Source of the DNA: Phycisphaerae bacterium
GTDB taxonomy: Bacteria; Planctomycetota; Phycisphaerae; Sedimentisphaerales; SM23-30
Assembly (NCBI GenBank): GCA_016342495.1
Contig: JAEIOG010000004.1
Location: 1-64,000, forward strand
Length of the DNA stretch: 64,000 nt
Direction: 5' to 3'
This document shows, one piece after another, positions 1 to 64,000 of this stretch. The number at the start of each line of letters is the position of its first letter. The first letter of the stretch is position 1. Position numbers and translations under genes: made by a program. The notes beneath the pieces are model-generated. The model was not told where the DNA came from. It did no database searches and saw only the letters and a program-made list of their open reading frames with translations.

Positions 1-679
1 ATAATAAATATATCCTCGCCCTCAAGTCTAATTAATGACAAGGAATTGTCTCACCCATTCTGGCACAGAGGGAGAAAAGTAAAAGGCATTCTAGGAAATT
101 TGTATAGTGTCAATATAAAGAAAATAAGCGTAATAGGGCAATTGGGTAGGTATTAAATAACCTATCTTGCCTTTGTTGTGTGATTTTGGTGATATTTTTT
201 GGTAAAATTTCGTATTGACGGTATTAAAAAGATTGAATTTGTGCTTTTAAAATGATATAATCATAAGCTGATACCTCATGTCCCCACTTAATGGTATCAG
301 GCCAATGTCTTTGTGGCATTGCGCCATAAGTAAATATCTATTTTTGGTTCAAACAAATACCTCATGTGGTTTTGTTGCGCAGAGATATAGAATACCAAAA
401 ACGAACTACTATTATTCTATATGTGGAAAAGTTTTTTTGCAATATGGAAAATGATGTGGATTGTAATCGTTTTTGGCTAAGTGATATAATATTCCCTATT
501 TGTAGGAGGAAATATGCAAATGATAACCTTTGGCGTTTTGCCAGAAATTGATTTTGAGAGGAGGGGTGGTTTTCTGACTTGTCTGGTTTTTAAGTAAGAT
601 TTAGTCAGGAATTGTAGTGTGTTTGAGTGTTTAATTTGAAAATGTGTTTGTTTACTAAATTTATTAATGGAGAAAAAAA
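1..679. other. Intergenic leader region, no gene supported
   Basis: A+T-rich stretch before the first gene. I see no credible coding sequence; a 61-codon open frame at 366-551 has no recognisable domain and no good ribosome-binding site. The stretch contains a good promoter at 233-261, a hairpin with arms GATACC/GGTATC at 270-298, a small stem TGGC/GCCA at 314-326, and then about 350 bases of probable untranslated leader before the gene at 680. Confidence 0.6.
233..261 (+). promoter_or_regulatory. Sigma70-type promoter upstream of the discoidin/LamG gene
   Basis: TTGAAT at 233-238, a 17-base spacer and a perfect TATAAT at 256-261. Transcription would start near 268, just before the hairpin at 270-298, giving an untranslated leader of about 410 bases before the start codon at 680. 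The match is by eye. Confidence 0.5.
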
Positions 680-3600
680 ATGAAAAAAATTATTGGTTTA
701 AGTTTAATTCTATGTTTAATGTTGGCTGGCCAAGGTTTTGCCGAAGTCAATCTGGCATTAAGTGGTACTGCCACTGCCAGCTCAGAGTATAGTGCTGACT
801 GGGCGGCAGGCAAAGCGATTGACAATGCCCCTGGTACAGGTTGGCACAGTCTTGCTGAAGATGGATTGCAGTGGATCGAAATTGCATTGCCTGAACCAAG
901 TCAGTTCAGCAAAGTTCAGCTGGTTAATCGTCCAAGCTTTTATGCACGTGCAAATGGCATGGTAGTTAAACTTTTGGATGCAGACAGTAATGAACTTTAT
1001 GTATCTGACGCGATATCGGGCAGTCCATCTGTATTTGAATTTAAGATGGCTGGAGCTGGTTTTGAAAATGTCAGCATTATCCGTGTTGAAAAAGAAATTA
1101 CAGCTGATAGTCCTCTTAATATTATGGAAATCCGAGCTATTCCAACAGCTCAGCGTGCTATCAGTGTTAATTACGCACAGATGACAGGCGGATGGGCTTA
1201 CCATGACCATGTTTCTAATAGTAGCGTACCATTTGCTGGTTATGATCCTAATGATCTTTGGGGTAACTGGAATGAATACTCAAAACCAGTGCCAGAAAAT
1301 GATATTTTGTACGCTTTGAAAGATAATTCAGGCGCAGCTACGACCGCATTGCTGGACGATAATCATGATTTTCTATGGCATACTTCATGGTATGAAAATG
1401 TAGATGGCCTTTTCACTGGTACAGCTTTTGAAGGTAATCAGTATCGTGCAAACCTGGCTCGTATGGTTGTTGAGTTTACTGGTCACAATGGTGGCAGTCC
1501 TAAGAAACTACTGACAAGTGTTCAGAGAGTTCCTTTTGGTAAATATAAAGTTGTTACTTATATGAATCCTAATCGTGGTCCAGATGATCAGGAATTGACA
1601 GTTGGCGATACAACTTATTATTACAAAAATGAAAATGCCAGCGAATTCAAAGAAAGATTGAAAACAGTTTCAAATCCTGAAAACCTGTTTTTCTTGGCAA
1701 CAGATACAACTGGTCCTGCCTCAGAAACAGCTAACCTGGCAATTTTTGAAGACCAGATGAGTCCAACTTGTGAAATTATTTTTGATGGCTCAGCAAATAC
1801 TGGTATCAATGCTTATCAGATTATTTCTTATGAAAGTGCTGATGATGTTTGTGGTAATCCTACACCGGCGACTACAGCTATTGCTGTTCCAATCGCAGGT
1901 GAATTGACCTGGGCAGATCCATTTAATTATGCTCCTGCAGAATATTCACTGTATGTTGGTGCAATCGATGATCCTAACTGGGATCTGACACCTGCCTTAA
2001 CTTCTACTACAGCAGTTAATAGCTACAATCCTGAACCAGATTTTGAATATAATACTTCTTATGTCTGGCGTGTAGATACTAAAGATGCGGCTGGCGTAGT
2101 TCATACTGGTGACCTTTTCTACTTTGATACTGAAGGTGACCCAGTTATCCAAGTGCAGCCAAGATCTATAGCAGTTGTTCTAGGTGGCTCAACATTCTTG
2201 TCAGTGGACGCTATTTTGGCCGATACTTACAGCTGGTATACCACACCTGATCAAACAGCTGATACTCCTGAAGATGATGTATTGGTGCAAACCGGTAATT
2301 CTAGCATTTTGCATGTTACCGATGTTGTAGCTGAAGATTACACGTTCTACTATTGTGTTCTAGAAAATGAAATTCCAGATTCTTCACCAGTTCCAACAGA
2401 CGTTGTTGAACTTAAAGAAGGTAAGCTGGAAGCATATTACCCATTCGATGGCGATCCTAATGATGCAGAAGCTGACTGGGATGCGGTTTCAAATGCTACC
2501 AACACATATGTGACTGGTATTGTTGGCGATGCCATCAGCATTGACGCATCTGATAACTGGCTGACAGTTACTGGTAGTGAAGAATACTTTAACTTCTTTA
2601 CCGCTGGTTTAACTGTAAATGTCTGGGTACAGAGTAATAGCTATGCTACTTCACCAGGTTTCTTAGGAATCATTGGTAAGCTTGGTGGCGGTGGCTGGTA
2701 CATCGATGATTTGACCAAGTATTATGCTGGCGGTGTTCGTGGTAATGTAGCTCCGAATACTATTGAGCCTGGCCGAAAAATTGATGATGGCGCCTGGCAT
2801 ATGGTTACTTTGACCTTTGATGCGGCAAGCCTGACAACAACTATTTACTTTGATGGTATTGCTGTTGGCACCAAGGGTGACAAACTACCAGTGGCTTCCA
2901 CTGAAAAGGTTGTTATTGGTGCATGGTCTCAGACTGGTTCACGTGCCTGGGGACAGCTTGGCGGTAGAATGGATGAAGCTAAGATTTATAGTTATCCATT
3001 GACTCCATTGGAAATTGCTAATCAGTATGCAACCCTTTCAGGCGAAAGCTTCTGTATGGAACCTGTACCTGGCGATGTTAATTTTGACTGTACTGTTAAT
3101 TCTGCTGATCTGGCTGTCTTGTTGTCTGAATGGACAAGTGATGGCACTGGTGCACCAGAAGGTAATGTAGTTAGCTGGCAGTTTGATGAAACCAGTGGTT
3201 CTGTTGCAACTGATTCCAGTGGCAATGGCATTAATGGTACATTAGGCAGTGGTTTTACTTCAGGCCAATGGCAAGCAGGTGCTGGTGTTACTGGCGATGC
3301 TGCTGATGGTGCTCTTTATATGGATGGCTCAGCAAACATGAGTGTTATCGCTGCTAATGTTGATCCAAACAACTTGCCTAATGGTGCTGGAAATGTATTT
3401 AAGGGTGATTCTGACTGGACTATCAATAGCTGGTTCAAGTTTGATGGCACTCCTGGAATGGTCAGCTTAGGCGGCTTTGGCGATTGTGAATGGGATGAAG
3501 GTACCGTAGGTAATCCTGATCGTCACTTTGCCAGCTGGGACAATGGTCTTGAATTTGAGATTAGTGGCGATGGCTTCTGGCCTGGTACTGATCTTGTGGG

Positions 3601-3982
3601 TTCTGGCCAATGGCGTATGCTGACTGCTACTCATAATGCAACTACAGGTGAAACCAAAATCTTTGTTGATGGTGCAGTAGTTGCCAGTGGAATTAAGACT
3701 TTGGCAGATTGCGAAGAAAAAGCATTCAAGCTGAATTCCAATGGTTGGATCATATGGGCAACTTATGCTGAACAGACCTGGCTCAAAGGTTGGGTTGATG
3801 ACTATACTGTCTGGGATCAAGCTATGACCGAAGTTTGGGTTGCAGCTAAATATAACGGTGAAACTCTGGTTAGCTTGAAAGCAGACTTTAGTGCTGATGG
3901 TAAGGTTGATCTGGAAGATTTCTCTGTTATAGCCAACTCCTGGATGACCTGTAACTGGGTTCCTCAGATTGAATGTCCTTAA
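680..3982 (+). CDS. Secreted discoidin/LamG multidomain protein with dockerin-like segments
   Basis: A 1100-residue exported protein. Residues 1-21 form a signal peptide ending in GFA. A discoidin (F5/8 type C) carbohydrate-binding-like domain follows at about 22-155. Two concanavalin-like LamG domains lie at about 580-780 and 830-1060. Two dockerin-like calcium-binding segments are present: GDVNFDCTVNSADLAVLLSEW near 796, and one near 1068 with the D-x-S-x-D-G-x-V-D loop pattern. No catalytic domain is recognised, so a role in glycan binding or attachment to a surface or multi-protein assembly is inferred. The start is supported by a purine-rich GGAG sequence about 7 bases upstream. Its nearest similar neighbour is the LamG/dockerin-like protease at 5573. 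A terminator follows at 4027. Exact glycan ligand unknown. Confidence 0.8.
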   Translation: MKKIIGLSLILCLMLAGQGFAEVNLALSGTATASSEYSADWAAGKAIDNAPGTGWHSLAEDGLQWIEIALPEPSQFSKVQLVNRPSFYARANGMVVKLLDADSNELYVSDAISGSPSVFEFKMAGAGFENVSIIRVEKEITADSPLNIMEIRAIPTAQRAISVNYAQMTGGWAYHDHVSNSSVPFAGYDPNDLWGNWNEYSKPVPENDILYALKDNSGAATTALLDDNHDFLWHTSWYENVDGLFTGTAFEGNQYRANLARMVVEFTGHNGGSPKKLLTSVQRVPFGKYKVVTYMNPNRGPDDQELTVGDTTYYYKNENASEFKERLKTVSNPENLFFLATDTTGPASETANLAIFEDQMSPTCEIIFDGSANTGINAYQIISYESADDVCGNPTPATTAIAVPIAGELTWADPFNYAPAEYSLYVGAIDDPNWDLTPALTSTTAVNSYNPEPDFEYNTSYVWRVDTKDAAGVVHTGDLFYFDTEGDPVIQVQPRSIAVVLGGSTFLSVDAILADTYSWYTTPDQTADTPEDDVLVQTGNSSILHVTDVVAEDYTFYYCVLENEIPDSSPVPTDVVELKEGKLEAYYPFDGDPNDAEADWDAVSNATNTYVTGIVGDAISIDASDNWLTVTGSEEYFNFFTAGLTVNVWVQSNSYATSPGFLGIIGKLGGGGWYIDDLTKYYAGGVRGNVAPNTIEPGRKIDDGAWHMVTLTFDAASLTTTIYFDGIAVGTKGDKLPVASTEKVVIGAWSQTGSRAWGQLGGRMDEAKIYSYPLTPLEIANQYATLSGESFCMEPVPGDVNFDCTVNSADLAVLLSEWTSDGTGAPEGNVVSWQFDETSGSVATDSSGNGINGTLGSGFTSGQWQAGAGVTGDAADGALYMDGSANMSVIAANVDPNNLPNGAGNVFKGDSDWTINSWFKFDGTPGMVSLGGFGDCEWDEGTVGNPDRHFASWDNGLEFEISGDGFWPGTDLVGSGQWRMLTATHNATTGETKIFVDGAVVASGIKTLADCEEKAFKLNSNGWIIWATYAEQTWLKGWVDDYTVWDQAMTEVWVAAKYNGETLVSLKADFSADGKVDLEDFSVIANSWMTCNWVPQIECP

Positions 3983-4026
3983 TTGATTTGGTATTACCGA
4001 ATTAATTAGTGATTTTTGAACAGAAA

Positions 4027-4064
4027 CATAGCCTCTGGCGTAAAGTCAGGGGCTATGTATTTTA
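4027..4064 (+). terminator. Rho-independent terminator after the discoidin/LamG gene
   Basis: Stem arms CATAGCCTCTG and CAGGGGCTATG around a 9-base loop (4027-4057), followed by TATTTTA. It lies 45 bases after the stop codon. Confidence 0.65.
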
Positions 4065-4262
4065 TTGAATTAAAAGTTAGCAGTTAAAAGTGAAAAGTTG
4101 GATCGAAACGAATTATTTTGTGGCATTTGCTTTATAATAGTTAAAGTGTCTCAAAATAATTAGTTTTATATGTAGAAAATATTAAGGTTATTTTTTGCAT
4201 AAAATCGATTGTTAAGTTTGTTACTAGAATAATTAAATGGTATTTGAGCTTCGGGGGGAGCA

Positions 4263-4290
4263 TAGTTGTCAAGTTCGTGATTGACAGCTA
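4263..4290 (+). promoter_or_regulatory. Inverted repeat overlapping the -35 box (possible operator)
   Basis: Arms TAGTTGTCAA (4263-4272) and TTGACAGCTA (4281-4290) form an almost perfect inverted repeat around 8 bases. The right arm contains the TTGACA -35 box of the promoter at 4281-4309, so a dimeric regulator bound here would block RNA polymerase. No regulator gene is nearby; the role is inferred. Confidence 0.35.
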
Positions 4291-4309
4291 TCGCAAATAA
4301 ATATATAAT
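4281..4309 (+). promoter_or_regulatory. Perfect-consensus sigma70 promoter for the pseudopilin gene
   Basis: TTGACA at 4281-4286, exactly 17 bases, then TATAAT at 4304-4309: both hexamers match consensus completely. The start site would be near 4316, immediately before a GCTGG/CCAGC stem-loop in the leader (about 4316-4345). Confidence 0.7.
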
Positions 4310-4375
4310 TTTAGGGCTGGACAGTTTCCCCTGCCTTTGACCAGCTTCTATTCAGATTAGTTTGGAGTGTAAACG

Positions 4376-5188
4376 ATGAAATCGAAAAAAGGTTTTACGT
4401 TGATTGAGTTATTGGTAGTTATTTCTATTATTGCATTATTGGTGTCGATACTTATGCCTGCATTGGCAAAAGCACGCGAAAAAGCCAAAGATGTGGTTTG
4501 TAAATCGCAGTTGAAACAATGGGGTTTGGCTGTGTTTCAGTATGCCGAAGATAATAATGGTAGCTTGATGGAATACAGTTATGGAATGCCAAAGGGTGTG
4601 GGCATGTGGTATTATATTTTGGGTTCATATATTGGTGATGCAAATATTCAGACTCAGGGCAATACTGCTCTTACCGGAGCTGCAGAAATCTTGTCTTGTC
4701 CTTCTGCTGATAGACCAGCCACGAGTGACTATGCATTTGGTGGCGTAAATAAGAGATGGGCGTGGAGCTATTTTCAGGGTGATAGCGCCCGTGAGCATCC
4801 TCCTATCCAAGCTAGTTATATGCTGAATAACTGGGTGACAAATTCCACTTCTCTCAAGAACAACCCACAGCAGGCTCCATTGCTTTTTATTAAGTATACT
4901 AAGATGCATAATGATACGCCTATGATTTCTGATGGTATCTGGGTGGATAATTTCTTCTCTAATAATGTTGACATTAATGACAACGGTACACTAGTTGAGC
5001 CTCTTACGCATCTTAACGGTACTAATACAAGAGCTGGCCGTATGTTAATTGCTCGTCATGGTAGGTCTATCAATATTGTTGTGGCTGATAATCATGTTGA
5101 ACGCATGGAATTGGAAAAAGTCGGGCAATACCATTGGGCAAACGGTGATGGTTTGAAACCTGATATTGTTGGTCTTCCAAAAGATTAA
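4376..5188 (+). CDS. Type II secretion/pilin-like protein with prepilin cleavage motif
   Basis: A 270-residue protein with a classic class III signal: MKSKKG followed by [13 protein letters not shown], with cleavage expected between G6 and F7 and the conserved Glu at mature position 5. The hydrophobic helix runs to about residue 30, after which the charged KAREKAKD segment starts the soluble domain. Near the C-terminus, [18 protein letters not shown] matches the 'H-x-DG' tail typical of the expanded planctomycete pseudopilin family, here with DNH instead of DGH. Such proteins are processed by a prepilin peptidase and sit in the membrane or periplasm. Only the assembly-type genes pilT (42552) and a degenerate PilB-like gene (43793) are seen elsewhere in the window. 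It has its own promoter and terminator, so it is probably monocistronic. Confidence 0.85.
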
Positions 5189-5213
5189 AAATACTAATTA
5201 TTTACTGATAATA

Positions 5214-5251
5214 GAGCATGACTTGAGTTAAATTGAGTCATGCTCTTTTTT
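5214..5251 (+). terminator. Strong terminator after the pseudopilin gene
   Basis: Perfect 10-base-pair stem GAGCATGACT / AGTCATGCTC (5214-5245) with a 12-base loop, followed directly by six T residues. Confidence 0.9.
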
Positions 5252-5259
5252 AATGGGTA

Positions 5260-5288
5260 TTGACATATATCTATCGAAATGTTATTAT
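5260..5288 (+). promoter_or_regulatory. Sigma70-type promoter of the C25-like protease gene
   Basis: TTGACA at 5260-5265, a 17-base spacer and TATTAT at 5283-5288 (5 of 6). Start near 5295, which implies a leader of about 278 bases before the start codon at 5573. The leader contains TGGCGCAATGCCA at 5391-5403, the reverse complement of a 13-mer in the leader of the gene at 680. Confidence 0.6.
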
Positions 5289-5572
5289 AGATTTAAGTTG
5301 ATGCAGACATAGATTGACATAAGCTTTATGTTTTTATGCATAGAAGCTACCTGCCTGATACGCATAAGCCAACCCAAAAAAACAAAGAAGTGGCGCAATG
5401 CCATGTAATCGACAACCCGATATTTAAATTGTATAATTATGATGCCAGCGACAAAACCTCCTGCCCCCATTAGTATTAGGGTAGAATGTGGTTTTTTAGC
5501 ATAAATATGTTTTTGACGTGGACATCAAATATGCGTCGGTTTGTTTACTTAAAATTCGCATTGGAGAATCGA

Positions 5573-8500
5573 ATGAAGTTGAGAAAAGTCTTTACCGCAA
5601 TGTTGTGTTCGCTATTAGTTTATTCATTTGTAATGGCAGAGGATTTTTCCGAACCAATTCCATCCAGGTGGCAGGGCCCGGTAAAATGGCAGCCTCATGA
5701 AGTTCCAGTTGTAACTAAGGCTAATCGTGTTTTTGAAATACGGGAGGTATCGATTTTAGCGGATGACGTGGTTGTACCGGTCAGGAAAGGCAGGGTAGCT
5801 GTCGTTGTCGATTCGGATATTTTCAATTCTCTCTCATCTGAAATTTCTATTTATGCCAACGATTTAGCGGCCAGTGGCTATACAGTTTCAATAATTAATT
5901 TTTCCGGTGACGCTATCTATCTGAAAAATCAACTAGTCAATCTTTATAATCAGACAGAAAGTTTAGTGGGTGCGGTCTTTGTTGGTCAGATACCTCATGT
6001 GATTTATGAAATGTATGAAGACTGGGGCAATGGCGAAGAATATACAACATTTCCCTGTGATATGTTTTTTATGGATATGGATGGCGTATGGGGTGATTCA
6101 TTAAATTATAAAAATGTGCAAGCCGGCAATGGCAAAGCCGACACCTGGGAAGGTGATCATCGGGTGGAAATCTGGGTTTCGCGTATGAAAACAGATCGAC
6201 TCTCGAAATTAAACAGCAATGAAGTGGATTTGCTTAAATCTTATTTTGAGCGAAACCACCGTATGCGCGGCAATATCTTAAATGATGCGTTTACCTCATT
6301 AGCTTATCCTGACGATGACTGGTCAGGCATGGGCTCCGGCGATAAGGATGCCCATGCTCTTGTTTATGACCGGGACCTGGTCACGATGATAAATGCTCCA
6401 GATCAAACCAATGCCCAGGACTATCAAGATAATCGGTTGACAGCGGGTTATCAGCATATTCATGTTCGTTCCCATGGCTGGGCGCAGGGCCATTCTTATG
6501 CTAATGTAAATGACTATGTTCGACTCGATCCGCAAACCAGTTTCTGGTCATTGTTTGTCTGTTCGGGCTGTGATTTTACATATGATAATAATCTGGGCTT
6601 AATGACAGTTTTTAATGATGAAGGCCAGGGTTTGTTGACTTGGGGCAGCACCAAAACTGGTGGCATGATGTGGGATGAAGGACTCTATAGTGAAGTTGGC
6701 AATGGTGAATGTGTTGGCGAAGGTTTTATCCGCTGGTTTAATAAAAGGTATCAATGGGAAGGTGCCCCGCGCTGGTGTTGGGGGATGGTGCTCTTAGGTG
6801 ATGGGTCACTTGGTGTTGCTGAACCTGATTATGATTTTAAGGTTACACCCTGGAGTGGTGCTGATTTTACTGGCATGCAAGGCAGCGACTTTGCCGGTGA
6901 ATCAAAGGTTTTTAACGTTACCAATAATACCAATGCACCAATTAATATGACTATAGAAGCCTCGGCCAACTGGATTGAAATTTACCCATCTGCCGGAACG
7001 CTTGGTGCCGGACAAAGTGCTGAAGTTACCGTTGGGGTTTCAGCATCGGCTCAGACTCTGGCCGCAGAATTTTATAATGGATCAGTTGTTTTTACTAATA
7101 CCGACACCAATGAAACCTTTTCGCGTGAATTCAGCTTGAAAGTTGATGCTTATGAAATGGCTGGCTATTGGGCTTTTGAAGAAAATTCAGGATCGAGGGC
7201 TTATGACTCAACGGCAGCAGGTAATGATGGCGACCTTGAAGGAGGTTTGTCATTTTATAATGATTCAGTTGTCGGTAAATATGGTGATGCTCTGGATTTT
7301 GATGGCGAAGATGATTATGTTGGGCTGCCTTCTCTTGGTATTAATTCCAATACAGTTACCTTGTCGGCCTGGATTAAAACCGATGGCATTCAGGACGCCT
7401 GGGATGGAGTAATATTCAATCGCACTAGCGGTGATGCCGGCATTAACTTTATCGCTAATAATGTGCTTAGCTATCATTGGGGTGGAAGCTATGGCTGGAA
7501 TTCAGGAATTGAAATCCCCGCTGGACAATGGGTATTTGTCGCGATGGTAGTTGAGCCAGACCTGATAACCATGTATGCTAGTAATGGTGATATCTTTGTG
7601 AGTAAAACCCGGAGTGGGTCGTTTGACAAACAGGATTTCAGCGGCACGACTTATATTGGGCGTGACAGCAGTGACCGAAGCTTCAAAGGTAGTATTGATG
7701 AAGTCAGGATTTACAATTATGCCCTTACAGAACAACATATCAGAAACCTTGTCAATGGCGGGCAGGCCGAAAACCCTACTCCCGCTAATGAAGCCTTAGA
7801 TGTTAAAAAACCTGAACTTAGCTGGATTGGGCCGGAATATATTTCTAGTTTTGATATTTATATTGGAACAAGTGCTCAGGAAGTCCAACAGGCTACCAAA
7901 GCAGATGATCAATATATTGGTTCAGCTGTAGATAATGTTTTTGTGCCACAGGGCATCAGTGCGGCTACCCAATATTTCTGGCGGGTTGATTGTGTTGATG
8001 GAGATAATGTTATTGCCGGCAATGTATGGGAGTTTACGACTTCTGTTGATTTGGCATTTCCGATAAATATTATTAACCCTGGTTTTGAACTGCCCGGTAC
8101 CGGGAAGATTTCTAATGATTTTGATTTGATTCCAGGTTGGCAACAGGTCAATGGGGCTAATTCTGGTGTTGAAACTGGTGGTCATGCCGGCAGCTATCGT
8201 TTGTATGCCTTAGCAGATGCGGGCCAGACCTATCAAATTGTCGAAGAACAGCTCAAAGCAGGGGATAAATATACCCTGAGCTTTTATGCCCTTGCTACCG
8301 GTGGTGCTACTGCGGTTCAGGCTCAGATTTATGCTATGGATGGCAATGCTGTGGTTGCTCTTGTTAAAGATCAAAACTGGGCGATAACGGGAAGTTGGCT
8401 TGAATATACCATGGAATTTGAAGTTGATGGCAATGCCAGCTATGTCGGTAAAAAATTCGCGATAGCTTTTGAAGGTGATGGCGGCTGGTATGGCATTGAT

Positions 8501-8965
8501 GATGTGGCGATGACTCGTAAGGTATTTGATACTGCGCCAGAATTTGTCAGCGAAATTTTGATTAAGGCTAACGCAGTTGAGGGTAGAGATTATAGCGATA
8601 GCATAGCAGGTGATGCAAATGATACCGAAGATGAAGCTTTGACTTTTACCCGAGTTTCTGAAGATGCCAGTTGGGTCATACTTGGTACCGATGGTAGTTT
8701 AAGTGGCATTGCCAGAGATGCCGATGTCGGAGAAAATACCTTTACCGTTAAAGTTATCGATAGTGCCGGACTAAGTGACCAGGCACTTGTGAAGATCTCT
8801 GTCGAGAATAAATATACTGGTGAAACAGGTTTGAGTGACCTGAGGGACTTTCTGGACCATTGGCTTGACTTTGGCTGTAGCTGTAATGTAGCCGACCTTA
8901 GTGGCGATGGCCGGGTAGATCTGGATGATTTTGCGATCTTCTCCAGTAATTGGCTAATGCCATAG
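5573..8965 (+). CDS. Secreted C25 (gingipain)-like cysteine protease with LamG and dockerin-like domains
   Basis: An 1130-residue exported protein. The start at 5573 is chosen because GGAG lies 6 bases upstream and a proper signal peptide (ending VMA, about residue 21) begins there; the open frame extends further upstream without one. The N-terminal domain resembles clan CD peptidases of the gingipain type: His301 in HVRSHGWAQGHS and Cys330 in FVCSGCD are in the spacing and context of the catalytic pair, and are followed by a glycine-rich strand (GLLTWGSTKTGG). Downstream come a BACON/Ig-like segment (about 430-525), a LamG domain (530-725), an FN3-like segment (730-830), a jelly-roll carbohydrate-binding-like domain starting NIINPGFELPG (830-985), an Ig/cadherin-like segment, and a terminal dockerin-like loop DLSGDGRVDLDDF. 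Likely a surface or secreted protease targeted to glycan. Proteolytic activity is inferred from the motifs. Confidence 0.78.
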   Translation: MKLRKVFTAMLCSLLVYSFVMAEDFSEPIPSRWQGPVKWQPHEVPVVTKANRVFEIREVSILADDVVVPVRKGRVAVVVDSDIFNSLSSEISIYANDLAASGYTVSIINFSGDAIYLKNQLVNLYNQTESLVGAVFVGQIPHVIYEMYEDWGNGEEYTTFPCDMFFMDMDGVWGDSLNYKNVQAGNGKADTWEGDHRVEIWVSRMKTDRLSKLNSNEVDLLKSYFERNHRMRGNILNDAFTSLAYPDDDWSGMGSGDKDAHALVYDRDLVTMINAPDQTNAQDYQDNRLTAGYQHIHVRSHGWAQGHSYANVNDYVRLDPQTSFWSLFVCSGCDFTYDNNLGLMTVFNDEGQGLLTWGSTKTGGMMWDEGLYSEVGNGECVGEGFIRWFNKRYQWEGAPRWCWGMVLLGDGSLGVAEPDYDFKVTPWSGADFTGMQGSDFAGESKVFNVTNNTNAPINMTIEASANWIEIYPSAGTLGAGQSAEVTVGVSASAQTLAAEFYNGSVVFTNTDTNETFSREFSLKVDAYEMAGYWAFEENSGSRAYDSTAAGNDGDLEGGLSFYNDSVVGKYGDALDFDGEDDYVGLPSLGINSNTVTLSAWIKTDGIQDAWDGVIFNRTSGDAGINFIANNVLSYHWGGSYGWNSGIEIPAGQWVFVAMVVEPDLITMYASNGDIFVSKTRSGSFDKQDFSGTTYIGRDSSDRSFKGSIDEVRIYNYALTEQHIRNLVNGGQAENPTPANEALDVKKPELSWIGPEYISSFDIYIGTSAQEVQQATKADDQYIGSAVDNVFVPQGISAATQYFWRVDCVDGDNVIAGNVWEFTTSVDLAFPINIINPGFELPGTGKISNDFDLIPGWQQVNGANSGVETGGHAGSYRLYALADAGQTYQIVEEQLKAGDKYTLSFYALATGGATAVQAQIYAMDGNAVVALVKDQNWAITGSWLEYTMEFEVDGNASYVGKKFAIAFEGDGGWYGIDDVAMTRKVFDTAPEFVSEILIKANAVEGRDYSDSIAGDANDTEDEALTFTRVSEDASWVILGTDGSLSGIARDADVGENTFTVKVIDSAGLSDQALVKISVENKYTGETGLSDLRDFLDHWLDFGCSCNVADLSGDGRVDLDDFAIFSSNWLMP

Positions 8966-8995
8966 ATTTTAGCAAAACAAATTTAAATTGTTGAT

Positions 8996-9037
8996 AACAG
9001 GACATCTCGCTAAAGCAGGGAGATGTCCTGTTTTTTT
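8996..9037 (+). terminator. Strong terminator after the C25-like protease gene
   Basis: Stem CAGGACATCTC / GAGATGTCCTG with an 11-base loop, followed by seven T residues at 9031-9037. Confidence 0.9.
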
Positions 9038-9194
9038 ATTCAGAGGAATAAAATATGGCATACCATATTCATTGCGTTAAAAAATCTCTGGACTCCCAAG
9101 ACCTTATCTGTTAAAAATGCTTAGAGTTTTGAGAGGGCAGCCGATGGCGTAGTCTTTTATAATACGAACCAACTAAAGATCAGGAATTTATATT

Positions 9195-10595
9195 ATGTAT
9201 AATCGCAGAAATTTTCTTAAGGTAATCGCTGGTACTTCGATGTCTCTGGCGGTTTCGGGCTGTCAAGTCGGCAAAAAATTATCGGCTGAATGTCGTCGCC
9301 CCAATATTATTTACATTATGGCAGACGACTTAGGTTATGGCGACCTTGGTTGTTACGGTCAGAAAGCTATCAAGACTCCTAATATTGACAAGATGGCCGC
9401 CGAAGGCATGCTTTTTACTGATCATTATGCTGGCAATACTGTTTGTGCGCCATCTCGTTGTATTTTAATGACTGGCATGCACGGTGGCCACAGCCAGGTT
9501 CGCCGAAACAAGGAATTTAAACCTATGGGCCAGATGCCTTTGAAACCCGGCACCCAGACTGTCGCCCGTTTATTGCAAAAGGGCGGCTATAAAACCGCAC
9601 TTATCGGTAAATGGGGCCTTGGCGGACCTGATTCTGTGGGTATTCCACAAAAGCAAGGCTTTGACTATTTCTTCGGCTATCTCTGTCAGCGTCATGCCCA
9701 CAATTATTATCCCGAATTTATCTTCCGTAATGAAGAAATGATACCGCTGAAAGGCAATAAGAACTCTGTCAAAACCGAAGATGGATCAGGTATAGCCAGC
9801 GAAAGAGCCCAGTATGTCCCGGATTTGTGTATTGATGAGGTTATGAAGTTCATTGACCGCAACAGTAGCAAACCTTTCTTCCTTTATTACTCTCCGACTA
9901 TCCCTCATGCTAATAATGAAGCGGGCATCAAGGGTATGGAGGTGCCTTCACTAGGCCAATATGCCGATAAGGACTGGCCTGAACCGCAAAAAGGCTGTGC
10001 TGCGATGATCAGCCGTCTGGATCAACAGGTAGGAGATATTATAAAGAAGTTGAAAGACCTGAATCTTGATAATGATACTATTATCATGTTTACATCGGAC
10101 AATGGTCCTCATGGCGAAGGCGGCAATAACCCCAGATTCAATAAAAGTAGCGGGCCGCTGCGTGGTTTCAAGCGGGATCTCTATGATGGCGGCATTCGAG
10201 TACCTCTTATTGTTCGTTTTCCTGGTAAAGTTGCTTCGAACACTAAAACTGGCCATGTTTCAGCATTTTGGGATTTTCTTCCTACTGCCTGCGATGTAGC
10301 TGGTGTTAAAGCTCCAAGCAATATCGATGGTATAAGTTATCTGCCAACCTTGCTGGGCAAAGATAAAAAGCAGGTCCAGCATGATTATCTCTATTGGGAG
10401 TTCTATTCCAAGCGGGCCGCGCGTATGGGTAATTGGAAAGCTGTCGCAAATAGCGGCAATGGCCAGATTGAACTTTACAATCTTGAAAATGATATCGCCG
10501 AAGCCAATGATGTTGCCGGTAAGTACCCTGAAATTACCGCAAAAATGGGAAAAATCATCAAAGAAGCCCATGTCGATGCTCCGGATGCAGATTAA
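9195..10595 (+). CDS. Sulfatase (arylsulfatase/N-acetylglucosamine-6-sulfatase-like), exported
   Basis: A 466-residue formylglycine-dependent sulfatase. The signature CAPSR at 84-88 provides the cysteine converted to formylglycine; Asp44-Asp45 in IMADDLGYGD are the calcium ligands; a second active-site region appears in FTSDNGPHGEGG. The N-terminus NRRNFLKVIAGTSMSLAVSGC combines a twin-arginine-like motif with a lipobox-like SGC, so export by Tat, possibly as a lipoprotein, is likely. It probably removes sulfate esters from algal or mucin-type polysaccharides. The start has AGGAA about 9 bases upstream. The maturation enzyme (FGE or anSME) is not in the window. Substrate cannot be assigned from sequence alone. 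Confidence 0.9.
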   Translation: MYNRRNFLKVIAGTSMSLAVSGCQVGKKLSAECRRPNIIYIMADDLGYGDLGCYGQKAIKTPNIDKMAAEGMLFTDHYAGNTVCAPSRCILMTGMHGGHSQVRRNKEFKPMGQMPLKPGTQTVARLLQKGGYKTALIGKWGLGGPDSVGIPQKQGFDYFFGYLCQRHAHNYYPEFIFRNEEMIPLKGNKNSVKTEDGSGIASERAQYVPDLCIDEVMKFIDRNSSKPFFLYYSPTIPHANNEAGIKGMEVPSLGQYADKDWPEPQKGCAAMISRLDQQVGDIIKKLKDLNLDNDTIIMFTSDNGPHGEGGNNPRFNKSSGPLRGFKRDLYDGGIRVPLIVRFPGKVASNTKTGHVSAFWDFLPTACDVAGVKAPSNIDGISYLPTLLGKDKKQVQHDYLYWEFYSKRAARMGNWKAVANSGNGQIELYNLENDIAEANDVAGKYPEITAKMGKIIKEAHVDAPDAD

Positions 10596-10891
10596 TGCCA
10601 ACTTGTGAAGTGTTTTGTCGAGGGTAAAGATTAGGCCATGAGCTTAAGGTGTGGATCTATCATTATCGTCTACGCGCTGGCGTTTGTGGTTATATAGTAA
10701 CATTGCCACCCTGGTCTTCGGGGTATCGGTAGCGGCGATTGCGTGGGGATGACATTTAAGGTTTCATCCCATTTTTCTTTCCAGCAATTTTACGATTTTG
10801 GGTGGTAAAAGTGAACCGCTCATCTTTCGATGAATATAAAATAAAATTGTTGTCGACAGATTTGTTTGTATCTCGTTGTCATTTCACAGTT

Positions 10892-10900
10892 TGTGGATAA
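10892..10900 (-). promoter_or_regulatory. Perfect DnaA box
   Basis: TGTGGATAA on the plus strand, that is TTATCCACA on the minus strand, matching the DnaA consensus at all nine positions. It sits 37 bases upstream of the -35 box of dnaA. Confidence 0.7.
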
Positions 10901-10936
10901 CTTCTGGAAACGCTAGTCAAAATCCAGCTTTTTACA

Positions 10937-10965
10937 TTGACACTTTCTGTCTGTGCAGTTAGAAT
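10937..10965 (+). promoter_or_regulatory. dnaA promoter, near-consensus sigma70 type
   Basis: TTGACA at 10937-10942, 17-base spacer, TAGAAT at 10960-10965 (5 of 6). Leader of about 190 bases with two stem-loops before the TTG start of dnaA. Confidence 0.7.
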
Positions 10966-11163
10966 TCCACCTTACCCTTCAAGTTTAATGTTGGATATTA
11001 CTGTTTGTAAGATGTTTGTAGATAGGATTTTACGTTTTCATGTCGTTTTTTCCTAACAGGTGGGCCGCATTGGTTACCACTTGCACACCAGCAATGCACT
11101 TGAATCGTTTTTTATGAATTTAATCTGCCATCAGCGTGGCAGTAATATATAGAAGGAAATAAA

Positions 11164-12495
11164 TTGGCAGACGTTTTGACAGACATTTGGGATAAGGTAT
11201 TACGCCATTTTTATAAATATAATAGCAGTTGTTGGCGTAACTGGTTTGAGCAAATCGAGCCGGTTGCACTTGATAATGGTGTTTTGAGAGTCAGTGTGCC
11301 AGAACGCACCTGGCAGCAATATCTCCGTAAAACCTGCAATGATGGACTGAAACAGGCCGCCCAGAGTATCACTGGTCATCTTATCAGTCTGGAATATATT
11401 TATTCGGATAATCAGGATATTGACAAAGAAAAAGACTTTGAATATGAAGAAACTGTTGATGAAAGTCTGATGTTTTTCAATCCAGACTATACTTTTGGCA
11501 ATTTTGTCGTGGGCCCATGCAATCGTCTGGCCCATGCTGCCTGCACTGCGGTTTCAGAAGCTCCAGGTCAGGCATATAACCCCTTGTTTATCCATGGCTC
11601 TGTTGGATTGGGCAAAACTCATCTGATGCAGTCGGCCTGTCAGGAACTTCTAAAAAAGAATCCTGGCGCTACAGCAATGTATATGAGTTGCGAAACCTTC
11701 GTCAATGACTTTATTCAGGCGGTTGAAGATGGTAAATTATATGATTTTCGTTATAAGTACCGCCATGTCGATGTGCTGGTTATCGATGATATTCAGTTTT
11801 TAAGCGAAAGAGAAAGATCACAAGAAGAGTTCTTCCATACCTTCAATAGTCTTTATCAGTCTCGCAAGCAGATTATTATTTCATCAGATAGTCCGCCATC
11901 GGAAATCCCGCATCTGGAGAATCGACTGATAAGTCGGTTTAATCAAGGTTTGGTAACCCGAATTGACAAACCTTGCTATGAAACCCGCCTTGCGATTTTG
12001 CGTAAGAAGGCATTTATGCGTGGTATCAATCCACCAGACGAGGCGGTGGAGTTTATTGCCAGAAAAATCGAAAATAATACTCGCGAGCTAGAAGGGGCAT
12101 TGACCAAAGTACATGGGATGGCTATGCTGGAAGATGGTCAGATTACCCTGGAACTGGTAAGGCAGGCCCTTGGCGAAGAACCTACTCCCGCCCATCGCCA
12201 GATTTCAATTTCCCAGATTATCGATGTCGTAACTGAGCATTTTAATATCAAACTTTCGGATTTGCAAGGCAAACGTCGCAGTCGCAGCATCGCCTTTCCC
12301 CGGCAAATTTGCATGTATCTGGCCCGTGACCTGACCCGCCACAGCTTAGAAGAAATCGGCGGCTATTTCGGTGGCCGCGACCATACTACCATCCTGCATG
12401 GCTATCGCAATATCGATAAGCTCTGCGATAACGATGAAAGCACCCGCCAGTTAGTTGAAGTTCTGATGGCTAATCTGACCCAGAAACAAAACTGA
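11164..12495 (+). CDS. dnaA: Chromosomal replication initiator protein DnaA
   Basis: A 443-residue DnaA. Domain I is about residues 1-75, a short acidic domain II follows, and domain III is an AAA+ ATPase with Walker A GSVGLGKT at 145-152 and Walker B VLVIDD at 204-209. Domain IV contains the DNA-binding signature GGYFGGRDHTTILHGYRNI near the C-terminus. It binds DnaA boxes and opens the origin. The start codon is TTG; AGAAGGA lies about 7 bases upstream, which supports it. dnaN, recF and gyrB do not follow, unlike the classic dnaA-dnaN order; the next gene is an unrelated radical SAM protein. A near-consensus promoter and a perfect DnaA box upstream suggest autoregulation. Confidence 0.95.
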   Translation: MADVLTDIWDKVLRHFYKYNSSCWRNWFEQIEPVALDNGVLRVSVPERTWQQYLRKTCNDGLKQAAQSITGHLISLEYIYSDNQDIDKEKDFEYEETVDESLMFFNPDYTFGNFVVGPCNRLAHAACTAVSEAPGQAYNPLFIHGSVGLGKTHLMQSACQELLKKNPGATAMYMSCETFVNDFIQAVEDGKLYDFRYKYRHVDVLVIDDIQFLSERERSQEEFFHTFNSLYQSRKQIIISSDSPPSEIPHLENRLISRFNQGLVTRIDKPCYETRLAILRKKAFMRGINPPDEAVEFIARKIENNTRELEGALTKVHGMAMLEDGQITLELVRQALGEEPTPAHRQISISQIIDVVTEHFNIKLSDLQGKRRSRSIAFPRQICMYLARDLTRHSLEEIGGYFGGRDHTTILHGYRNIDKLCDNDESTRQLVEVLMANLTQKQN

Positions 12496-12759
12496 AATCC
12501 GTTAATCAAGCTGGTGTTTTTAAGGCATCTAAAAATTCAAAAGCAATTACTAGAGATGCCCTATAGCCAACAACCGGTCGGTGGGGTTATCTTGGTCTGC
12601 AATTTCAAGACTATTACCTGGCATGGATGATTTGCCTTTTTCTGAATGAAAGCATACAATAGTATTGAGGCAATTCATGTAACCCTAGTTTGATAATCCT
12701 TTTTATTGATATACACCTAAAGCTTAATTTCCAGCCGAAAAGGACAGGGGAAATGCTTT

Positions 12760-14148
12760 ATGAGGCTATATCTTATTAATCCATCCAACCCTCTTGTTAG
12801 TATTGTAAATGTCAAAGAGAGTCGCTGGAATCGTTATCGGGTTTGGAAACCGCTGGGGCTTATGGTTTTAGCTGGTTTAACGCCGCCATCGTGGGATATT
12901 TCTATTATAGATGAGAATCTTGGCTTGCCAGAGTATTTATCTTTGCCTCGACCTGATCTGGTCGGTATCACTGCTTTTACATCTCAGGCTAATCGTGCCT
13001 ATGAAATTGCCAGGGTATTTCATGATATGGGTGTTCCGGTTATTATGGGTGGTATCCATGCAACTATGTGTCAAAGCGAAGTTGCCGAATATGCCGATGC
13101 AATTGTAACCGGTGAAGCCGATGGTATCTGGCCTGAGGTTCTGACCGATTTTGAACAGGGCAAACTCAAAGCTCATTATGATGGCGCTTATGCCGAAATA
13201 GATAAAGTTCCTTTTGCCCGCCATGATCTGTTAGCAGGTAAATACGCATTAGGAGCTATTCAGAGTACCCGAGGTTGTCCGTTGAACTGCAGTTTTTGCA
13301 GTGTTACCGCCTTTAACGGTGCCCGATATCGCCAAAGACCTATAGATGATGTTGTTGCTGAATTCAAACTGATATGCGAAAAAAGGGTATTGGTTGTAGA
13401 TGATAATCTCATTGGAACAAAACCCGAACATATAGAACGTGCCAAAGATATGTTTAGGGCGATGATAAAAGCCGACCTTAAAAAAGAATGGGTAGCTCAG
13501 GCTACCATTAATTTTGCCGATAATGAAGAACTGATGTCTCTAGCGGCACAAGCAGGATGTCGAGGGGTGTTTATTGGCTTTGAATCACCTTCAGCAGAAG
13601 GGCTTTATGAGATTGGCAAAAAATTTAATATTATTAAAAATCGTAATTTCCGTGAATCTGTGCGTCGTTTGCAAAAACATAATATTCTGGTGGTAGGCTC
13701 GTTTATTATTGGTTTGGATATTGATGATGCCGGAATTGGCAAGCGTATTGCCACTGTAGCTAGGCAATATGGTTTGGACAATCTCAACGTTTTGTTTTTG
13801 ACACCATTGCCAGGTACCAGATTATGGGATCAGATGGTGTCGCAGGAGCGACTTGCCCTGAGTAACTTTCCACAAGATTGGAAATATTACACACTGACAT
13901 TCCCGGTAGCTAAGTACAAACATTTGTCGCTGGACGATATTATTGAAGAAATGACTGGTTGTGACCGGGGTTTTTATTCAATACCACGTATTTTGCAAAG
14001 AACATTGATAAACCTGCTACATCGTCGTCAGCCATTGATCAGCTTCATTGGCAATCTGTCTTATCGGCGGAATCTAAAATTAAATGATAAAGCCTATGCT
14101 AGCCTGAAAGTATACCTGTCCCAGAGTAAAACTGCTCATGCTGATTAA
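12760..14148 (+). CDS. B12-binding domain radical SAM protein
   Basis: A 462-residue protein of the cobalamin-dependent radical SAM class. Residues about 1-130 form a Rossmann-like B12-binding domain with PDLVGITAFTSQANRAYEIA and VIMGGIHATMC; as is common in this class a strict DxHxxG motif is not evident. The radical SAM cluster CxxxCxxC is Cys173, Cys177 and Cys180 in RGCPLNCSFC. The C-terminal 70 residues are hydrophobic-basic. Members methylate or rearrange unactivated carbons in lipids, hopanoids or secondary metabolites; the substrate here is unknown. The gene stands alone between dnaA and a small membrane protein. The ATG start has GGGGAAA about 8 bases upstream. Confidence 0.85.
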   Translation: MRLYLINPSNPLVSIVNVKESRWNRYRVWKPLGLMVLAGLTPPSWDISIIDENLGLPEYLSLPRPDLVGITAFTSQANRAYEIARVFHDMGVPVIMGGIHATMCQSEVAEYADAIVTGEADGIWPEVLTDFEQGKLKAHYDGAYAEIDKVPFARHDLLAGKYALGAIQSTRGCPLNCSFCSVTAFNGARYRQRPIDDVVAEFKLICEKRVLVVDDNLIGTKPEHIERAKDMFRAMIKADLKKEWVAQATINFADNEELMSLAAQAGCRGVFIGFESPSAEGLYEIGKKFNIIKNRNFRESVRRLQKHNILVVGSFIIGLDIDDAGIGKRIATVARQYGLDNLNVLFLTPLPGTRLWDQMVSQERLALSNFPQDWKYYTLTFPVAKYKHLSLDDIIEEMTGCDRGFYSIPRILQRTLINLLHRRQPLISFIGNLSYRRNLKLNDKAYASLKVYLSQSKTAHAD

Positions 14149-14181
14149 AAACCGCAGTAATATTGCTGTTTTTAAGGTTTT

Positions 14182-14838
14182 TTGCAGGTTTTAGCCGAAA
14201 AATATGGTATGGCTAAGATAACCATCACAAAACCAACAAAGCCCCCAGTGCTGAGGAAATCAACTGACGAAAATAAATTATTGAGTCAGATGCGTTATCC
14301 CTTACCATCTCAAAGAGCCAAACAGCAAGCTCAATTAGCAGCAAAAAAACGTAGTGAAAAGAAAATATATCGCGAAAAAATTAAAAAAAATATAGTAATG
14401 GCTTTTCTGGCATTATTAGTCGCAACGGTATTTTTCATTTTTATGTTTTCTGGCAATATTTTTAAGGCAAAGCCATGGCAGATGTTTGCCGCGGCTGAGC
14501 CTACCAGAGAAATTGAACTTTGTAAGCAAATGGGATGTGATAATACCAAAGGTTTTGATAAGCATGTCAGGTTCATTGTGTCAGTTTATGCTCTGGCCAA
14601 AGAAGGAAAGCAAGACCAGCTCGACAAACTTGTCAAAAGTAATGACTTGACAGTAAAAGATGCTGTTCGGGAAGTAATTTCTTCTGCCAGTTTTGCCCAG
14701 ATACAAGATCCACGTAAAAACGAGATTGCCGAAATGATTTCTGCCAGAATCAAAGCAATTACCGGCCAGGATATGACCGAAAAGATACTTTTTCCTGAAT
14801 GGGAGCATCGTTTACCTAAAGATATTCTAGTGAAATAG
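14182..14838 (+). CDS. Small single-pass membrane protein, function unknown
   Basis: I do not recognise this protein. It has a Lys/Arg-rich, Gln-rich N-terminal part (to about residue 68), one clear membrane segment VMAFLALLVATVFFIFMFSG (about 73-92) and a soluble C-terminal domain of about 125 residues rich in Lys, Asp and Ala that is predicted to lie outside the cytoplasm by the positive-inside rule. The start is uncertain: TTG at 14182 has AAGG five bases upstream, while ATG at 14209 gives MAKITITKP and no good site. It lies 33 bases after the radical SAM gene, so co-transcription is possible, though a weak near-palindrome sits in the gap. Confidence 0.6.
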   Translation: MQVLAEKYGMAKITITKPTKPPVLRKSTDENKLLSQMRYPLPSQRAKQQAQLAAKKRSEKKIYREKIKKNIVMAFLALLVATVFFIFMFSGNIFKAKPWQMFAAAEPTREIELCKQMGCDNTKGFDKHVRFIVSVYALAKEGKQDQLDKLVKSNDLTVKDAVREVISSASFAQIQDPRKNEIAEMISARIKAITGQDMTEKILFPEWEHRLPKDILVK

Positions 14839-14960
14839 ACTTTGGTTTTTTAGTGAAAATGGCTTAGTATTGATTATGCCGAAACTCGGGCGGTATTATC
14901 GGTCCTGCCAATAAGAGTCGGCAAACTTTAAAATAATATGCAAAAAACTAAAGATAATCT

Positions 14961-14988
14961 TTGTTAATAGCCGAAAAATCATTATAAT
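14961..14988 (+). promoter_or_regulatory. Candidate sigma70-type promoter
   Basis: TTGTTA at 14961-14966, 16-base spacer, perfect TATAAT at 14983-14988, about 95 bases before the start of the pseudo-amidase gene. Confidence 0.45.
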
Positions 14989-15083
14989 CCTTACTGTTGA
15001 CACAGGCATAATGGAAGTCTGGTCGCTATTGAAGTGGGTCAGTAGTTTGGAAGTCTTTTTTTAATTTTTTACCCTTAGCATGG

Positions 15084-15623
15084 ATGGATATTATGGCTGG
15101 TCATGGAAGATCATATACAGTATTAGCTTTGCTATTAGTCTCGATGGGATTTGGGACAATAGTTTTAATGAAACTTGAAGGCAAACCTTTTAAGCCTATG
15201 CCTTACAGCTTGTCCAGTCAGACTCGACAGACTCAAAATGTCGGAAGCATACTAAGTACTAATCAGGATATAAAAGTTGAAGACTGGAGTCAGATAGAAG
15301 TTGTTTTGGCTTCATCGGATAAATATCAGGGTCAGGAAGATGCTCTTCGCAATAATCTTAGCAACCAATATCATTTTGTTGTCAGCAATGGCTTTTTTGG
15401 TGCTGATGGCCAGATATTCCGCACTCGTTGCTGGTCTAATCAGAGTCTATGTAAATCAAACTATAGTTTTGATGATACCCGCAAGACTATCCGTATTTGT
15501 GTATTAAGTAGTAGTGATTGTCCCAAAGGTACAGCCAATCAATATCGAAGACTAGAAGAATTAGTGAGTACTTTGACAAATTATTATGATATAGAGAAAG
15601 ACAATGTCATACCAGCAGTGTAG
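15084..15623 (+). CDS. Membrane-anchored amidase_2/PGRP-like protein lacking metal ligands
   Basis: A 179-residue protein with an N-terminal membrane anchor or uncleaved signal (residues about 10-28). Residues 65-179 follow the plan of the zinc-dependent N-acetylmuramoyl-L-alanine amidase / peptidoglycan-recognition fold: WSQIEVVLASS at the usual WxxIVIHHS strand, then YHFVVSNGFFGADGQIFRTRCW, then TIRICVLSS and a final helix LEELVSTLTNYYDIEKDNVI. The histidines that normally bind zinc (HH after the first strand and the H of the later AH motif) are absent, so it is probably not an active hydrolase and may bind peptidoglycan. The family call is by pattern only and could be wrong. ATG at 15093, preceded by GGATGGAT, is an alternative start. 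Terminator follows. Confidence 0.5.
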   Translation: MDIMAGHGRSYTVLALLLVSMGFGTIVLMKLEGKPFKPMPYSLSSQTRQTQNVGSILSTNQDIKVEDWSQIEVVLASSDKYQGQEDALRNNLSNQYHFVVSNGFFGADGQIFRTRCWSNQSLCKSNYSFDDTRKTIRICVLSSSDCPKGTANQYRRLEELVSTLTNYYDIEKDNVIPAV

Positions 15624-15669
15624 AAAGATATTGTCTGGGTTGACATCTGAGTTTTGATATAAAATTATA

Positions 15670-15698
15670 GGGCGACAATAAAAATGTCGCCTTTTTTT
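15670..15698 (+). terminator. Strong terminator after the pseudo-amidase gene
   Basis: Stem GGCGACA / TGTCGCC (15671-15691) with a 7-base A-rich loop, then seven T residues. Confidence 0.9.
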
Positions 15699-16277
15699 GT
15701 GGGTTTTAGTATTAATGAAAACGTTATTGTGTCTAAGTTGTTGATTAGTATGTGTTTAAGTTTTTTGATATTGGGTTTTTATTTGGTTTACTGCATGAGA
15801 TAGCGTTATAATAAAAAACTAAAAACCCTTGTAAAAGCTTTGATTTTATTATATTATTATGATGAAAAGTAGAAACTTTGCTGTTTGATTGACCATGATT
15901 GGCGTTAAACGAGGTCGACAGAGATATCTGTCTGTTATGTACAGAGAGTTTGAAAATTATTATTACTTCCGATGGCAATTATAAAATTTCCGCAATTATC
16001 CTGCCTGAACTCTCCTGAAATTACAGAAATGATGTTTTTTGTCAATTCTCTTGGTTTTTCATGCTATTTTGTGATCAATTAACACCTGCAAAGGCTAAAT
16101 GGTATTTGTTTGTCTATAATTATGGTAATAATGTCATTCTTTGAACGTTATACCAGACTGATATTACAAATATTGTAATCCACAAAATGGAATATTGGAA
16201 AAATTATTGAAGTATGCTTTGAAAATAACCAATCAGGTTAAAGCATAATTTGAGCAAACAGGAGAATTCCAGTAATA
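15699..16277. other. A+T-rich intergenic region
   Basis: About 580 bases with no supportable gene. The only structure I see is a small perfect stem GACAGA/TCTGTC around GATA at 15917-15932, without a T run. A weak promoter-like pair (TTGAAA at 16219, CATAAT at 16244, 19-base spacer) precedes the kinase gene. Confidence 0.5.
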
Positions 16278-17150
16278 GTGCTTGATGTAAGTGGTAACAA
16301 ATTAACAGATACGCCTCCAATGTTTGCTGGCTGGGAACCAGTTAAAAAACTTGGCACCGGTGCAGCCAGCACTATCTATCAGGTTCGCAATGTCGAAACT
16401 GGTCAGATGCGTGCTTTGAAGTATGTGATGCGTAAGGATGGCGAAGACAAAAGAATGATCGATCAGGTCGAGGCCGAATTTGATGTAGCCAGCAAGATAG
16501 ATCATCCTTATATTCGCAAGGTGTATGAAATCAAACGTATTCGCAAGATGTTAGCGTGTCGCGAAGTGATAATGCTGATGGAATTTTGTCCTGGCATATC
16601 ACTGGAGCAGGGTCCAAGCCATTCTTTGCTGGATCTGCTTTTGGTGTTCCGCATGGTGGCAAATGCGATACATGGAATGCATCAGGCAGGTTTTATCCAT
16701 TGCGACTTAAAACCGAACAATATAATTATTGCTGAAAATGGTGGCATAAAAGTCATTGATCTGGGTCAAAGTTGTGCTGTTGGTACGGTGAAAACCCGCA
16801 TTCAGGGCACACCTGATTATATAGCACCAGAGCAGGTTAAACGCCGTCCACTTAGTCGCCAGACTGATATATTTAATCTGGGCGCTACGATTTACTGGGC
16901 TTTAACTGGTAAGAATATTCCAACGATGATCCCCAAGCACCAGACGGCAGGATCAATTACCGTTGAAAAAAATGTTCCGCCACCACCAAGCCCCAACGAA
17001 TTAAAACCTAAGATTCCTGTCGGTGTTTCAAATTTGGTAATGGAATGTATCCGCAAAAAACCTATTGACAGACCCAAAGATATGCCGGAAGTTATAGCTC
17101 GACTTGATTTGTTAATACACATGATTGCCAGCGGAAAATCACTGAAATAG
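16278..17150 (+). CDS. Hanks-type Ser/Thr protein kinase
   Basis: A 290-residue cytosolic kinase consisting of little more than the catalytic domain. Seen motifs: glycine loop GTGAAS (26-31), the ATP-binding lysine K48 in ALKYV, catalytic loop HCDLKPNN (141-148, Asp143), the magnesium loop as DLG (161-163, in place of DFG), and GTPDYIAPEQ. There is no transmembrane helix or PASTA/sensor domain, so its input must come from a partner. The 9-base gap to the phosphatase gene indicates one operon; the FHA protein at 18736 is a plausible reader of its phosphothreonine products. The start is uncertain: GTG at 16278 has AGGAG about 14 bases upstream; the first internal ATG is codon 15. Confidence 0.9.
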   Translation: MLDVSGNKLTDTPPMFAGWEPVKKLGTGAASTIYQVRNVETGQMRALKYVMRKDGEDKRMIDQVEAEFDVASKIDHPYIRKVYEIKRIRKMLACREVIMLMEFCPGISLEQGPSHSLLDLLLVFRMVANAIHGMHQAGFIHCDLKPNNIIIAENGGIKVIDLGQSCAVGTVKTRIQGTPDYIAPEQVKRRPLSRQTDIFNLGATIYWALTGKNIPTMIPKHQTAGSITVEKNVPPPPSPNELKPKIPVGVSNLVMECIRKKPIDRPKDMPEVIARLDLLIHMIASGKSLK

Positions 17151-17159
17151 GTTTTGTCC

Positions 17160-18011
17160 ATGAACAGTCAGGAAATAATAAATATTTTTCAGCAGGCATC
17201 CAGAGCTAATGTTGAAAACATCAATCGCTTTGGCAATGTTATTAAATTAAATGGCCCTGGTAAGGTGGTTGTAAGCGGAGATGTGCATGGCCATGATCGC
17301 AATTTTGAGAGACTTGTTTGCACAGCGGCGATGGATTCGGATGTTAATAATCATTTAATAGCCCATGAATTAATTCATTGTAATGAACCAGTCAGTGCGA
17401 CAATGTGCCATTCGTATAAATTATTGCTGGAAGCGGCCATGCTTAAAATCCGCTATCCCAATCAATTCCATTTTTTAATGGGCAATCATGCGATGGCCCA
17501 GATTACTCAGGATGAGGTCCTGAAAAACGGCCAGCCCATGGTTCGGTCGTTTAATGCTGGAATTGAGGATGTTTTTGGTTCTGACGCCAAAGCTGTTTAC
17601 GAAGCAATGCAGGTTTTTTTGATGACACTGCCGATTGCCTGTCGTACCAATAATAAAATATGGATGAGTCATTCACTACCAGCGATGCGAAATTTAGCTG
17701 CTTTTGACAGCAGTATTTTCGATGAACCGATTACCTTGGATGTTTTAAAAAATAATCGTTCATTGCGAGCATTAATCTGGGACCGGCGACATTGTTCCGA
17801 TTGTGTTGAGCAATTACAACAAATGTGGGATATCGAGGCTTTTGTAGTGGGCCATCAGCCTCAGGTCCATGGATGCTGCAAGTTGCAAAAAGGTTTGATT
17901 GTTATTGCCAGCGACCATAATCATGGCTGTTTCTTGGAATTTCAGTTAGATTTTGACTACAAGGCAGATGATTTATTTGCTTTGGTCAAGCCTTTAGCCT
18001 CGATTGCATGA
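17160..18011 (+). CDS. Metallophosphoesterase, PPP-type phosphatase-like
   Basis: A 283-residue calcineurin-like phosphoesterase. Metal-binding motifs GDVHGHDRN (about 40-48) and MGNHA (about 107-111) are clear, and two later histidines occur in VVGHQPQVHG and SDHNHG. The usual GDxVDRG motif of PPP phosphatases is replaced by a region reading HELIHCNEP, so metal binding or substrate choice may differ. Lying 9 bases after a Ser/Thr kinase gene, it most likely reverses that kinase. ATG at 17160 is chosen because AGG lies 8 bases upstream; a TTG two codons earlier is also open. Confidence 0.82.
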   Translation: MNSQEIINIFQQASRANVENINRFGNVIKLNGPGKVVVSGDVHGHDRNFERLVCTAAMDSDVNNHLIAHELIHCNEPVSATMCHSYKLLLEAAMLKIRYPNQFHFLMGNHAMAQITQDEVLKNGQPMVRSFNAGIEDVFGSDAKAVYEAMQVFLMTLPIACRTNNKIWMSHSLPAMRNLAAFDSSIFDEPITLDVLKNNRSLRALIWDRRHCSDCVEQLQQMWDIEAFVVGHQPQVHGCCKLQKGLIVIASDHNHGCFLEFQLDFDYKADDLFALVKPLASIA

Positions 18012-18146
18012 TGATATTCAAAGTGGAATTCATTAGTTTTGTGGCTGAGAAAGTTTAATTTCATTAGTGAAATTTGTGATAAAATCTGTTAAAATACTTC
18101 GACTTTAACCGATTTAATTGATTTTTTTGTTTAAGAGGAAAATAAG

Positions 18147-18455
18147 ATGCGTAAAACAGCACTGATTTTAGCAATGATAATAATGGCAGCTATATTTGCT
18201 TCATGCAAAAAAAACGAGCCAAAAGCTGGCCCTATCAGCTATGATCCAGCGATAGACGGGATAAACGTTCGTATAGCTACCCCGATGAGCCCTAAAACTG
18301 TAGAGCTTATAAATAGAAGAGGTGGTGCGGTAAAGCCTTCGGATATGATAACAGATGTTAATGAAGTTCCGGCAGCTCCTGTGGCAATACCAGAAGATAC
18401 TGGTATGGGTGATGGCGGTATGGGCATGGGTAATCCCGGAGATCCTAATTCGTAA
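18147..18455 (+). CDS. Small lipoprotein, function unknown
   Basis: A 102-residue protein with a lipoprotein signal: hydrophobic segment TALILAMIIMAAIFASC with lipobox FASC and acylated Cys20. The mature part is short, Pro/Ala/Gly-rich and ends in a Gly-Met-rich tail (MGDGGMGMGNPGDP), suggesting a disordered envelope protein. AGAGGAA upstream supports the ATG start. It sits between the kinase-phosphatase pair and the FHA gene and is closed by a terminator; whether it is part of that signalling set is not known. Confidence 0.65.
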   Translation: MRKTALILAMIIMAAIFASCKKNEPKAGPISYDPAIDGINVRIATPMSPKTVELINRRGGAVKPSDMITDVNEVPAAPVAIPEDTGMGDGGMGMGNPGDPNS

Positions 18456-18499
18456 AAAATGATACAAGTTATTGATTTGTAGATACTTATAGTATTTTA

Positions 18500-18546
18500 T
18501 ACAGGTGTTTTTGTCATATTATATGCTAAATGCACCTGTTTTTTTA
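18500..18546 (+). terminator. Terminator after the small lipoprotein gene
   Basis: Arms ACAGGTG (18501-18507) and CACCTGT (18533-18539) with a 25-base loop, followed by a T run. The loop is long, so the stem is only moderately convincing. Confidence 0.55.
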
Positions 18547-18621
18547 TGTTTAAATTTGGGGTTTATAGGGTAAGTTTTATATAGAAATGCTAAAAAAGCG
18601 GAAAAATATTAAAATTAGTTC

Positions 18622-18650
18622 TTGAAATGGTCATGGTTATTGAGTAGTAT
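18622..18650 (+). promoter_or_regulatory. Candidate promoter of the FHA gene
   Basis: TTGAAA at 18622-18627, a 17-base spacer and TAGTAT at 18645-18650, 86 bases before the start codon. Confidence 0.4.
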
Positions 18651-18735
18651 CAGGTTGTATACCTATCAAGGGTATGACTTTTCAAAATATCCTTTCTAAT
18701 TTTATTGGGGACGTTAGCGACCGAAGGGAGGCGTT

Positions 18736-19044
18736 ATGGCGTCATTAGTTATTGTCAACGCGGCAGGGCGACGGAAACAGATACCTATCGGAGTTGGGGC
18801 TATGGTTATGGGGCGGCACGATGATTGTGACATCCACGTGCCTGAAATACATGTTTCGCGCAGACATTGCACGATTACGATTAACGATGAGTTGCTGCAA
18901 GTTCAGGACTTATCCAGTCGTAATGGCACTTTTGTCAATAATCAGAAGGTTGAAAAAGCAGCCTTAGCTGATGGCGATAAACTGCGTTTGGGCCATGTGG
19001 TTTTCTGGGTCGAAGATGAGCAAGTAGTTAATTTGGATGTATAA
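18736..19044 (+). CDS. FHA-domain phosphopeptide-binding protein
   Basis: A 102-residue protein that is a single forkhead-associated domain. The phosphothreonine-binding positions are visible: GRHDDCDI (26-33), SRRHC (41-45) and SSRNGTFVNN (60-69). It has no membrane segment or other domain. Such stand-alone FHA proteins relay signals by binding substrates phosphorylated by Ser/Thr kinases; the kinase at 16278 is the obvious candidate partner. GGGAGG about 6 bases upstream is an excellent ribosome-binding site. Confidence 0.9.
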   Translation: MASLVIVNAAGRRKQIPIGVGAMVMGRHDDCDIHVPEIHVSRRHCTITINDELLQVQDLSSRNGTFVNNQKVEKAALADGDKLRLGHVVFWVEDEQVVNLDV

Positions 19045-19351
19045 TCTATCGATCTGATAGTTAAGTGCTCTTAAAGCTTATTGGCCTTGTCAGGATTAGG
19101 GAAATAAGTAGATCGACAATGGTTTTGACAGAATCGTTGGAGTGAAAGGGAGATGTCTTGCTGTATTTTCATATTTCAATGTTTGCTCAAATTACAGGGC
19201 TACCTACTGATAAATAATCGTCGAATTTAAGTTTGTGCGGCAATGTAATATTTTCTACCTTTTTGGGGTGATATCAAAATGTCTGGTCTGGTAATGTCTA
19301 TGGTATGTGCAAACTAATACTCCTTCAACGAGCCAGCATCGCAAGCATGTT
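19045..19351. other. Convergent intergenic region
   Basis: About 300 bases between the FHA gene and the oppositely oriented discoidin gene. I see no gene and no convincing terminator for either strand. Confidence 0.5.
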
Positions 19352-22174
19352 TTAATTATACTTGAACCAGACAGTCGCTGTTGTAGCGACGTCACTAATT
19401 GCACGAACCCAATATGCACTGAACCCTTCAGGGAATTTATGCGAAATTGCTACCCCCGGTTTAACCGTAAAGGTTCTATATGGCACCCACAAACCTGTGC
19501 CATCTATATCGATTTCGATTGTTATCACAGCTGATTGACTGGCCTCAATAGTGACAGATTTATTATCATAACCTGTCATCAAATATGGGTCGGATGGCTT
19601 GTTGGCTTTGACAACACTATTTTTCCAGGGCCCTCCCTGGCCACGCGGTTTGCCAAGTTTCCATAAATCATCAATCACACCTGCCCAGACCGCAATTTTA
19701 CCATTATCACTTGATATTACCCGGTCATTGACCTGGCCATTTAAACCACTGATAAACATTAAACCAAAATGAGAAGCATAATCATTAATATTAAGATTAT
19801 GGGTTGCAATCGGCCTTATCTTGGCAAAACCCTGGGCATTACGTGCTGGCAATTCATAAAATGTCCCATGCAGATTAAATAAGTCACGTTCTGTAGCAAC
19901 TTCACGGCATATCCGTGCTGGATATGTATCTGAGCTAATTGCAATTTTTTCATTCAGCAGACCAATTTCATAAACTCTTACATAACCTTTATCATTAGAA
20001 ACAAAACGAACATGCTGAGCTGAAATACTTTCACTTAGATTAATCACTACCGTTGCACTATTATTATCTCTTATTGTGGCCCCATCTAAAGTTTGCCAGC
20101 TATCATTGTTTTTTATCTGAATGTCAAAATTTTTGACCGCGTATGCACTATCCATATTCCAGCCGGTTACCACCGCTATACTCTGGAATGTTCTAATTTG
20201 GCCAAGGTCCATCTCCAGCCACTTCGGCCCCGCATTTTCGGCTATCCATCGGGATTCATTACCGAGCATACCATCAACAGTATTGCTGCCATCATGATTC
20301 TGAAATGTAGAACTGGCTGTAATGGTTGCTGATTTAGCCAGACTTCTAGCCAGATAGCTTTCGATAGTTTCAGCACTGGCGATATCCTGATATATTTCAT
20401 TTTTAGGTAAGCGATAAGTCTTGCCATCTTCATTTACAACAACCGATGCTTCATCAACATAAATATCAGAAGCAGGCTGACCGACACCATCAAATAAACT
20501 TGTAGAATCTCCACTTGCCGTTAATTCTAATTTCTCATTAACCTCAAAGCTCCCATCTTCACCATACAGACTCAATACTTTTTGATTACTTCTCAGCATT
20601 GCCCTGGTTTGGTTTTCTTGCCCGGCATTTGATATCGGTGCAAATATTGGATCATTTGCTGTTGTTCGATTATCTTTATTACGATAATTAAAATGAACCG
20701 AAACATCTTTGGCATCAATATCTGTTTTTACCCTGAGCCAACAGCCTTTGTCTGACTGGGGGAAGATATGAATCAAGTTGTTTTTTACCTTAAATTCCGC
20801 AAAATCTTTCCAATTGTTGTTACCATCTTCATCTATCTCAATGGTAAATGTAACGGGATTTTGGGTCTTATGATTAATAACCATCATGCGATAATCATAA
20901 CCGGCAAACAAGTATGGATCACTAGGCACATTAGCTTTGACCTCATCTTTGAGCCAGATACTTCCACGGCCAATTGCCGGGCCAAGTTTATCAAGACGCC
21001 CCGGGTCGACAAACCATAAATTTGAATTAGATTGAACAGGTGCGCCTTTGGTTGACTTAAATGGGCGATGATTCAAAAATTCTTTCTGTGCTGAATCATC
21101 ACAGCCCAGCACCAGATTATCTCCCCATTTCGCAAAATCACCAATGACCTTCAAATAATTACTGCGAGGCAAGATGCCTGCAGAGTTGTGTAATGAAAAA
21201 GTCCTGGGAAATTTCCAGAATGTTCCGTGCATGGTAGCTAATAGTTTATCTTCGCCAATGTCACGAATACGAGGCCATTCGGTATTCCAGCCATGAGCCC
21301 CGTCATAGCTATGGCTGGCCTTGGGCAATCTATAGCTATGCCATTGCCCATCTTCCAGCAGCATTAATATTACCGAACGATAATCCCAGCCCATCGCCCA
21401 TATTGGATCGGTTGCTGGTTTTTGGTTGCCATAAATTCCGCCAGGGCCTGTTACCTCAGTAAATTGATTTCTCCGAATGAGCTTCCAGTCACCTTCACCT
21501 GACCATGAAGCCAATGCACCTGAATCAATGGTTGGATCAATAGCCGCTGAGCTACCTTGCTGCCCATTGTTTGCATAAATAAGTTCGCCCTGACCAGAGT
21601 ACAAACCTTTGCCATGATATCCCGGCAATTGTGAAGATATTCCATTTTGAACAGGCTTACTAAGATTACCATCTTTGATATGTTCGACAAACTCTAATGT
21701 ATTTACATCAACACTATAAAGGCCTTCTTCCATTGTCGCGATATAAACCTTGTTGGCAGGGTCGGTTAAATGCCGAGCGGTACCGGTATGGCGGCCGGGC
21801 ATTTTTTCAGGCGATATTACCCGGACTTGCCCATCTGCATCGATAAAATACGGGCCAATATTAAGTTGATTTGATTCGGTGTGAATCATGCGATTGGCTG
21901 GCGTGCCACCCACACTTTCCGGACGGATAACCTGAGTCAATGTTTCCGAAATCTCATATAGCTTATCACTTGAGCCAAAGGGTTTGTGTGGGCCATAAGT
22001 AATCACCCACAATTTACCTGCAAAGGGCACCACCGCACCGGTGCCACATTCGCCTTCATTATTATACATCGTCAAATGAGGATAAACACCACTGATGCTA
22101 CGATGTTGAGCAAGAGAAGTGTTTCCCATAAATGCCATTATTAATGCAATAGCCATAATTCTAAAGAATTTCAT
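19352..22174 (-). CDS. Secreted discoidin-domain protein with duplicated C-terminal module
   Basis: A 940-residue exported protein with a signal peptide ending SLA (about residue 22). The N-terminal 400 residues have repeated Trp/Gly/Tyr-rich strands reminiscent of a beta-propeller. A module of about 90 residues beginning with SDPYLFAGYDYR (about 405-495) is repeated near the end as SDPYLMTGYDNK (about 848-940), both with an IEIDxDGxxxW core. A discoidin (F5/8 type C) domain lies between them at about 612-737. No catalytic residues are recognised. It is the last gene of a minus-strand operon, 18 bases after a sulfatase, so it probably binds the sulfated glycan attacked by its neighbours. GGGGA upstream supports the start. 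Confidence 0.75.
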   Translation of the reverse strand: MKFFRIMAIALIMAFMGNTSLAQHRSISGVYPHLTMYNNEGECGTGAVVPFAGKLWVITYGPHKPFGSSDKLYEISETLTQVIRPESVGGTPANRMIHTESNQLNIGPYFIDADGQVRVISPEKMPGRHTGTARHLTDPANKVYIATMEEGLYSVDVNTLEFVEHIKDGNLSKPVQNGISSQLPGYHGKGLYSGQGELIYANNGQQGSSAAIDPTIDSGALASWSGEGDWKLIRRNQFTEVTGPGGIYGNQKPATDPIWAMGWDYRSVILMLLEDGQWHSYRLPKASHSYDGAHGWNTEWPRIRDIGEDKLLATMHGTFWKFPRTFSLHNSAGILPRSNYLKVIGDFAKWGDNLVLGCDDSAQKEFLNHRPFKSTKGAPVQSNSNLWFVDPGRLDKLGPAIGRGSIWLKDEVKANVPSDPYLFAGYDYRMMVINHKTQNPVTFTIEIDEDGNNNWKDFAEFKVKNNLIHIFPQSDKGCWLRVKTDIDAKDVSVHFNYRNKDNRTTANDPIFAPISNAGQENQTRAMLRSNQKVLSLYGEDGSFEVNEKLELTASGDSTSLFDGVGQPASDIYVDEASVVVNEDGKTYRLPKNEIYQDIASAETIESYLARSLAKSATITASSTFQNHDGSNTVDGMLGNESRWIAENAGPKWLEMDLGQIRTFQSIAVVTGWNMDSAYAVKNFDIQIKNNDSWQTLDGATIRDNNSATVVINLSESISAQHVRFVSNDKGYVRVYEIGLLNEKIAISSDTYPARICREVATERDLFNLHGTFYELPARNAQGFAKIRPIATHNLNINDYASHFGLMFISGLNGQVNDRVISSDNGKIAVWAGVIDDLWKLGKPRGQGGPWKNSVVKANKPSDPYLMTGYDNKSVTIEASQSAVITIEIDIDGTGLWVPYRTFTVKPGVAISHKFPEGFSAYWVRAISDVATTATVWFKYN

Positions 22175-22192
22175 TTTAATTTTCCCCTTTTA

Positions 22193-24028
22193 CTATTGCA
22201 GTAAATATTCAACAGTTCTGGCGATATATTTATTCTTAGCATGTTTTTCCTGACTGGCTTTCATTTGGGCTATTGGCAGTTTCTCTGGCTTGATTTCTGT
22301 CATAACATTCATCGCGAACAAAGCCGTAAAAGAATTTTCATCTTGTAATTTCTCGGTTATAACTTTCAGAGCCTGCTCGCTTTTGTTAAGTTTATAAATT
22401 GCTTCAGCGGCAACCAACTGTATTACTGACGAATTGTCCTTGAGCATAAGTTCTATTTGCGGCATTGCAGGTTCAGCAGTTTTGCCTAGAATAAGGAAAG
22501 CGGTTGCTGCCCAATAGCGAATTGCTGGATTTGCGTCTTTAGCGTATTTAATAATTTCAGGTAAATCAGCTTTGGTTGCCATTGATGCAAGCTGAGCGGA
22601 TTTGATTATAGCTTTTATATTTGTCGACGGGTCACGTGTCAGCTGATATGCCGTTGTGTTTTTTTCTTTTATCATATCCAGCATCATTGGCTCAGGGATA
22701 AAACCTGTATCATAAATATCACCAAGCATTTGCCCAAGATCATGTCTCATGCGTTTCAGCGTATCTGTATATTTCGGGTCATTTGCTAAATTATTGATTT
22801 CATGCGGATCATTTTTAGTGTCAAATAATTCCTCGGCTGGCTTCCTCTGCCAGAATGCCGATTGGGCTTTATTGCATTTACCCAGCTTGAACTGGTTTTC
22901 CCATGATCGGGTTGCTGGTGCTTTCCACAAATAGTCAAGATGTTGACCAAAAATCCGATGAGGCATAAAATGACGGGTATATCTGAAACGTTCATCTCGA
23001 ATCGAACGTGACATATCATATCGCTCATCCATGCGGCCCCGAAACATAAAGGCATATTTGGGGTCATGAGTTTTATTTGAACCAAGAAATGCCTTGCCTT
23101 GCAGATGCGATGGGATTTTTATACCTGTAATAGAAAGCAGAGTCGGTGCTAAATCAACAAAAGATATAATTCTATCGCAACGACCTCCAACTTTGGTCGG
23201 TGCCAGATGTTTATATTTTTCTGGGAATCTGATAATAAATGGCACTCGTGTACCTGAGTCATAAAGAAAGCGTTTGCTGCGAGCTATTACTCCGCCATGG
23301 TCGGCATAATAAAAAATGATTGTGTTATCATAGAGCCCATCTTTTTTTAAGTCGGCGATAATTTTCCCTACGCGTGTATCCATATCTTCAATTTTGTCAT
23401 AATATTGAGCATAATCATGGCGGATGTCTTTGGTGTCCGGATGATACGGAGCTAATTGCATGTCCTCAGGTTTGTGACGCAACTGTGCAGTTGGTATGGA
23501 TTTGTGAACAGAGCTTTCGTGGCTGGTCGTAAGATTAAATATCGCGAAAAATGGTTTGCCATCTTTGCCATTGCGGTAATGGGCTTTATTATCGCATTGG
23601 TCCCAGATTTCAGAATGTTGTACAAGGTTATAATCTGTTTTGGAATTATTGGTACAATAATAACCCGCTTGGCGGAGATATTGCGGATAGAATTTAATAG
23701 ATTTTGGCACCTCATTGCCACTGCGCATGTGTTGAGTGCCTAAAGAACAGGCATACATCCCGGTTATGATAGTCGAACGAGTCGGGGCACAAACCGCACA
23801 GTTGGCAAAGGCTTTGTCATAGCAGGTACCTTCAGCAGCCAGCTGGTCAAGATTAGGTGTGGTAGCATTTTTGTCGCCATAGCAACCTAGAAATGGGCTG
23901 TTATCTTCGGAAGTTATCCAGAGTATATTGGGTTGGTTTACCGTTTGTGCAAATGCCGGGACGGAAAGGCTGGCTAATGTTAATGAAGACAGTTTTAATA
24001 AGTTTCTTCTGGATATTTTTGTGTCCAT
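22193..24028 (-). CDS. Sulfatase fused to C-terminal HEAT-like repeats
   Basis: A 611-residue sulfatase. CAPTR at 80-84 holds the cysteine converted to formylglycine. The metal-binding start reads TSEDNSPFLGCYGD, so Glu41-Asp42 stand where many family members have Asp-Asp; this form is common in sulfamidase-like (S1_8-type) sulfatases. The N-terminus SRRNLLKLSSLTLASLSVPA is a twin-arginine signal. The last 140 residues (about 470-611) form HEAT/Armadillo-like helical repeats, for example NPAIRYWAATAFLILG, which may bind substrate or a partner. It lies 20 bases downstream of the glycosidase gene in the same operon. Specific substrate not assignable. Confidence 0.88.
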   Translation of the reverse strand: MDTKISRRNLLKLSSLTLASLSVPAFAQTVNQPNILWITSEDNSPFLGCYGDKNATTPNLDQLAAEGTCYDKAFANCAVCAPTRSTIITGMYACSLGTQHMRSGNEVPKSIKFYPQYLRQAGYYCTNNSKTDYNLVQHSEIWDQCDNKAHYRNGKDGKPFFAIFNLTTSHESSVHKSIPTAQLRHKPEDMQLAPYHPDTKDIRHDYAQYYDKIEDMDTRVGKIIADLKKDGLYDNTIIFYYADHGGVIARSKRFLYDSGTRVPFIIRFPEKYKHLAPTKVGGRCDRIISFVDLAPTLLSITGIKIPSHLQGKAFLGSNKTHDPKYAFMFRGRMDERYDMSRSIRDERFRYTRHFMPHRIFGQHLDYLWKAPATRSWENQFKLGKCNKAQSAFWQRKPAEELFDTKNDPHEINNLANDPKYTDTLKRMRHDLGQMLGDIYDTGFIPEPMMLDMIKEKNTTAYQLTRDPSTNIKAIIKSAQLASMATKADLPEIIKYAKDANPAIRYWAATAFLILGKTAEPAMPQIELMLKDNSSVIQLVAAEAIYKLNKSEQALKVITEKLQDENSFTALFAMNVMTEIKPEKLPIAQMKASQEKHAKNKYIARTVEYLLQ

Positions 24029-24048
24029 AATCTTGATTCCAAATATGT

Positions 24049-25644
24049 TTATAGTTCCAGTTTCAATACCAAACCCGGTGCGGATATATCGCCTTTAGTT
24101 GCGGCCATCGTGCCTACGGTATCAATCAGTTCACCGGGGATGGTCATGGTATTATCATTAATGATTATCTTACTGGTTATATCAACTGCAGTATCAGCTA
24201 GCAAGTCTTGAGCCCATACTTTTTTGATATTTTTAAGCGATTTTTCAGAATCAATCACCAGCGACTGATAATGGCCAAAGATGCCGATGGGCTTTTTGGG
24301 GTCGCTAATGGTGATTGTGACTTTAGCACGTGGATGAAACCACTGGTTTTCCGGTTTTACCCGACCTTCGGTAGCTACTGCGGTAACTCCATTGGGAAAT
24401 TTGCTGGCCATCACGAAAGGTGGGTCACTATCAATTTCGACTTTGGGTAAGGCCATATTGCGTGCCATGACAGCCGGTGCGCTTTGGTGTACCATTTTGC
24501 CATAGGTTGCTGCCATCCAGGTGTCACCTTTGACATAAGGGTAATAGTCGATAAGTTCTTGTTTTCTCGATAGATACGAACCCTGGCCTGCCGGAAAAGC
24601 CGGTGCGATTCGCTGCCAGATAGCAAACCTTTCAGCTTCATCCATGCGATGCTGAATCATGCGCTTGCCCCGTATTTGGAAATGTATATCCTTACCCTGA
24701 TAAGTTTTTTCATTATAATTGTTGTGACGCTTCACTGCCGCCAGACAGCCCAGAGCGGCGGCGGCATTTACGTCGTCTTGTAGATTAAGAATCGATTTGT
24801 ATTTTGGTTTATTTTGGGTTTTTTCGAGGATGTCATCGACTCGACGAAGAGTTGTTGATGTTACCAGTAGTGGGGTGGCATCATAGGTTCTGAAGGTGTC
24901 GGAGTGTTCCAGAACGGGCAGAAAATTGTCATTTTTTGCGTAAATTGAAGGGTATTCGGGTAGTTTTTGGTCCCATTTGGGGTTTAACGGGCCCGTTGGT
25001 GTCACATATTCCAGCACTAATTCGGGGTAAATCTTCTCTTTGGCATTGAAACAATGAAAGAATTTGATATCACCTCCATCGATTTTCCAGTATTCGATGC
25101 CGGCATATTTCGACCATTTAACAAAAGTTTCGGCATCTTTCTGGCTGACATTGCCACGTACCCAGATACCAAGCCCACGCCAGCCCAGGGCCTTAATGTC
25201 GTCGTTAAATTGCTTTAAAGCCTGTTTTTGGTCATATTTCTCATAGCGTGGGAAATCGGTTGGCTCAATCTGCAGCGAGAAAAAGGGCAGACCTGTTTTC
25301 CGCGATTTATCATCTTTTATTTGCCAACCATGATCGATTAGAAAGAAGTAGTCATTGCGGGACTTGGGCAGCAATTGGACAGCCCATCCTTCAGTTTTGT
25401 CGAAGATAGTCTTTTCATTTAATTCTTCACGGGAATTGGAATTACTTAGTATATTTAGGTCTTTGATTTCGGTTCCACGGCCCACCCAGTAATTTTGAGC
25501 ATACCAAGTACACCAGTAATTCGGGGATTTAGCAGGTTCGGTTGGAATTAATGTGAGATTTTGCGCAAAAATTGGCGAAGTCAGAGCTATAATAAATAAG
25601 CATGATAGTTGTATCAGTTTACGTCGATTGTTGATTAAATTCAT
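24049..25644 (-). CDS. Secreted glycoside hydrolase, GH27/GH36 (clan GH-D)-like
   Basis: A 531-residue exported protein; the signal peptide ends IFA at residue 27. The middle part has a TIM-barrel signature of clan GH-D enzymes: LGWRGLGIWVRG, then WSKYAGIEYWKIDGGD (about 150-190), where the Asp of KIDGGD is a plausible nucleophile. A beta-rich C-terminal domain follows. An alpha-galactosidase-like activity is likely, with low certainty on the sugar. The start is ATG at 25644, with GGAG seven bases upstream. It is the first gene of an operon with a sulfatase and a discoidin protein, pointing to breakdown of a sulfated galactose-rich polysaccharide such as an algal galactan. That substrate is an inference. 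Confidence 0.65.
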   Translation of the reverse strand: MNLINNRRKLIQLSCLFIIALTSPIFAQNLTLIPTEPAKSPNYWCTWYAQNYWVGRGTEIKDLNILSNSNSREELNEKTIFDKTEGWAVQLLPKSRNDYFFLIDHGWQIKDDKSRKTGLPFFSLQIEPTDFPRYEKYDQKQALKQFNDDIKALGWRGLGIWVRGNVSQKDAETFVKWSKYAGIEYWKIDGGDIKFFHCFNAKEKIYPELVLEYVTPTGPLNPKWDQKLPEYPSIYAKNDNFLPVLEHSDTFRTYDATPLLVTSTTLRRVDDILEKTQNKPKYKSILNLQDDVNAAAALGCLAAVKRHNNYNEKTYQGKDIHFQIRGKRMIQHRMDEAERFAIWQRIAPAFPAGQGSYLSRKQELIDYYPYVKGDTWMAATYGKMVHQSAPAVMARNMALPKVEIDSDPPFVMASKFPNGVTAVATEGRVKPENQWFHPRAKVTITISDPKKPIGIFGHYQSLVIDSEKSLKNIKKVWAQDLLADTAVDITSKIIINDNTMTIPGELIDTVGTMAATKGDISAPGLVLKLEL

Positions 25645-25662
25645 TTTTATCTCCAAAATATG

Positions 25663-25690
25663 AATATATTACAAATAAGGCTTTATGCAA
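25663..25690 (-). promoter_or_regulatory. Candidate promoter of the glycosidase-sulfatase operon
   Basis: On the minus strand TTGCAT (25690-25685), 16-base spacer, TATATT (25668-25663), about 18 bases before the start codon. The -35 match is weak. Confidence 0.3.
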
Positions 25691-25813
25691 TATTTCTTAT
25701 ATCTGTTACGTTAATAAAGAAATACGCATTAAAAGACGATTTGTATATAATTGTTATAAGATTCTTGAAAAGGGTAAAATTGGCATATGTAGATGTGCTT
25801 GTGGGGAATTGAG

Positions 25814-28036
25814 ATGCGGCTTAGAATTTTCCTGTCTGTTTGTTTTGCGGTTCTATTATTGGTATTATTTAGTTTTACTAATGATTTGTCCAGCTATAGC
25901 TATGGGCAGATAAGTGAGGTTTCGGGCAATAAAGTATCTTATTTGGGTGATATACGACCATTTATTGACATAAAAGGTTGTAATGCGGCCCAATGTCATG
26001 GGTCGGTGGGCGATGAAGGTGGTTTTGAGCTGTCACTGTTTAATGGTGACCCGAAAGGGGACTATGAACGTATGATATATGCCAACCGTGGTAGATATTT
26101 CGACAGGTTTTCTCCGGAAAATAGCTTGTTTTTACGAAAAATCAACGGGAAATCACCCCACAAAGGGGGTGTTTTAGCTGAAAAAGGCTCTAAAGAATAT
26201 CAAATGTTGGTGGCCTGGATTAGTCAGGGGGCAGTCTATGAATATCCAAATCAAAGAAAAATCGTATCGTTGCGGATTAATCCTGAAAAATTTCAGATGA
26301 AAGTTGGCCAGGAAAAACAGCTCAGTCTTATGGCAGTTTATTCTGATGGTACAGAAAAAGATGTAACCGCAGAAGGATATTTTACGAGTAATGATATGGC
26401 CGTGATAGCAGTTGGCGGCGATGGCGGAATCAGGGCCGGCCATTTTGGGCAAAGTTGTGTGTCGGCTAGCTATTTGAGAAATACCGCAAGGGTTTTGGTG
26501 ACTGTTGGCAATGAATCCAGATCGAATCCGCAATTTAACGGTAATAACAAAGTTGATGACCTGATTCTGGCAAAATGGAAGCAGATGGGCCTGGAACCTT
26601 CGAGGCTTTGCAGTGATGAAGAATTTCTACGTCGGGTATATCTTGATGTTACCGGTGCTTTGCCAACAGTGGAACAGGCGAAAGAATTTTTAGCTGATAA
26701 AGCAGGGAATAAAAGGTCGGAACTTATAGAACAATTGTTGGCAAGTGATAAATTTGCTGATTTTCAGGCCTTGAAATGGTGTGATTTGCTAAGAGTCAAA
26801 AGTGAATTTCCCAGTAACCTTTGGCCCAATGCGGTTCAGGCCTATCAGCGCTGGTTGCGACAGAGTTTCATTGAAGATAAACCTTATGACCAGTTTGTTC
26901 GTGAGCTGCTGGTTAGCCAAGGCAGTGATTTTCGTGACAGTCCGGTTAATTTCTATCGAGCATTTCCAGACCGGCAACCCCAGGCTATTGCTGATACCGC
27001 GGCATTAATTTTTATGGGGGCCCGGATGAGCTGTGCCCGCTGCCATGAACATCCAGCCGAAAGCTGGGGCAGTAGAGAAAGTTTGGGAATGGGTGCGTTT
27101 TTTGCCAAGCTGGGCTATAAAAAAACCCAGGAGTGGAAAGAGGAAATCGTTTATTTTAATCCTGATGGCAAATTAATGCATAATGGCAAAATTGTCCAGC
27201 CTCAATATATTGATGGCACAATGGCAGAAGTAAAGGCGGGCCAGGACCCGCGTGAAGTTTTTGCCAACTGGCTGACGGCAAAAGATAATCCATGGTTTGC
27301 CCAGAATATTTCCAATAAGATATGGTTTTGGCTTATGGGCAGAGGCATAATCCATCAACCAGACGATATAAGGCCGGGTAATCCGGCGACTAATCCTGAA
27401 TTGTTAAATTATCTGGTTGAAGAGTTGGTTGGCAAAGATTATGACCTGAAGCACCTGTATCGATTGATTTTGAACTCTCGTACCTATCAGCTATCTTCAG
27501 AGGCCAATGCCAATAATAAAGATGACTATGCTTATTTTTCTCATTATATGATAAAGCGTTTGACTGCTGAGCAACTTCTTGACGCAGTCGGTCAGGTTAC
27601 AGGCACTAATGAGCCTTTTACCAGCCGCATACCTGAGCCATTTACATTTATTCCGGATGATTGCAGTGCGGTTCAGTTGGCTGATGGCAGTATAACCACG
27701 CCATTCCTGGAAATGTTTGGCAGGCCCGGCCGGGATAGTTCTTTTGAATCGCAGCGGAATAATCAGGCTGCGATGGATCAGATTTTACATTTTATTAATT
27801 CTGAACATTTACAGAAGAGGCTAACCAGCAGTTCGGTTCTTAAAAAAATAGTTGCGTCGAAGAAAAATCCTAAACAGATTATTGATGAATTGTATCTGGC
27901 GATGTTGTCAAGATATCCCAAAGCCGATGAGGTTAAAATCTTAGCGGAATTTTTTGATAAGAATAAACGTAATATTGCCGTTGAAGATACGGTATGGGCG
28001 ATTATGAATACGAAGGAATTTATTTTTAATCATTGA
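25814..28036 (+). CDS. Exported c-type-haem-motif/DUF1549/DUF1553 planctomycete protein
   Basis: A 740-residue protein with an N-terminal signal or anchor (residues 1-22). A haem-c-like motif C56-x4-C61-H62 in GCNAAQCHG opens the planctomycete cytochrome-like domain. A bacterial Ig-like (BIG2-type) domain follows at about 150-235, then DUF1549 (about 245-455, with LRRVYLDVTGALPT and the CARCHEHP motif) and DUF1553 (about 485-735). These proteins are abundant in Planctomycetes and nearly always pair with a DUF1501 gene, as here 76 bases downstream. Their function is unknown; roles in extracellular electron transfer or polymer breakdown have been proposed. GGGG seven bases before ATG 25814 supports this start over an in-frame ATG at 25793. 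Confidence 0.88.
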   Translation: MRLRIFLSVCFAVLLLVLFSFTNDLSSYSYGQISEVSGNKVSYLGDIRPFIDIKGCNAAQCHGSVGDEGGFELSLFNGDPKGDYERMIYANRGRYFDRFSPENSLFLRKINGKSPHKGGVLAEKGSKEYQMLVAWISQGAVYEYPNQRKIVSLRINPEKFQMKVGQEKQLSLMAVYSDGTEKDVTAEGYFTSNDMAVIAVGGDGGIRAGHFGQSCVSASYLRNTARVLVTVGNESRSNPQFNGNNKVDDLILAKWKQMGLEPSRLCSDEEFLRRVYLDVTGALPTVEQAKEFLADKAGNKRSELIEQLLASDKFADFQALKWCDLLRVKSEFPSNLWPNAVQAYQRWLRQSFIEDKPYDQFVRELLVSQGSDFRDSPVNFYRAFPDRQPQAIADTAALIFMGARMSCARCHEHPAESWGSRESLGMGAFFAKLGYKKTQEWKEEIVYFNPDGKLMHNGKIVQPQYIDGTMAEVKAGQDPREVFANWLTAKDNPWFAQNISNKIWFWLMGRGIIHQPDDIRPGNPATNPELLNYLVEELVGKDYDLKHLYRLILNSRTYQLSSEANANNKDDYAYFSHYMIKRLTAEQLLDAVGQVTGTNEPFTSRIPEPFTFIPDDCSAVQLADGSITTPFLEMFGRPGRDSSFESQRNNQAAMDQILHFINSEHLQKRLTSSSVLKKIVASKKNPKQIIDELYLAMLSRYPKADEVKILAEFFDKNKRNIAVEDTVWAIMNTKEFIFNH

Positions 28037-28112
28037 TTTAAGCAGAAAAAGGCATGAGGCATAAGATGCGGTATTCGCTGTGCTTATGGCTTTTTATAAG
28101 CGAGGTTAAAAA

Positions 28113-29432
28113 ATGAAAAATATTAGATTGATAGACAGACGTAATTTTATAAAAAGCGTAGCCGGCACAGCTGCCGGAGTTGCTTTTGGTAGTCAGCTGG
28201 GTTTTGCCAGTGGGCCAAAGCCAGTAATGGGCAAGGCTAAGTCTGTTATACAGGTTTGGATGTGGGGCGGGCCATCGCATCTGGATACATTTGATCCTAA
28301 GCCTGGTGCCGGGGTTGATTATACCGGGCCATATCGCAAGCCTATTGAGACCAATGTTAAGGGTGTTTATATTGGACAGAAACTTCCTATGCTGGCTAAG
28401 ATAGCAGATAAATATGCAATATTGCGTGGTATGACTCATGGTGTCTTTGCCCACGAGACCGCGACTTATTTGGTGCAAACCGGTATGCAACCCGGTGAAA
28501 TGGTTTATCCATCACTTGGTGCGGTGGTGGCTTTGAAGAAAGGTTTTGGCCAGGAATACAAAGGGGTTTTACCACCTTATATTTGTTTGACCCAGCCCCA
28601 GGGCCGGTTTTCAGAAGCTGGTTTTTTAGGTCCGAAGTATAAACCTTTCAGCACCGGTGGTGATCCTAACGCTGGTAAATTTATTGTTCAGGGTATTGTC
28701 GCACCCGGTGGCATTGATGATAAGAGACTGGCTGGACGCAGGGGGTTGCTGGATAAACTGGATAGATATGATGCCGCGGGTAATTCAACTTTAGTACAGG
28801 CGGATGATTTCCAAGAAAAAGCTTATGATCTAATTCTAGGCGATTCCAAAAAGATTTTCGATTTAAATCTGGAATCCGATGAGTTAAGGCAGAAATATGG
28901 CCGCAATCGTTTCGGGCAAAGCTGTTTGCTGGCACGCAAGCTGGTTCAGCAGGGTGTGCCTTTTATTACTATTAACTGGAAAGGCTGGGATACCCATAAG
29001 AAACATTTTGAATCGATGGATAAGCAACTTCCTCAGTTGGATCAGGGACTGGCGACATTGATATCAGAGTTGTCTGAATATGGTCTTTTGGATTCTACGA
29101 TTGTTTTATGCGGCGGTGAGTTTGGTCGTTCGCCTAAGGTTCATATGGATCCGCCGTGGAATGGCGGCAGGCAGCATTATGGCCATGCGTTTTCGTGGCT
29201 GGTTGCCGGCGGCGGTTTCAAGGGAGGGCAGGTCGTAGGTGAAACTGACCAGAGGGGCGAATATATTCGTAATCGTCCGATATATCCATGGGATTTGAAT
29301 GCCAGCATTTATCAGCAATTAGGCATAGACCCACTGGGGCAGTTGCCGCACCCGCATGGCTGTGTCGCTTATGTGACGCCGCTGGCTAGTGGCGCGGTGC
29401 AGAGTGGTGGATTGTTGACCGAGATAATGTAG
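28113..29432 (+). CDS. DUF1501 protein with Tat signal
   Basis: A 439-residue protein with a twin-arginine signal DRRNFIKSVAGTAAGVAFG and the typical DUF1501 opening IQVWMWGGPSHLDTFDPKPG. DUF1501 proteins belong to the alkaline-phosphatase/sulfatase-like fold superfamily; metal-ligand-type regions are visible at GWDTHKKH and GGEFGRSP. It accompanies the DUF1549/DUF1553 protein upstream, a pairing typical of Planctomycetes, and the two probably work together outside the cytoplasm. Enzymatic activity has not been assigned to the family to my knowledge. GAGG seven bases before the ATG supports the start. Confidence 0.9.
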   Translation: MKNIRLIDRRNFIKSVAGTAAGVAFGSQLGFASGPKPVMGKAKSVIQVWMWGGPSHLDTFDPKPGAGVDYTGPYRKPIETNVKGVYIGQKLPMLAKIADKYAILRGMTHGVFAHETATYLVQTGMQPGEMVYPSLGAVVALKKGFGQEYKGVLPPYICLTQPQGRFSEAGFLGPKYKPFSTGGDPNAGKFIVQGIVAPGGIDDKRLAGRRGLLDKLDRYDAAGNSTLVQADDFQEKAYDLILGDSKKIFDLNLESDELRQKYGRNRFGQSCLLARKLVQQGVPFITINWKGWDTHKKHFESMDKQLPQLDQGLATLISELSEYGLLDSTIVLCGGEFGRSPKVHMDPPWNGGRQHYGHAFSWLVAGGGFKGGQVVGETDQRGEYIRNRPIYPWDLNASIYQQLGIDPLGQLPHPHGCVAYVTPLASGAVQSGGLLTEIM

Positions 29433-29597
29433 AGAAAGAGTTAACAGTGAAACACTAAAAGTGAAAAGTTGTGGTATTCGTTTTACTCATGTTTTTTTGA
29501 TTTACTCAGGAAGGTTGTTGTTAGCGTGTGCTGGTACTGGCCGTTATGTTTTTCGTAGATATGAAATTGGGTTTGTGTTTAGATAAAAGGTTTGGAT

Positions 29598-30860
29598 ATG
29601 TATAAAAAATTGTTGGTAGCGTTGATATTGGTTTTATTTTCAGCTATTGGTTTGGCTGAGACTTTGGATATTGATGTTGAATATATTTCTTATGCGGATA
29701 ATAAACCGGTGTCGTTTAAGTGTCAGGTTGACAGCAATATCAGGCCATCGGTTCAGGCGGTTGGTTTTAACCATGGTGGTACATTACTGGGGGCGGGTAG
29801 TTATGGCCATGTAGTTGTATGGGATTTAAAAAAAGCCAGTCTTGCAAAAAGGATTGGTGTAGGGGATATCCAGGGTGCCGTCCAATGCCTTGCTTTCAGC
29901 AATGATGGCAAGTGGATAGCGATTGGTGATGGGGTGGCCAGCCAGAGCGGTGCGGTACGTATTTTTGATGTTAATAGTAAAGAGCAACTCTTTTGTTTTT
30001 CTCAGCCGGGTGATATAGTTTACAGTCTGGCATTGACAAAGGATGGGAAATTTGTCGCCGCAGGTTCCGCCGACGGTAATGTCTATGTGTGGGATATTGC
30101 CGGAAAAAAACTGGTGCAGAAATTTGATAAGCATAGCGGTATGGTTATGTCGGTTGCCTTTGACAGCACGGGTAAGTTTATGATTAGCGGTTCGACTGAT
30201 AAAACGGTTTGTCTTTATGATGTTGAGAAATGGGAATATTTGAAAAATATCAAGTTAGATGCCAGTGTTAATGGGATTTGCTTTGCTAACAAGGACAAAG
30301 TGATTTTAGCGATTGTAGGCGGTAGCGAAAATGCTATCAAGACCATCAATACCAATAATTATAAAGTTAGCAAAACCATCAAAGTTGCAAGTGAACCTTT
30401 GTCGATGGTTTATATTGAAAAAATGGGTCGGCTATTGGTGGGTTGTGCTGATGGGAACGTGATGGCTTATAATGCATGGAATGGCAGTTTCCTTAAAAAG
30501 CTTGATGGCCATGATCGGTATTGCTATGGGATAGTGGCAAGTGCTGATGGGGAAAAAGTTGCAAGTTCTGGTGCTGATGGGCTGGTAAAGGTTTATCGCA
30601 GTTACAATGGGGTTAAGATTGCTACGCTGGCTGATCTGGATTTCAGGGATAATCAATGGTTGATAGTTACGGCAAGAGGACATTATAGCTGTAGCGATGG
30701 AGTTCAGCTTAAATGGCTGGATTTCAAGGGTGAACCAATGCCTGAAAAAATGGTGCAAAGGTTGAAAGATTCGGCTATAGCGGCTCAGGTGTTTGTGGTT
30801 CAAAATAATAATAAAGCGACACAAAAGAATAAAAACAACAAGCCAACCAAAAAGAAATAG
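29598..30860 (+). CDS. Exported WD40-repeat protein
   Basis: A 420-residue protein with a signal peptide ending GLA (about residue 21) and seven or so WD40 repeats, for example AAGSADGNVYVWD and ISGSTDKTVCLYD, forming a beta-propeller scaffold. The C-terminus is a Lys/Asn-rich tail. It is followed 14 bases later by the PPC-domain gene and preceded by DUF1501, an arrangement often seen in planctomycetes where cytochrome-like/DUF1549, WD40 and PPC proteins cluster. ATG at 29598 is chosen, with AAGG seven bases upstream; a TTG two codons earlier is also in frame. Confidence 0.85.
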   Translation: MYKKLLVALILVLFSAIGLAETLDIDVEYISYADNKPVSFKCQVDSNIRPSVQAVGFNHGGTLLGAGSYGHVVVWDLKKASLAKRIGVGDIQGAVQCLAFSNDGKWIAIGDGVASQSGAVRIFDVNSKEQLFCFSQPGDIVYSLALTKDGKFVAAGSADGNVYVWDIAGKKLVQKFDKHSGMVMSVAFDSTGKFMISGSTDKTVCLYDVEKWEYLKNIKLDASVNGICFANKDKVILAIVGGSENAIKTINTNNYKVSKTIKVASEPLSMVYIEKMGRLLVGCADGNVMAYNAWNGSFLKKLDGHDRYCYGIVASADGEKVASSGADGLVKVYRSYNGVKIATLADLDFRDNQWLIVTARGHYSCSDGVQLKWLDFKGEPMPEKMVQRLKDSAIAAQVFVVQNNNKATQKNKNNKPTKKK

Positions 30861-30874
30861 ATACTGGTGATTCC

Positions 30875-32929
30875 ATGAAAAAGATATTTTTATTAGTTTT
30901 GATTTTATGGGCAGGGGCAGCTTATGCTCAGCAGGGCCCTCATATTAATTATTTGTATCCAGCCGGTGGTCAGCAGGGTAACGTAGTGAAAATTAAAGTT
31001 GGTGGGTTGCGATTATTGGCGGCCAGTGATGTTTTATTTAGTGGTTCGGGGATTGAGGTTGATATTTTAGAGGTACCCAAGCCAAAAGAAACAAAGAAAG
31101 GTCGTAAGATTTCCAAAAATGTAATTGAAGATCAGGATAATCCTGAGGCGATTTACTTATCAGTGAAGATTGCCAGGGATGCCAAACCGGGCATGCGAGA
31201 TTTACGGGTGGTTTCTGCCGATGGTATTTCGAATCGATTCAGATTTTTCGTTGGGGCAATAAATGAATTGACTGAAGCTGAAGACCTTACCATGGACAAA
31301 CCCATGCAGGTTAATGAATTTCCCTGTGTGATAAATGGTCAGATCATGCCAGGGGACAGGGACTACATAAGATTTTATGCGACCAGGGGCCAGAAGCTTG
31401 TTTGCGATGTAAAGGCTCGTGTGATTTTGCCATTTTTAGCTGACGCGGTGCCAGGGTGGTTTCAGGCGGTGGTGACTTTGTATGACAGCAAGGGTAATGA
31501 GGTGGCTTATGTGGATGATAATGAGTTTCGGCCCGACCCGGTGGTGGTTTTTGATGTAGCCAAAGATGATACTTATATTTTGCAGATTAATGATTCTATT
31601 TATCGGGGTCGCGATGATTTTGTATATCGCATTACCGTTGGCCAGATACCATTTATCCGGAGTGTATTTCCATTAGGCGGTAAGGCTGGCACTAAAACTG
31701 TATTGCAGGTTCAGGGCGTCAATTTACCGAGTGGCCGGCAAGATGTCGCTTTTAGCGAAAAAGGAATTATGAATGTTAGCTGTGGGGTAAAAGGGTTTGA
31801 AAGTAATGCCAAGCTTTTAGCGGTTGGCGATTTGAATGAAGTTTCTGAAGTTAAGCAAAACGATAGTTATGCTAAAGCTCAGCTGGTGAAATGGCCTGTG
31901 GTGATAAATGGCAAGATTGAAAAAGTTGGCGATGTCGATGTATATAAAATCAGTGCCAAAGCTCAGCAGAAAATTGTAATCGATGTAGATGCGCGATTGC
32001 TGGATTCTCCTTTGGATAGTTCGATTGAGTTGTATGACGCCAAATTTAATCGTTTAGGTTTTAATGATGATTTTGTGGGCAAGAAATGGTATGGGCTGGT
32101 TACGCATCATGCCGATTCTAATCTTTCTTATACATTTAAAGCTGACGGTGATTATTATGTAAAACTTGCTGATGTTCAAAATAAAGGCGGGGTTGACTTT
32201 GGTTATCGGTTGAAGTTAGCTGAACCGAACCCGGATTTTGATTTATATGTTTATCCTGATAATCTGTTGATTGGTAAGGGCGGGACTGGAGAATTGACAG
32301 TGCATATCCATCGTAAGGATGGTTTCAATGGGGCCGTCGATCTTATGGTTGAAGGTCTGGGGGCAGGGGCTAAAGTTAATCATGCGAAGTTGCCAGCTAA
32401 AGCTGAACAGATGCAATTTACAATTAGTCTGCCAAAAAATGGGCCTGTTGGAATATTGAGGCCACGAGTTTTTGGTCAGGCAACAATTACGCGGAAAACT
32501 GTTAAACATCAAGCGAAGCCATGCGAAGATTTGATGCAGGCATTTTTATACAGGCATCTGGTCGAAACCGATGAGTTGTTGATAGGTCGAGGCAAGGATG
32601 TGGCTTTTAGTTTTACCCATGATTTTGCTGATGTGGTTTTGGAAGTGCCTCAGGGTGGCCAGGCAGAATTTGCAGTAAAAGTTAATCGTACCGAGCAGGC
32701 TAAAGCGATGATTTCTTTGGCGGTTGAAACTATTTCCAAGAATGTTCAGGTGAGAAAAGTAAGTTTCGCTCCGGATAAAAATACCGCGACAGTGGTGGTT
32801 GCCGTTAAAAAAAATATTCCGGTAGGCTATGAAGAAAATATTGTTATGACCGGGTCGATGAAAGTGGGGAAAAATATTGTCGAAAATGTAATGCCCGCGA
32901 TTGCGGTTAAGGTGGTGGCTGGGAAATAA
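30875..32929 (+). CDS. Exported protein with two PPC (pre-peptidase C-terminal) domains
   Basis: A 684-residue exported protein with a signal peptide ending AYA (about 18). A TIG/IPT-like segment PHINYLYPAGGQQGNVVKIKV opens the mature protein. Two PPC-type beta-sandwiches follow, one near 145-255 (IMPGDRDYIRFYATRGQKLVCDV) and one near 345-440 (EKVGDVDVYKISAKAQQKIVIDV), separated by a second IPT-like stretch (IRSVFPLGGKAGTKTVLQVQG). The rest is beta-rich. No peptidase domain is present; PPC domains commonly assist export or binding. It is translationally close (14 bases) to the WD40 gene and has a terminator after it. Confidence 0.82.
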   Translation: MKKIFLLVLILWAGAAYAQQGPHINYLYPAGGQQGNVVKIKVGGLRLLAASDVLFSGSGIEVDILEVPKPKETKKGRKISKNVIEDQDNPEAIYLSVKIARDAKPGMRDLRVVSADGISNRFRFFVGAINELTEAEDLTMDKPMQVNEFPCVINGQIMPGDRDYIRFYATRGQKLVCDVKARVILPFLADAVPGWFQAVVTLYDSKGNEVAYVDDNEFRPDPVVVFDVAKDDTYILQINDSIYRGRDDFVYRITVGQIPFIRSVFPLGGKAGTKTVLQVQGVNLPSGRQDVAFSEKGIMNVSCGVKGFESNAKLLAVGDLNEVSEVKQNDSYAKAQLVKWPVVINGKIEKVGDVDVYKISAKAQQKIVIDVDARLLDSPLDSSIELYDAKFNRLGFNDDFVGKKWYGLVTHHADSNLSYTFKADGDYYVKLADVQNKGGVDFGYRLKLAEPNPDFDLYVYPDNLLIGKGGTGELTVHIHRKDGFNGAVDLMVEGLGAGAKVNHAKLPAKAEQMQFTISLPKNGPVGILRPRVFGQATITRKTVKHQAKPCEDLMQAFLYRHLVETDELLIGRGKDVAFSFTHDFADVVLEVPQGGQAEFAVKVNRTEQAKAMISLAVETISKNVQVRKVSFAPDKNTATVVVAVKKNIPVGYEENIVMTGSMKVGKNIVENVMPAIAVKVVAGK

Positions 32930-32957
32930 TTTTCAATATTTTAGTGATTAGCAAATC

Positions 32958-32989
32958 AAAGGTACTGGCAATGAAGCGGTGCCTTTTTT
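32958..32989 (+). terminator. Terminator after the PPC gene
   Basis: Stem AAGGTAC / GTGCCTT with one G-T pair around a short loop, followed by TTTTTT. Confidence 0.75.
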
Positions 32990-33086
32990 GTTTGGCTATT
33001 GTGTATTAAAAGGCTATTATATCGTTCTGAATAATATGTTAGCCATTTGCGGTTATATTAATAAATTGGATTTTGAAAGGTGAAAG

Positions 33087-35567
33087 ATGAAAAAGCTGAT
33101 AGTATTACTGGTTCTGTGCTTCTTTACAGCAGTTCAGGCGGCAGATTATGCCATTGTAGTAAATGAAAATACCCAGGCAAAATCGCAGTGGAAAGAAGTT
33201 GTCGATGCCTTGATGGCTAAGCATGATGCAAAGGTTTTTATCTATCAAAATAATATTCGGGAAACCCGGGTCGCTTTAGCGAAAATGATGCCTCGCTATA
33301 TTTGTTTTGTTACCGAATGGCCTGATGCCAACCGGCAGTTTGTGATGGATGTCCATCGTTTAACTCGAATGCTGGATGAAGATATTTATACTGATTCGAT
33401 CTGGGCAATTTTGACCGGTTATGAAGTTGCTGACGCGTTGCGAATAGCCAAACATAATGAACCGCTGGTTGTGAAAAAAGCTTTGTCAGGTACGATTGGC
33501 CTTGATATGGGGCATTTTGAAGAAGGTATGAAGTTTGATGAAGCTAAAGCCGGGCACATGCGAAAAAAAGAAGTCGGCAAAGAACTGGAAGATGCCGAAT
33601 GTCCTGATGATTCAACTAAGACTCTGGTTGATGCGATGAACAATTATAAACCAGATGTATTTTTTACCAGTGGTCATGGCACCACTAATGACTGGATGCT
33701 AGGTTATAACCGCAAGAATGGCTTTTTCAAGTGTCGCGATGGCCAGATGTATGGCATTGACACCCAGAAGAAAACTTATGATATTAATTCCCCTAACCCT
33801 AAAGTTTATATGCCAATTGGCAATTGTCTCATTGGCTTGATTGATAAACAGAATTGTATGACGCTTTCGATGATGCATTCGGCTGGCGTTTACCAGATGC
33901 CGGGCTATACCGTGGTTACTTTTTATGGTTTTGGCGGCTGGGGGCTTAATGATTATTTCCTCGCCCAGGCAGGCCGTTATAATTTGGCGGAAGCTTTCTA
34001 CAGCAATACTCAGGCTTTACTGCATAAGCTAAATGACATCGCACCAAAACTGATGGATGTTAACCCGGTGGCTGATGAACTTGGCAACCGAGGGATTAAT
34101 CGATTTTCCAGTAAGTATGGCTGTAAGAGTCGGGATGAAATGGGTTTGCTTTGGGACAGAGATACGGTGGCGTTTTATGGTGATCCGGCCTGGGATGCCA
34201 GAATGACCAGAAGAACTCTGGCTTATGACCAGAAGCTAACTGTTCAGGATGGCGTTTATACCTTTACGCTCAAAGCCAATGAAGATGGGAAATTCCATGG
34301 CAGGCCAGTTATGCAATTGCTGGATCATCGTATTAAAGATATTGAAATTGTCAAAGGCACAGAATTAGAACCTGTCATTACTGATAATTTTATTATGGTG
34401 CCCATGAAAGGTGAATTCAAAAAGGGTCAAACCTTTGTTGTCAGTTTCAAAGCTAATAAGACCACCGAAGGTGTCAGCAAAGCAACCCTGGAAAAATGGG
34501 CCACCGAAGATGAACTAGCTACCCTTGCCCCGCAAGCTTATGCCAAGGCAGTAAGCGAAGCCTTAGCTAAGGCGGGCGATAATGCCAAAGAATTAAAACA
34601 GGCCTTGAAGGGAACTGCTGGAGCTGAAAATGATGCGGTGGCGTTTCTAATTGCTAATATGCCCGATAGAGATTTGAAAGAATTGAAAGCTGACTTTATC
34701 ATCGAAAATGTTCAATATGCTTTTAAGGCTCGCGATGAATTCAGCTGGGGCAAAACTCTTCCTGATGATTTGTTCTATAATTATGTTTTGCCTTATGTCA
34801 ATCTTAATGAAAAGCGGGATAACTGGCGTAAAGATTTTTATGAGAGATTCGCTGATAAAGTGAAAAGTTGTAAGACCATGGGCCAGGTGGGCTTGCTGTT
34901 GAATATTGAAGCTTTTGAAGAACTCGATGTGCGCTATCATAAAACCAAACGCCCCAAGCCTGACCAGAGTCCTTATGAAAGTGAAGAAGCAGGCTATGCA
35001 TCCTGTACGGGTTTATCGAATATTTTAGTTGATGCCTGTCGCAGTGTAGGGGTTCCGGCCCGGGTTGTCGGCACCCCCAGCTGGCAGGAAACTCGTGGCA
35101 ATCATAACTGGGTAGAGATCTGGGATGGCAAATGGCGACATATTGGCGCAGCTGAAAAAGGCGAATATAATAAAACCTGGTTTACAGAAAAGGCCGCTAA
35201 GCAGTTAGGTGATAATGCTTATCATAAAATTTACGCCACCTCTTTTGCTAAAAAGGATTTGAAGTTTCCTTTGGTATGGGGCAGGGACATTGATTATATT
35301 TCAGCTTATGATGTGACAAAGTTTTATAGTGAAACACTCCCCTGCAAACTCGATAGACTTCCCAAAAGAGAATTTGACATTTATGTTATCTTCCAGGGCG
35401 AAACGCTGGCCTATGACAATAGCAAAGATGGCTGCGAATTCGATCTGGTGCCGGGTTTAGATTATGAATTATTGTTCAAGGACACCAGCGGCAACACCCT
35501 CGGGCGTCAACCGTTCAAGTTTGACAAGCCAAAAGAAGCGGATAAAGTCGAAGAAGATAAGAGTTAA
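33087..35567 (+). CDS. Exported caspase-like (clan CD) plus transglutaminase-like fusion protein
   Basis: An 826-residue exported protein, signal peptide ending VQA (18). The N-terminal half resembles clan CD cysteine peptidases: His197 in FFTSGHGTTNDW and Cys247 in MPIGNCLIGLID, each after a hydrophobic strand, with a following VVTFYGFGGWG strand. After a beta-rich linker (about 370-460) and a helical region (470-600), residues 615-700 form a transglutaminase-like domain with a complete Cys640-His673-Asp680 triad (CTGLSNILVDACRSVGVPARVV, GNHNWVEIWDGKW). A C-terminal beta domain follows. Two thiol-based catalytic centres in one chain is unusual. It could cleave or cross-link surface proteins; activity is inferred. 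Good ribosome-binding site GAAAGGTG. Monocistronic. Confidence 0.75.
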   Translation: MKKLIVLLVLCFFTAVQAADYAIVVNENTQAKSQWKEVVDALMAKHDAKVFIYQNNIRETRVALAKMMPRYICFVTEWPDANRQFVMDVHRLTRMLDEDIYTDSIWAILTGYEVADALRIAKHNEPLVVKKALSGTIGLDMGHFEEGMKFDEAKAGHMRKKEVGKELEDAECPDDSTKTLVDAMNNYKPDVFFTSGHGTTNDWMLGYNRKNGFFKCRDGQMYGIDTQKKTYDINSPNPKVYMPIGNCLIGLIDKQNCMTLSMMHSAGVYQMPGYTVVTFYGFGGWGLNDYFLAQAGRYNLAEAFYSNTQALLHKLNDIAPKLMDVNPVADELGNRGINRFSSKYGCKSRDEMGLLWDRDTVAFYGDPAWDARMTRRTLAYDQKLTVQDGVYTFTLKANEDGKFHGRPVMQLLDHRIKDIEIVKGTELEPVITDNFIMVPMKGEFKKGQTFVVSFKANKTTEGVSKATLEKWATEDELATLAPQAYAKAVSEALAKAGDNAKELKQALKGTAGAENDAVAFLIANMPDRDLKELKADFIIENVQYAFKARDEFSWGKTLPDDLFYNYVLPYVNLNEKRDNWRKDFYERFADKVKSCKTMGQVGLLLNIEAFEELDVRYHKTKRPKPDQSPYESEEAGYASCTGLSNILVDACRSVGVPARVVGTPSWQETRGNHNWVEIWDGKWRHIGAAEKGEYNKTWFTEKAAKQLGDNAYHKIYATSFAKKDLKFPLVWGRDIDYISAYDVTKFYSETLPCKLDRLPKREFDIYVIFQGETLAYDNSKDGCEFDLVPGLDYELLFKDTSGNTLGRQPFKFDKPKEADKVEEDKS

Positions 35568-35640
35568 AAGTGAACAGGGTCAAGGCATAAGGCATAAGGC
35601 AATATGTTATTGAAATATTTTGGCCGTGCGTCTAGCATTC

Positions 35641-35831
35641 GGCCTGAAGGGCCAGTATAGCATAGCCCAGGGCAAAGCCCTGGGTAAAACCATGCCCCCC
35701 AATAATTGCGGTCTGAAAGACCAGCATAAATTTTGTTGGCTTGATTGTATTGCCCTTACAGGGCGTAAAAGTTTTTTGTCTTTTATCCCCAGGGCGTTGC
35801 CCTGGGCTGAGGTATATTGCCCCTGCGGGGC
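35641..35831. repeat. Array of six GC-rich hairpins ('CCCAGGGC' type)
   Basis: Six perfect short stem-loops in 191 bases: GGCC/GGCC (35641-35653), CCCAGGGC/GCCCTGGG (35666-35684), GGTCT/AGACC (35710-35722), GCCCT/AGGGC (35752-35764), CCCAGGGC/GCCCTGGG again (35788-35806) and GCCCC/GGGGC (35819-35831). The two CCCAGGGC hairpins and their flanks (TATA-type and AAAA-type strings) are arranged as inverted halves. Conceptual translation gives SPGQRPGD on one strand, a string often seen in spurious annotated proteins of other phyla. It is non-coding repeat DNA. Confidence 0.75.
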
Positions 35832-35870
35832 GTAAACTATTGGGGTTTGTCAATGATATTGAATGATTGT

Positions 35871-36050
35871 AACATTTTAGCCATATGTAGCAAAACAGCA
35901 CGAAGCGGCAGCGCCGTGCTAAGGCATTATGCCATATTACATGGTGATTAAAGTAATTTTAGCGTTAAACCACAGTTTATGTTTTTAGCTGGGCGCTGCC
36001 GCTACCAGCTGTTTGTTGGCTAATTAACGCCGTTTGTTTCACGTCGCTAA
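35871..36050 (+). repeat. Dispersed ~180-bp element, copy A
   Basis: About 180 bases nearly identical to the reverse complement of 61567-61750. It has two stem-loops: arms AGCACG/CGTGCT at 35897-35920 and AGCTGG/CCAGCT at 35987-36010. Their loops contain GCGGCAGCGC (35905-35914) and GCGCTGCCGC (35993-36002), exact reverse complements. It lies between two convergent genes. No transposase is encoded. Confidence 0.85.
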
Positions 36051-36069
36051 AGTGTTACAAATTATTTGC

Positions 36070-36339
36070 TTAATAGGCGATTTTGAAGCTGGTATATCGC
36101 AGTGTGGGCGGGCGGGTATTGATTAGTTCTTTGCGGATATGTGATCCCATGGCATAGTGAATTGCTTCCAGCACCGCATCGATATTGTGCTTGTCCCCTT
36201 CGATGAGCATTTCGACGGTGCCATCGGCCAGGTTTTTGACATAGCCGGTAACATTATAACCGCTGGCGGCCCGATATACCCGGTAGCGAAAGCCCACGCC
36301 CTGGACATTACCTTTGAAAATAATGTGCCGGGCTATCAT
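36070..36339 (-). CDS. acyP: Acylphosphatase
   Basis: An 89-residue acylphosphatase, the usual family size, hydrolysing carboxyl-phosphate bonds such as those in acetyl phosphate in the cytosol. The signature GNVQGVGFRYRV carries the phosphate-binding Arg18, and TGYVKNLADGTVEML carries catalytic Asn36. The start is ATG at 36339, with AGGAAG immediately upstream; the open frame continues upstream only as overlap with plsY. The start codon overlaps the plsY stop by four bases (ATGA), so the two are translationally coupled. Confidence 0.93.
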   Translation of the reverse strand: MIARHIIFKGNVQGVGFRYRVYRAASGYNVTGYVKNLADGTVEMLIEGDKHNIDAVLEAIHYAMGSHIRKELINTRPPTLRYTSFKIAY

Positions 36340-37016
36340 TTCTTCCTGCCTCCGTTTTCGGTTCCGGCAATCAGTCTTGAAATATTGGAGCGATGTTTGA
36401 TGATTACCATTGACCCAATGACAAGGGCAAATACCAGTAAGGGCCAAAGATTGCCCAGCGTCCATTGGTCGATTATGCCGATCAGCAGCGTAAAGATCAG
36501 CGGAAATGCTACAGCTGCGACAATCGAAGCCAGCGAGACATAACGCCAGATCGCCCAGATAATCGCCCATATGATAAAAGTAGCCAACCCGGCGAAAGTC
36601 AGATAAGGCCAAAGCCCCAGCAAAATCCCCAGCGAGGTGGCGACCCCTTTACCGCCTTTGAATTTCAGATAAAAAGGGAAAACATGCCCAATGACACAGC
36701 AGCCAGCTACCAGCAGCCAGCTCCATAGCCATGGTCCCTGCAGTTGAACATCGGCAGCGTTGACCTGATGTTTGAGCCAGAGCCCCATTAGTAAAGTCGG
36801 TATTAAACCTTTTAAGACATCGCCAAAAAAGCAAATAATGCCCCATTGCTGGCCCAGTACCCGAGTGACATTGGTCGAGCCGAGATTGCCGGAGCCATGT
36901 TTGCGAATATCGATGCCTTTGAGCTTGCCGACCATTATCGCAAATGAGATAGAACCTATGGCATAGGCCAGCAGCGGTGCTATTAAAAAGGATATAAGTA
37001 TTGTGGTATTATCCAT
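36336..37016 (-). CDS. plsY: Glycerol-3-phosphate acyltransferase PlsY
   Basis: A 226-residue integral membrane enzyme that transfers acyl groups from acyl phosphate to glycerol-3-phosphate, the first step of phospholipid synthesis. Conserved motifs are visible: GSISFAIMVGKL, HGSGNLGSTNVTRVLG and FKGGKGVATSLGILLG. About six membrane segments can be traced. The start is taken at ATG 37016; a TTG 11 codons upstream is open but adds a non-family tail. The downstream acylphosphatase acts on acyl-phosphate chemistry too, which may explain the coupling. Confidence 0.93.
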   Translation of the reverse strand: MDNTTILISFLIAPLLAYAIGSISFAIMVGKLKGIDIRKHGSGNLGSTNVTRVLGQQWGIICFFGDVLKGLIPTLLMGLWLKHQVNAADVQLQGPWLWSWLLVAGCCVIGHVFPFYLKFKGGKGVATSLGILLGLWPYLTFAGLATFIIWAIIWAIWRYVSLASIVAAVAFPLIFTLLIGIIDQWTLGNLWPLLVFALVIGSMVIIKHRSNISRLIAGTENGGRKK

Positions 37017-37141
37017 ATTAAACTTGCTTTGAAAGTTAAAGGTTAGCAATTATAAGTCAAAAGCTGTTATGGCAGTGCCAAATACTTTCAGCTTAAATTA
37101 GAGCGGGTATTTTATAGGTTAATGGCTAAATGGGCAAGGTT

Positions 37142-38161
37142 TTATTGTTCAAGTTCATCTTGCATTTCGCTGGCTTTGGGTAGATGTCCACCAAAAATAG
37201 GCACCAGTCCGCCCGGTAGCGAAGCGGCATAACCCAATATTCGAACCAGAACCGCCAATGCCGCCGCATCAGTATGCGCGGTTTGGGGCGATGATGGATC
37301 GATAACCATGCCAAACAGGAAGATAATCAATCCTTCGCTGACACCTAAGCCACCGGGGATTGGAATCGCCGAGCTAATGACCCAGATAATAGGCATAATT
37401 ATGAAGCATTGCAGGAAAGTCACCTTTTCAAAGCCTAAAGATAAAGCCAGCAACCAAATCGCTACTATCGAAAAACTTTGGATAACAACTGTCATCAGGA
37501 AAGTCAGCCCAATAGTTTTAATGTGGCTGCGATAGACATTGATAGCTTGTTCGGCTTTTTGCAATAAGGAGGCAAATGGTAGTTTTTTCAGTAAGCCAGA
37601 GAGCATCATTCGTTTACGAATAGGTTTGCATAATGCTATGGCACTGCCAATAATCATAATAAGTAATATTCCCCAGAGGAACCAGCGGATATGGAAAGTC
37701 CGGGAATTGATAGTATAAACAAGTTCATCGCCAGCGAATATTCCTGCAATTGATGCCACGCAGATCATGGCAACCAGGCCAACAATTCTATCGACAAATA
37801 CAGTTACAACGGCAGCGACTTTCTGGTGGTCTTTGCTGTGATGACGTATGTACCAGGCTTTGAGTAAGTCGCCCCCGACGGCTCCGGGCATCATACTATT
37901 GTAGAAAAATCCCAGATAGGTCAGTTTGATCGTCTGCCAGGGTGAAATATCGACTTTATGAGGTTTCAACAACATAAGCCATCTGAGCCCGAGTAGTACC
38001 TGAGCAGCTAATTGAATTGGTATGGCCAACAGGATAATAGACCAGTTGGTACTTTTAAGAATCGTTACCAGCTCTTTACGATCAATACGGGAAGCTAAAA
38101 ATATAATTGCTGTTAGGGCTACTGCCAGCCAGACCAGGTTTTTTATGACTTTTTTCTGCAA
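37142..38161 (-). CDS. Lysylphosphatidylglycerol synthase TM-domain (flippase-like) membrane protein
   Basis: A polytopic inner-membrane protein of the LPG_synthase_TM / UPF0104 family (related to the MprF flippase domain and archaeal AglD). Seen features: an opening helix LVWLAVALTAIIFLASRID, the family's GLRWLMLLKPH and LGFFYNSMMPGAVGGDLLKAWYIRHHS motif, and IPGGLGVSEGLIIFLFGM near the end. Likely lipid or glycolipid transport; it lacks the soluble aminoacyltransferase domain. The start is uncertain: TTG at 38161 has TAAGG about 8 bases upstream and fits the family N-terminus; a TTG at 38287 would add 42 residues that do not look conserved. It is 125 bases upstream of plsY on the same strand. 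Confidence 0.8.
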   Translation of the reverse strand: MQKKVIKNLVWLAVALTAIIFLASRIDRKELVTILKSTNWSIILLAIPIQLAAQVLLGLRWLMLLKPHKVDISPWQTIKLTYLGFFYNSMMPGAVGGDLLKAWYIRHHSKDHQKVAAVVTVFVDRIVGLVAMICVASIAGIFAGDELVYTINSRTFHIRWFLWGILLIMIIGSAIALCKPIRKRMMLSGLLKKLPFASLLQKAEQAINVYRSHIKTIGLTFLMTVVIQSFSIVAIWLLALSLGFEKVTFLQCFIIMPIIWVISSAIPIPGGLGVSEGLIIFLFGMVIDPSSPQTAHTDAAALAVLVRILGYAASLPGGLVPIFGGHLPKASEMQDELEQ

Positions 38162-38592
38162 ATTATGGGCCTTATTTTTATGTTTTTGGGTGCCAGTTAC
38201 AGTTCTAAATGTTAAATAATGCAGTTTTTCGGTTCTGCTATGTATATCATCGACATAAAGAACTAAAAACTGGAAGAACCAGAACAAATATGCCGACGTA
38301 TAATAAATAAGAATGTGTTATTAAGCAAAGGCAAAAAGCACAGACTACTGTCAGTGAGTCAATTATTATCAATTGAAAGATTATAATTAGCTGTTTTTGT
38401 TGACAAAGTATCGACAGTAAGTTATTGTAAGACAAAGGAATATGTGCCATAAGGCTGTTTATTGACCGGCCCAGTTTATCATTAGTTGTGCCGATTTAAG
38501 TTTTTCCTTAAAAAATTTAACCTTATGGCCAAACCTATAAACCCAGCCTACCGCAAGCTGATATTATTTTCAGCTTTACGGGAGTTTTTAAT
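38162..38592. other. Divergent intergenic region
   Basis: About 430 A+T-rich bases between divergent genes. It holds a stem AAGCTG/CAGCTT at 38555-38576 just before the ribosome-binding site (GGGAG) of the HEAT gene. I see no other supported feature. Confidence 0.45.
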
Positions 38593-41046
38593 ATGTTTGG
38601 CAAAAAGACAAAACCCATGATTATCGGACTGACTCTGGCAATAGCCGGTTTTTGTTCCTGGTGTTTTGCTCAGGAAGCTCCGGTCGCTCCGGCCAGTCAG
38701 ATTGATATTTCCATTCAGACAATACTGTCATTAGATACCCCGGTGGAATTACGTCAAAGTCATGCGGTGTTATTGCTGAAAGACCCTGCTTCCCATCAGC
38801 CGATCGTTGATAAAATTCTTATGGGCCAAAATCATATCGAAGCTAAGATTATTATTTGTAAGGCTCTGGCCAGTCAACATCTCAGCAGTACAGGCTTAGG
38901 TCAGGTAGAATCGCTACCAACATTATTTACCCAGCCTTTATTTGGATTATTGGGTTCAGATGATTCAGAACTTTCAAAATGGTCAGCCAGGGCACTGGTT
39001 CGCTGTCGCAATGGCGTAACAGATCAGCTTGGTGCTATCATTACTAATTCTGCTGAAAAACCTAAATTGAGAATTGCCGCGATGGATGCCCTGAAACTTA
39101 TTCCGGGTAAAGACGCGGTAAAAGTTTTAGCTGATGCTTTATCGGATACAGACCCCCAGATAGCAAAGCAGGCTTCTGAAGCGATGGCTCAAATGTTGTG
39201 TGTAACTTATGCTGTTGATGCCCAACAATATAAGGATAATTGGAAGAGCTATATTGAAAATGTGGTAGATGAAAAAGATTTCATTATTCGCCAACTTGAA
39301 TGGCAGCGTAAGCAATACCAGCAGACCAAAGTTCAGTTAACTGCCGTTGACCAGCAGAGCCAGCTTTGGAAGCAGCGGTTTCTTAGTGCTGAATCAGCAA
39401 AGTTTGACAGACTAAACACTCAGGGGCGTCAGGACTTGCTTTTGTCTTATATAAACGGCAAAGATGAGGATATGCTGATCTGGGCATTAGAACAGATGGC
39501 TAAATGGGCTCAAACTACCCCGATTCAAAAAGATATTGCCAGCAAGCTTGTCGAACAGATTAAACCTCTGATCGAATCTACTTCTGATCGGATCAGGGTT
39601 TTGACAGGGCAGGTTCTGTTGGGGATCGACAAGGATATTATTTCTCCTTTGGCCGCAGAACTATTGGAAAGGCTTAAAAAAGAAGATAGCAATAGTTGGC
39701 AAGTGCAAATTGCTTTTATTGATACACTGGGCAAAATTGGCTATCAACCAGCTATCGAGACTATTGCCGCCATTGGGAACCAGGCCAATAATTCTCCTTT
39801 GGCCGCAGCAAATGTCAGAGCCTTAGCTAAGATATTCAGTGCGGAGTCTAATACTATCGACAAAACGCAGGCCGAACAGATTTTTTCAGTTTTGACCAAA
39901 GAAACCCAATGGTCCGAAGTTAAATTTGAACAATGTAAAGCTATACGCAATATGTCAGAGTATGCCGATTATTATGTTTTGATAAAAGGCAGGTTTGAGC
40001 AATTCCTGAAGAATTCTTTAGCGGACAAAAACGCTATGGTACGCAGTCAGGCAGTACCGGCTTTGGCTAATATAGAAAAAAACTCAGCTCTGGGCTCACT
40101 GTTGAAGCCTGTCAATATGCTCGATGACGAAGATCGAAAAGTGCGATTTGCGGTCATTCCGGCTATTGGTAAATATGGCAATAAGGATCATCTGCCGATT
40201 TTGCGGCAAAGACTCAATATTGATCTTAATGCCAAGGACACCGAAGCTGCTGACCAGATTTATTCGGCAATGAAGAGTATTCTTGATAATATGACTATCG
40301 CCGATAATAATGCCTGGCTGGGGCAGCTTGATGCAACCGGACAGGATTCTAAGCTGGAAATTCAGGCGATTAATTCTCTACGCGAAAAGATTAATAAAGC
40401 TGTCGCTCAGGGCAAAGTCAGTGAAGCGGAAATTCTAATCGAAATTAATGCGATGATTAAGCAGGCCACTGTGGAAATGCGGAATGGCCAGTTTTCTCAG
40501 GCTGCTTTGACGTATAAACAATTATCCGATAAAAAACTCAATGAAGTACAAGGAAAGCTTGTTTCTGAAGCGATGATTTCGATTATTGCTCATAATGATC
40601 TCAAAAAAAGTGGGCAGTTCATCGATGTTTTTGGCAAGCTTTCACCTGTCGTTGTTGCTGAACTTGCCACATCCCAGCAGTCTCAGGATAAGTTAATAGG
40701 CTTTTTCGCAGGTTTGAAAAGCGATAATGATATTGACCTGGAATTTAAATCGCAATTGTTGATTAGCTTTATTGTCCCTTTGAAGACTTTCCCACAAGCC
40801 CAGACGAAAACTCTTTGGCAAGAAAATATATCTCGTACTGCTAAGGAAATTGTGCAGTTGCAACTAAGTGAGTTTGCGGCAAATAAAAACGATAATCTCA
40901 AAGCGGTTGAGTTGTTAGTGAAGCTTAAGCCTGAACTGGTTGGCTATGACCCTAAGGCTGAAATTGCGGTACGTAAAACGACTATGGAGAAGTTTTTGAC
41001 TATTCTTAACCCACCGGCAACGGTCGTTAAAGAACCAGCGAAATAG
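38593..41046 (+). CDS. Exported HEAT-repeat protein
   Basis: An 817-residue exported protein with a signal peptide ending CFA (about residue 25). Most of the chain consists of HEAT-like alpha-helical repeats, for example KLRIAAMDALKLIPGKDAVKVLADALSDTDPQIAKQASEAMAQML and NAMVRSQAVPALANI / KVRFAVIPAIGKYGNKDHLPIL. A coiled-coil-like Gln-rich segment occurs around 235-260. Such proteins act as binding scaffolds in the periplasm; no enzyme domain is seen. GGGAG precedes the ATG. The gene is separated from hisF by a 640-base non-coding stretch with a terminator at 41108, so it is probably monocistronic. Confidence 0.75.
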   Translation: MFGKKTKPMIIGLTLAIAGFCSWCFAQEAPVAPASQIDISIQTILSLDTPVELRQSHAVLLLKDPASHQPIVDKILMGQNHIEAKIIICKALASQHLSSTGLGQVESLPTLFTQPLFGLLGSDDSELSKWSARALVRCRNGVTDQLGAIITNSAEKPKLRIAAMDALKLIPGKDAVKVLADALSDTDPQIAKQASEAMAQMLCVTYAVDAQQYKDNWKSYIENVVDEKDFIIRQLEWQRKQYQQTKVQLTAVDQQSQLWKQRFLSAESAKFDRLNTQGRQDLLLSYINGKDEDMLIWALEQMAKWAQTTPIQKDIASKLVEQIKPLIESTSDRIRVLTGQVLLGIDKDIISPLAAELLERLKKEDSNSWQVQIAFIDTLGKIGYQPAIETIAAIGNQANNSPLAAANVRALAKIFSAESNTIDKTQAEQIFSVLTKETQWSEVKFEQCKAIRNMSEYADYYVLIKGRFEQFLKNSLADKNAMVRSQAVPALANIEKNSALGSLLKPVNMLDDEDRKVRFAVIPAIGKYGNKDHLPILRQRLNIDLNAKDTEAADQIYSAMKSILDNMTIADNNAWLGQLDATGQDSKLEIQAINSLREKINKAVAQGKVSEAEILIEINAMIKQATVEMRNGQFSQAALTYKQLSDKKLNEVQGKLVSEAMISIIAHNDLKKSGQFIDVFGKLSPVVVAELATSQQSQDKLIGFFAGLKSDNDIDLEFKSQLLISFIVPLKTFPQAQTKTLWQENISRTAKEIVQLQLSEFAANKNDNLKAVELLVKLKPELVGYDPKAEIAVRKTTMEKFLTILNPPATVVKEPAK

Positions 41047-41107
41047 TGCAATCAAATTTTTTTACCAAAAATCTGGTCCGATAACTATGATTTATGCCCG
41101 AAAAAAA

Positions 41108-41133
41108 AGCCCGCCTCTGTGGTGGGTTTTGGT
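41108..41133 (+). terminator. Terminator after the HEAT gene
   Basis: CCCGCC (41110-41115) pairs with GGTGGG (41121-41126, one G-T pair), then TTTTGGTTT. Eight A residues precede the stem, so it could also terminate in the other direction. Confidence 0.55.
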
Positions 41134-41689
41134 TTCGGCCTCTGACTGACCAAGGAGATCAAATAAAGAAGATACACTAATAGTAAAATACAAATCAGGC
41201 AGAGGCAAATAAATGTGGGGGAAAAAGTGGAAAAAATGGTAAAAATAAGTTAAAAAAGTGAAAAAAAGGTGGAAAATGTGTAGAATCGGGCCCGTTGTAG
41301 CCCGCTTTTTTTTTGAAAAAATCCCGCCTCCGCAGGTAGGATCGGACGTCAAAACGTCCTGGAGAATAGATGAGGCTAAATAAAAGATAAGATATAAACA
41401 GAATAGAGGCAAGGAGTTAGGGGTAAATTTATAGGTATAAATTTATCTTTAGGGTGGAAAAGGTGTTTTTTTATGATTTTGGGGGTAAGCGTAATTAATT
41501 CTTAAGTCGTTGTCAATGTTGACTTTATATAGATTTATAGAAAATAATGTTGCTTAAAATCTGATATTCACTAGAATAGTAACTTCATAGCTTGTGAAAT
41601 GTATTACATCTATGAAGAAACCTGCGAAAGAACCTACCGGCTACCTGCCTATAGATGAGCATAAGTATTGTGCTCCAAATGACTTATAT
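41134..41689. other. Intergenic region with purine-rich tract and second terminator
   Basis: About 550 bases without a gene. A strongly purine-biased G/A tract spans about 41217-41280, almost free of C. Next is a second terminator-like stem CGGGC/GCCCG at 41287-41304 followed by nine T residues, then a perfect stem GGACGT/ACGTCC around CAAA at 41344-41359. The open frame of hisF extends upstream to 41594 but that part does not look conserved. Confidence 0.5.
41287..41314 (+). terminator. Terminator-like hairpin without an adjacent gene
   Basis: CGGGC / GCCCG with an 8-base loop followed by C and nine T residues. It lies 240 bases after the HEAT gene and beyond an earlier terminator, so it may end a small RNA or act as a back-up. 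Confidence 0.5.
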
Positions 41690-42457
41690 ATGTTAGCAAA
41701 AAGAATAATACCATGTCTGGACGTTGCTGATGGCCGCGTGGTCAAAGGCGTAAAGTTTTTTGACCATGTCGATGCCGGCTCGGTAATCCAATGCGCCAAG
41801 CGATATGAACAGCAAGGTGCTGATGAATTAGTATTTTATGATATAACAGCCAGCCATGAAAAACGTGATTTAACATTGGATGTACTACGTGAATGTAGCG
41901 AAAATGTGTTTATGCCTTTGACGGTTGGCGGGGGGATACGTACCATTGACGATGTGCGGATAATGCTGAATAATGGCGCTGATAAGGTAAGTATTAATAC
42001 TGCTGCGGTATTAGATCAGTCATTGATTAAAGAGTCGGCATTACGATTTGGTAGTCAATGTATAGTATTGGCTATTGACGCGAATCGAGTGGTTAAGGGT
42101 GGTATTGAGCGTTGGGAAGTATTTATCAATGGTGGTCGCAAAGGAACAGGCATTGATGTAATGGATTGGGTGAGAAAAGCGCGTGATGACGGAGCAGGCG
42201 AGATTGTACTGAATGTGATGAATGCTGATGGCACGAAAGCGGGTTATGATATTGAGATGACCAGTGCCGTAGCAGATGAAGTGAATATTCCGGTGGTGGC
42301 CTCAGGAGGAGCAGGCACGCTGGAAGATATGTATGAAGTGTTGACAGAAGGCAAGGCAGAAGCTGCATTGGCGGCCAGCATATTTCATTTTGGTGAATAT
42401 ACGATAGGCCAGGTAAAAGAATATTTGGCAAATCGTGGCGTAGTGGTACGTACTTAG
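41690..42457 (+). CDS. hisF: Imidazole glycerol phosphate synthase cyclase subunit HisF
   Basis: A 255-residue (beta/alpha)8-barrel enzyme of histidine synthesis. It uses ammonia from HisH to close the imidazole ring and releases AICAR. Catalytic Asp11 in [14 protein letters not shown] and Asp130 in LAIDANRV are both present, as are the phosphate-binding GGGIR and ASGGAG loops. Its partner hisH and the other his genes are not in the window; it stands alone before pilT. ATG 41690 gives the family length although no clear ribosome-binding site precedes it; an upstream in-frame ATG at 41612 would add 26 residues ([18 protein letters not shown]...) of unknown nature. Confidence 0.95.
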
Positions 42458-42461
42458 AAAA

Positions 42462-42492
42462 GACATAAGGCAAAAGGCATAAGGCATAAGTT
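42462..42492. repeat. AAGGCATAAGGC oligomer repeat
   Basis: Short tandem variants of 'AAGGCA(T/A)AA' between hisF and pilT. The same family occurs at 35582-35602, 50779-50788, 51886-51908 (reverse), 54607-54635 and 55292-55311 (reverse). Confidence 0.6.
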
Positions 42493-42551
42493 GCTGGAAT
42501 GGATTTTGCGATATATAGATATAAGTCCCTGTATTAGATAGGAGATAAAAA

Positions 42552-43685
42552 TTGGATAAGCAACCGATTTCCCAGCATTCTTCAAAAGATAAGATTCCAG
42601 TGATAAATAAGTATTTTACTGCGACAATTAAGTCAGAAGGTTCAGATTTACATTTAAAGGCCGATTGTATACCTCGGATTCGATCCAAGGGTTCACTGAG
42701 AAATACGACAAGTGGAGTTATACCTGAAGCCCAGATGGAAGAGATGATCTATGAGATTCTAACTGAGAGTCAAAAGAAATTTTTTCTGGAAAATGGTGCG
42801 CTTGATTTTGCCTATGATTTTGGTGATACCGACCGTTTTCGTGTTAATATTTTTCGTCAGCGTGGCAAGATATCTCTGGTAGCTCGTCGTGTTAGTTCGA
42901 TCATTCCTGATTTTAACACATTGAATTTGCCACCGATTATTCAGGATATATCAGACTATCATCAAGGTTTGATTCTTGTGACCGGTGTTACCGGTTCCGG
43001 TAAATCAACAACAATTGCCTCGATGATAGATCGTATTGTAAAACAACGTCCTTGTCATGTTGTGACTGTGGAAGATCCAATTGAATATATTTATACCGAT
43101 TCAAAAGGATTGGTGAATCAGCGTGAAGTTGGTATAGACTGTGTCAGTTTTGAAGATGCTTTGCGTTCTTTGATGCGTGAAGACCCAGATGTAGCATTGG
43201 TTGGTGAGATACGAGATTTTACGACATTGAATGCGGCAATCAAAGCCGCAGAAACAGGCCATCAGGTATTTGGAACGCTTCACAGTACCGATGCCTATCA
43301 GTCAGTTACCCGTATGCTTGATTTGACACCCGAAGTGGAACGGTATATGGTTCGTCAGGCATTGGTGGGTAATTTGAAAGCGATTGTATGTCAGCGTTTG
43401 CTGCCTACGATTCGCAAAGAGGTTCCCCGTGTACCAGCATTAGAGATATTATTGGTAAATGGAGTAACCAGGAAGTTAATTGCTGATGAAAGAGAAGTTG
43501 ATATCCCATCGGTTATAAAATCTTCCTATGCCGATGGCATGGTTGACTTTAATGAATCACTCCGTCGTTTGATAGTTTCAGAGATGATCGATATCAAGAT
43601 AGCATATAATTATTCGACAAATGTAGATGAATTGAAGATGGCAATGAAGGGTATCAAGACCACCGCTTCGACGCTTATTGGTTAA
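42552..43685 (+). CDS. pilT: Type IV pilus retraction ATPase PilT
   Basis: A 377-residue secretion-superfamily ATPase. Walker A is GVTGSGKS (145-152); the Asp box is VVTVEDPIEYIY; Walker B is PDVALVGEIRD; and the His box is GHQVFGTLHSTDA. The N-terminal 140 residues are the PAS-like domain of the family with SDLHLKADCIPRIR. It hexamerises and depolymerises type IV pili. The start is TTG at 42552, with TAGGAG about 8 bases upstream. It precedes a degenerate PilB-like gene and a CvpA-like gene and could form one transcript with them. Other pilus genes (pilC, pilM, pilQ) are absent here. Confidence 0.92.
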   Translation: MDKQPISQHSSKDKIPVINKYFTATIKSEGSDLHLKADCIPRIRSKGSLRNTTSGVIPEAQMEEMIYEILTESQKKFFLENGALDFAYDFGDTDRFRVNIFRQRGKISLVARRVSSIIPDFNTLNLPPIIQDISDYHQGLILVTGVTGSGKSTTIASMIDRIVKQRPCHVVTVEDPIEYIYTDSKGLVNQREVGIDCVSFEDALRSLMREDPDVALVGEIRDFTTLNAAIKAAETGHQVFGTLHSTDAYQSVTRMLDLTPEVERYMVRQALVGNLKAIVCQRLLPTIRKEVPRVPALEILLVNGVTRKLIADEREVDIPSVIKSSYADGMVDFNESLRRLIVSEMIDIKIAYNYSTNVDELKMAMKGIKTTASTLIG

Positions 43686-43792
43686 TGCGGTTGCAAGATT
43701 AGTGATTGCAATTGGCGTCTATAGTTAATTAAATTTGGAATTATGCTCGCAAAGTGAAGCGAGCCAGAAATAATATTTTTATGGAGCAACTG

Positions 43793-45442
43793 ATGGTTAC
43801 AGAGGTATTGGCTCAATCGGTTACCCTGGGTGGCTATATAGCGATTTGGGAAGTGATCATATTTGTGGTTTTTTTCGGTTTTTGGGCATGGGTAGGCCAG
43901 TGGGCCGACAAAGATGCCCCGGCAGTGAACACCAACCGGACATTATGGAATAATATATATCTGGCCAGCGGCACCTTAATTTTGATATTGTGGTTCATAG
44001 TACCGGCCCCGTTTTTTGTTTGCCTTTTGATGTTCCTGGTGATTTGGGGAGTGGTTTCGGCGGTGTATGTAATGCACCGAAACGCACGAGTTCCTCAGAA
44101 TCAGACTATATTGACGAAAGATCATGTCGCCTGGCTGTTAAGTCCAGAAGGTCGGGGTAAATCGATTCATCATGCCCGTTTAGAATTCATTTCCGTGAAT
44201 GATAATGAATTGCCTGTGCCTCACCGAGAAGATCCTGAATACCACGGTTATCTTATTGCAGAAGAGATGCTGCATGACATGGTCCAGCGTCGCGTGAGTC
44301 ATTGTCGTGTTACCCCCAAAGGTGAAACTTATCAGATTCAATATGTAATAGATGGTATTTCAACTGTTGCTGGTGAACATGAAAAAGAAGATGCCGAGCA
44401 GGCATTGATATATCTAAAAGCGGTGGCGGGTCTGGATGTTATGGATAAGCGTCGTCCCCAACATGGCAGTTTTTTCACGATTCGGATGAGAGACAATACC
44501 ATAGGTTGGAGAATAGCAACTTCCGGCAGTACCCGTGGTGAACAGTTGACTTTAGAGCGGATAGAAGAAAAATCCCTGATTACTATGGAACAACTGGGAT
44601 TAAACAGTGATCAGCGAGAGCAGGTTCGCAAAGCCATCAAGAAAGATGGTGGAATTGTTCTTGTGACCGGTCCGGTGAAAAATGGTGTTTCTACCAGTGT
44701 GTATAGTATGGTAGATAAGCATGATGCATTTATTCAGAATATACATTCGCTGGAGTTGGAATTTTTAAGTGAATTTGACAATATAACACAAACAAAGATT
44801 AATGCAGAACCAGGTGCGCCTTCGCATTCTCGTCAATTACAATCATTGCTGCATACAGACCCTGATGTCTTGATGTTGGGTTTCATAGATGAGCCGGAAA
44901 TGGCACCATTACTGGTAAAAACCGTATCGGAAAATGCACATAAAAAGGTTTATGTGGTATTAAATGCCGACAGTGTTTTTGAAGCAATGGTGAAATGGAT
45001 GAAGATGGTCCAGTCGCCACGTAAGGTAGCAGAGACATTGATAGCGGTAACTAATCAGAGATTAGTGCGTAAGCTTTGTGAAGAATGTCGTGAAGCCTAT
45101 ATGCCCGATGCAGCAATGCTGAAGAAACTGAATTTACCGGTTGACAAGATCAAACAGTTTTATCGTCCGCCAACTGAGGTTATATATGATAAGAAGGGCA
45201 ATCCGATTTTATGTGAGAAGTGTCAGGGTACTGGTTATTATGAACGTACAGCAGTTTTTGAGACATTGTTTATCTCAGATGCCTTGCGTAAGCTTATTGC
45301 CAGCGGCGGCTCCTTAGAAGATATTCGGACGCAGTGTCGTAAAGAAAGAATGCTTTATCTGCAGGAGCAGGCCTTGCGAAAGGTTATCGACGGCACGACT
45401 AGTATTCAGGAAGTATTAAGAATATCAGGTAAGAAAAAGTAG
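43793..45442 (+). CDS. PilB/GspE-like protein with N-terminal membrane helices and degenerate Walker motifs
   Basis: A 549-residue relative of type II/IV secretion ATPases with odd features. The N-terminus carries three membrane segments (about residues 14-40, 55-70 and 73-95). The middle is the usual N2-like domain (HCRVTPKGETYQIQYVIDGIS and RRPQHGSFF). At the Walker A position the sequence is TGPVKNGVSTS (about 292-302), so the phosphate-binding lysine is replaced by Val; at Walker B it is DPDVLMLGFIDE where LVGEIRD is expected. The zinc site is intact (Cys429, Cys432, Cys474, Cys477 in CEEC and CEKC). It therefore probably cannot hydrolyse ATP and may be a membrane scaffold. ATG at 43793 has GGAG six bases upstream. 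Confidence 0.78.
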   Translation: MVTEVLAQSVTLGGYIAIWEVIIFVVFFGFWAWVGQWADKDAPAVNTNRTLWNNIYLASGTLILILWFIVPAPFFVCLLMFLVIWGVVSAVYVMHRNARVPQNQTILTKDHVAWLLSPEGRGKSIHHARLEFISVNDNELPVPHREDPEYHGYLIAEEMLHDMVQRRVSHCRVTPKGETYQIQYVIDGISTVAGEHEKEDAEQALIYLKAVAGLDVMDKRRPQHGSFFTIRMRDNTIGWRIATSGSTRGEQLTLERIEEKSLITMEQLGLNSDQREQVRKAIKKDGGIVLVTGPVKNGVSTSVYSMVDKHDAFIQNIHSLELEFLSEFDNITQTKINAEPGAPSHSRQLQSLLHTDPDVLMLGFIDEPEMAPLLVKTVSENAHKKVYVVLNADSVFEAMVKWMKMVQSPRKVAETLIAVTNQRLVRKLCEECREAYMPDAAMLKKLNLPVDKIKQFYRPPTEVIYDKKGNPILCEKCQGTGYYERTAVFETLFISDALRKLIASGGSLEDIRTQCRKERMLYLQEQALRKVIDGTTSIQEVLRISGKKK

Positions 45443-45510
45443 ATTACTGTTAGACAAAAGAAAGATAGTCGCTTGAGATAATAGAGCGGCTTTTATATAG
45501 GAGTTAAACA

Positions 45511-46719
45511 ATGGAATTTTTTGCCCAGTTAATATTGATAGTTATATTTTTGATACTGACATTTTTCCAGGTATTTTCCCAGGGTGTTTTCAGTTGTATC
45601 ATAATGGCGGTTCTAGCCGTAGTGTCATCAATAACAGCATTTAATTATTATGAGCCACTGGCAGCTTTGATGAGTGATTATGGTGTTAGTGTTGTTGGTC
45701 CTCAGGCGGTTTCATTTTTGGGTTTGTTTGCATTGACATTATTTGGTTTGCGACAGTTTTCCGATAGGTTTATTCGTGGTAATATGAATTTTCCCAAGTT
45801 TATTGATCGTGTGGGCTGTACATTTTTTGCCAGTATTACCAGTATGGTGATGGTTGGTGTTATTGCGATAGGTTTTCAGCTTATGCCCGTAGATGCTAAG
45901 ATAATGGGTTTTGATCGTTGTGAAAATCTTGAAGATGCTGAAGAAGATAATCATTTGTGGATTCGCGCCGATGAATTTGTATTATGGATAATTGAGCATT
46001 CCAGTCAATATTGTTTTGCAAATAATAATAATTTTTCGCAGCTGTACCCGAATGGATTTTTACGCGAGCAGTATTTTAACCGCATAACACCTAAAGGTTA
46101 TGAAGGTATGCGGCATGAGGCGGCTCATAATGCATTGTTGCAGACAAAAGATTCATTTTTTTATCGCACGGTCGATCCTGCGGAAATCAGTATTTTGATT
46201 GATAAAAAGAAAGTAGAGCCAACCGAAAAAGAAACCTATATATTGTTGACAATAGAAATTGATAGTGGTACCGAAGGCAGTAAGAAAGATAAAGGTTCTA
46301 CCGGGGCTCGTGATAATGATGGTAAGATTCGGATGGCATATGCGCATATGAAGCTGGTTGGTTATGATCCTAAGAATCCAAAGGGGGAATCATTTGCGGT
46401 TTATCCAATAGCCTATAAGCATGCTATCGGCCCAGGTGGTTTACCGGAAAATAAGCCAATGAAAAGAAAAGAGATGGCTAATCTGAAGATGTCTCTTCCG
46501 ATGCAGGGTGTAAAGCCTGATGATGGTGATTTTTCAGATTCTGGGAGTTTGACCAAAACCTTGCTGTTTAAGTGGCCAGCCAAGCTATCCAAAGATAATA
46601 TCATGTTTTTGGAGTTTAAGCGTTCTTCCAAGGCCGATATATCGATCAAGAAATTGCTGGAAGGGATAACTCTTGAAGAGGAAGATCCCGCAGCGAAACA
46701 AGAAGATGAGACAAAATAA
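45511..46719 (+). CDS. CvpA-like membrane protein with soluble C-terminal domain
   Basis: A 402-residue protein. The first 130 residues have four membrane segments with the spacing of the CvpA (colicin V production) family, including AFNYYEPLAALMSD and LFGLRQFSDRFIRG. The remaining 270 residues are a soluble domain rich in charged residues with no recognised motif. Its cellular role is unknown; CvpA relatives are linked to envelope homeostasis. TAGGAG eight bases before the ATG supports the start. It follows the degenerate PilB-like gene by 68 bases and ends at a strong terminator, so the two are likely co-transcribed. Confidence 0.6.
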   Translation: MEFFAQLILIVIFLILTFFQVFSQGVFSCIIMAVLAVVSSITAFNYYEPLAALMSDYGVSVVGPQAVSFLGLFALTLFGLRQFSDRFIRGNMNFPKFIDRVGCTFFASITSMVMVGVIAIGFQLMPVDAKIMGFDRCENLEDAEEDNHLWIRADEFVLWIIEHSSQYCFANNNNFSQLYPNGFLREQYFNRITPKGYEGMRHEAAHNALLQTKDSFFYRTVDPAEISILIDKKKVEPTEKETYILLTIEIDSGTEGSKKDKGSTGARDNDGKIRMAYAHMKLVGYDPKNPKGESFAVYPIAYKHAIGPGGLPENKPMKRKEMANLKMSLPMQGVKPDDGDFSDSGSLTKTLLFKWPAKLSKDNIMFLEFKRSSKADISIKKLLEGITLEEEDPAAKQEDETK

Positions 46720-46741
46720 ATTGTCCGATAGAAGCAAAATG

Positions 46742-46771
46742 AACCCCTTGGATTATCTGAGGGGTTTTTTT
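46742..46771 (+). terminator. Strong terminator after the CvpA-like gene
   Basis: AACCCCT (46742-46748) pairs with AGGGGTT (46760-46766), 11-base loop, then a T run to 46771. Confidence 0.9.
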
Positions 46772-46887
46772 ATATCTGCAGGCTGAAAAAATGATTAATG
46801 CTGTTAGTATATCGCTGTCATTAAGATTGAAATGTTGGTTTTTTTCTATTAGCTCAAAGGGTATTTAAGCGATATAATGGTTTTGTT

Positions 46888-49077
46888 ATGTTTGAACGTC
46901 GATTGAAAATTTTAATAGTGATATTTCTCCTGGCGATAGCCGGTTTAGTAACCCGTTTGTATAGACTGGGGGTGCTGGGTCAGGAGTATTATCAAAATTT
47001 GATTCAGGAAAGTCTGGAAACTCAGGGGAAATGGCTCGATACGGTGCGGGGTACGATTTATGATCGCAATGGCAGAGTTCTGGCCGAAGATATACCGGTT
47101 TTTAATGTGTGTATTCATTATAAGCTGGCGCTGCTTTATGATCCGCGGTTTCGGCGGCTGGTGGATTTACAGTTTTTAACTGAAAATCCCGGTCAGGAAC
47201 ACTCTTTGGAAGATAACTGGCAGAATCTCTATGGCAAAGGATTGGCCCGGGCCCAGAATTGTCTGGTTGCAATCGCTGAGAAGTGTGGGATAGATAAAAC
47301 GGAAATTGACAATAATAAGATCCCCAGGATTAATGCTTCAATTTATAAGATCAGGCTGGATCAGGCACGACGGAGTTGGTTTCGGGAAAGGGAATTGTCT
47401 TATGTGCCGGTTTCGGATAAAGATTATGACCCGGATGTAAATTATGTGGCATTGCTGGAAGCGGATTTTCAGCTGAAGTATCCTGATGAACTTAAAAGGC
47501 TGGAAAAGATTTACGCTACCGATATTTATGAGATGTATCAGCCTTATTCGATATGCGAAGTTGGGGTCGATGTCGCAACTGAAATAGATGATATGTTTTC
47601 GGGGATGGTAGTCGATCTGGAAGAAAAAGATGTCTGGCCATTCGGTAAAGACAGTCAGTTTCCTATCGAGGTTACTTATGATAAGACTCGGGTATATCCC
47701 TATCGGGATGCGGCCTGTCATTTAATCGGCCAGGTGGGTAGATATAATGAGTTTTCCTGTTTGCTGGTGGGGCATAACGAAGTAAATGTTGATTATTCGC
47801 GTTATGCTCAGCCGGATCAGGATCAGCTGGGTGATTATCATTTGAATGATCGAATGGGATTTTGGGGTTTTGAGCTGGCCTGTGATAAAAGGCTGCGGGG
47901 CTGGCGGGGTTGGATCAAAAGGGATATCGAAGGCAAGGTGGTTACAGATGTGCCAATCAGGCCGGGCGATGATGTTCAGGTGACCATTGATATTGATTTA
48001 CAAAAGCGGATCGCGAGGGTCTTCAATGGTGCTAATCCATTAGGTAAAGTCTATAAAGGGGCGGCGGTTTTAATTGATGTTAATACAGGCCAGGTCTTAG
48101 CGGCGGTGTCGGTGCCGACCTTTGATTTACAGAATTATTTTAAGGATTATGATCAGCAAGAGATAAACGCCAATGCCGATAAGAAATATTATAATCGGGC
48201 ATTTTCCTATCAGGCGGATTTTTATCAGCCGGGCTCGACCGCCAAAGTAACTCATTTGCTGGGCGCTTTGGAAAATGGTTATATCAGTCCGGGTCAGACT
48301 TATGATTGTTATCGTGATAATATTGACTGGCTGGCCGATGGGTCTGTGCTGACCGGGGTGGCCCGGCAGGTGCATAATCATGGTTATGTCGGGCCCGAAG
48401 ATGCTATCAGGGTTTCATGTAATTTTTATTTTGCCAAGGTTGCCAATAAGGTCGGCTATGATAAGATGATCAGCTGGCTGGACAAAGCGGGCTTTGGCCG
48501 GGAGATACTCAGCTGGCCTGATTATACCGATGCCGATTGTGTACAGAAGGCATTTAAGGAATTTAAGGGTTATCTTCGGTCATTAAATAGCCGCAGAGGC
48601 GTTACTGATGAAGAAATTCGTGCCATGGGTATCGGTTTGAATCCGTTTGCCGCTTCGATTCTGCAGGTGGCCAACAGCATGGCTACCGTTGGCCGGGACG
48701 GGGTTTATCTGGAGCCAACTTTGATAATCGATAAGGATCAGGTAAAACAAAAGGCCCGACGTATTGCTTCTGTTGCCAATACCCGGATTGTACAAAACGG
48801 GATGGCCGGGGTTATTTACGAGGGAGGTACTGGCAAAAACCTGAGGAATCTGGTAAACTGGGACCCGGATGTATTGAAGATCTATGCCAAGACCGGTTCG
48901 ACGGATTTTTCGGTATTTAGCAGCTATGCCAAAGCCGTCGATGGCCGTTGTCTGGCATTGGCGATTGTAGTAGAATCAAGTGTCGATGGAGCTGTCGCTG
49001 CCGGGCCTTTGTCGATAGCTATTTATAAGCAGGTAGCCGAATCGGAATTTAATTATCTGCCTAAGCCGCAAGAGTAA
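46888..49077 (+). CDS. Class B penicillin-binding protein (PBP2-like transpeptidase)
   Basis: A 729-residue D,D-transpeptidase that cross-links peptidoglycan in the periplasm. An N-terminal membrane anchor (7-24) is followed by the class B start motif RGTIYDRNGRVLAEDIPVFNV and a long dimerisation domain (to about 380). The three active-site motifs are Ser450-Thr-Ala-Lys453, Ser510-Cys-Asn512 and Lys668-Thr-Gly-Ser. It could be the elongation (MrdA/PBP2) or the division (FtsI) enzyme. The murE cluster 6.5 kb downstream lacks an ftsI, so the division role is possible; no rodA-like gene adjoins it. A terminator precedes the gene. Confidence 0.88.
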   Translation: MFERRLKILIVIFLLAIAGLVTRLYRLGVLGQEYYQNLIQESLETQGKWLDTVRGTIYDRNGRVLAEDIPVFNVCIHYKLALLYDPRFRRLVDLQFLTENPGQEHSLEDNWQNLYGKGLARAQNCLVAIAEKCGIDKTEIDNNKIPRINASIYKIRLDQARRSWFRERELSYVPVSDKDYDPDVNYVALLEADFQLKYPDELKRLEKIYATDIYEMYQPYSICEVGVDVATEIDDMFSGMVVDLEEKDVWPFGKDSQFPIEVTYDKTRVYPYRDAACHLIGQVGRYNEFSCLLVGHNEVNVDYSRYAQPDQDQLGDYHLNDRMGFWGFELACDKRLRGWRGWIKRDIEGKVVTDVPIRPGDDVQVTIDIDLQKRIARVFNGANPLGKVYKGAAVLIDVNTGQVLAAVSVPTFDLQNYFKDYDQQEINANADKKYYNRAFSYQADFYQPGSTAKVTHLLGALENGYISPGQTYDCYRDNIDWLADGSVLTGVARQVHNHGYVGPEDAIRVSCNFYFAKVANKVGYDKMISWLDKAGFGREILSWPDYTDADCVQKAFKEFKGYLRSLNSRRGVTDEEIRAMGIGLNPFAASILQVANSMATVGRDGVYLEPTLIIDKDQVKQKARRIASVANTRIVQNGMAGVIYEGGTGKNLRNLVNWDPDVLKIYAKTGSTDFSVFSSYAKAVDGRCLALAIVVESSVDGAVAAGPLSIAIYKQVAESEFNYLPKPQE

Positions 49078-49167
49078 GTCAGGATTGACAATTTCTAATT
49101 GACAATTGAGATGTCCGCCGGCGATGGCGTTTTGTTTATATTGAAAAACTGTGCAGGAAATTTATTT

Positions 49168-50037
49168 ATGAAAATTGGATATATAGGAACTGGTATCATG
49201 GGAGCTCCGATGGCGCTGAATTTGCTTCGGGCCGGGCATGAAATGTTTGTTTATAATCGCACGATCAGTAAATGCGACAGCTTAAAGGCCGCCGGGGCGG
49301 TGGTTTGTGATAGTCCCGGGGCAGTTGCCGCTAAAAGCGATATCGTTTTTATCAATGTGCCTGATACCCCGGATGTGCAAAAAGTCTTGTTTGGCGATGC
49401 TGGGGTTATTCATGCGGCCCGGGCCGGTTTGATTGTGGCAGATAACAGCACGATCTCGGCAGGGGCGACCAAAGAGTTTGCCGCAAAGCTCAAAGTTGTG
49501 GGAGTTGACTATCTCGATGCCCCGGTTTCCGGTGGCGATGTGGGTGCTCAAAAGGGAACGCTAGCAATTATGGTTGGCGGTGAAAAGGAAGTCTTCGATA
49601 AGGTCCTGCCGCTGTTGGAAGTTTTAGGTTCTAAGGTGTCATTGCTGGGGCCGGTGGGCTCGGGCCAGATGTGCAAGGCCTGTAATCAGATGTTTTGCAC
49701 CTTGCATATGCAGGCATTGTGTGAGGCTATTACTCTGGCGGAAAATGCCGGGCTGGATGTGGCTAAGATGGTCGATATCGTCAGCGGCGGGGCAGCCGGC
49801 TCGTGGGCTTTGTCGAATCTGGGGCCCAAGATCTTAGCTAATGATCTGGAGCCAGCCTTTATGATTGACTTGCTGGTGAAGGATTTGAAGCTGGTAATGG
49901 AATTGGCCGCTGATGCCAGAGTTGCCATACCTGCAACGGCGATGGCCAAGCAGTTCTTCCACGCCGCTGAAGCTAAAGGGCTCGGCAGCAAAGGCACTCA
50001 GGCTTTGATCGAAGTGGTGCGGGGTTTAAGTAAATAG
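49168..50037 (+). CDS. 3-hydroxyisobutyrate dehydrogenase / tartronate semialdehyde reductase family
   Basis: A 289-residue NAD(P)-dependent beta-hydroxyacid dehydrogenase. The Rossmann start GYIGTGIMGAPMALNLLRAGH, the substrate loop DAPVSGGDVGAQKGTLAIMVGG and the lysine-containing GPVGSGQMCKACNQ motif are all complete. It probably reduces tartronate semialdehyde to glycerate or oxidises 3-hydroxyisobutyrate; the motifs do not tell which. ATG 49168 has CAGGAA eight bases upstream; the longer open frame from 49099 is rejected. The AATTGACAATT repeat lies in the gap from the penicillin-binding protein gene. Confidence 0.88.
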   Translation: MKIGYIGTGIMGAPMALNLLRAGHEMFVYNRTISKCDSLKAAGAVVCDSPGAVAAKSDIVFINVPDTPDVQKVLFGDAGVIHAARAGLIVADNSTISAGATKEFAAKLKVVGVDYLDAPVSGGDVGAQKGTLAIMVGGEKEVFDKVLPLLEVLGSKVSLLGPVGSGQMCKACNQMFCTLHMQALCEAITLAENAGLDVAKMVDIVSGGAAGSWALSNLGPKILANDLEPAFMIDLLVKDLKLVMELAADARVAIPATAMAKQFFHAAEAKGLGSKGTQALIEVVRGLSK

Positions 50038-50101
50038 TGAAAATTAAACTCCGCACAAGTGATGGTGTCGCTTTGCGACCTTGTTTTATATAGGATTTGT
50101 T

Positions 50102-50668
50102 ATGATTGAAAAAATTAAAGATATGATCCAGCTGCATCGGGCGACTCTAAAATATTTTGAGGCCAATGGCCTGGAAGCGACCGCGGCGGCGGCGCAGTTG
50201 ATTATCGATTCTATTACTAATGGCGGCTGTGTTTATGTTTGCGGTAATGGCGGTTCAGCTGCCGATGCCCAGCATATCGCCGCAGAAATCGTGGGCCGTT
50301 TCTTAAAGGAACGCCGGGCCTTACCGGCGGTGGCATTGACGGTGGATACCTCGATCATAACGGCGGTGGCCAACGATTATGATTTTGACTATGTCTATGC
50401 CCGGCAGGTTGAGGCTCTGGTCAAAGCCGGCGATGTGTTGTGGGCCTTATCCACCAGCGGCAGTTCAGCTAATATTATCAAGGCGGTAGAAGCAGCCCGG
50501 GCCAAAGGGGCAAAGATTATCGGCTTTACTGGTAAAGAAGATTCCCAGCTCCAGCAGCTGGCCGATGTTTGTGTTTGTGCCAAGGCCGATGCCTCATTTC
50601 CAGCTCAGGAAATTCATCAGCTGGCCTATCATGCGATATGCAATCTGGTGGAAGATGCCTTGGGCTAG
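50102..50668 (+). CDS. gmhA: SIS-domain phosphoheptose isomerase GmhA
   Basis: A 188-residue sugar isomerase of the GmhA/DiaA group. CGNGGSAADAQHIAAEIVGRF carries the phosphosugar-binding Ser and His, ALTVDTSIITAVANDYDFDYVYARQV follows, and STSGSSANIIKAVEAARAKGAKIIGFTG is the second SIS motif. GmhA converts sedoheptulose-7-phosphate to D-glycero-D-manno-heptose-7-phosphate for lipopolysaccharide core heptose. Presence in a planctomycete suggests heptose in the envelope, though no other heptose genes are here. ATG 50102 is preceded by AGGA. Confidence 0.85.
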   Translation: MIEKIKDMIQLHRATLKYFEANGLEATAAAAQLIIDSITNGGCVYVCGNGGSAADAQHIAAEIVGRFLKERRALPAVALTVDTSIITAVANDYDFDYVYARQVEALVKAGDVLWALSTSGSSANIIKAVEAARAKGAKIIGFTGKEDSQLQQLADVCVCAKADASFPAQEIHQLAYHAICNLVEDALG

Positions 50669-50916
50669 TTAAGGATTATAGAACGCAGATGATGCGGATT
50701 TGGCGGATTGACGCGGATAAGATTTTTGATGTAGCTGGTTTGGCTAAAGCTTACAGAGCTTTATAGCGAGCACTGAGATAAGGCATAATAAAGTAAAAAG
50801 TTGCGGTATTGCCGGGCGATTTATTTTTGGCAACTCTTAACCGCAGGCGAACACCACAACTTTTATACTTCGCATCTCTACGAGACACTTTTCACTGTTA
50901 ACTTTTAACGCAATTA
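50669..50916. repeat. Intergenic region with oligomer repeats
   Basis: Holds a 'GCGGATTTGGCGGATTGACGCGGA' type stretch at about 50686-50715, an AAGGCATAA unit at 50779, AAAAGTTGCGG near 50800, and the reverse-type 'CTTTTCACTGTTAACTTTTAAC' near 50888-50909. These are short dispersed repeat families, not genes. Confidence 0.5.
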
Positions 50917-51519
50917 TCAGAGCACCACGGTGATGGTATTGGATGGATTACTCTGTCCGGCATCATTACTGGCGATCACGCGATAATTGATTTTCACCCC
51001 GGTCGGTTGGGCTGTCAGGGTCGCCTGATTGTCATAGAAGAAGTTCACCATCTGCCAGTTTGACCATGCACCCTCGCTGAAGCTCTGGCTTTGCAGGATA
51101 TAGGCGGCGACTTTACCGCCGGAGGTCGGCTTATCCCATTTCATCGAAACTTCGCCATCGCCCTGAAAAGTGCTGGTCAGATTTTTGGCCATATCCGGCG
51201 GGCTAAGTGGGGTCCGTGGACCTGGCAATGCCCAGCCGATCTCATCGAGTTTGGTGGGGTTTTCGACAGTTGCCAGGTTCAGATACTTTCTCACCTCATC
51301 GCGCAGGGCGATAAAGGCGGCATCTTTAGCGGCCGTTGCGGCCTTAGCTTCTGCCCGGGCCGTCTGGGCATCGCCTACGGCATTATTATAAGTTGCGATC
51401 AGCAGACCCAGAGCTACCGGGTCCAGACTAGGAAAATCCGTGGGGTAGGCGTTCAGGCCTGCCATTACATTCATGGATAATTGCATAACATTAACTTCAG
51501 TGGTCGGAAAAATAGGCAT
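50917..51519 (-). CDS. Fibronectin type III domain protein, no signal peptide
   Basis: A 200-residue protein. Residues 1-110 are helical and Ala-rich (LLIATYNNAVGDAQTARAEAKAATAAKDAAFIALRDEVRKYLNL), resembling the N-terminal part seen in several planctomycete and verrucomicrobial FN3 proteins. The C-terminal 90 residues form one FN3 domain (GDGEVSMKWDKPTSGGKVAAYILQSQ...). It has no export signal. Function unknown. ATG 51519 is chosen, with GGTGG about 6 bases upstream; a GTG three codons earlier is also open. Confidence 0.65.
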   Translation of the reverse strand: MPIFPTTEVNVMQLSMNVMAGLNAYPTDFPSLDPVALGLLIATYNNAVGDAQTARAEAKAATAAKDAAFIALRDEVRKYLNLATVENPTKLDEIGWALPGPRTPLSPPDMAKNLTSTFQGDGEVSMKWDKPTSGGKVAAYILQSQSFSEGAWSNWQMVNFFYDNQATLTAQPTGVKINYRVIASNDAGQSNPSNTITVVL

Positions 51520-51817
51520 AATAGCCACCTTATCTGCTCTAGAGCAAAAAAATATTATCGAACAGCTGACCAGAAACGCCTCTGGCTACACTGTTAATCA
51601 TTTCACATTAGCGATATCGAAGCAGCAAGGGATGTTTCTTAAGCAGAAAGAAAAATTAAGTACCAGCGAATTAACTTTATTTTACTATTTAAACTCTTGA
51701 AAAATAAATAGTTAGGGTACTGCAAATATTTTTAAGATTTTTTTCAGACTATCCAGGATCGCGATAGTTACCGGACGTACATGGGATGATATATAGCAGA
51801 GATAATATAAGATATTG

Positions 51818-51956
51818 TCACGCAAAGGCGCAAAGACGCAAAGGTTTTTTAGACAGGATTAACAGGATTAACAGGATTGTTAAAACTTATGCCTTTTGCC
51901 TTATGCCTGATTTAAAAAATATTTAACCACGAAACACACAAAAGACACGAAGAAAA
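51818..51956. repeat. Mosaic of four short intergenic repeat families
   Basis: In order: CGCAAAGGCGCAAAGACGCA (from about 51821), three ACAGGATTA units (51852-51878), CTTATGCCTTTTGCCTTATG (51887-51906) and CACGAAACACACAAAAGACA (51929 on). These period 8-10 units are each seen as stand-alone repeats in many bacterial genomes; here they are concatenated within 140 bases. Confidence 0.7.
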
Positions 51957-52063
51957 TCAATTCATTTACCATTGAGCATACCGAGATCACCGGGCAAGAG
52001 GGGATTTTACTATAAATCACTCCTTTTGCCTCCTACTCTCGCCCAATGGAGGCTGGAAAATGG

Positions 52064-52091
52064 CGGGGTCCGGCCCAGAGCCCCGTTTTTT
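52064..52091 (+). terminator. Terminator without an adjacent gene
   Basis: CGGGG (52064-52068) pairs with CCCCG (52081-52085), followed by six T residues. No plus-strand gene ends within 1.3 kb, so it may end a small RNA. Confidence 0.6.
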
Positions 52092-52132
52092 ATGCTTTAA
52101 TGTAAATAGAATACAGAACCAATGCTTTTTAA

Positions 52133-52161
52133 TTGACGAATTTTACTGGTTCACTTAGAAT
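52133..52161 (+). promoter_or_regulatory. Promoter of the nuclease-helicase gene
   Basis: TTGACG at 52133-52138, 17-base spacer, TAGAAT at 52156-52161; both hexamers 5 of 6. Leader about 205 bases. Confidence 0.55.
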
Positions 52162-52371
52162 TAGCCTGCTAAAGGATGCCTGATTAGGTATTATCCCAAT
52201 TACTATCAATGACCAGAACCGAGGAAATCCTGTTTTGCCAGCCAAGACCAGCTATATTATCGAATTATCCGCCGCTGATATCAAAAACAATAAGATACGC
52301 TTTACCAGCTGCTTTATTATCAATAGCAAGATTGATTAATATACCAACAATTAACCTAGGGAGAACCTTAA

Positions 52372-54351
52372 ATGCAAAGAGAATATTATTCAGATTCAAT
52401 TGCTGATTTCCTAGATAGAAACCCCCAAGAGATATTGGGAATATTAGCTCAGCAGAATGAATTCTCTTTAGAGCAAACCCAGCGTGATGCTTGGCGTGTA
52501 CAAATAGATACTCTCCAAAATATACTTATTCCTTATCGAAACAATGGACACATTTGCTTTGAATATTCTATTCCACGAATGGGTCGCAGGATTGATGTGG
52601 TTGCAATTATTGATACAGTTATCTTTGTCTTAGAATTTAAGGTCGGGGAAAAGGATTTTCCCGCCCATGCCATTGAACAAGTTTGGGATTATGCCTTAGA
52701 TCTGAAGAATTTCCACGAATCAAGTCACAATCATTATATAGCCCCGATACTTATCTCTACCCAAGCCAAACAGGCTTGCACCACAGTTGCAATGACAGCC
52801 CAGGAAGATAAATTATTTGAACCAATAAAAAGTAATATTGATTGCCTTGCTGATATAATTGCAAATGTACTTATCTTAGCTGATGGCCAAGGTATTGATT
52901 ATGTCAATTGGTGCGCAGGTCGCTATTGTCCTACACCAACAATTATTGAATCAGCGATGGCCTTATATAATGGCCACAATGTAGCAGATATTTCCCGCAG
53001 CGATGCCAGTGCTATTAATTTGTCAGAAACCTCTGCTGCTATCGCAGAGGCAATACAATATTCAAAAGATAATTTACAAAAGACCATTTGCTTTGTTACA
53101 GGCGTCCCCGGTGCCGGTAAAACTCTAGTTGGTCTTAATATAGCTACGACTCATATTAATAAAGATGATGAATTATATAGTGTATTCCTATCAGGTAATG
53201 GCCCACTGGTAAAAGTTATGAGTGAAGCCTTGGCCAGAGATAAAGTGCAGCGCGCTAAGCAAATAGGCAATAGAATAAAAAAAGGTGAAGCTCGCAGTGA
53301 AGTTAAAGCTTTTATCCAAATGGTTCATCATTTCCGTGATGACTGTTTAGTTGACCGACAAAAGCCACCTATTGAACACGTTGCCTTATTTGATGAAGCA
53401 CAACGCGCTTGGACCCGTCAGCAAACTTCCAATTTCATGATAAGAAAAAAAGGTTTATCGGGGTTTAATCAATCTGAACCGGAGTTTTTGATTTCTTGTC
53501 TTGATCGCCATGATGATTGGGCGGTGATGGTTTGTCTTGTAGGCGGCGGCCAAGAAATTAATACTGGCGAGGCCGGTATCAGTGAATGGATAGAAGCCTT
53601 AGAAAAGCACTTCCCTGATTGGCATATCCATTTATCTCCTAAATTAACTGACAGCGAATATGGTTCAGGTCAGATATTAAAACAATTAGAATCTCGAGCC
53701 AATGTTGTATATAAAGATGAATTGCATCTTGGCGTTTCGATGCGTTCTTTTCGGGCTGAACATGTTTCATTATTAGTCAAACAGATTCTTGACACCAATA
53801 AAGATGAAGCTAAAGCCACATTAACTAAAATAGAAAAATATCCAATTGTCATTACAAGGGACTTAAACAAAGCCAAACAATGGCTAAAAGCCAAAGCACG
53901 TGGTTCTGAAAGATATGGCATTGTGGTTTCTTCTCAAGCTGAGCGATTAAGGCCGCATGCCATTCATGTTAAATCTCCGATTGACCCGGTCCATTGGTTT
54001 TTACATGAAAAAGATGATGTCCGATCTTCATTTTATCTCGAAGATGTTGCAACAGAATTCCATGTACAGGGTTTGGAGCTGGATTGGGCCTGTGTAGTCT
54101 GGGATGCAGATTTCAGATATGTAAAAGGTGATTGGCTGCATCGTTCATTTAAGGGCAAACGCTGGACCAAAATTCATAAACAGGAAAGGCAAATGTATCT
54201 GAAAAATGCCTATCGTGTCTTATTGACTCGGGCACGCCAAGGAATGGCAATTGTTGTCCCACCCGGTGATATGGAAGACCCAACCCGCAAACCAGAATTT
54301 TATGATCCAACTTTCCAGTATCTACAAGAAATTGGTTTTGATGTTATTTAG
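52372..54351 (+). CDS. PD-(D/E)xK nuclease fused to DUF2075-type superfamily 1 helicase
   Basis: A 659-residue protein. The N-terminal 100 residues contain a restriction-like nuclease core: RIDVVAII with Asp75, then FVLEFKVG with Glu88 and Lys90, matching the D-(E)xK pattern. A P-loop helicase follows: Walker A GVPGAGKT (244-251), Walker B and Q-like DEAQRAW (341-347), and near the C-terminus [18 protein letters not shown], a UvrD-type motif VI. It matches the DUF2075 / Schlafen-type 'DNA/RNA helicase' proteins often found in variable genome regions and suspected of roles in defence or DNA repair. GGGAG precedes the ATG. A small ORF follows within 15 bases, so the two form an operon with its own promoter. 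Confidence 0.8.
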
Positions 54352-54366
54352 CAAAAAGGTTTAATG

Positions 54367-54621
54367 ATGGTAAATAAACAAGGTGATTTAGTAACCATAT
54401 CTTTGTCGCGCATTGATATTGGACAATTAATTGATGGCCTTAGTGTTCGCCGGGATGCTTGGCGCTATACTCAACGCTATCTTGAAGAAGGCTATATGGA
54501 ACCTGAACGTCTAATAGAGGAATGCAGCGATATTGAAGAAGCTAAATCAATAGCAGATCATTACAATGATATCATTGAAAATATTGAAAAGCAGCTGAAT
54601 AAATTCAGGCAAAAGGCATAA
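54367..54621 (+). CDS. Small acidic partner protein of the nuclease-helicase
   Basis: An 84-residue protein I do not recognise. It is helical and acidic (YLEEGYMEPERLIEECSDIEEAKSIADHYNDIIENIEKQL), with a short N-terminal beta-like segment. It begins 15 bases after the nuclease-helicase stop codon, with AAGG about 7 bases before ATG 54367 (an adjacent ATG at 54364 is also possible). The spacing suggests an accessory or regulatory subunit. It is not obviously a MazG-type pyrophosphohydrolase, which often accompanies such helicases. Confidence 0.6.
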   Translation: MVNKQGDLVTISLSRIDIGQLIDGLSVRRDAWRYTQRYLEEGYMEPERLIEECSDIEEAKSIADHYNDIIENIEKQLNKFRQKA

Positions 54622-54690
54622 GGCAAAAGGCATAAGTTCAAATGCTTCTGAATCCGTGTAAATCCGTTAAAATCGGCGTCAATCCGTGAC
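54607..54690. repeat. AAGGCATAAGGC and ATCCGTG oligomer repeats
   Basis: The 3' end of the small ORF runs into AGGCAAAAGGCATAAGGC-type units (54607-54638), then ATCCGTGTAAATCCGTTAAA and CAATCCGTGA-type units (54653-54687). Both families recur elsewhere in the window or in other genomes. The AAGGC repeat overlaps the last codons of the small gene. Confidence 0.6.
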
Positions 54691-54801
54691 TAATCTCTTC
54701 TTGTTTTCCGTCCGGATAAGCTGATTTTGTATAAAAATGGCCCTGGCGCTACTGATAAAGGGGTCATATGGTTATCGGGCGATTTATTATAAGGGTTATA
54801 A

Positions 54802-55220
54802 GACTTCGAATGCTCTATTTGACGTCTGGAATGGAGCATTCCACGTCTGGGATAGAGCATTCGAGGTCTCAAGAAGAGTCTTTTAAGTCTGGGATAGAGC
54901 ATTTGACGTCCGGAATAGTCCATTTGATGCCTCAAACAGAGCATTTGAAGCCTCGGGTAGAGCATTTAAGGTCCGGTTAACGATATTTCAGCTCTAAAAC
55001 ATCAAATATTAGACTTCAAATGGAGCATTCCAGACTTCAAGAAGAGCATTCCATGTCTCAAATGGAGTCTTTGAAGTCTCAAAGAGAGCATTTAAGGCTT
55101 CAAACAGAGTCTTTTAAGCCTTAAATGGAGCATTCCAGACCTCCAATGAAACATAACAGGCTTCAAAGAGAGTCTTTTAAGTCTGGCTTGGAGTCTGTCA
55201 GACCTGCAATGCTCTGGCTC
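54802..55220. repeat. 21-bp tandem repeat array, about 20 degenerate units
   Basis: Units of 21 bases with consensus about GTCTCAAATGGAGCATTTGA plus one base. Several units are partly palindromic around a GAG centre, for example GGAATG-GAG-CATTCC. Because 21 is a multiple of 3, open frames on both strands show seven-residue periodicity (SGIEHLT / PRVEHLR on plus, LYPRxxM on minus), but start and stop positions are not conserved and no ribosome-binding site fits. I treat it as non-coding. Confidence 0.8.
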
Positions 55221-55348
55221 AGATGAGAAAGCGAACTTTTGAAATTGACAATGGCGGTATCGCTGGGCGATGTGGTTTTGAAGTGATTTACTTTTGCCTT
55301 CTGCCTTTTACCGGTCTTATATTTGAGCAGATCTGCCGCTTATAATAT

Positions 55349-55530
55349 CTGGCCGGAGGTAGAGGGTTTGCATGCAAACTCTCTACACATATGTAACCCC
55401 GCGTCCGACATTCAGCCGGAAGCAGGCGGCAACGACGCCGGAACAATCACCAACCAATGATCCTTATGTAAGCAGTGTCCAGCTTCAAGCTGGCGGGGTA
55501 AATTATTTTGATGTGGGGGTTTTTTTATTG
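55349..55530 (+). other. Candidate structured RNA region
   Basis: Just after a TATAAT at 55341-55346 lies a 12-base-pair stem (55359-55370 with 55375-55386, one G-T pair, loop CATG), an outer pairing CCCCGC (55397-55402) with GCGGGG (55493-55498), and a perfect stem CCAGCTT/AAGCTGG (55479-55493). A T run ends at about 55527. A 64-codon open frame here (55372-55566) shows no protein character. No known RNA family is recognised. Confidence 0.35.
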
Positions 55531-55539
55531 GTGTTTACA

Positions 55540-55567
55540 TTGCAAAAGGGCTCATTTTGCGTATAAT
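55540..55567 (+). promoter_or_regulatory. Candidate promoter of the murE-murC cluster
   Basis: TTGCAA at 55540-55545, 16-base spacer, perfect TATAAT at 55562-55567, 63 bases before the murE start. Confidence 0.5.
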
Positions 55568-55629
55568 TGATTAAATACAGCTAAACTCACGGATGAGATG
55601 GCGTTTTTTTACTGGTAGGTGATCGTATC

Positions 55630-57123
55630 ATGGATGTTTCGATTCTACAATCAACTCTCAAAGATATTATAATTGCCGCCCGACTCGATGATAATGAGCT
55701 GGCCGGGGCTGCTGTCGGTTCAGTTGATCTGACCGGTAAAATTCGTTGCGACAGCCGCAAGGTTCAAACCGGCGATATCTTTATTGCTGTGGCCGGTCCG
55801 CTTGCCGATGGCCATGACTATATTGATATAGCTATCGATAAAGGTGCTGCCCTGATTATCTCTCAGCGGCAACTGCCGGATTGTCCGGCTGGTCATCTTG
55901 TCGTCAGCGATTCAGCCCTGGCTCTGGGCTATCTGGCCCAGCAGAGCTGCGGCAACCCGGCCCAAAAGCTTAAATGTCTGGGCATAACCGGCACCAATGG
56001 CAAGACAACAGTTACTTATCTGGTCAAACATATTTTAGATGCCCATAAATGCAGCTGTGGTATGCTCGGTACCGTAGCTTATGATCTGGGCAATGGCCAT
56101 TTAATCAAGGCCGACAATACCACACCCGGTGCGGTCTGCTTAGCTGAGATGATGGCCGCAATGGTAGATAATGGTTGTCAGGCGGTGGTGATGGAATGTT
56201 CCAGTCATGGCCTGGACCAGCGGCGCACCGCCGGGATAGATTTTGATGTCGCGGCCTTTACCAATTTGACCGGTGATCATCTGGATTATCATGGCAGCCG
56301 GGAAAATTATCTGGCCGCCAAGGCCCGGCTCTTTAGCGAACTTGGCCCTGATGCTGCGGCGATTATTAATATTGATGATATTGCCGGGGCGCAGCTGGCG
56401 GAGTTAACCGCAGCTGAGGTCTGTACTTATGCTATTGACAGGCCGGCTGATTTGACCGCGGCGATTATTCAGATGGACCTGACCGGCTGTCAGCTGGAAT
56501 TGACATATCAAGATCAGGTTTATCCCTGCTGTTTGCCCTTGCTGGGCCGCCATAATGTGGAAAATGCCTTAGCGGCCATTGGGCTGGCCTTAAACGCTGG
56601 CTTTGGGATGGAAAGTATTATATTGGCCCTGAATAGTTTCTCCGGGGTGCCCGGCAGACTGGAAAAAATCACCGATGCCCAGGATTTTCAGGTGCTGGTA
56701 GATTATGCCCATACCGATGATGCCTTAGACCATGCACTGGCAACTTTGCGGGGGCTTAATCCATCATGTTTGACCGTGGTTTTTGGCTGCGGAGGCGACC
56801 GGGACCAGAGTAAACGCCCGAGAATGGCTCAGGCAGCCTTGAAATGGGCAGATAAAATCATTGTTACCAGTGATAACCCTCGTGGTGAGGACCCGCTGTT
56901 TATCATCAGCCAGATTCGGGCCGGTTTTGATGATATTGCAAAGGTTACCGAGATTCCGGACCGTCTGGCGGCCATTGACAGTGCTATTAGGAATGCCATA
57001 ACTGGTGAAGTAATCTTAATTGCCGGCAAGGGTCATGAAGATTATCAGCTGGTGGGCGCTAAAGTGCTCAATTTCGATGACAGGGCCGTGGCCCGGACGA
57101 TAATAAAAGAAATGAAAAGCTAA
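55630..57123 (+). CDS. murE: UDP-N-acetylmuramoyl-tripeptide synthetase MurE
   Basis: A 497-residue Mur ligase adding the third amino acid of the peptidoglycan stem peptide in the cytosol, using ATP. Motifs: GTNGKTT P-loop (121-127), HGLDQRRT, NLTGDHLDYHG and the ligase C-terminal motif GCGGDRDQSKRP. The specificity signature DNPR (415-418) is that of meso-diaminopimelate-adding enzymes. AGGTGAT about 8 bases upstream supports the start. It opens the cluster murE-murF-mraY-(orf)-ftsW-murG-murC; no ftsL or ftsI precedes it. Confidence 0.96.
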   Translation: MDVSILQSTLKDIIIAARLDDNELAGAAVGSVDLTGKIRCDSRKVQTGDIFIAVAGPLADGHDYIDIAIDKGAALIISQRQLPDCPAGHLVVSDSALALGYLAQQSCGNPAQKLKCLGITGTNGKTTVTYLVKHILDAHKCSCGMLGTVAYDLGNGHLIKADNTTPGAVCLAEMMAAMVDNGCQAVVMECSSHGLDQRRTAGIDFDVAAFTNLTGDHLDYHGSRENYLAAKARLFSELGPDAAAIINIDDIAGAQLAELTAAEVCTYAIDRPADLTAAIIQMDLTGCQLELTYQDQVYPCCLPLLGRHNVENALAAIGLALNAGFGMESIILALNSFSGVPGRLEKITDAQDFQVLVDYAHTDDALDHALATLRGLNPSCLTVVFGCGGDRDQSKRPRMAQAALKWADKIIVTSDNPRGEDPLFIISQIRAGFDDIAKVTEIPDRLAAIDSAIRNAITGEVILIAGKGHEDYQLVGAKVLNFDDRAVARTIIKEMKS

Positions 57124-57255
57124 TAATGGGCCAGCTCAAAGCGGGCCAGAGGGCTGGTTGCCCAATTGAGGCAGGCCCGAACCGACCGATGATGCCGCAA
57201 CTGTTTAGTTTTACTGTTCAATACAACTTAAATAAAGCATTCTTTGGATAAATAA

Positions 57256-58668
57256 ATGAAACCAATATTACTGGAAGAAATTAAAAGGGCATTGCATGCC
57301 GAGCTAAAGACTCAGTTAAGCGGTCAACTGGTCCGGTCGATCGTTATTGATTCACGTCAATGTCCAGCTGGCAGTCTTTTTGTCGCTTTACGAGGTGAAA
57401 ATTGCGATGGCCATGACTATATTGACCAGGCAGTGGCCGCCGGAGCGGTGGCGGTCCTTATCGATCGAGATGTTCCTTTGTCCCCGGCGGTCAAAGATGC
57501 CGGGGTTACGGTCTTGAAGGTTGATGATTGTGTTATTGCCTTAGGTGAACTGGCGAAATTCTATCGCAGTAAGTTCGTATCTGGTACCCATGTCATCGCC
57601 GTTACCGGAAGTAATGGCAAAACCACGGTTCGGGAGATGATTTATCATGTACTGTCCAGGTTCCAAAAAGGTATACGCTCAGAAAAGAATTATAATAATC
57701 AGATTGGCCTGCCTTTAACGATCTTTAATATTCAAAGTGATGATCAATTTGCCGTTGTCGAGCTGGGCACCAATGCCCCCGGTGAAATAGCTTATCTTTC
57801 CCGGATCGCCCAGGGCGATGTGGCGGTGATAACCAATATTGGACCGGCCCATTTGCAGGGTTTTGGTGATATCGAAGGGGTAAGTGCTGAAAAAACCGCT
57901 ATTACCGCCGGCCTGAAAGACCATGGTATGATCATTTGTAATGCCGAACATAAGCCCACCTTGGATAAACTGCACGCCCAGGGTCGCAAGGTCATCACTT
58001 TTGGCTTAGATGACAACTGTGATGTCAGTGCCCACTATATCAAAAGGCTTGATGATGGCTATAGTTTCATTACAAATGACCGCTGCCCGGTGCATATTCC
58101 GGTATTGGGTTTACATAATGTCAAAAATGCTCTGGCAGCTTTGGCGGTGGTGCGACGGCTCGGCATTACTTCAATGCAGTTCGCCGAAGCTATCGAAGAT
58201 TTCAGATCGGTGCCAGGTAGAATGGATTTTAAGACTTTTAATTCCATCACAGTTATAGATGACACCTATAATGCCAACCCCGCCAGCATGAAAGCAGCCT
58301 TGGAAGAATTAACCAGTATGGCAGTTATGGGCCGGCGGGTTATGGTCTGCGGGGATATGGGTGAAATGGGCTCACAAGGTCAGGAATTCCATCGCCAGCT
58401 GGGTCATCAGATCGCCGCCAGCAATATCGATTTATTATTAGCTGTGGGTCCGCTGGCTTCCCTGACGGCTAAGGCGGCTTTAGATGCCGGGATGGGCTGG
58501 AGCAAGGTGCAACGGGCGGTCAATTCCAAACGGATGGCCCGACTGATTAAGCCCATGCTGCTGGATGGTGATACGGTCCTGGTAAAAGGAGCGCGGTCCA
58601 TGCAAATGGAAAATATAGTTAAGTCTCTTTCCCGCTGGAAGGGCAAAAATACCACAGTAACGCGGTAG
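57256..58668 (+). CDS. murF: UDP-N-acetylmuramoyl-tripeptide-D-alanyl-D-alanine ligase MurF
   Basis: A 470-residue Mur ligase that adds the D-Ala-D-Ala dipeptide to complete UDP-MurNAc-pentapeptide. P-loop GSNGKTT is at 118-124; KNYNNQIGLPLTIF, ELGTNAPGEI and NIGPAHLQGFG are typical MurF motifs, and DDTYNANPASMKAALEEL and VCGDMGEMG mark the C-terminal domain. The 132-base gap from murE is long for an operon but I see no terminator in it. No strong ribosome-binding site is visible before the ATG. Confidence 0.96.
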   Translation: MKPILLEEIKRALHAELKTQLSGQLVRSIVIDSRQCPAGSLFVALRGENCDGHDYIDQAVAAGAVAVLIDRDVPLSPAVKDAGVTVLKVDDCVIALGELAKFYRSKFVSGTHVIAVTGSNGKTTVREMIYHVLSRFQKGIRSEKNYNNQIGLPLTIFNIQSDDQFAVVELGTNAPGEIAYLSRIAQGDVAVITNIGPAHLQGFGDIEGVSAEKTAITAGLKDHGMIICNAEHKPTLDKLHAQGRKVITFGLDDNCDVSAHYIKRLDDGYSFITNDRCPVHIPVLGLHNVKNALAALAVVRRLGITSMQFAEAIEDFRSVPGRMDFKTFNSITVIDDTYNANPASMKAALEELTSMAVMGRRVMVCGDMGEMGSQGQEFHRQLGHQIAASNIDLLLAVGPLASLTAKAALDAGMGWSKVQRAVNSKRMARLIKPMLLDGDTVLVKGARSMQMENIVKSLSRWKGKNTTVTR

Positions 58669-58728
58669 CATGGTATTTGCCAGGCTGAAATCGTCATTTA
58701 CTAATTATCACTTATAAATTATAAAAAC

Positions 58729-59886
58729 ATGCTTTACTTATTAATGGAACATTTCGAATATTTTCTGCAGAACACGCTGCATTTTTATGCCTGGCAAGAT
58801 GTATTGCTGCGTTCGATGCTGGCGCTGCTGACCAGTTTGAGCATTGGCCTGTGGCTGGCACCGCGGATTATCCGCCAGCTTATCCGTCTGAAAGTCGGGG
58901 ATAACCCTGAATTCAACCATGCCCGGTTAAATGCCCTGACCGAATACAAAGGTGATACCCCGACTATGGGTGGTGTGATCATCTTGATTTCGCTGCTGGT
59001 CTCGGCGCTGCTGTGGGCTGATATTACCAATTCATTTGTGATTAAGTCCTTCTTTGTCATTGTCTGGCTGGGAGTTTTAGGTGGTATCGATGACTGGCTG
59101 AAGCTGACGGCTAAGACCAAAAAGCGCAGTCGCGACGGTTTGCTGTCCTGGGAGAAGCTGGCTTTTCAGGTGGGACTTTCGATTCTGGTGGCCTGGTTTC
59201 TGTTCGATATCGATTTTAAGGAATCGCCCGATGGCAAAATGCTGTGGCTGCCGTTTTGCAGCGTGGGCTTTTCCATTGGCTTTATTGTCTTTCTGGCCAT
59301 GGCGATTTTTACGATCGCCGGTGCCAGTAATGCCGTCAATATCGCCGATGGCATGGATGGCTTAGCTTCGGGACTGGTGGTTATTGCCGGGTTGGTCTTT
59401 GTGGTTTTGTGTTATCTGGGCAGTGAAATGCTTTCGGTTTCCCAAAATCGTTCATGGGCCCAGTATCTTTTATTGCCCCAGATTTCCGGTGTCGGTGAAG
59501 TGGCCATTGTCTTATCGGCTATGGTCGGGGCGACTTTAGCGTTTCTGTGGTATAATTGTCATCCGGCCCAGGTCTTTATGGGTGATGTGGGAAGTTTGCC
59601 ATTAGGGGGGTTGCTGGGCTATGCCGCAGTTATCACCCGACATGAACTGCTGTTGATGGTCATTGGCGGGGTCTTTGTGATGGAACTTATGAGCGTGGTT
59701 ATTCAGGTGGGCTATTTCAAATATTCAAGAAAGAAGTATGGCACCCCTAAGAGGGTCTTTTTATGTGCTCCGATCCATCATCATTTCCATCTGAAAGGCT
59801 GGTCTGAGCCTCAGGTGGTCATTAGAATGTGGCTGATGGCTATCGCCTTTGCCGCCTTTGCCCTGGCAACTTTGAAGTTCAGATAA
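58729..59886 (+). CDS. mraY: Phospho-N-acetylmuramoyl-pentapeptide transferase MraY
   Basis: A 385-residue membrane enzyme making lipid I from UDP-MurNAc-pentapeptide and undecaprenyl phosphate. About ten membrane segments. The conserved motifs are TPTMGGVIIL, GGIDDWLKL, NAVNIADGMDGLASG, MGDVGSLPLGG and the HHH loop APIHHHFHLKGW, with the Asp pair of GIDD and the Asp in NIADGMDG matching magnesium and catalytic residues. It follows murF by 60 bases. Confidence 0.97.
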   Translation: MLYLLMEHFEYFLQNTLHFYAWQDVLLRSMLALLTSLSIGLWLAPRIIRQLIRLKVGDNPEFNHARLNALTEYKGDTPTMGGVIILISLLVSALLWADITNSFVIKSFFVIVWLGVLGGIDDWLKLTAKTKKRSRDGLLSWEKLAFQVGLSILVAWFLFDIDFKESPDGKMLWLPFCSVGFSIGFIVFLAMAIFTIAGASNAVNIADGMDGLASGLVVIAGLVFVVLCYLGSEMLSVSQNRSWAQYLLLPQISGVGEVAIVLSAMVGATLAFLWYNCHPAQVFMGDVGSLPLGGLLGYAAVITRHELLLMVIGGVFVMELMSVVIQVGYFKYSRKKYGTPKRVFLCAPIHHHFHLKGWSEPQVVIRMWLMAIAFAAFALATLKFR

Positions 59887-59960
59887 AATAATGAAAAATC
59901 TATACGATTTTTATCCTTGGGAGCGGCTTTTAGCTGATATAAAAAGAAAGGTATGTTGTT

Positions 59961-60323
59961 ATGGATAATGAAATTGCTGATGATTGGAAATTGTATTTTT
60001 TACGGGTTGTTCCGTATGTTGTTTTTCCAGTGATCTTTTTTGTATTCCCGTGTTTTACAAGGTTTTTTTTAGATTTTGATGTGGAATTGCATGCTGCAAC
60101 TAAGGCCGTCTTAAATTTCTCCAAGTCAATTTTTATGATACCTGCTTTTGTGTTTGCATGTATTTTTGACGCAATTGTTTACTATATGATTTCAAGAAAA
60201 AAAAGCAGTATGGTATTAATTTATATTTGTTCGATTGCCGCTTCACATATTATTTTTTTAGCTTTATGTTTTATTGCAATTGCAATGCCTTTTATAACAA
60301 TCTTTAAAGATTTGGGATTATAA
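59961..60323 (+). CDS. Small three-helix membrane protein at the murD position
   Basis: A 120-residue hydrophobic protein with three predicted membrane segments (about 12-39, 48-73 and 78-110) and short charged loops. I recognise no family. It is noticeably richer in A+T than mraY and ftsW on either side. AAAGG precedes the ATG by about 9 bases. It ends 4 bases before ftsW and so should be co-expressed with the cell-wall genes. It occupies the slot where murD lies in most dcw clusters but is far too short and unrelated. It could be a recent insertion or a partner of FtsW. Confidence 0.65.
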   Translation: MDNEIADDWKLYFLRVVPYVVFPVIFFVFPCFTRFFLDFDVELHAATKAVLNFSKSIFMIPAFVFACIFDAIVYYMISRKKSSMVLIYICSIAASHIIFLALCFIAIAMPFITIFKDLGL

Positions 60324-60327
60324 TTCA

Positions 60328-61509
60328 TTGACTAAAGTTACAGAACAATTAAATACTGCTGAAACCACAGTTAATCCGCAAATCAATATCAATATGGCCA
60401 ACTGGTTCATGGCGATTATTTGTGTATTATTGTTTTATGGCGCGCTGATGGTCTTTTCAGCCGGGGCCGCGGTCGATCAGCATATCGACATGTCTAAATT
60501 CTGGCAGTACACAACTATCAAACGTATTATATTTGTCCCGATAGCGATTTTCCTCATTGCGATTATCGCCCAGTTCAACTGGACCAGAATCCTGTTTTTC
60601 AAAAAGTATTTCTGGCTTTCGCCTATTGTTTTTCTTCTGGGGATATCCATCGGCTTATTATGTTATGTTTTGGTATTCGGTAAATCCGTTAATTTTTCCA
60701 GGCGTTGGATTGAAGTGGGCTCTTTCCTGCGTTTCCAACCCTCTGAGATAGCCAAATGGGTTACGCTATTATTTATGGCTGGCTTTTGCGATCATCAGGG
60801 CAAGCAGATGAAATCTTTTGCCAGAGGTTTCCTGCCGGCTTTTGGCATATTGTTAGTTGTTGTGGGTTTAGTTGGCAAAGAAGACCTCGGTACCGGTTTG
60901 CTTATCGCGATGATGGGTATGCTGGTGATGATCTTTGGCGGGATTAAAAAAAGATTTCTATTTATACTATTGCCTTTGGCGGTAATTGGCTATTTTGTCT
61001 TTATTCATAATGTGCCATATCGCAGGGCCCGCGTAGAAGCTTTTCTTTCAGGTGGCCAGCGTGCCGCAAGTGTTAATTATCATAAAGAACAATCCCTGAT
61101 GGCTATTGCTTCGGGCGGCTTTATTGGCTGTGGATTGGGCAATGGTGTTATTAAAATGGGGCATCTGCCCGAAGATACTACCGATTTTATCTTTGCCGTC
61201 ATTGGTGAAGAGCTCGGATTTGTTGGCTGCCTGGCGGCGATATTGTTGTATGTGGCTTTAATGCTTTGTGCTGTGGTTATAATCTGTAATTGCCATCGAA
61301 GGATTGACCAGCTATTAGTTTTGGCCATTGCCGGAGCCATCGGTACCCAGGCTCTTATTAATATGTTTGTGGTTACTGGAATGGCCCCGACTAAAGGGAT
61401 TGCTTTACCTTTCATTAGTGCTGGCGGGACTGGCTTGCTCATTACCGCGATGGCTGTTGGAGTACTGATCAGCACGGCCAAAAATAGTGCCAAGTCAGAA
61501 TTTGACTAA
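60328..61509 (+). CDS. ftsW: SEDS-family septal peptidoglycan polymerase FtsW
   Basis: A 393-residue membrane protein of the SEDS family, which polymerises lipid II glycan strands at the division site. About ten membrane segments; hallmark sequences are FSRRWIEVGSFLRFQPSEIAKW, KEDLGTG and the strong MGHLPEDTTDFIFAVIGEELGF motif, followed by GIALPFISAGGTGLL. It needs a class B penicillin-binding protein partner; the nearest is at 46888. The start is TTG at 60328 with only weak GGGA upstream; ATG 60394 (MANWFMAII) is an alternative that loses 22 polar residues. Confidence 0.93.
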   Translation: MTKVTEQLNTAETTVNPQININMANWFMAIICVLLFYGALMVFSAGAAVDQHIDMSKFWQYTTIKRIIFVPIAIFLIAIIAQFNWTRILFFKKYFWLSPIVFLLGISIGLLCYVLVFGKSVNFSRRWIEVGSFLRFQPSEIAKWVTLLFMAGFCDHQGKQMKSFARGFLPAFGILLVVVGLVGKEDLGTGLLIAMMGMLVMIFGGIKKRFLFILLPLAVIGYFVFIHNVPYRRARVEAFLSGGQRAASVNYHKEQSLMAIASGGFIGCGLGNGVIKMGHLPEDTTDFIFAVIGEELGFVGCLAAILLYVALMLCAVVIICNCHRRIDQLLVLAIAGAIGTQALINMFVVTGMAPTKGIALPFISAGGTGLLITAMAVGVLISTAKNSAKSEFD

Positions 61510-61566
61510 ATTAGAAAAATGATAATCCAATGGGCCTGGGCCCATGTTTGAATAAAAGGTAACTTT

Positions 61567-61750
61567 TTAGCGACTTGAAGTAAATGGCGTTAATTAGCCA
61601 ACAAACAGCTGGTAGCGGCAGCGCCCAGCTAAAAAACGTAAATTGTGGTTTAACGCTAAAATTGCTTAAATCATCATGGAATATGGAATAATGTCTTAGC
61701 ACGGCGCTGCTGCTTCGTGCTGTTTTGCTTCAGATAGCTAAAATCTTACG
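61567..61750 (-). repeat. Dispersed ~180-bp element, copy B (inverted relative to copy A)
   Basis: Reverse complement closely matches copy A at 35871-36050 across the whole length, with differences scattered. Hairpin arms AGCTGG/CCAGCT (61607-61630) and AGCACG/CGTGCT (61698-61721) are intact. One loop change (GCGCTGCTGC) keeps pairing to GCGGCAGCGC as a G-T pair. It occupies most of the gap between ftsW and murG, inside the presumed operon. Confidence 0.85.
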
Positions 61751-61758
61751 ATAAAAGA

Positions 61759-62871
61759 ATGAAAACTCAACCTTTATACATTTTTGCTGGTGGCGGCAGT
61801 GGCGGCCATCTTTATCCTGGCCTCGCTGTTGCTAATGCTTTACAGGCAATGCAAGTTGATGCCAGAATCCTGTTTCTCTGTACCCAGCGCCAAATTGATG
61901 CTGATATTCTTGGGAATAGTGGTTTTGAGTATAAATGTCAACCGGTGATCCCTGTTCCACGAAAACCGTTCTTATGGCCTGATTTCCTGAAACGCTGGAA
62001 CCAAAGTAAAAAAATTACCCGTCAATTGATTGAGCAGAACAATGTCAAAGCTATTCTTGGTTTGGGCGGTTTTGCTTCCGGTGCTGCTTTAGGGGTCGCC
62101 GCTAAGTGCAATATTTCCGCTGCCATGCTTAATCCTGACGCGGTGCCCGGCAAGGCCAACAAACATTGTGCCAAATATGTCCAGCAAATTTTCCTGCAAT
62201 GGCCTTATACCGCTGATTATTTTGGTAAATATCAAAGCCGTTGCATCGTTACGGGCTGTCCGATACGGGATGGCTTTGCCCGGAAAGATGATACCAAAAC
62301 TTCAATTGATATCGAACCGAATAAGAAATTATTATTAATCGTGGGTGGCTCTCTGGGTGGACGCACATTAAATAATGCTGTGGCGACCATGTTCAAAACC
62401 AACCATCAGCTAATGTCAAACGATTGGCAAATCCTCCATATAACCGGCAATAATGACTATCAGGAGATTGTCCAAACCTATAAAGACAATAATTTAGCAA
62501 TTAAAGTGGTAAATTATGTTTCAGATATGGATAAAATTCTTCCGCATGTCGATTTGGCTATCGGACGGGCTGGGGCTTCTACAGTTGCCGAACTTACCGC
62601 CTGTAGCGTGCCTGCGATATTATTGCCATACCCATTCCATAAGGATAATCATCAAACTTTAAATGCCCAGGTTGCAACTGATTGCGGCGCGATGCAAATA
62701 GTAACCGACACCAAAGACCAGAACAAAACCGCTATCGCCTTGGCTCAAGCTTTAATGGAAGCGATGGAACCCGAAAATCTAACCCAAATGACTCAGGCAT
62801 CATCAAAACTGGCAAAACCTGATGCCGCTTATACCATAGCACAAAAATTAATCGAACGGAGCAACAATTGA
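61759..62871 (+). CDS. murG: UDP-N-acetylglucosamine-lipid I transferase MurG
   Basis: A 370-residue GT-B glycosyltransferase that adds GlcNAc to lipid I to make lipid II on the inner face of the membrane. Motifs: GGGSGGHLYPGLAVANAL near the N-terminus, LGLGGFASGAALGVAAK, GGSLGGRTLN, and AIGRAGASTVAEL...PAILLPYPFHKDNHQTLNA in the UDP-GlcNAc-binding domain. A 250-base gap filled by the dispersed element separates it from ftsW, unusual for a dcw operon. Its stop codon overlaps the murC start. Confidence 0.95.
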   Translation: MKTQPLYIFAGGGSGGHLYPGLAVANALQAMQVDARILFLCTQRQIDADILGNSGFEYKCQPVIPVPRKPFLWPDFLKRWNQSKKITRQLIEQNNVKAILGLGGFASGAALGVAAKCNISAAMLNPDAVPGKANKHCAKYVQQIFLQWPYTADYFGKYQSRCIVTGCPIRDGFARKDDTKTSIDIEPNKKLLLIVGGSLGGRTLNNAVATMFKTNHQLMSNDWQILHITGNNDYQEIVQTYKDNNLAIKVVNYVSDMDKILPHVDLAIGRAGASTVAELTACSVPAILLPYPFHKDNHQTLNAQVATDCGAMQIVTDTKDQNKTAIALAQALMEAMEPENLTQMTQASSKLAKPDAAYTIAQKLIERSNN

Positions 62872-64000
62872 ATTATCACTTTATAGGCATCGGAGGCTGT
62901 GGCATGAGTGGCCTGGCCCAGGTTCTGGTCCAGCGGGGCCATCGGGTTACCGGGTCAGACATGCAGAGCTCAGAAGTAATCGACCGCTTAGGTCGCCGCG
63001 GTATTGATGTAAGTATTGGGCATTTTCCCGAAAATGTACCGGCAGACCTGGATACCATCGTGATTTCAGCGGCGGTAAAGCCCGACAATCCTGAATTAAA
63101 GGCTGAAAACGCCATAAATATACCAGTTCTAAAATACGCTCAAATGCTGGGTAAGCTCACTGAAGAGTTAAAAACCATCGCGATCGCCGGGACTCATGGG
63201 AAAAGTACTACCAGCGCCTGGTTGGCCTATACTTTAAAAGCCGCCGGTAAAGATCCTTCCTTTATAATAGGTGCCGATGTCGAGCAGCTCGATGGCGGTG
63301 GCAGCGGAGCAGGCTCTGGTGAATTCCTGGTAGTAGAAGCTTGTGAATATGACAGGTCATTCTTGAATTTCAGTCCATTTATTACTACAATTCTCAATAT
63401 CGAAGCCGACCATCTCGATTATTATAAGGATATCGACGATATTATGGACGCTTTCGCTGATTTTGCCAACCGGACCGCATTTGATGGACAGGTAATACAT
63501 AATAATTCAGATATGTATACAAACCAGACAATATCCCGTTTTGATGGCAAAAAAGTTGGTTTTGGTGATGGGAAAGAGCATTTCCATGCCGAAAATATAG
63601 AATTCGACAAGGGTCGGGGCATTTTTGATTTATGCCGTGGGACCGAAAATACTGGTCGGGTAAAGATCAAATTGGCAGGCCAGCATAACATATATAATGG
63701 TCTGGCAGTAGCGGCGATGGGCTATGCCGCAGGGCTGACAAATCAGGAAATTGTCTTCGGATTGGAGAATTTTCTTGGCGTTGGCCGACGTATGACATAT
63801 AAAGGCAAAGTAGCAGGAGTGACTGTACTGGATGACTACGCTCATCATCCTACTGAAATACAGGCGACCTTAACGGCGATTCGTGCCGCTTATGAGCCGC
63901 GCTGTTTATGGTGTGTATTCCAGCCCCATCAGTACAGCCGCACCCGATTTTTTCTGGAAGATTTCGCGATAAGCTTTGAATTTTCCGATATTGTGCTGCT
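62868..64000 (+). CDS. murC: UDP-N-acetylmuramate-L-alanine ligase MurC (partial, cut by window end)
   Basis: At least 377 codons, open to the window edge. MurC adds L-Ala to UDP-MurNAc, the first stem-peptide step. The start is TTG at 62868, overlapping the murG stop by four bases, with GGAG six bases upstream. Visible motifs: GIGGCGMSGLAQVL, the P-loop GTHGKSTTS, ACEYDRSFLNF, NIEADHLDYY, QHNIYNGLAVAAM and DDYAHHPTEIQATL. The C-terminal domain is incomplete in this window. Confidence 0.94.
   Translation, partial: MNYHFIGIGGCGMSGLAQVLVQRGHRVTGSDMQSSEVIDRLGRRGIDVSIGHFPENVPADLDTIVISAAVKPDNPELKAENAINIPVLKYAQMLGKLTEELKTIAIAGTHGKSTTSAWLAYTLKAAGKDPSFIIGADVEQLDGGGSGAGSGEFLVVEACEYDRSFLNFSPFITTILNIEADHLDYYKDIDDIMDAFADFANRTAFDGQVIHNNSDMYTNQTISRFDGKKVGFGDGKEHFHAENIEFDKGRGIFDLCRGTENTGRVKIKLAGQHNIYNGLAVAAMGYAAGLTNQEIVFGLENFLGVGRRMTYKGKVAGVTVLDDYAHHPTEIQATLTAIRAAYEPRCLWCVFQPHQYSRTRFFLEDFAISFEFSDIVL

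Follow-up and report, generated by a model that had tools for sequence, protein, structure and literature searches.

The closest described bacterial systems are the PASTA kinases with their phosphatases (PknB/PrkC/StkP with PhpP/Stp), in which a Hanks kinase, an adjoining phosphatase and a wall-facing part occur together, the PhpP/Stp phosphatases being of the PP2C type. Phosphatases of the PPP group (PP1, PP5, calcineurin) carry the canonical motifs GDxHG, GDxVDRG and GNHE, and the FHA proteins OdhI/GarA and FhaB are linked to Ser/Thr kinases. In animals, the non-catalytic PGRP receptors PGRP-LC and -LF combine an Amidase_2-fold domain and a membrane anchor with loss of the zinc site. To our knowledge, little is understood of how planctomycetes monitor and control their cell wall, and literature searches returned no description of a signalling system of the kind discussed here.

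A stretch of 64,000 nucleotides from a Phycisphaerae bacterium, hereafter the window, holds genes for a membrane-anchored amidase-like protein (AMI), a soluble kinase (KIN) and a PPP-like phosphatase (PP), which co-occur and lie in a fixed order in other genomes of the class. With a probability of about one half, we consider that the three constitute one Phycisphaerae signalling module built as a split peptidoglycan receptor, in which a pseudo-amidase ectodomain would act on a separate kinase opposed by PP. The features, all on the forward strand, are as follows.

15084-15623, +: AMI, 179 aa, N-terminal membrane anchor and degenerate Amidase_2/PGRP-fold domain (ORF list, Pfam, profile and alignment)
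15120-15176, +: predicted transmembrane segment of AMI, residues 13-31 (hydropathy, alignment)
15330-15605, +: Amidase_2-like domain of AMI, residues 83-174, with other residues or gaps at the zinc His, His and Cys positions (Pfam, alignment)
15669-15693, +: terminator-like hairpin in the gap between AMI and KIN (hairpin scan)
16278-17150, +: KIN, a Hanks-type Ser/Thr kinase, soluble and non-RD (HCD), that retains its catalytic residues (Pfam, motifs)
17154-18011, +: PP, PPP-like metallophosphatase with HExxH (E72, H75) in place of motif II GDxVDRG (Pfam, profile alignment, motifs)
17367-17378, +: ExxH motif of PP (alignment to PP1)
18147-18455, +: small lipoprotein, 102 aa, linked in some members of the window's family (ORF list, neighbourhoods)
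18736-19044, +: stand-alone FHA domain protein, 102 aa, linked in some members of the window's family (Pfam, neighbourhoods)

The five genes of the preliminary description are present in the ORF list at the coordinates it gave, and its spacing of 9 bases between kinase and phosphatase holds if PP starts, as it probably does, at the ATG at 17160, counted from the kinase stop. No Rfam family was found in 14000-20000 at the gathering threshold.

AMI: fold, anchor and zinc site

Against Pfam Amidase_2 (PF01510) the window AMI scores 23 bits (E 1.1e-4), slightly below the 26-bit cut-off, and the domain is clear in syntenic homologues (L093 1.2e-16, L090 2.3e-14, L058 5.9e-11, L050 5.7e-7), the best of which reaches 61.7 bits. 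The family profile, searched against the PDB, matches T7 lysozyme (3.8e-9), PGRP-LF (9.7e-5), PGRP-LC (1.6e-3) and also bacterial amidases. Judged by these profiles, AMI is a member of the Amidase_2 superfamily, and the amidase-like assignment thereby passed the profile searches on which the preliminary description had made it depend. NCBIfam models at 0.01 matched neither AMI nor PP, and an AlphaFold model of the window AMI alone was unusable (mean pLDDT 34.7). The highest 19-residue Kyte-Doolittle mean of the protein is 2.22. The tail N-terminal of the membrane segment is short and little conserved except for Arg9, invariant in 17/17 aligned homologues; Ser/Thr residues stand close to the segment in many copies, and the f22 copies retain little except the segment itself.

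Across 63 AMI copies the zinc triad is intact in 9, reads His/His/Ser in 7, keeps both His with another third residue in 2 and has lost His in 45, as read off a single MAFFT alignment in which strongly eroded copies align poorly and with L091 (His/His/Asp) and L051 (Cys kept, next PG lost) counted as intact. The seven Ser copies carry the Cys-to-Ser change that abolishes zinc in the animal PGRP-LB (C160S; PMC8124813). Other amidase sequences have an intact triad in 31/32 rows, two duplicates included (L193 and L217 overlap), and the sole exception, the contig-end fragment L203, is probably a module-type AMI; the two types were sorted by hand, module-type matches starting at profile position <=16 and others at >=28 in two of three sequence sets. 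The window copy lacks all three residues (His/His/Cys-or-Asp) of a catalytic amidase, among them the zinc histidines whose absence had been noted before. Its C-terminal ligand region is gone, and the binding groove itself may therefore be damaged. On the PP tree, a quick search with 21/45 inner branches weak and 43 labelled rows of the 63, the distribution of intact and non-intact sites requires at least five changes, three of them forced by starred branches. Loss of the triad in 54/63 copies with the gene retained would suit a sensor or another non-catalytic role, and the nine complete copies may be active amidases.

These features also bear on a reversed circuit, in which AMI would be the output: KIN and PP would set the phosphorylation of its cytosolic tail, and AMI would bind, scaffold or, in some lineages, cut peptidoglycan. 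The invariant Arg with Ser/Thr nearby speaks for this, as do the intact triads, which include those of the single f7 copy and the three f16 copies looked at, from families in which KIN had no match at 1e-45. However, the active site is gone in most copies and yet the linkage persists, and the tail offers little conserved beyond the Arg; we regard the reversed circuit as unlikely, though worth serious attention.

The soluble kinase and the PPP-like phosphatase

KIN in the window (290 aa; Pfam Pkinase 1.5e-38) is only a kinase domain, and hydropathy shows no transmembrane segment (highest 19-residue Kyte-Doolittle mean 1.38), which agrees with its earlier portrayal as sensorless and leaves it without the transmembrane segment and extracellular repeats that define a PASTA kinase. 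The Lys, HxD, DxG and APE motifs of Hanks-type Ser/Thr kinases are found in 66/66 sequences, every catalytic residue checked is present, and all 66 are non-RD. The best NCBIfam match is the Stk1 PASTA kinase model, of which just the kinase part is matched, at 130.7 bits where the cut-off is 450.

The window PP lies right at the cut-off of Pfam Metallophos (3.5e-4, 21.5 bits), and the PP profile aligns with PP1 at E 1.2e-9 over positions 32-252 of 286, which relates it to the PPP group. The GDxHG core and NH are kept, the E of GNHE is not conserved, and the GDxVDRG reported missing in the window is replaced by ExxH, in the form [HQ]ExxH, in 72/72 sequences. E72 aligns with the metal-bridging Asp of PP1 and H75 with the Asp preceding Arg96; six metal-site positions are retained, with Glu at the bridging one. 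At the position of Arg96 itself most sequences have small residues, L061 has Arg and the window PP has Cys, so that the latter can be called only a putative phosphatase. An AlphaFold model of PP with one homologue was unusable (mean pLDDT 42.8).

Neighbourhood and distribution in the Phycisphaerae

PP is found in 233/248 genomes of the class and KIN in 221/248 at E<=1e-45, absence of KIN meaning no match at that threshold. A profile tally of 241/248 for AMI was rejected as not specific, since the same profile matched ordinary amidases in 238/294 genomes of the phylum draw. Among the matches listed, all 149 genomes have AMI matches starting at profile positions 1-19, before the membrane segment (E up to 1.1e-34). 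Most listed rows from outside the class start at position >=42; those starting at 11, 11 and 17 (G488, G406, G505), among the matches listed, count against a strict class limit.

The three genes also cluster in other genomes, far more often than chance would produce. Among the matches listed (PP 150, AMI 149 and KIN 146 genomes, biased to closer matches), KIN immediately precedes PP in 90/107 genomes that have both, AMI immediately precedes KIN in 48/88, the reverse order occurs in none, and 58/62 genomes with all three genes hold at least one of the two adjacencies. With the first AMI profile, 17/17 matches among 61 loci stood just before a KIN gene and shared its strand. Some of the non-adjacent cases, such as the 17/107 genomes in which KIN does not adjoin PP among the matches listed, may be contig ends. 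The expectation of a conserved neighbourhood was thus upheld in that the genes adjoin in many families, but AMI stands apart from KIN in 40/88 genomes among the matches listed, chiefly in f3-f5, which belong to the window's order but not to its family, and in 15 f15 genomes. The core of the proposed five-gene cluster recurs across the class. Within the window's family, just some members show the lipoprotein and FHA genes linked to this core, and the two belong to the module only loosely. The FHA protein is a clear member of Pfam FHA (1.8e-20, 73.5 bits, cut-off 20.7); the lipoprotein had no Pfam match.

The strong terminator said to separate AMI from KIN has a counterpart in the hairpin at 15669-15693, but such sites are uncommon elsewhere: a simple scan of the gap from AMI to the next module gene (56 rows, 9 duplicates, 47 distinct) found them in 4/47, the window and three others, and the terminator is therefore a weak objection to the link. 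In the window, AMI and KIN are likely in separate transcription units.

Such separation, together with the 40/88 unlinked genomes and six f8/f18 genomes with AMI away from KIN (another f8 genome, G136, is linked at L065), would be expected if KIN and PP were a general phospho-switch and AMI, serving another pathway, lay nearby through a shared cell-wall or division context. Against this, AMI stays next to KIN with PP elsewhere in 11/62 genomes with all three among the matches listed and in the f23/f24 regions, which lack PP in the region though not in the genome; it directly precedes PP in f16 (L185, L186, L192) and f7 (L205), in which KIN had no match at 1e-45; and near 12 further AMI-profile matches (ordinary amidases, 11/12 genomes) no KIN or PP lay within 1.5 kb. 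Mere proximity is, on this evidence, an improbable account. Still less credible is a module regulating wall cutting by an AMI that remains an active membrane amidase: complete triads occur in f7, f13, f14, f16, f25 and one f9 copy, but are absent from the great majority, including all 10 copies of the window's family. A phage-defence cassette was rejected as highly implausible, since PADLOC matches of the kinase (PD-T4-6 and MAD6 kinases, up to 3.6e-46) look generic to the kinase domain, AMI, PP and FHA had none at 1e-3, and the genes occur in most genomes of the class, unlike defence genes.

A candidate split receptor among known systems

As a split receptor, the module would operate with the AMI domain in the periplasm, where it may bind peptidoglycan or muropeptides without cutting, like the non-catalytic animal PGRPs. 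The membrane segment or cytosolic tail would convey this state to soluble KIN, which would phosphorylate cytosolic targets, perhaps including the AMI tail, and PP, a putative phosphatase, would take the phosphate off. The weakest part of the scheme concerns the window's family, in which phosphothreonine may be recognised by the FHA protein, with the lipoprotein perhaps helping in the periplasm. Somewhat less probable than the module itself is the extension to the whole class, namely a PGRP-fold pseudo-amidase on its own anchor, a soluble non-RD kinase and an ExxH PPP-related phosphatase as an independent bacterial counterpart of the animal receptors. Most genomes of the class have the kinase and the phosphatase, and the membrane protein that goes with them descends from a wall enzyme; together they make a concrete and testable circuit, for which zinc-site states varying over lineages provide ready natural variants. 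If true, bacteria would, like animals, have turned a zinc amidase into a receptor, and the module would include phosphatases whose metal ligands have changed.

The module resembles the PASTA systems in its Hanks kinase, adjoining phosphatase and wall-facing partner, but its kinase is soluble and without PASTA repeats, its phosphatase is PPP-like, unlike PhpP/Stp, and its candidate sensor is a separate polypeptide of the Amidase_2/PGRP fold. PP is like PP1, PP5 and calcineurin at the GDxHG, NH, H and H positions and differs in motif II, at the Arg96 position and at the E of GNHE. The window FHA protein, with little outside the FHA domain, scores far under the cut-offs of its best NCBIfam matches (OdhI 57.8 bits against 200, FhaB 56.8 against 125). 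With T7 lysozyme and the Amidase_2 amidases AMI has, by profile, a common fold, but it is membrane anchored and mostly has an incomplete triad. A lost zinc site and a membrane anchor are the two marks of the non-catalytic PGRP-type receptors, and AMI has both; PGRP-LC and -LF are tied to animal immune adaptors, whereas AMI is bacterial and linked to a Hanks kinase gene.

Linkage of the AMI, KIN and PP genes

Gene content, linkage and residue conservation are established for three genes, AMI, KIN and PP, in the class, a grouping supplied, like the f-numbered families, by the analysis tool. All five open reading frames of the preliminary description were confirmed in the window, with these Pfam matches:

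15084-15623: AMI, membrane-anchored amidase-like protein; Amidase_2 (weak)
16278-17150: KIN, soluble Ser/Thr kinase; Pkinase
17154-18011: PP, PPP-like phosphatase; Metallophos (at cut-off)
18147-18455: lipoprotein; none
18736-19044: FHA protein; FHA

The source genome is a 5.4-Mb draft of 221 contigs, the window lying on contig C94. A relative, locus L039 (JAFGSR010000219.1, a MAG of Sedimentisphaerales, an order within class Phycisphaerae at NCBI), carries a phosphatase 50% identical to the window PP. The product of 14182-14838, directly 5' of AMI, contains a hydrophobic segment and matches FliL weakly (6.3e-4, under the cut-off). Elsewhere in the window, 11164-14148 holds a dnaA-type gene (Bac_DnaA, 1.1e-64), then a B12-binding radical SAM gene.

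Linkage was counted from the PP, AMI and KIN matches listed. Among these, KIN lies directly 5' of PP in 90 of the 107 genomes with both and AMI 5' of KIN in 48 of 88, with one additional head-to-head pair; the reverse order was found in none. The 62 genomes with all three among the matches listed divide into AMI-KIN-PP (23), KIN-PP only (24), AMI-KIN only (11) and none (4), and AMI stands apart from KIN chiefly in f3-f5 and 15 f15 genomes. In families f7 and f16, where KIN gave no match at 1e-45, AMI adjoins PP (loci L185, L186, L192, L205). Given the KIN-PP, AMI-KIN and AMI-PP adjacencies, it is evident that every pairing of the module genes occurs, with the order unchanged. As a control, the AMI profile A1 gave 12 further matches, spread over 11 of 12 genomes, and neither KIN nor PP lay within 1.5 kb of any of them.

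Within the window's family, KIN is present in 12 of 13 genomes. Ten of the 12 have AMI, KIN and PP consecutively, and in the remaining two, G520 and G235, KIN is close to a contig end. Where a terminator was reported between AMI and the kinase, the window has a terminator-like site, as do three others of the 47 distinct gaps 3' of AMI.

Of the genes clustered in the preliminary description, AMI, KIN and PP recur together in many genomes; the lipoprotein and FHA genes are lineage-level partners at best. Lipoprotein matches occur in 6 of 13 window-family genomes (window's included), with the gene 3' of PP in the window, G520, G521, G524 and G527, and 5' of the FHA gene in G526, the window and, by a weak match (5e-3), G008. 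FHA matches occur in 13/13, many being other FHA proteins. The window and G235 have the gene close to PP and in the same orientation; G523 has it on the other strand at a distance of about 4 kb, and G008 on PP's contig >100 kb apart. Outside the class, two f72 genomes have FHA-domain genes 14 and 21 bases 3' of PP (L081:9347-11284 and L080:4926-6848, respectively), the product of the latter being an FHA-GAF-sigma54 activator.

Other neighbours were also seen. A ~400-aa protein family (nine loci) lies directly 3' of PP in the window's order, and the one member scanned is a glycosyltransferase (Glyco_transf_21):

L040, L063, L066, L068-L070, L073, L074, L077: same strand as PP; ~400-aa family member by sequence clustering

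Genomes of f8 have related proteins, forming one cluster, directly 5' of KIN or PP (L042:10232-11116, L064, L071, L076:9732-10481); two that were scanned carry HTH_17 and PTS_EIIA_2. In two f4 genomes, the unlinked AMI has an opposite-strand gene beside it; the two genes are related, 72% identical (L187:3140-5263, L120:2420-3550), the former DUF4954/DUF6819.

The amidase-like protein and its zinc site

With three window-family copies as seed, an AMI profile gave matches at 17 of 61 loci, each of them directly 5' of KIN on the same strand. The amidase-like assignment stands up to profile searches: f9 and f25 members score well against Amidase_2, and PDB matches of the 17-sequence profile comprise T7 lysozyme, bacterial amidases, AmpD and animal PGRPs. 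An N-terminal hydrophobic segment was found in 49 of 50 sequences tested. Three out-of-class genomes (G488, G406, G505) gave A1 matches starting in the profile's anchor region.

Among 63 module-type AMI sequences, the zinc site reads His/His/Cys-or-Asp in 9, His/His/Ser in 7 and both His with another third residue in 2; a His is lost in 45. The window's family lost a zinc His in 10/10 copies, and the triad is intact in 31 of 32 rows of amidases not of module type. Further Amidase_2 proteins away from KIN, at least one each, occur in 11 of 12 genomes searched (e.g. L126, G000:C70); the 12 copies read have an intact triad, often with a lipobox-like Cys. On the PP tree (43 labelled rows), intact versus non-intact states require at least five changes, three forced by starred branches, a count that does not distinguish gain from loss. 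The four f7/f16 copies, all zinc-intact, are placed near outgroup rows with moderate support. The zinc site may have been lost repeatedly from an active amidase ancestor.

The kinase and the phosphatase

KIN matches (E<=1e-45) occur in 221 of 248 class genomes, and three matches to the window kinase lie within its own genome. All 66 distinct sequences keep the glycine-loop Gly, Lys, HxD, DxG and APE residues. KIN is a non-RD kinase, with Cys (33), Ala (28) or Thr (5) in place of the HRD Arg. By hydropathy the window KIN has no membrane segment, in line with the sensorless kinase described earlier; by a crude hydropathy threshold, a segment is called in 5 of the 66 sequences. A published survey reports that Phycisphaera has few if any Ser/Thr kinases (PMC11032199); several class genomes hold dozens of first-look kinase candidates each, and such scarcity is therefore not general.

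Of the 248 class genomes, 233 gave a PP match, a single one in nearly all; among 294 genomes drawn across the phylum, 53 did (22 in-class, 31 out-of-class). No NCBIfam model matches it. The top match in a PDB profile search is PP1 (1.2e-9), whose motif II pairs with the PP consensus qEliHge, bearing out the reported lack of GDxVDRG. E72, H75, N111, H112, H173, W209 and R211 are kept in 72/72 distinct sequences, some out-of-class, and D43, H45 and H234 in all 71 with a residue there. PP thus retains the PPP metal-site pattern, with Glu at the bridging-Asp and His at the second-Asp position. The Arg96 position is Cys in the window, mostly small residues elsewhere (G 36, A 10) and Arg in L061.

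Proposed signalling and comparison with PASTA kinases

We propose that AMI would be a membrane-bound pseudoenzyme that binds peptidoglycan and controls soluble KIN, with PP opposing the kinase. The C160S change in Drosophila PGRP-LB removes the zinc, and non-catalytic PGRPs activate immune pathways by binding peptidoglycan (PMC8124813). The main rival is that AMI is instead a target of the kinase.

The portions consulted of the open-licence literature, including PMC11032199, PMC5147048 and PMC8882080, gave no published description of an AMI-KIN-PP module. PASTA kinases are said to sense peptidoglycan fragments (PMC7286690). By their membership test the module falls outside the PASTA kinase systems; in the proposed reading, however, it would work alike.

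Follow-up and report, generated by a model that had tools for sequence, protein, structure and literature searches.

A probable IS66-type MITE carrying an inverted doublet of REP-like hairpins in a Phycisphaerae bacterium

We have characterized a short repeated element of a Phycisphaerae bacterium which is very probably a MITE moved by an IS66-family DDE transposase, with an 8-bp target duplication, and which carries an inverted doublet of REP-like hairpins (a REPIN-like arrangement). Two of its copies are located in the window, i.e. the whole stretch of 64,000 nucleotides that was analysed. An initial, sequence-only reading of this DNA had described them as lying in opposite orientations, which they do: copies A and B are approximately 90% identical and span positions 35869-36058 (+) and 61559-61749 (-), their true ends being situated a little beyond the limits first assigned to them. 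The same reading had suggested that they might be a BIME/MITE-like mobile unit, and this suggestion is endorsed by the many copies, the terminal inverted repeats, the 8-bp target duplications and the presence of an IS66-family transposase element that shares its ends. The features of the two copies are as follows.

35869..36058 (+): MITE copy A, 190 bp, GTAA to TTAC; 22 full copies aligned, ends set by the terminal repeats and flanking duplications
35861..35868 (unstranded): left target-site duplication of copy A, GAATGATT, identical to the right one at 6/8 positions
36059..36066 (unstranded): right target-site duplication of copy A, AAATTATT
35869..35891 (+): left terminal inverted repeat, GTAACATTTTAGCCATATGTAGC, with matches at both ends of the genome's own IS66 element
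36036..36058 (-): right terminal inverted repeat, minus-strand sequence GTAACACTTTAGCGACGTGAAAC
35896..35922 (+): REP-like hairpin unit 1 of copy A, stem AGCACG/CGTGCT, core AGCGGCAGCG
35923..35984 (+): spacer between the units, holding a small palindrome, GGCATTATGCC (from the alignment)
35985..36011 (-): REP-like hairpin unit 2 of copy A, inverted, with stem AGCTGG/CCAGCT and minus-strand core AGCGGCAGCG
61559..61749 (-): MITE copy B, 191 bp, in the ftsW-murG interval and 9 bp upstream of the murG start codon
61750..61757 (unstranded): target-site duplication of copy B, CTTTTATC on the minus strand, 7/8 identical to its partner
61551..61558 (unstranded): target-site duplication of copy B, minus-strand sequence CTTTTATT
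61696..61722 (-): hairpin unit 1 of copy B
61606..61632 (+): hairpin unit 2 of copy B

A search of the whole genome (5.4 Mb in 221 contigs, ~95% complete) revealed at least 30 copies of the element, full or partial, at 78-100% identity. Alignment of the copies with their flanks identified 22 as full-length (188-202 bp), with a mean pairwise identity of 85%. Nearly all are intergenic or placed at gene edges, and their gene neighbourhoods are unrelated to each other; the matches of the proteins encoded beside copy B to FtsW and MurG are clear, yet below the NCBIfam curated cut-offs.

Both ends of the 22 full copies are formed by terminal inverted repeats of approximately 23 bp, with the consensus GTAACATTTTAGC. 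Once the element had been delimited at GTAA and TTAC, 15 of these copies proved to be bordered by 8-bp direct repeats that agree at 7-8 positions, compared with 4 of 462 mismatched pairs, in which the left and right flanks were taken from different copies. This length replaces the 6 bp obtained in a first reading of the alignment. A clear 8-bp duplication is absent from the other seven full copies, some of which are clearly decayed. Taken together, the terminal repeats and duplications show that the element is mobile. The duplications also speak against an integron attC site, a candidate whose consensus boxes did not fit the sequence. The published signature of IS66 comprises ends of 20-30 bp starting with GTAA and 8-bp direct repeats (PMC11946415; PMC3281130).

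Outside the window, the same genome harbours a multi-copy element whose left end, GTAACAATTTAGCCATGTGGAGC, is followed by an open reading frame (MEKHSVENEF...), and whose right ends, GTAACACTTTAGCCATGTGAAGC, are found directly after the C-terminus of a transposase. Both ends break contigs, as repeats do, and we infer that they belong to one IS66 element. The N-terminus of the split transposase is 46% identical to positions 31-99, and its C-terminus 64% identical to positions 435-493, of one 497-aa protein encoded in another genome of the order. The latter is an IS66 transposase (Pfam DDE_Tnp_IS66, 6.8e-39; NCBIfam transpos_IS66, above cut-off), and its element is bounded by GTAAGATTTTAG...TAAAGTCTTAC and flanked by the 8-bp duplication GGATTTCC; the 80-aa N-terminus taken alone matched neither Pfam nor NCBIfam. 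This assembly contains no complete IS66 copy with the MITE ends, the middle part probably being missing as a result of the collapse of repeats. An autonomous IS66-type element with ends matching those of the MITE is represented in this genome by pieces at the contig ends, and mobilization of the MITE by its transposase is most likely. A search of the genome with PF03050 detected nothing but a piece of another IS66 element, one with GTAACCGTTCAC ends, and a plasmid search gave no match. Two additional repeat elements terminate many of the contigs; the first is IS66-like and has the same GTAACCGTTCAC ends, and the second starts with CAGGGCTAACGCATG.

Other MITEs, with the same ends but different interiors, occur in this genome as well as in genomes G001 and G008 of the family, and the hairpins are therefore dispensable for IS66 MITEs in general. 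At nine loci an IS66 end on the left is accompanied on the right by a GTAG-REP (CCATCCTAC), after which the sequences diverge, and in most of this set a clear right IS66 end is absent. IS66-ended MITEs with a GTAG-REP hairpin after the terminal repeat (e.g. TTTTAGCCAAATGTAGCACAAGCTTCCAGCTTGTG) were noted at eight loci of genome G001 and at two others. The carriage of REP cargo by IS66 MITEs may be a general pattern across the family.

Each of the two hairpins is a unit of one 27-nt palindrome, CAGC-NNNN-AGCGGYARCG-NNNN-GCTRA, with conserved flanks, (C)AAAC at one edge and AA at the opposite one. Within the window there are four matches to it (≤3 mismatches) versus 0.05 expected, and genome-wide there are 95 (≤2 mismatches) versus 0 for a reversed control pattern. 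No convincing copies were found in 160 other genomes of the order, this genome alone having more than two matches; the three single-mismatch matches in two of those genomes (one and two apiece) are probably due to chance. Pattern scans across the GTDB collection yielded either nothing or a single hit, in a Pseudomonadaceae contig which shows no other resemblance, and this hit was attributed to chance. The unit is found in several settings. Besides the IS66 MITE and a second repeat family, these comprise a shorter repeat that also holds another palindrome (CCTTGATTTTTGTCCAGAAAATCAAGG), the vicinity of GTAG-REPs, and solo occurrences, in which only AAACAGC...GCTAA is kept. The inverted doublet also recurs in the second family, with other ends (L043, L102 and L092). 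Together with L081, these loci bear inverted hairpin doublets and have ends near TGCGAGAATTTTTTCTGGCATC.

Further repeats were noted in the window. Two inverted copies of the Acido-Lenti-1 RNA (RF01687) lie directly to the left of copy A, at 35640-35684 (-) and 35788-35832 (+). This two-hairpin sequence, which looks like a dispersed repeat, is also placed beside solo hairpins at two other loci. In addition, positions 54796-55152 contain an array of 21-bp repeat units.

Changes in the hairpin arms, for which covariation had been considered, proved to be compensated across the hairpin classes. Among 50 distinct sequences the first variable pair occurs as all four Watson-Crick types (46/50 paired) and the second as three (44/50). 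For both pairs together, 93% of the positions in these sequences (which are related, and so do not represent independent events) are paired, against a mean of 47% and a maximum of 62% in 5000 shuffles; in a sliding control, pairing of the variable positions drops to 22-65%. When the sequences were collapsed to stem classes, five fully complementary combinations out of 12 remained (AC/GT, TG/CA, GG/CC, CC/GG and CA/TG; permutation p ~0.02). Divergence within the MITE copies amounts to 2.7% in the stem columns, 6.6% in the loops and 10.8% in the other inner columns (p = 0.0003 for the stem columns against the last group). Three processes could contribute to the low divergence of the stems, namely selection, a recent arrival of the units and conversion among copies; in one copy, the arm of unit 2 sits in unit 1, as conversion would produce.

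The nature of the hairpins brings to mind another origin, namely that the element is a plain REPIN or BIME moved by a RAYT (IS200/IS605-like) transposase, with the GTAACA ends as mere flanking sequence. The palindrome is short, extragenic and present at high copy number, as in REPs, and the inverted doublet behaves as a unit with alternative hairpin folds, as in REPINs. When the whole strand is folded in silico, units 1 and 2 pair with each other over the full length of the element, which corresponds to the long-hairpin alternative of REPINs, whose single strand folds either as two hairpins or as one long hairpin (PMC3116915). Six RAYT-type (Y1_Tnp) genes were identified in the genome, outside the window; however, not one of the six is flanked by the AGCGGYAGCG hairpin in this ~95% complete genome, and the palindromes which do flank them have other sequences. 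Furthermore, the ends of the element are IS66 ends with 8-bp duplications. Target duplications of this length are not expected from RAYT-type transposition. Nor is there a GTAG or CGTC tag beside the stem of the solo or MITE hairpins, the feature which defines the two tagged REP super-families (PMC3733652). Movement by a RAYT thus appears improbable, and since the element has neither the tag nor the RAYT link, we have classified the element as an IS66 MITE with REPIN-like contents and not as a REPIN. Most of the RAYT-type genes are flanked by inverted palindromes of their own, which in two cases lack GTAG (AGGTGACTGTCCCC and CAAGGGACAATCATAATTGTCCCTTG).

The sequence-only reading had also proposed a kissing interaction, in which the two hairpin loops would pair in RNA or single-stranded DNA and their complementarity would be under selection. 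The loops of copy A, GCGGCAGCGC and GCGCTGCCGC, are GC-rich and, as had been reported, exact reverse complements over 10 nt. Copy B has one G to A change, in the AGCGGCAGCG loop of hairpin 1; the G-T pair thought to preserve the interaction there exists on the plus strand of the window only, as the other strand has an A-C mismatch. Across 23 copies the loop variants do not covary: C or T at one core position, the variant seen most often, occurs without regard to the other loop (10/8/4/1, Fisher p = 0.61), and 5/23 loop pairs are perfect complements, a little below the 7.1 expected. Moreover, the core AGCGGYAGCG is also kept in solo, partnerless hairpins, and an inner G-C/C-G stem within it leaves the loop less than fully open. 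The loops are complementary because a single hairpin, whose loop is conserved, makes up both halves of the doublet in opposite orientations. Such an arrangement always produces complementary loops, and complementarity alone is therefore no sign of kissing; selection for a loop-loop interaction seems to us very unlikely.

Least credible of all is a structured non-coding or cis-regulatory RNA, distributed genome-wide and kept for host function: although the whole element folds strongly (z = -5.0 as RNA and -6.1 as DNA), its stem columns are better conserved than the remainder and copy B is located between ftsW and murG, no Rfam family was detected above threshold over the element (only Acido-Lenti-1 adjoins it), its mobility is evident from the terminal repeats and duplications, the neighbourhoods of its copies have nothing in common, and the other genomes of the order hold no convincing copies.

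If the element is an IS66 MITE, as we favour, an IS66-family DDE transposase would act on its ~23-bp ends, leaving the 8-bp target duplication. The palindrome may once have been spread by an IS200/RAYT-like single-strand transposase or by another hairpin-binding protein, and the hairpin doublet would have been captured by the MITE or have become its core. When single-stranded, the element could fold as two separate hairpins or as one long one. Hairpin stems are not known to be required for IS66 transposition. Those of the MITE are nonetheless better conserved than any other part of it, which raises the question of what maintains REP-like hairpins without a cognate RAYT. One tentative answer, which we consider possible though doubtful, is that they represent an untagged, lineage-specific REP-like family, with a fixed core (AGCGGYAGCG) and interchangeable, nearly always complementary stems, which has lost its RAYT or never had one, and which nowadays is dispersed mostly as the cargo of foreign transposon ends, above all those of IS66 MITEs; some hairpin-binding protein would keep the stems of this family.

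No MITE/REP chimaera of such a kind is described in the open-access titles and abstracts that we searched. The element unites two classes of small bacterial mobile DNA which are usually handled apart, the MITE of a DDE transposon and the REP-type doublet, and it can be compared with the known systems on both sides. With the GTAG- and CGTC-tagged REPs it shares extragenic stem-loops of 20-40 nt present in many copies, whereas in place of the defining tag its hairpins are flanked by (C)AAAC and AA. It resembles REPINs and BIMEs in the inverted palindromic pair with a spacer, the two-hairpin or long-hairpin fold, the solo units and the compensating changes (PMC3116915), and differs from them in having neither a tag nor a RAYT flanked by its palindrome, and in lying inside the ends of a DDE transposon, with a target duplication. 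The likeness to IS66 insertion sequences and MITEs extends to the GTAA-starting terminal inverted repeats, the 8-bp direct repeats and, in this genome, a transposase element sharing its ends; what distinguishes this 190-bp, non-coding element from them is its interior, which consists of two REP-like hairpins.
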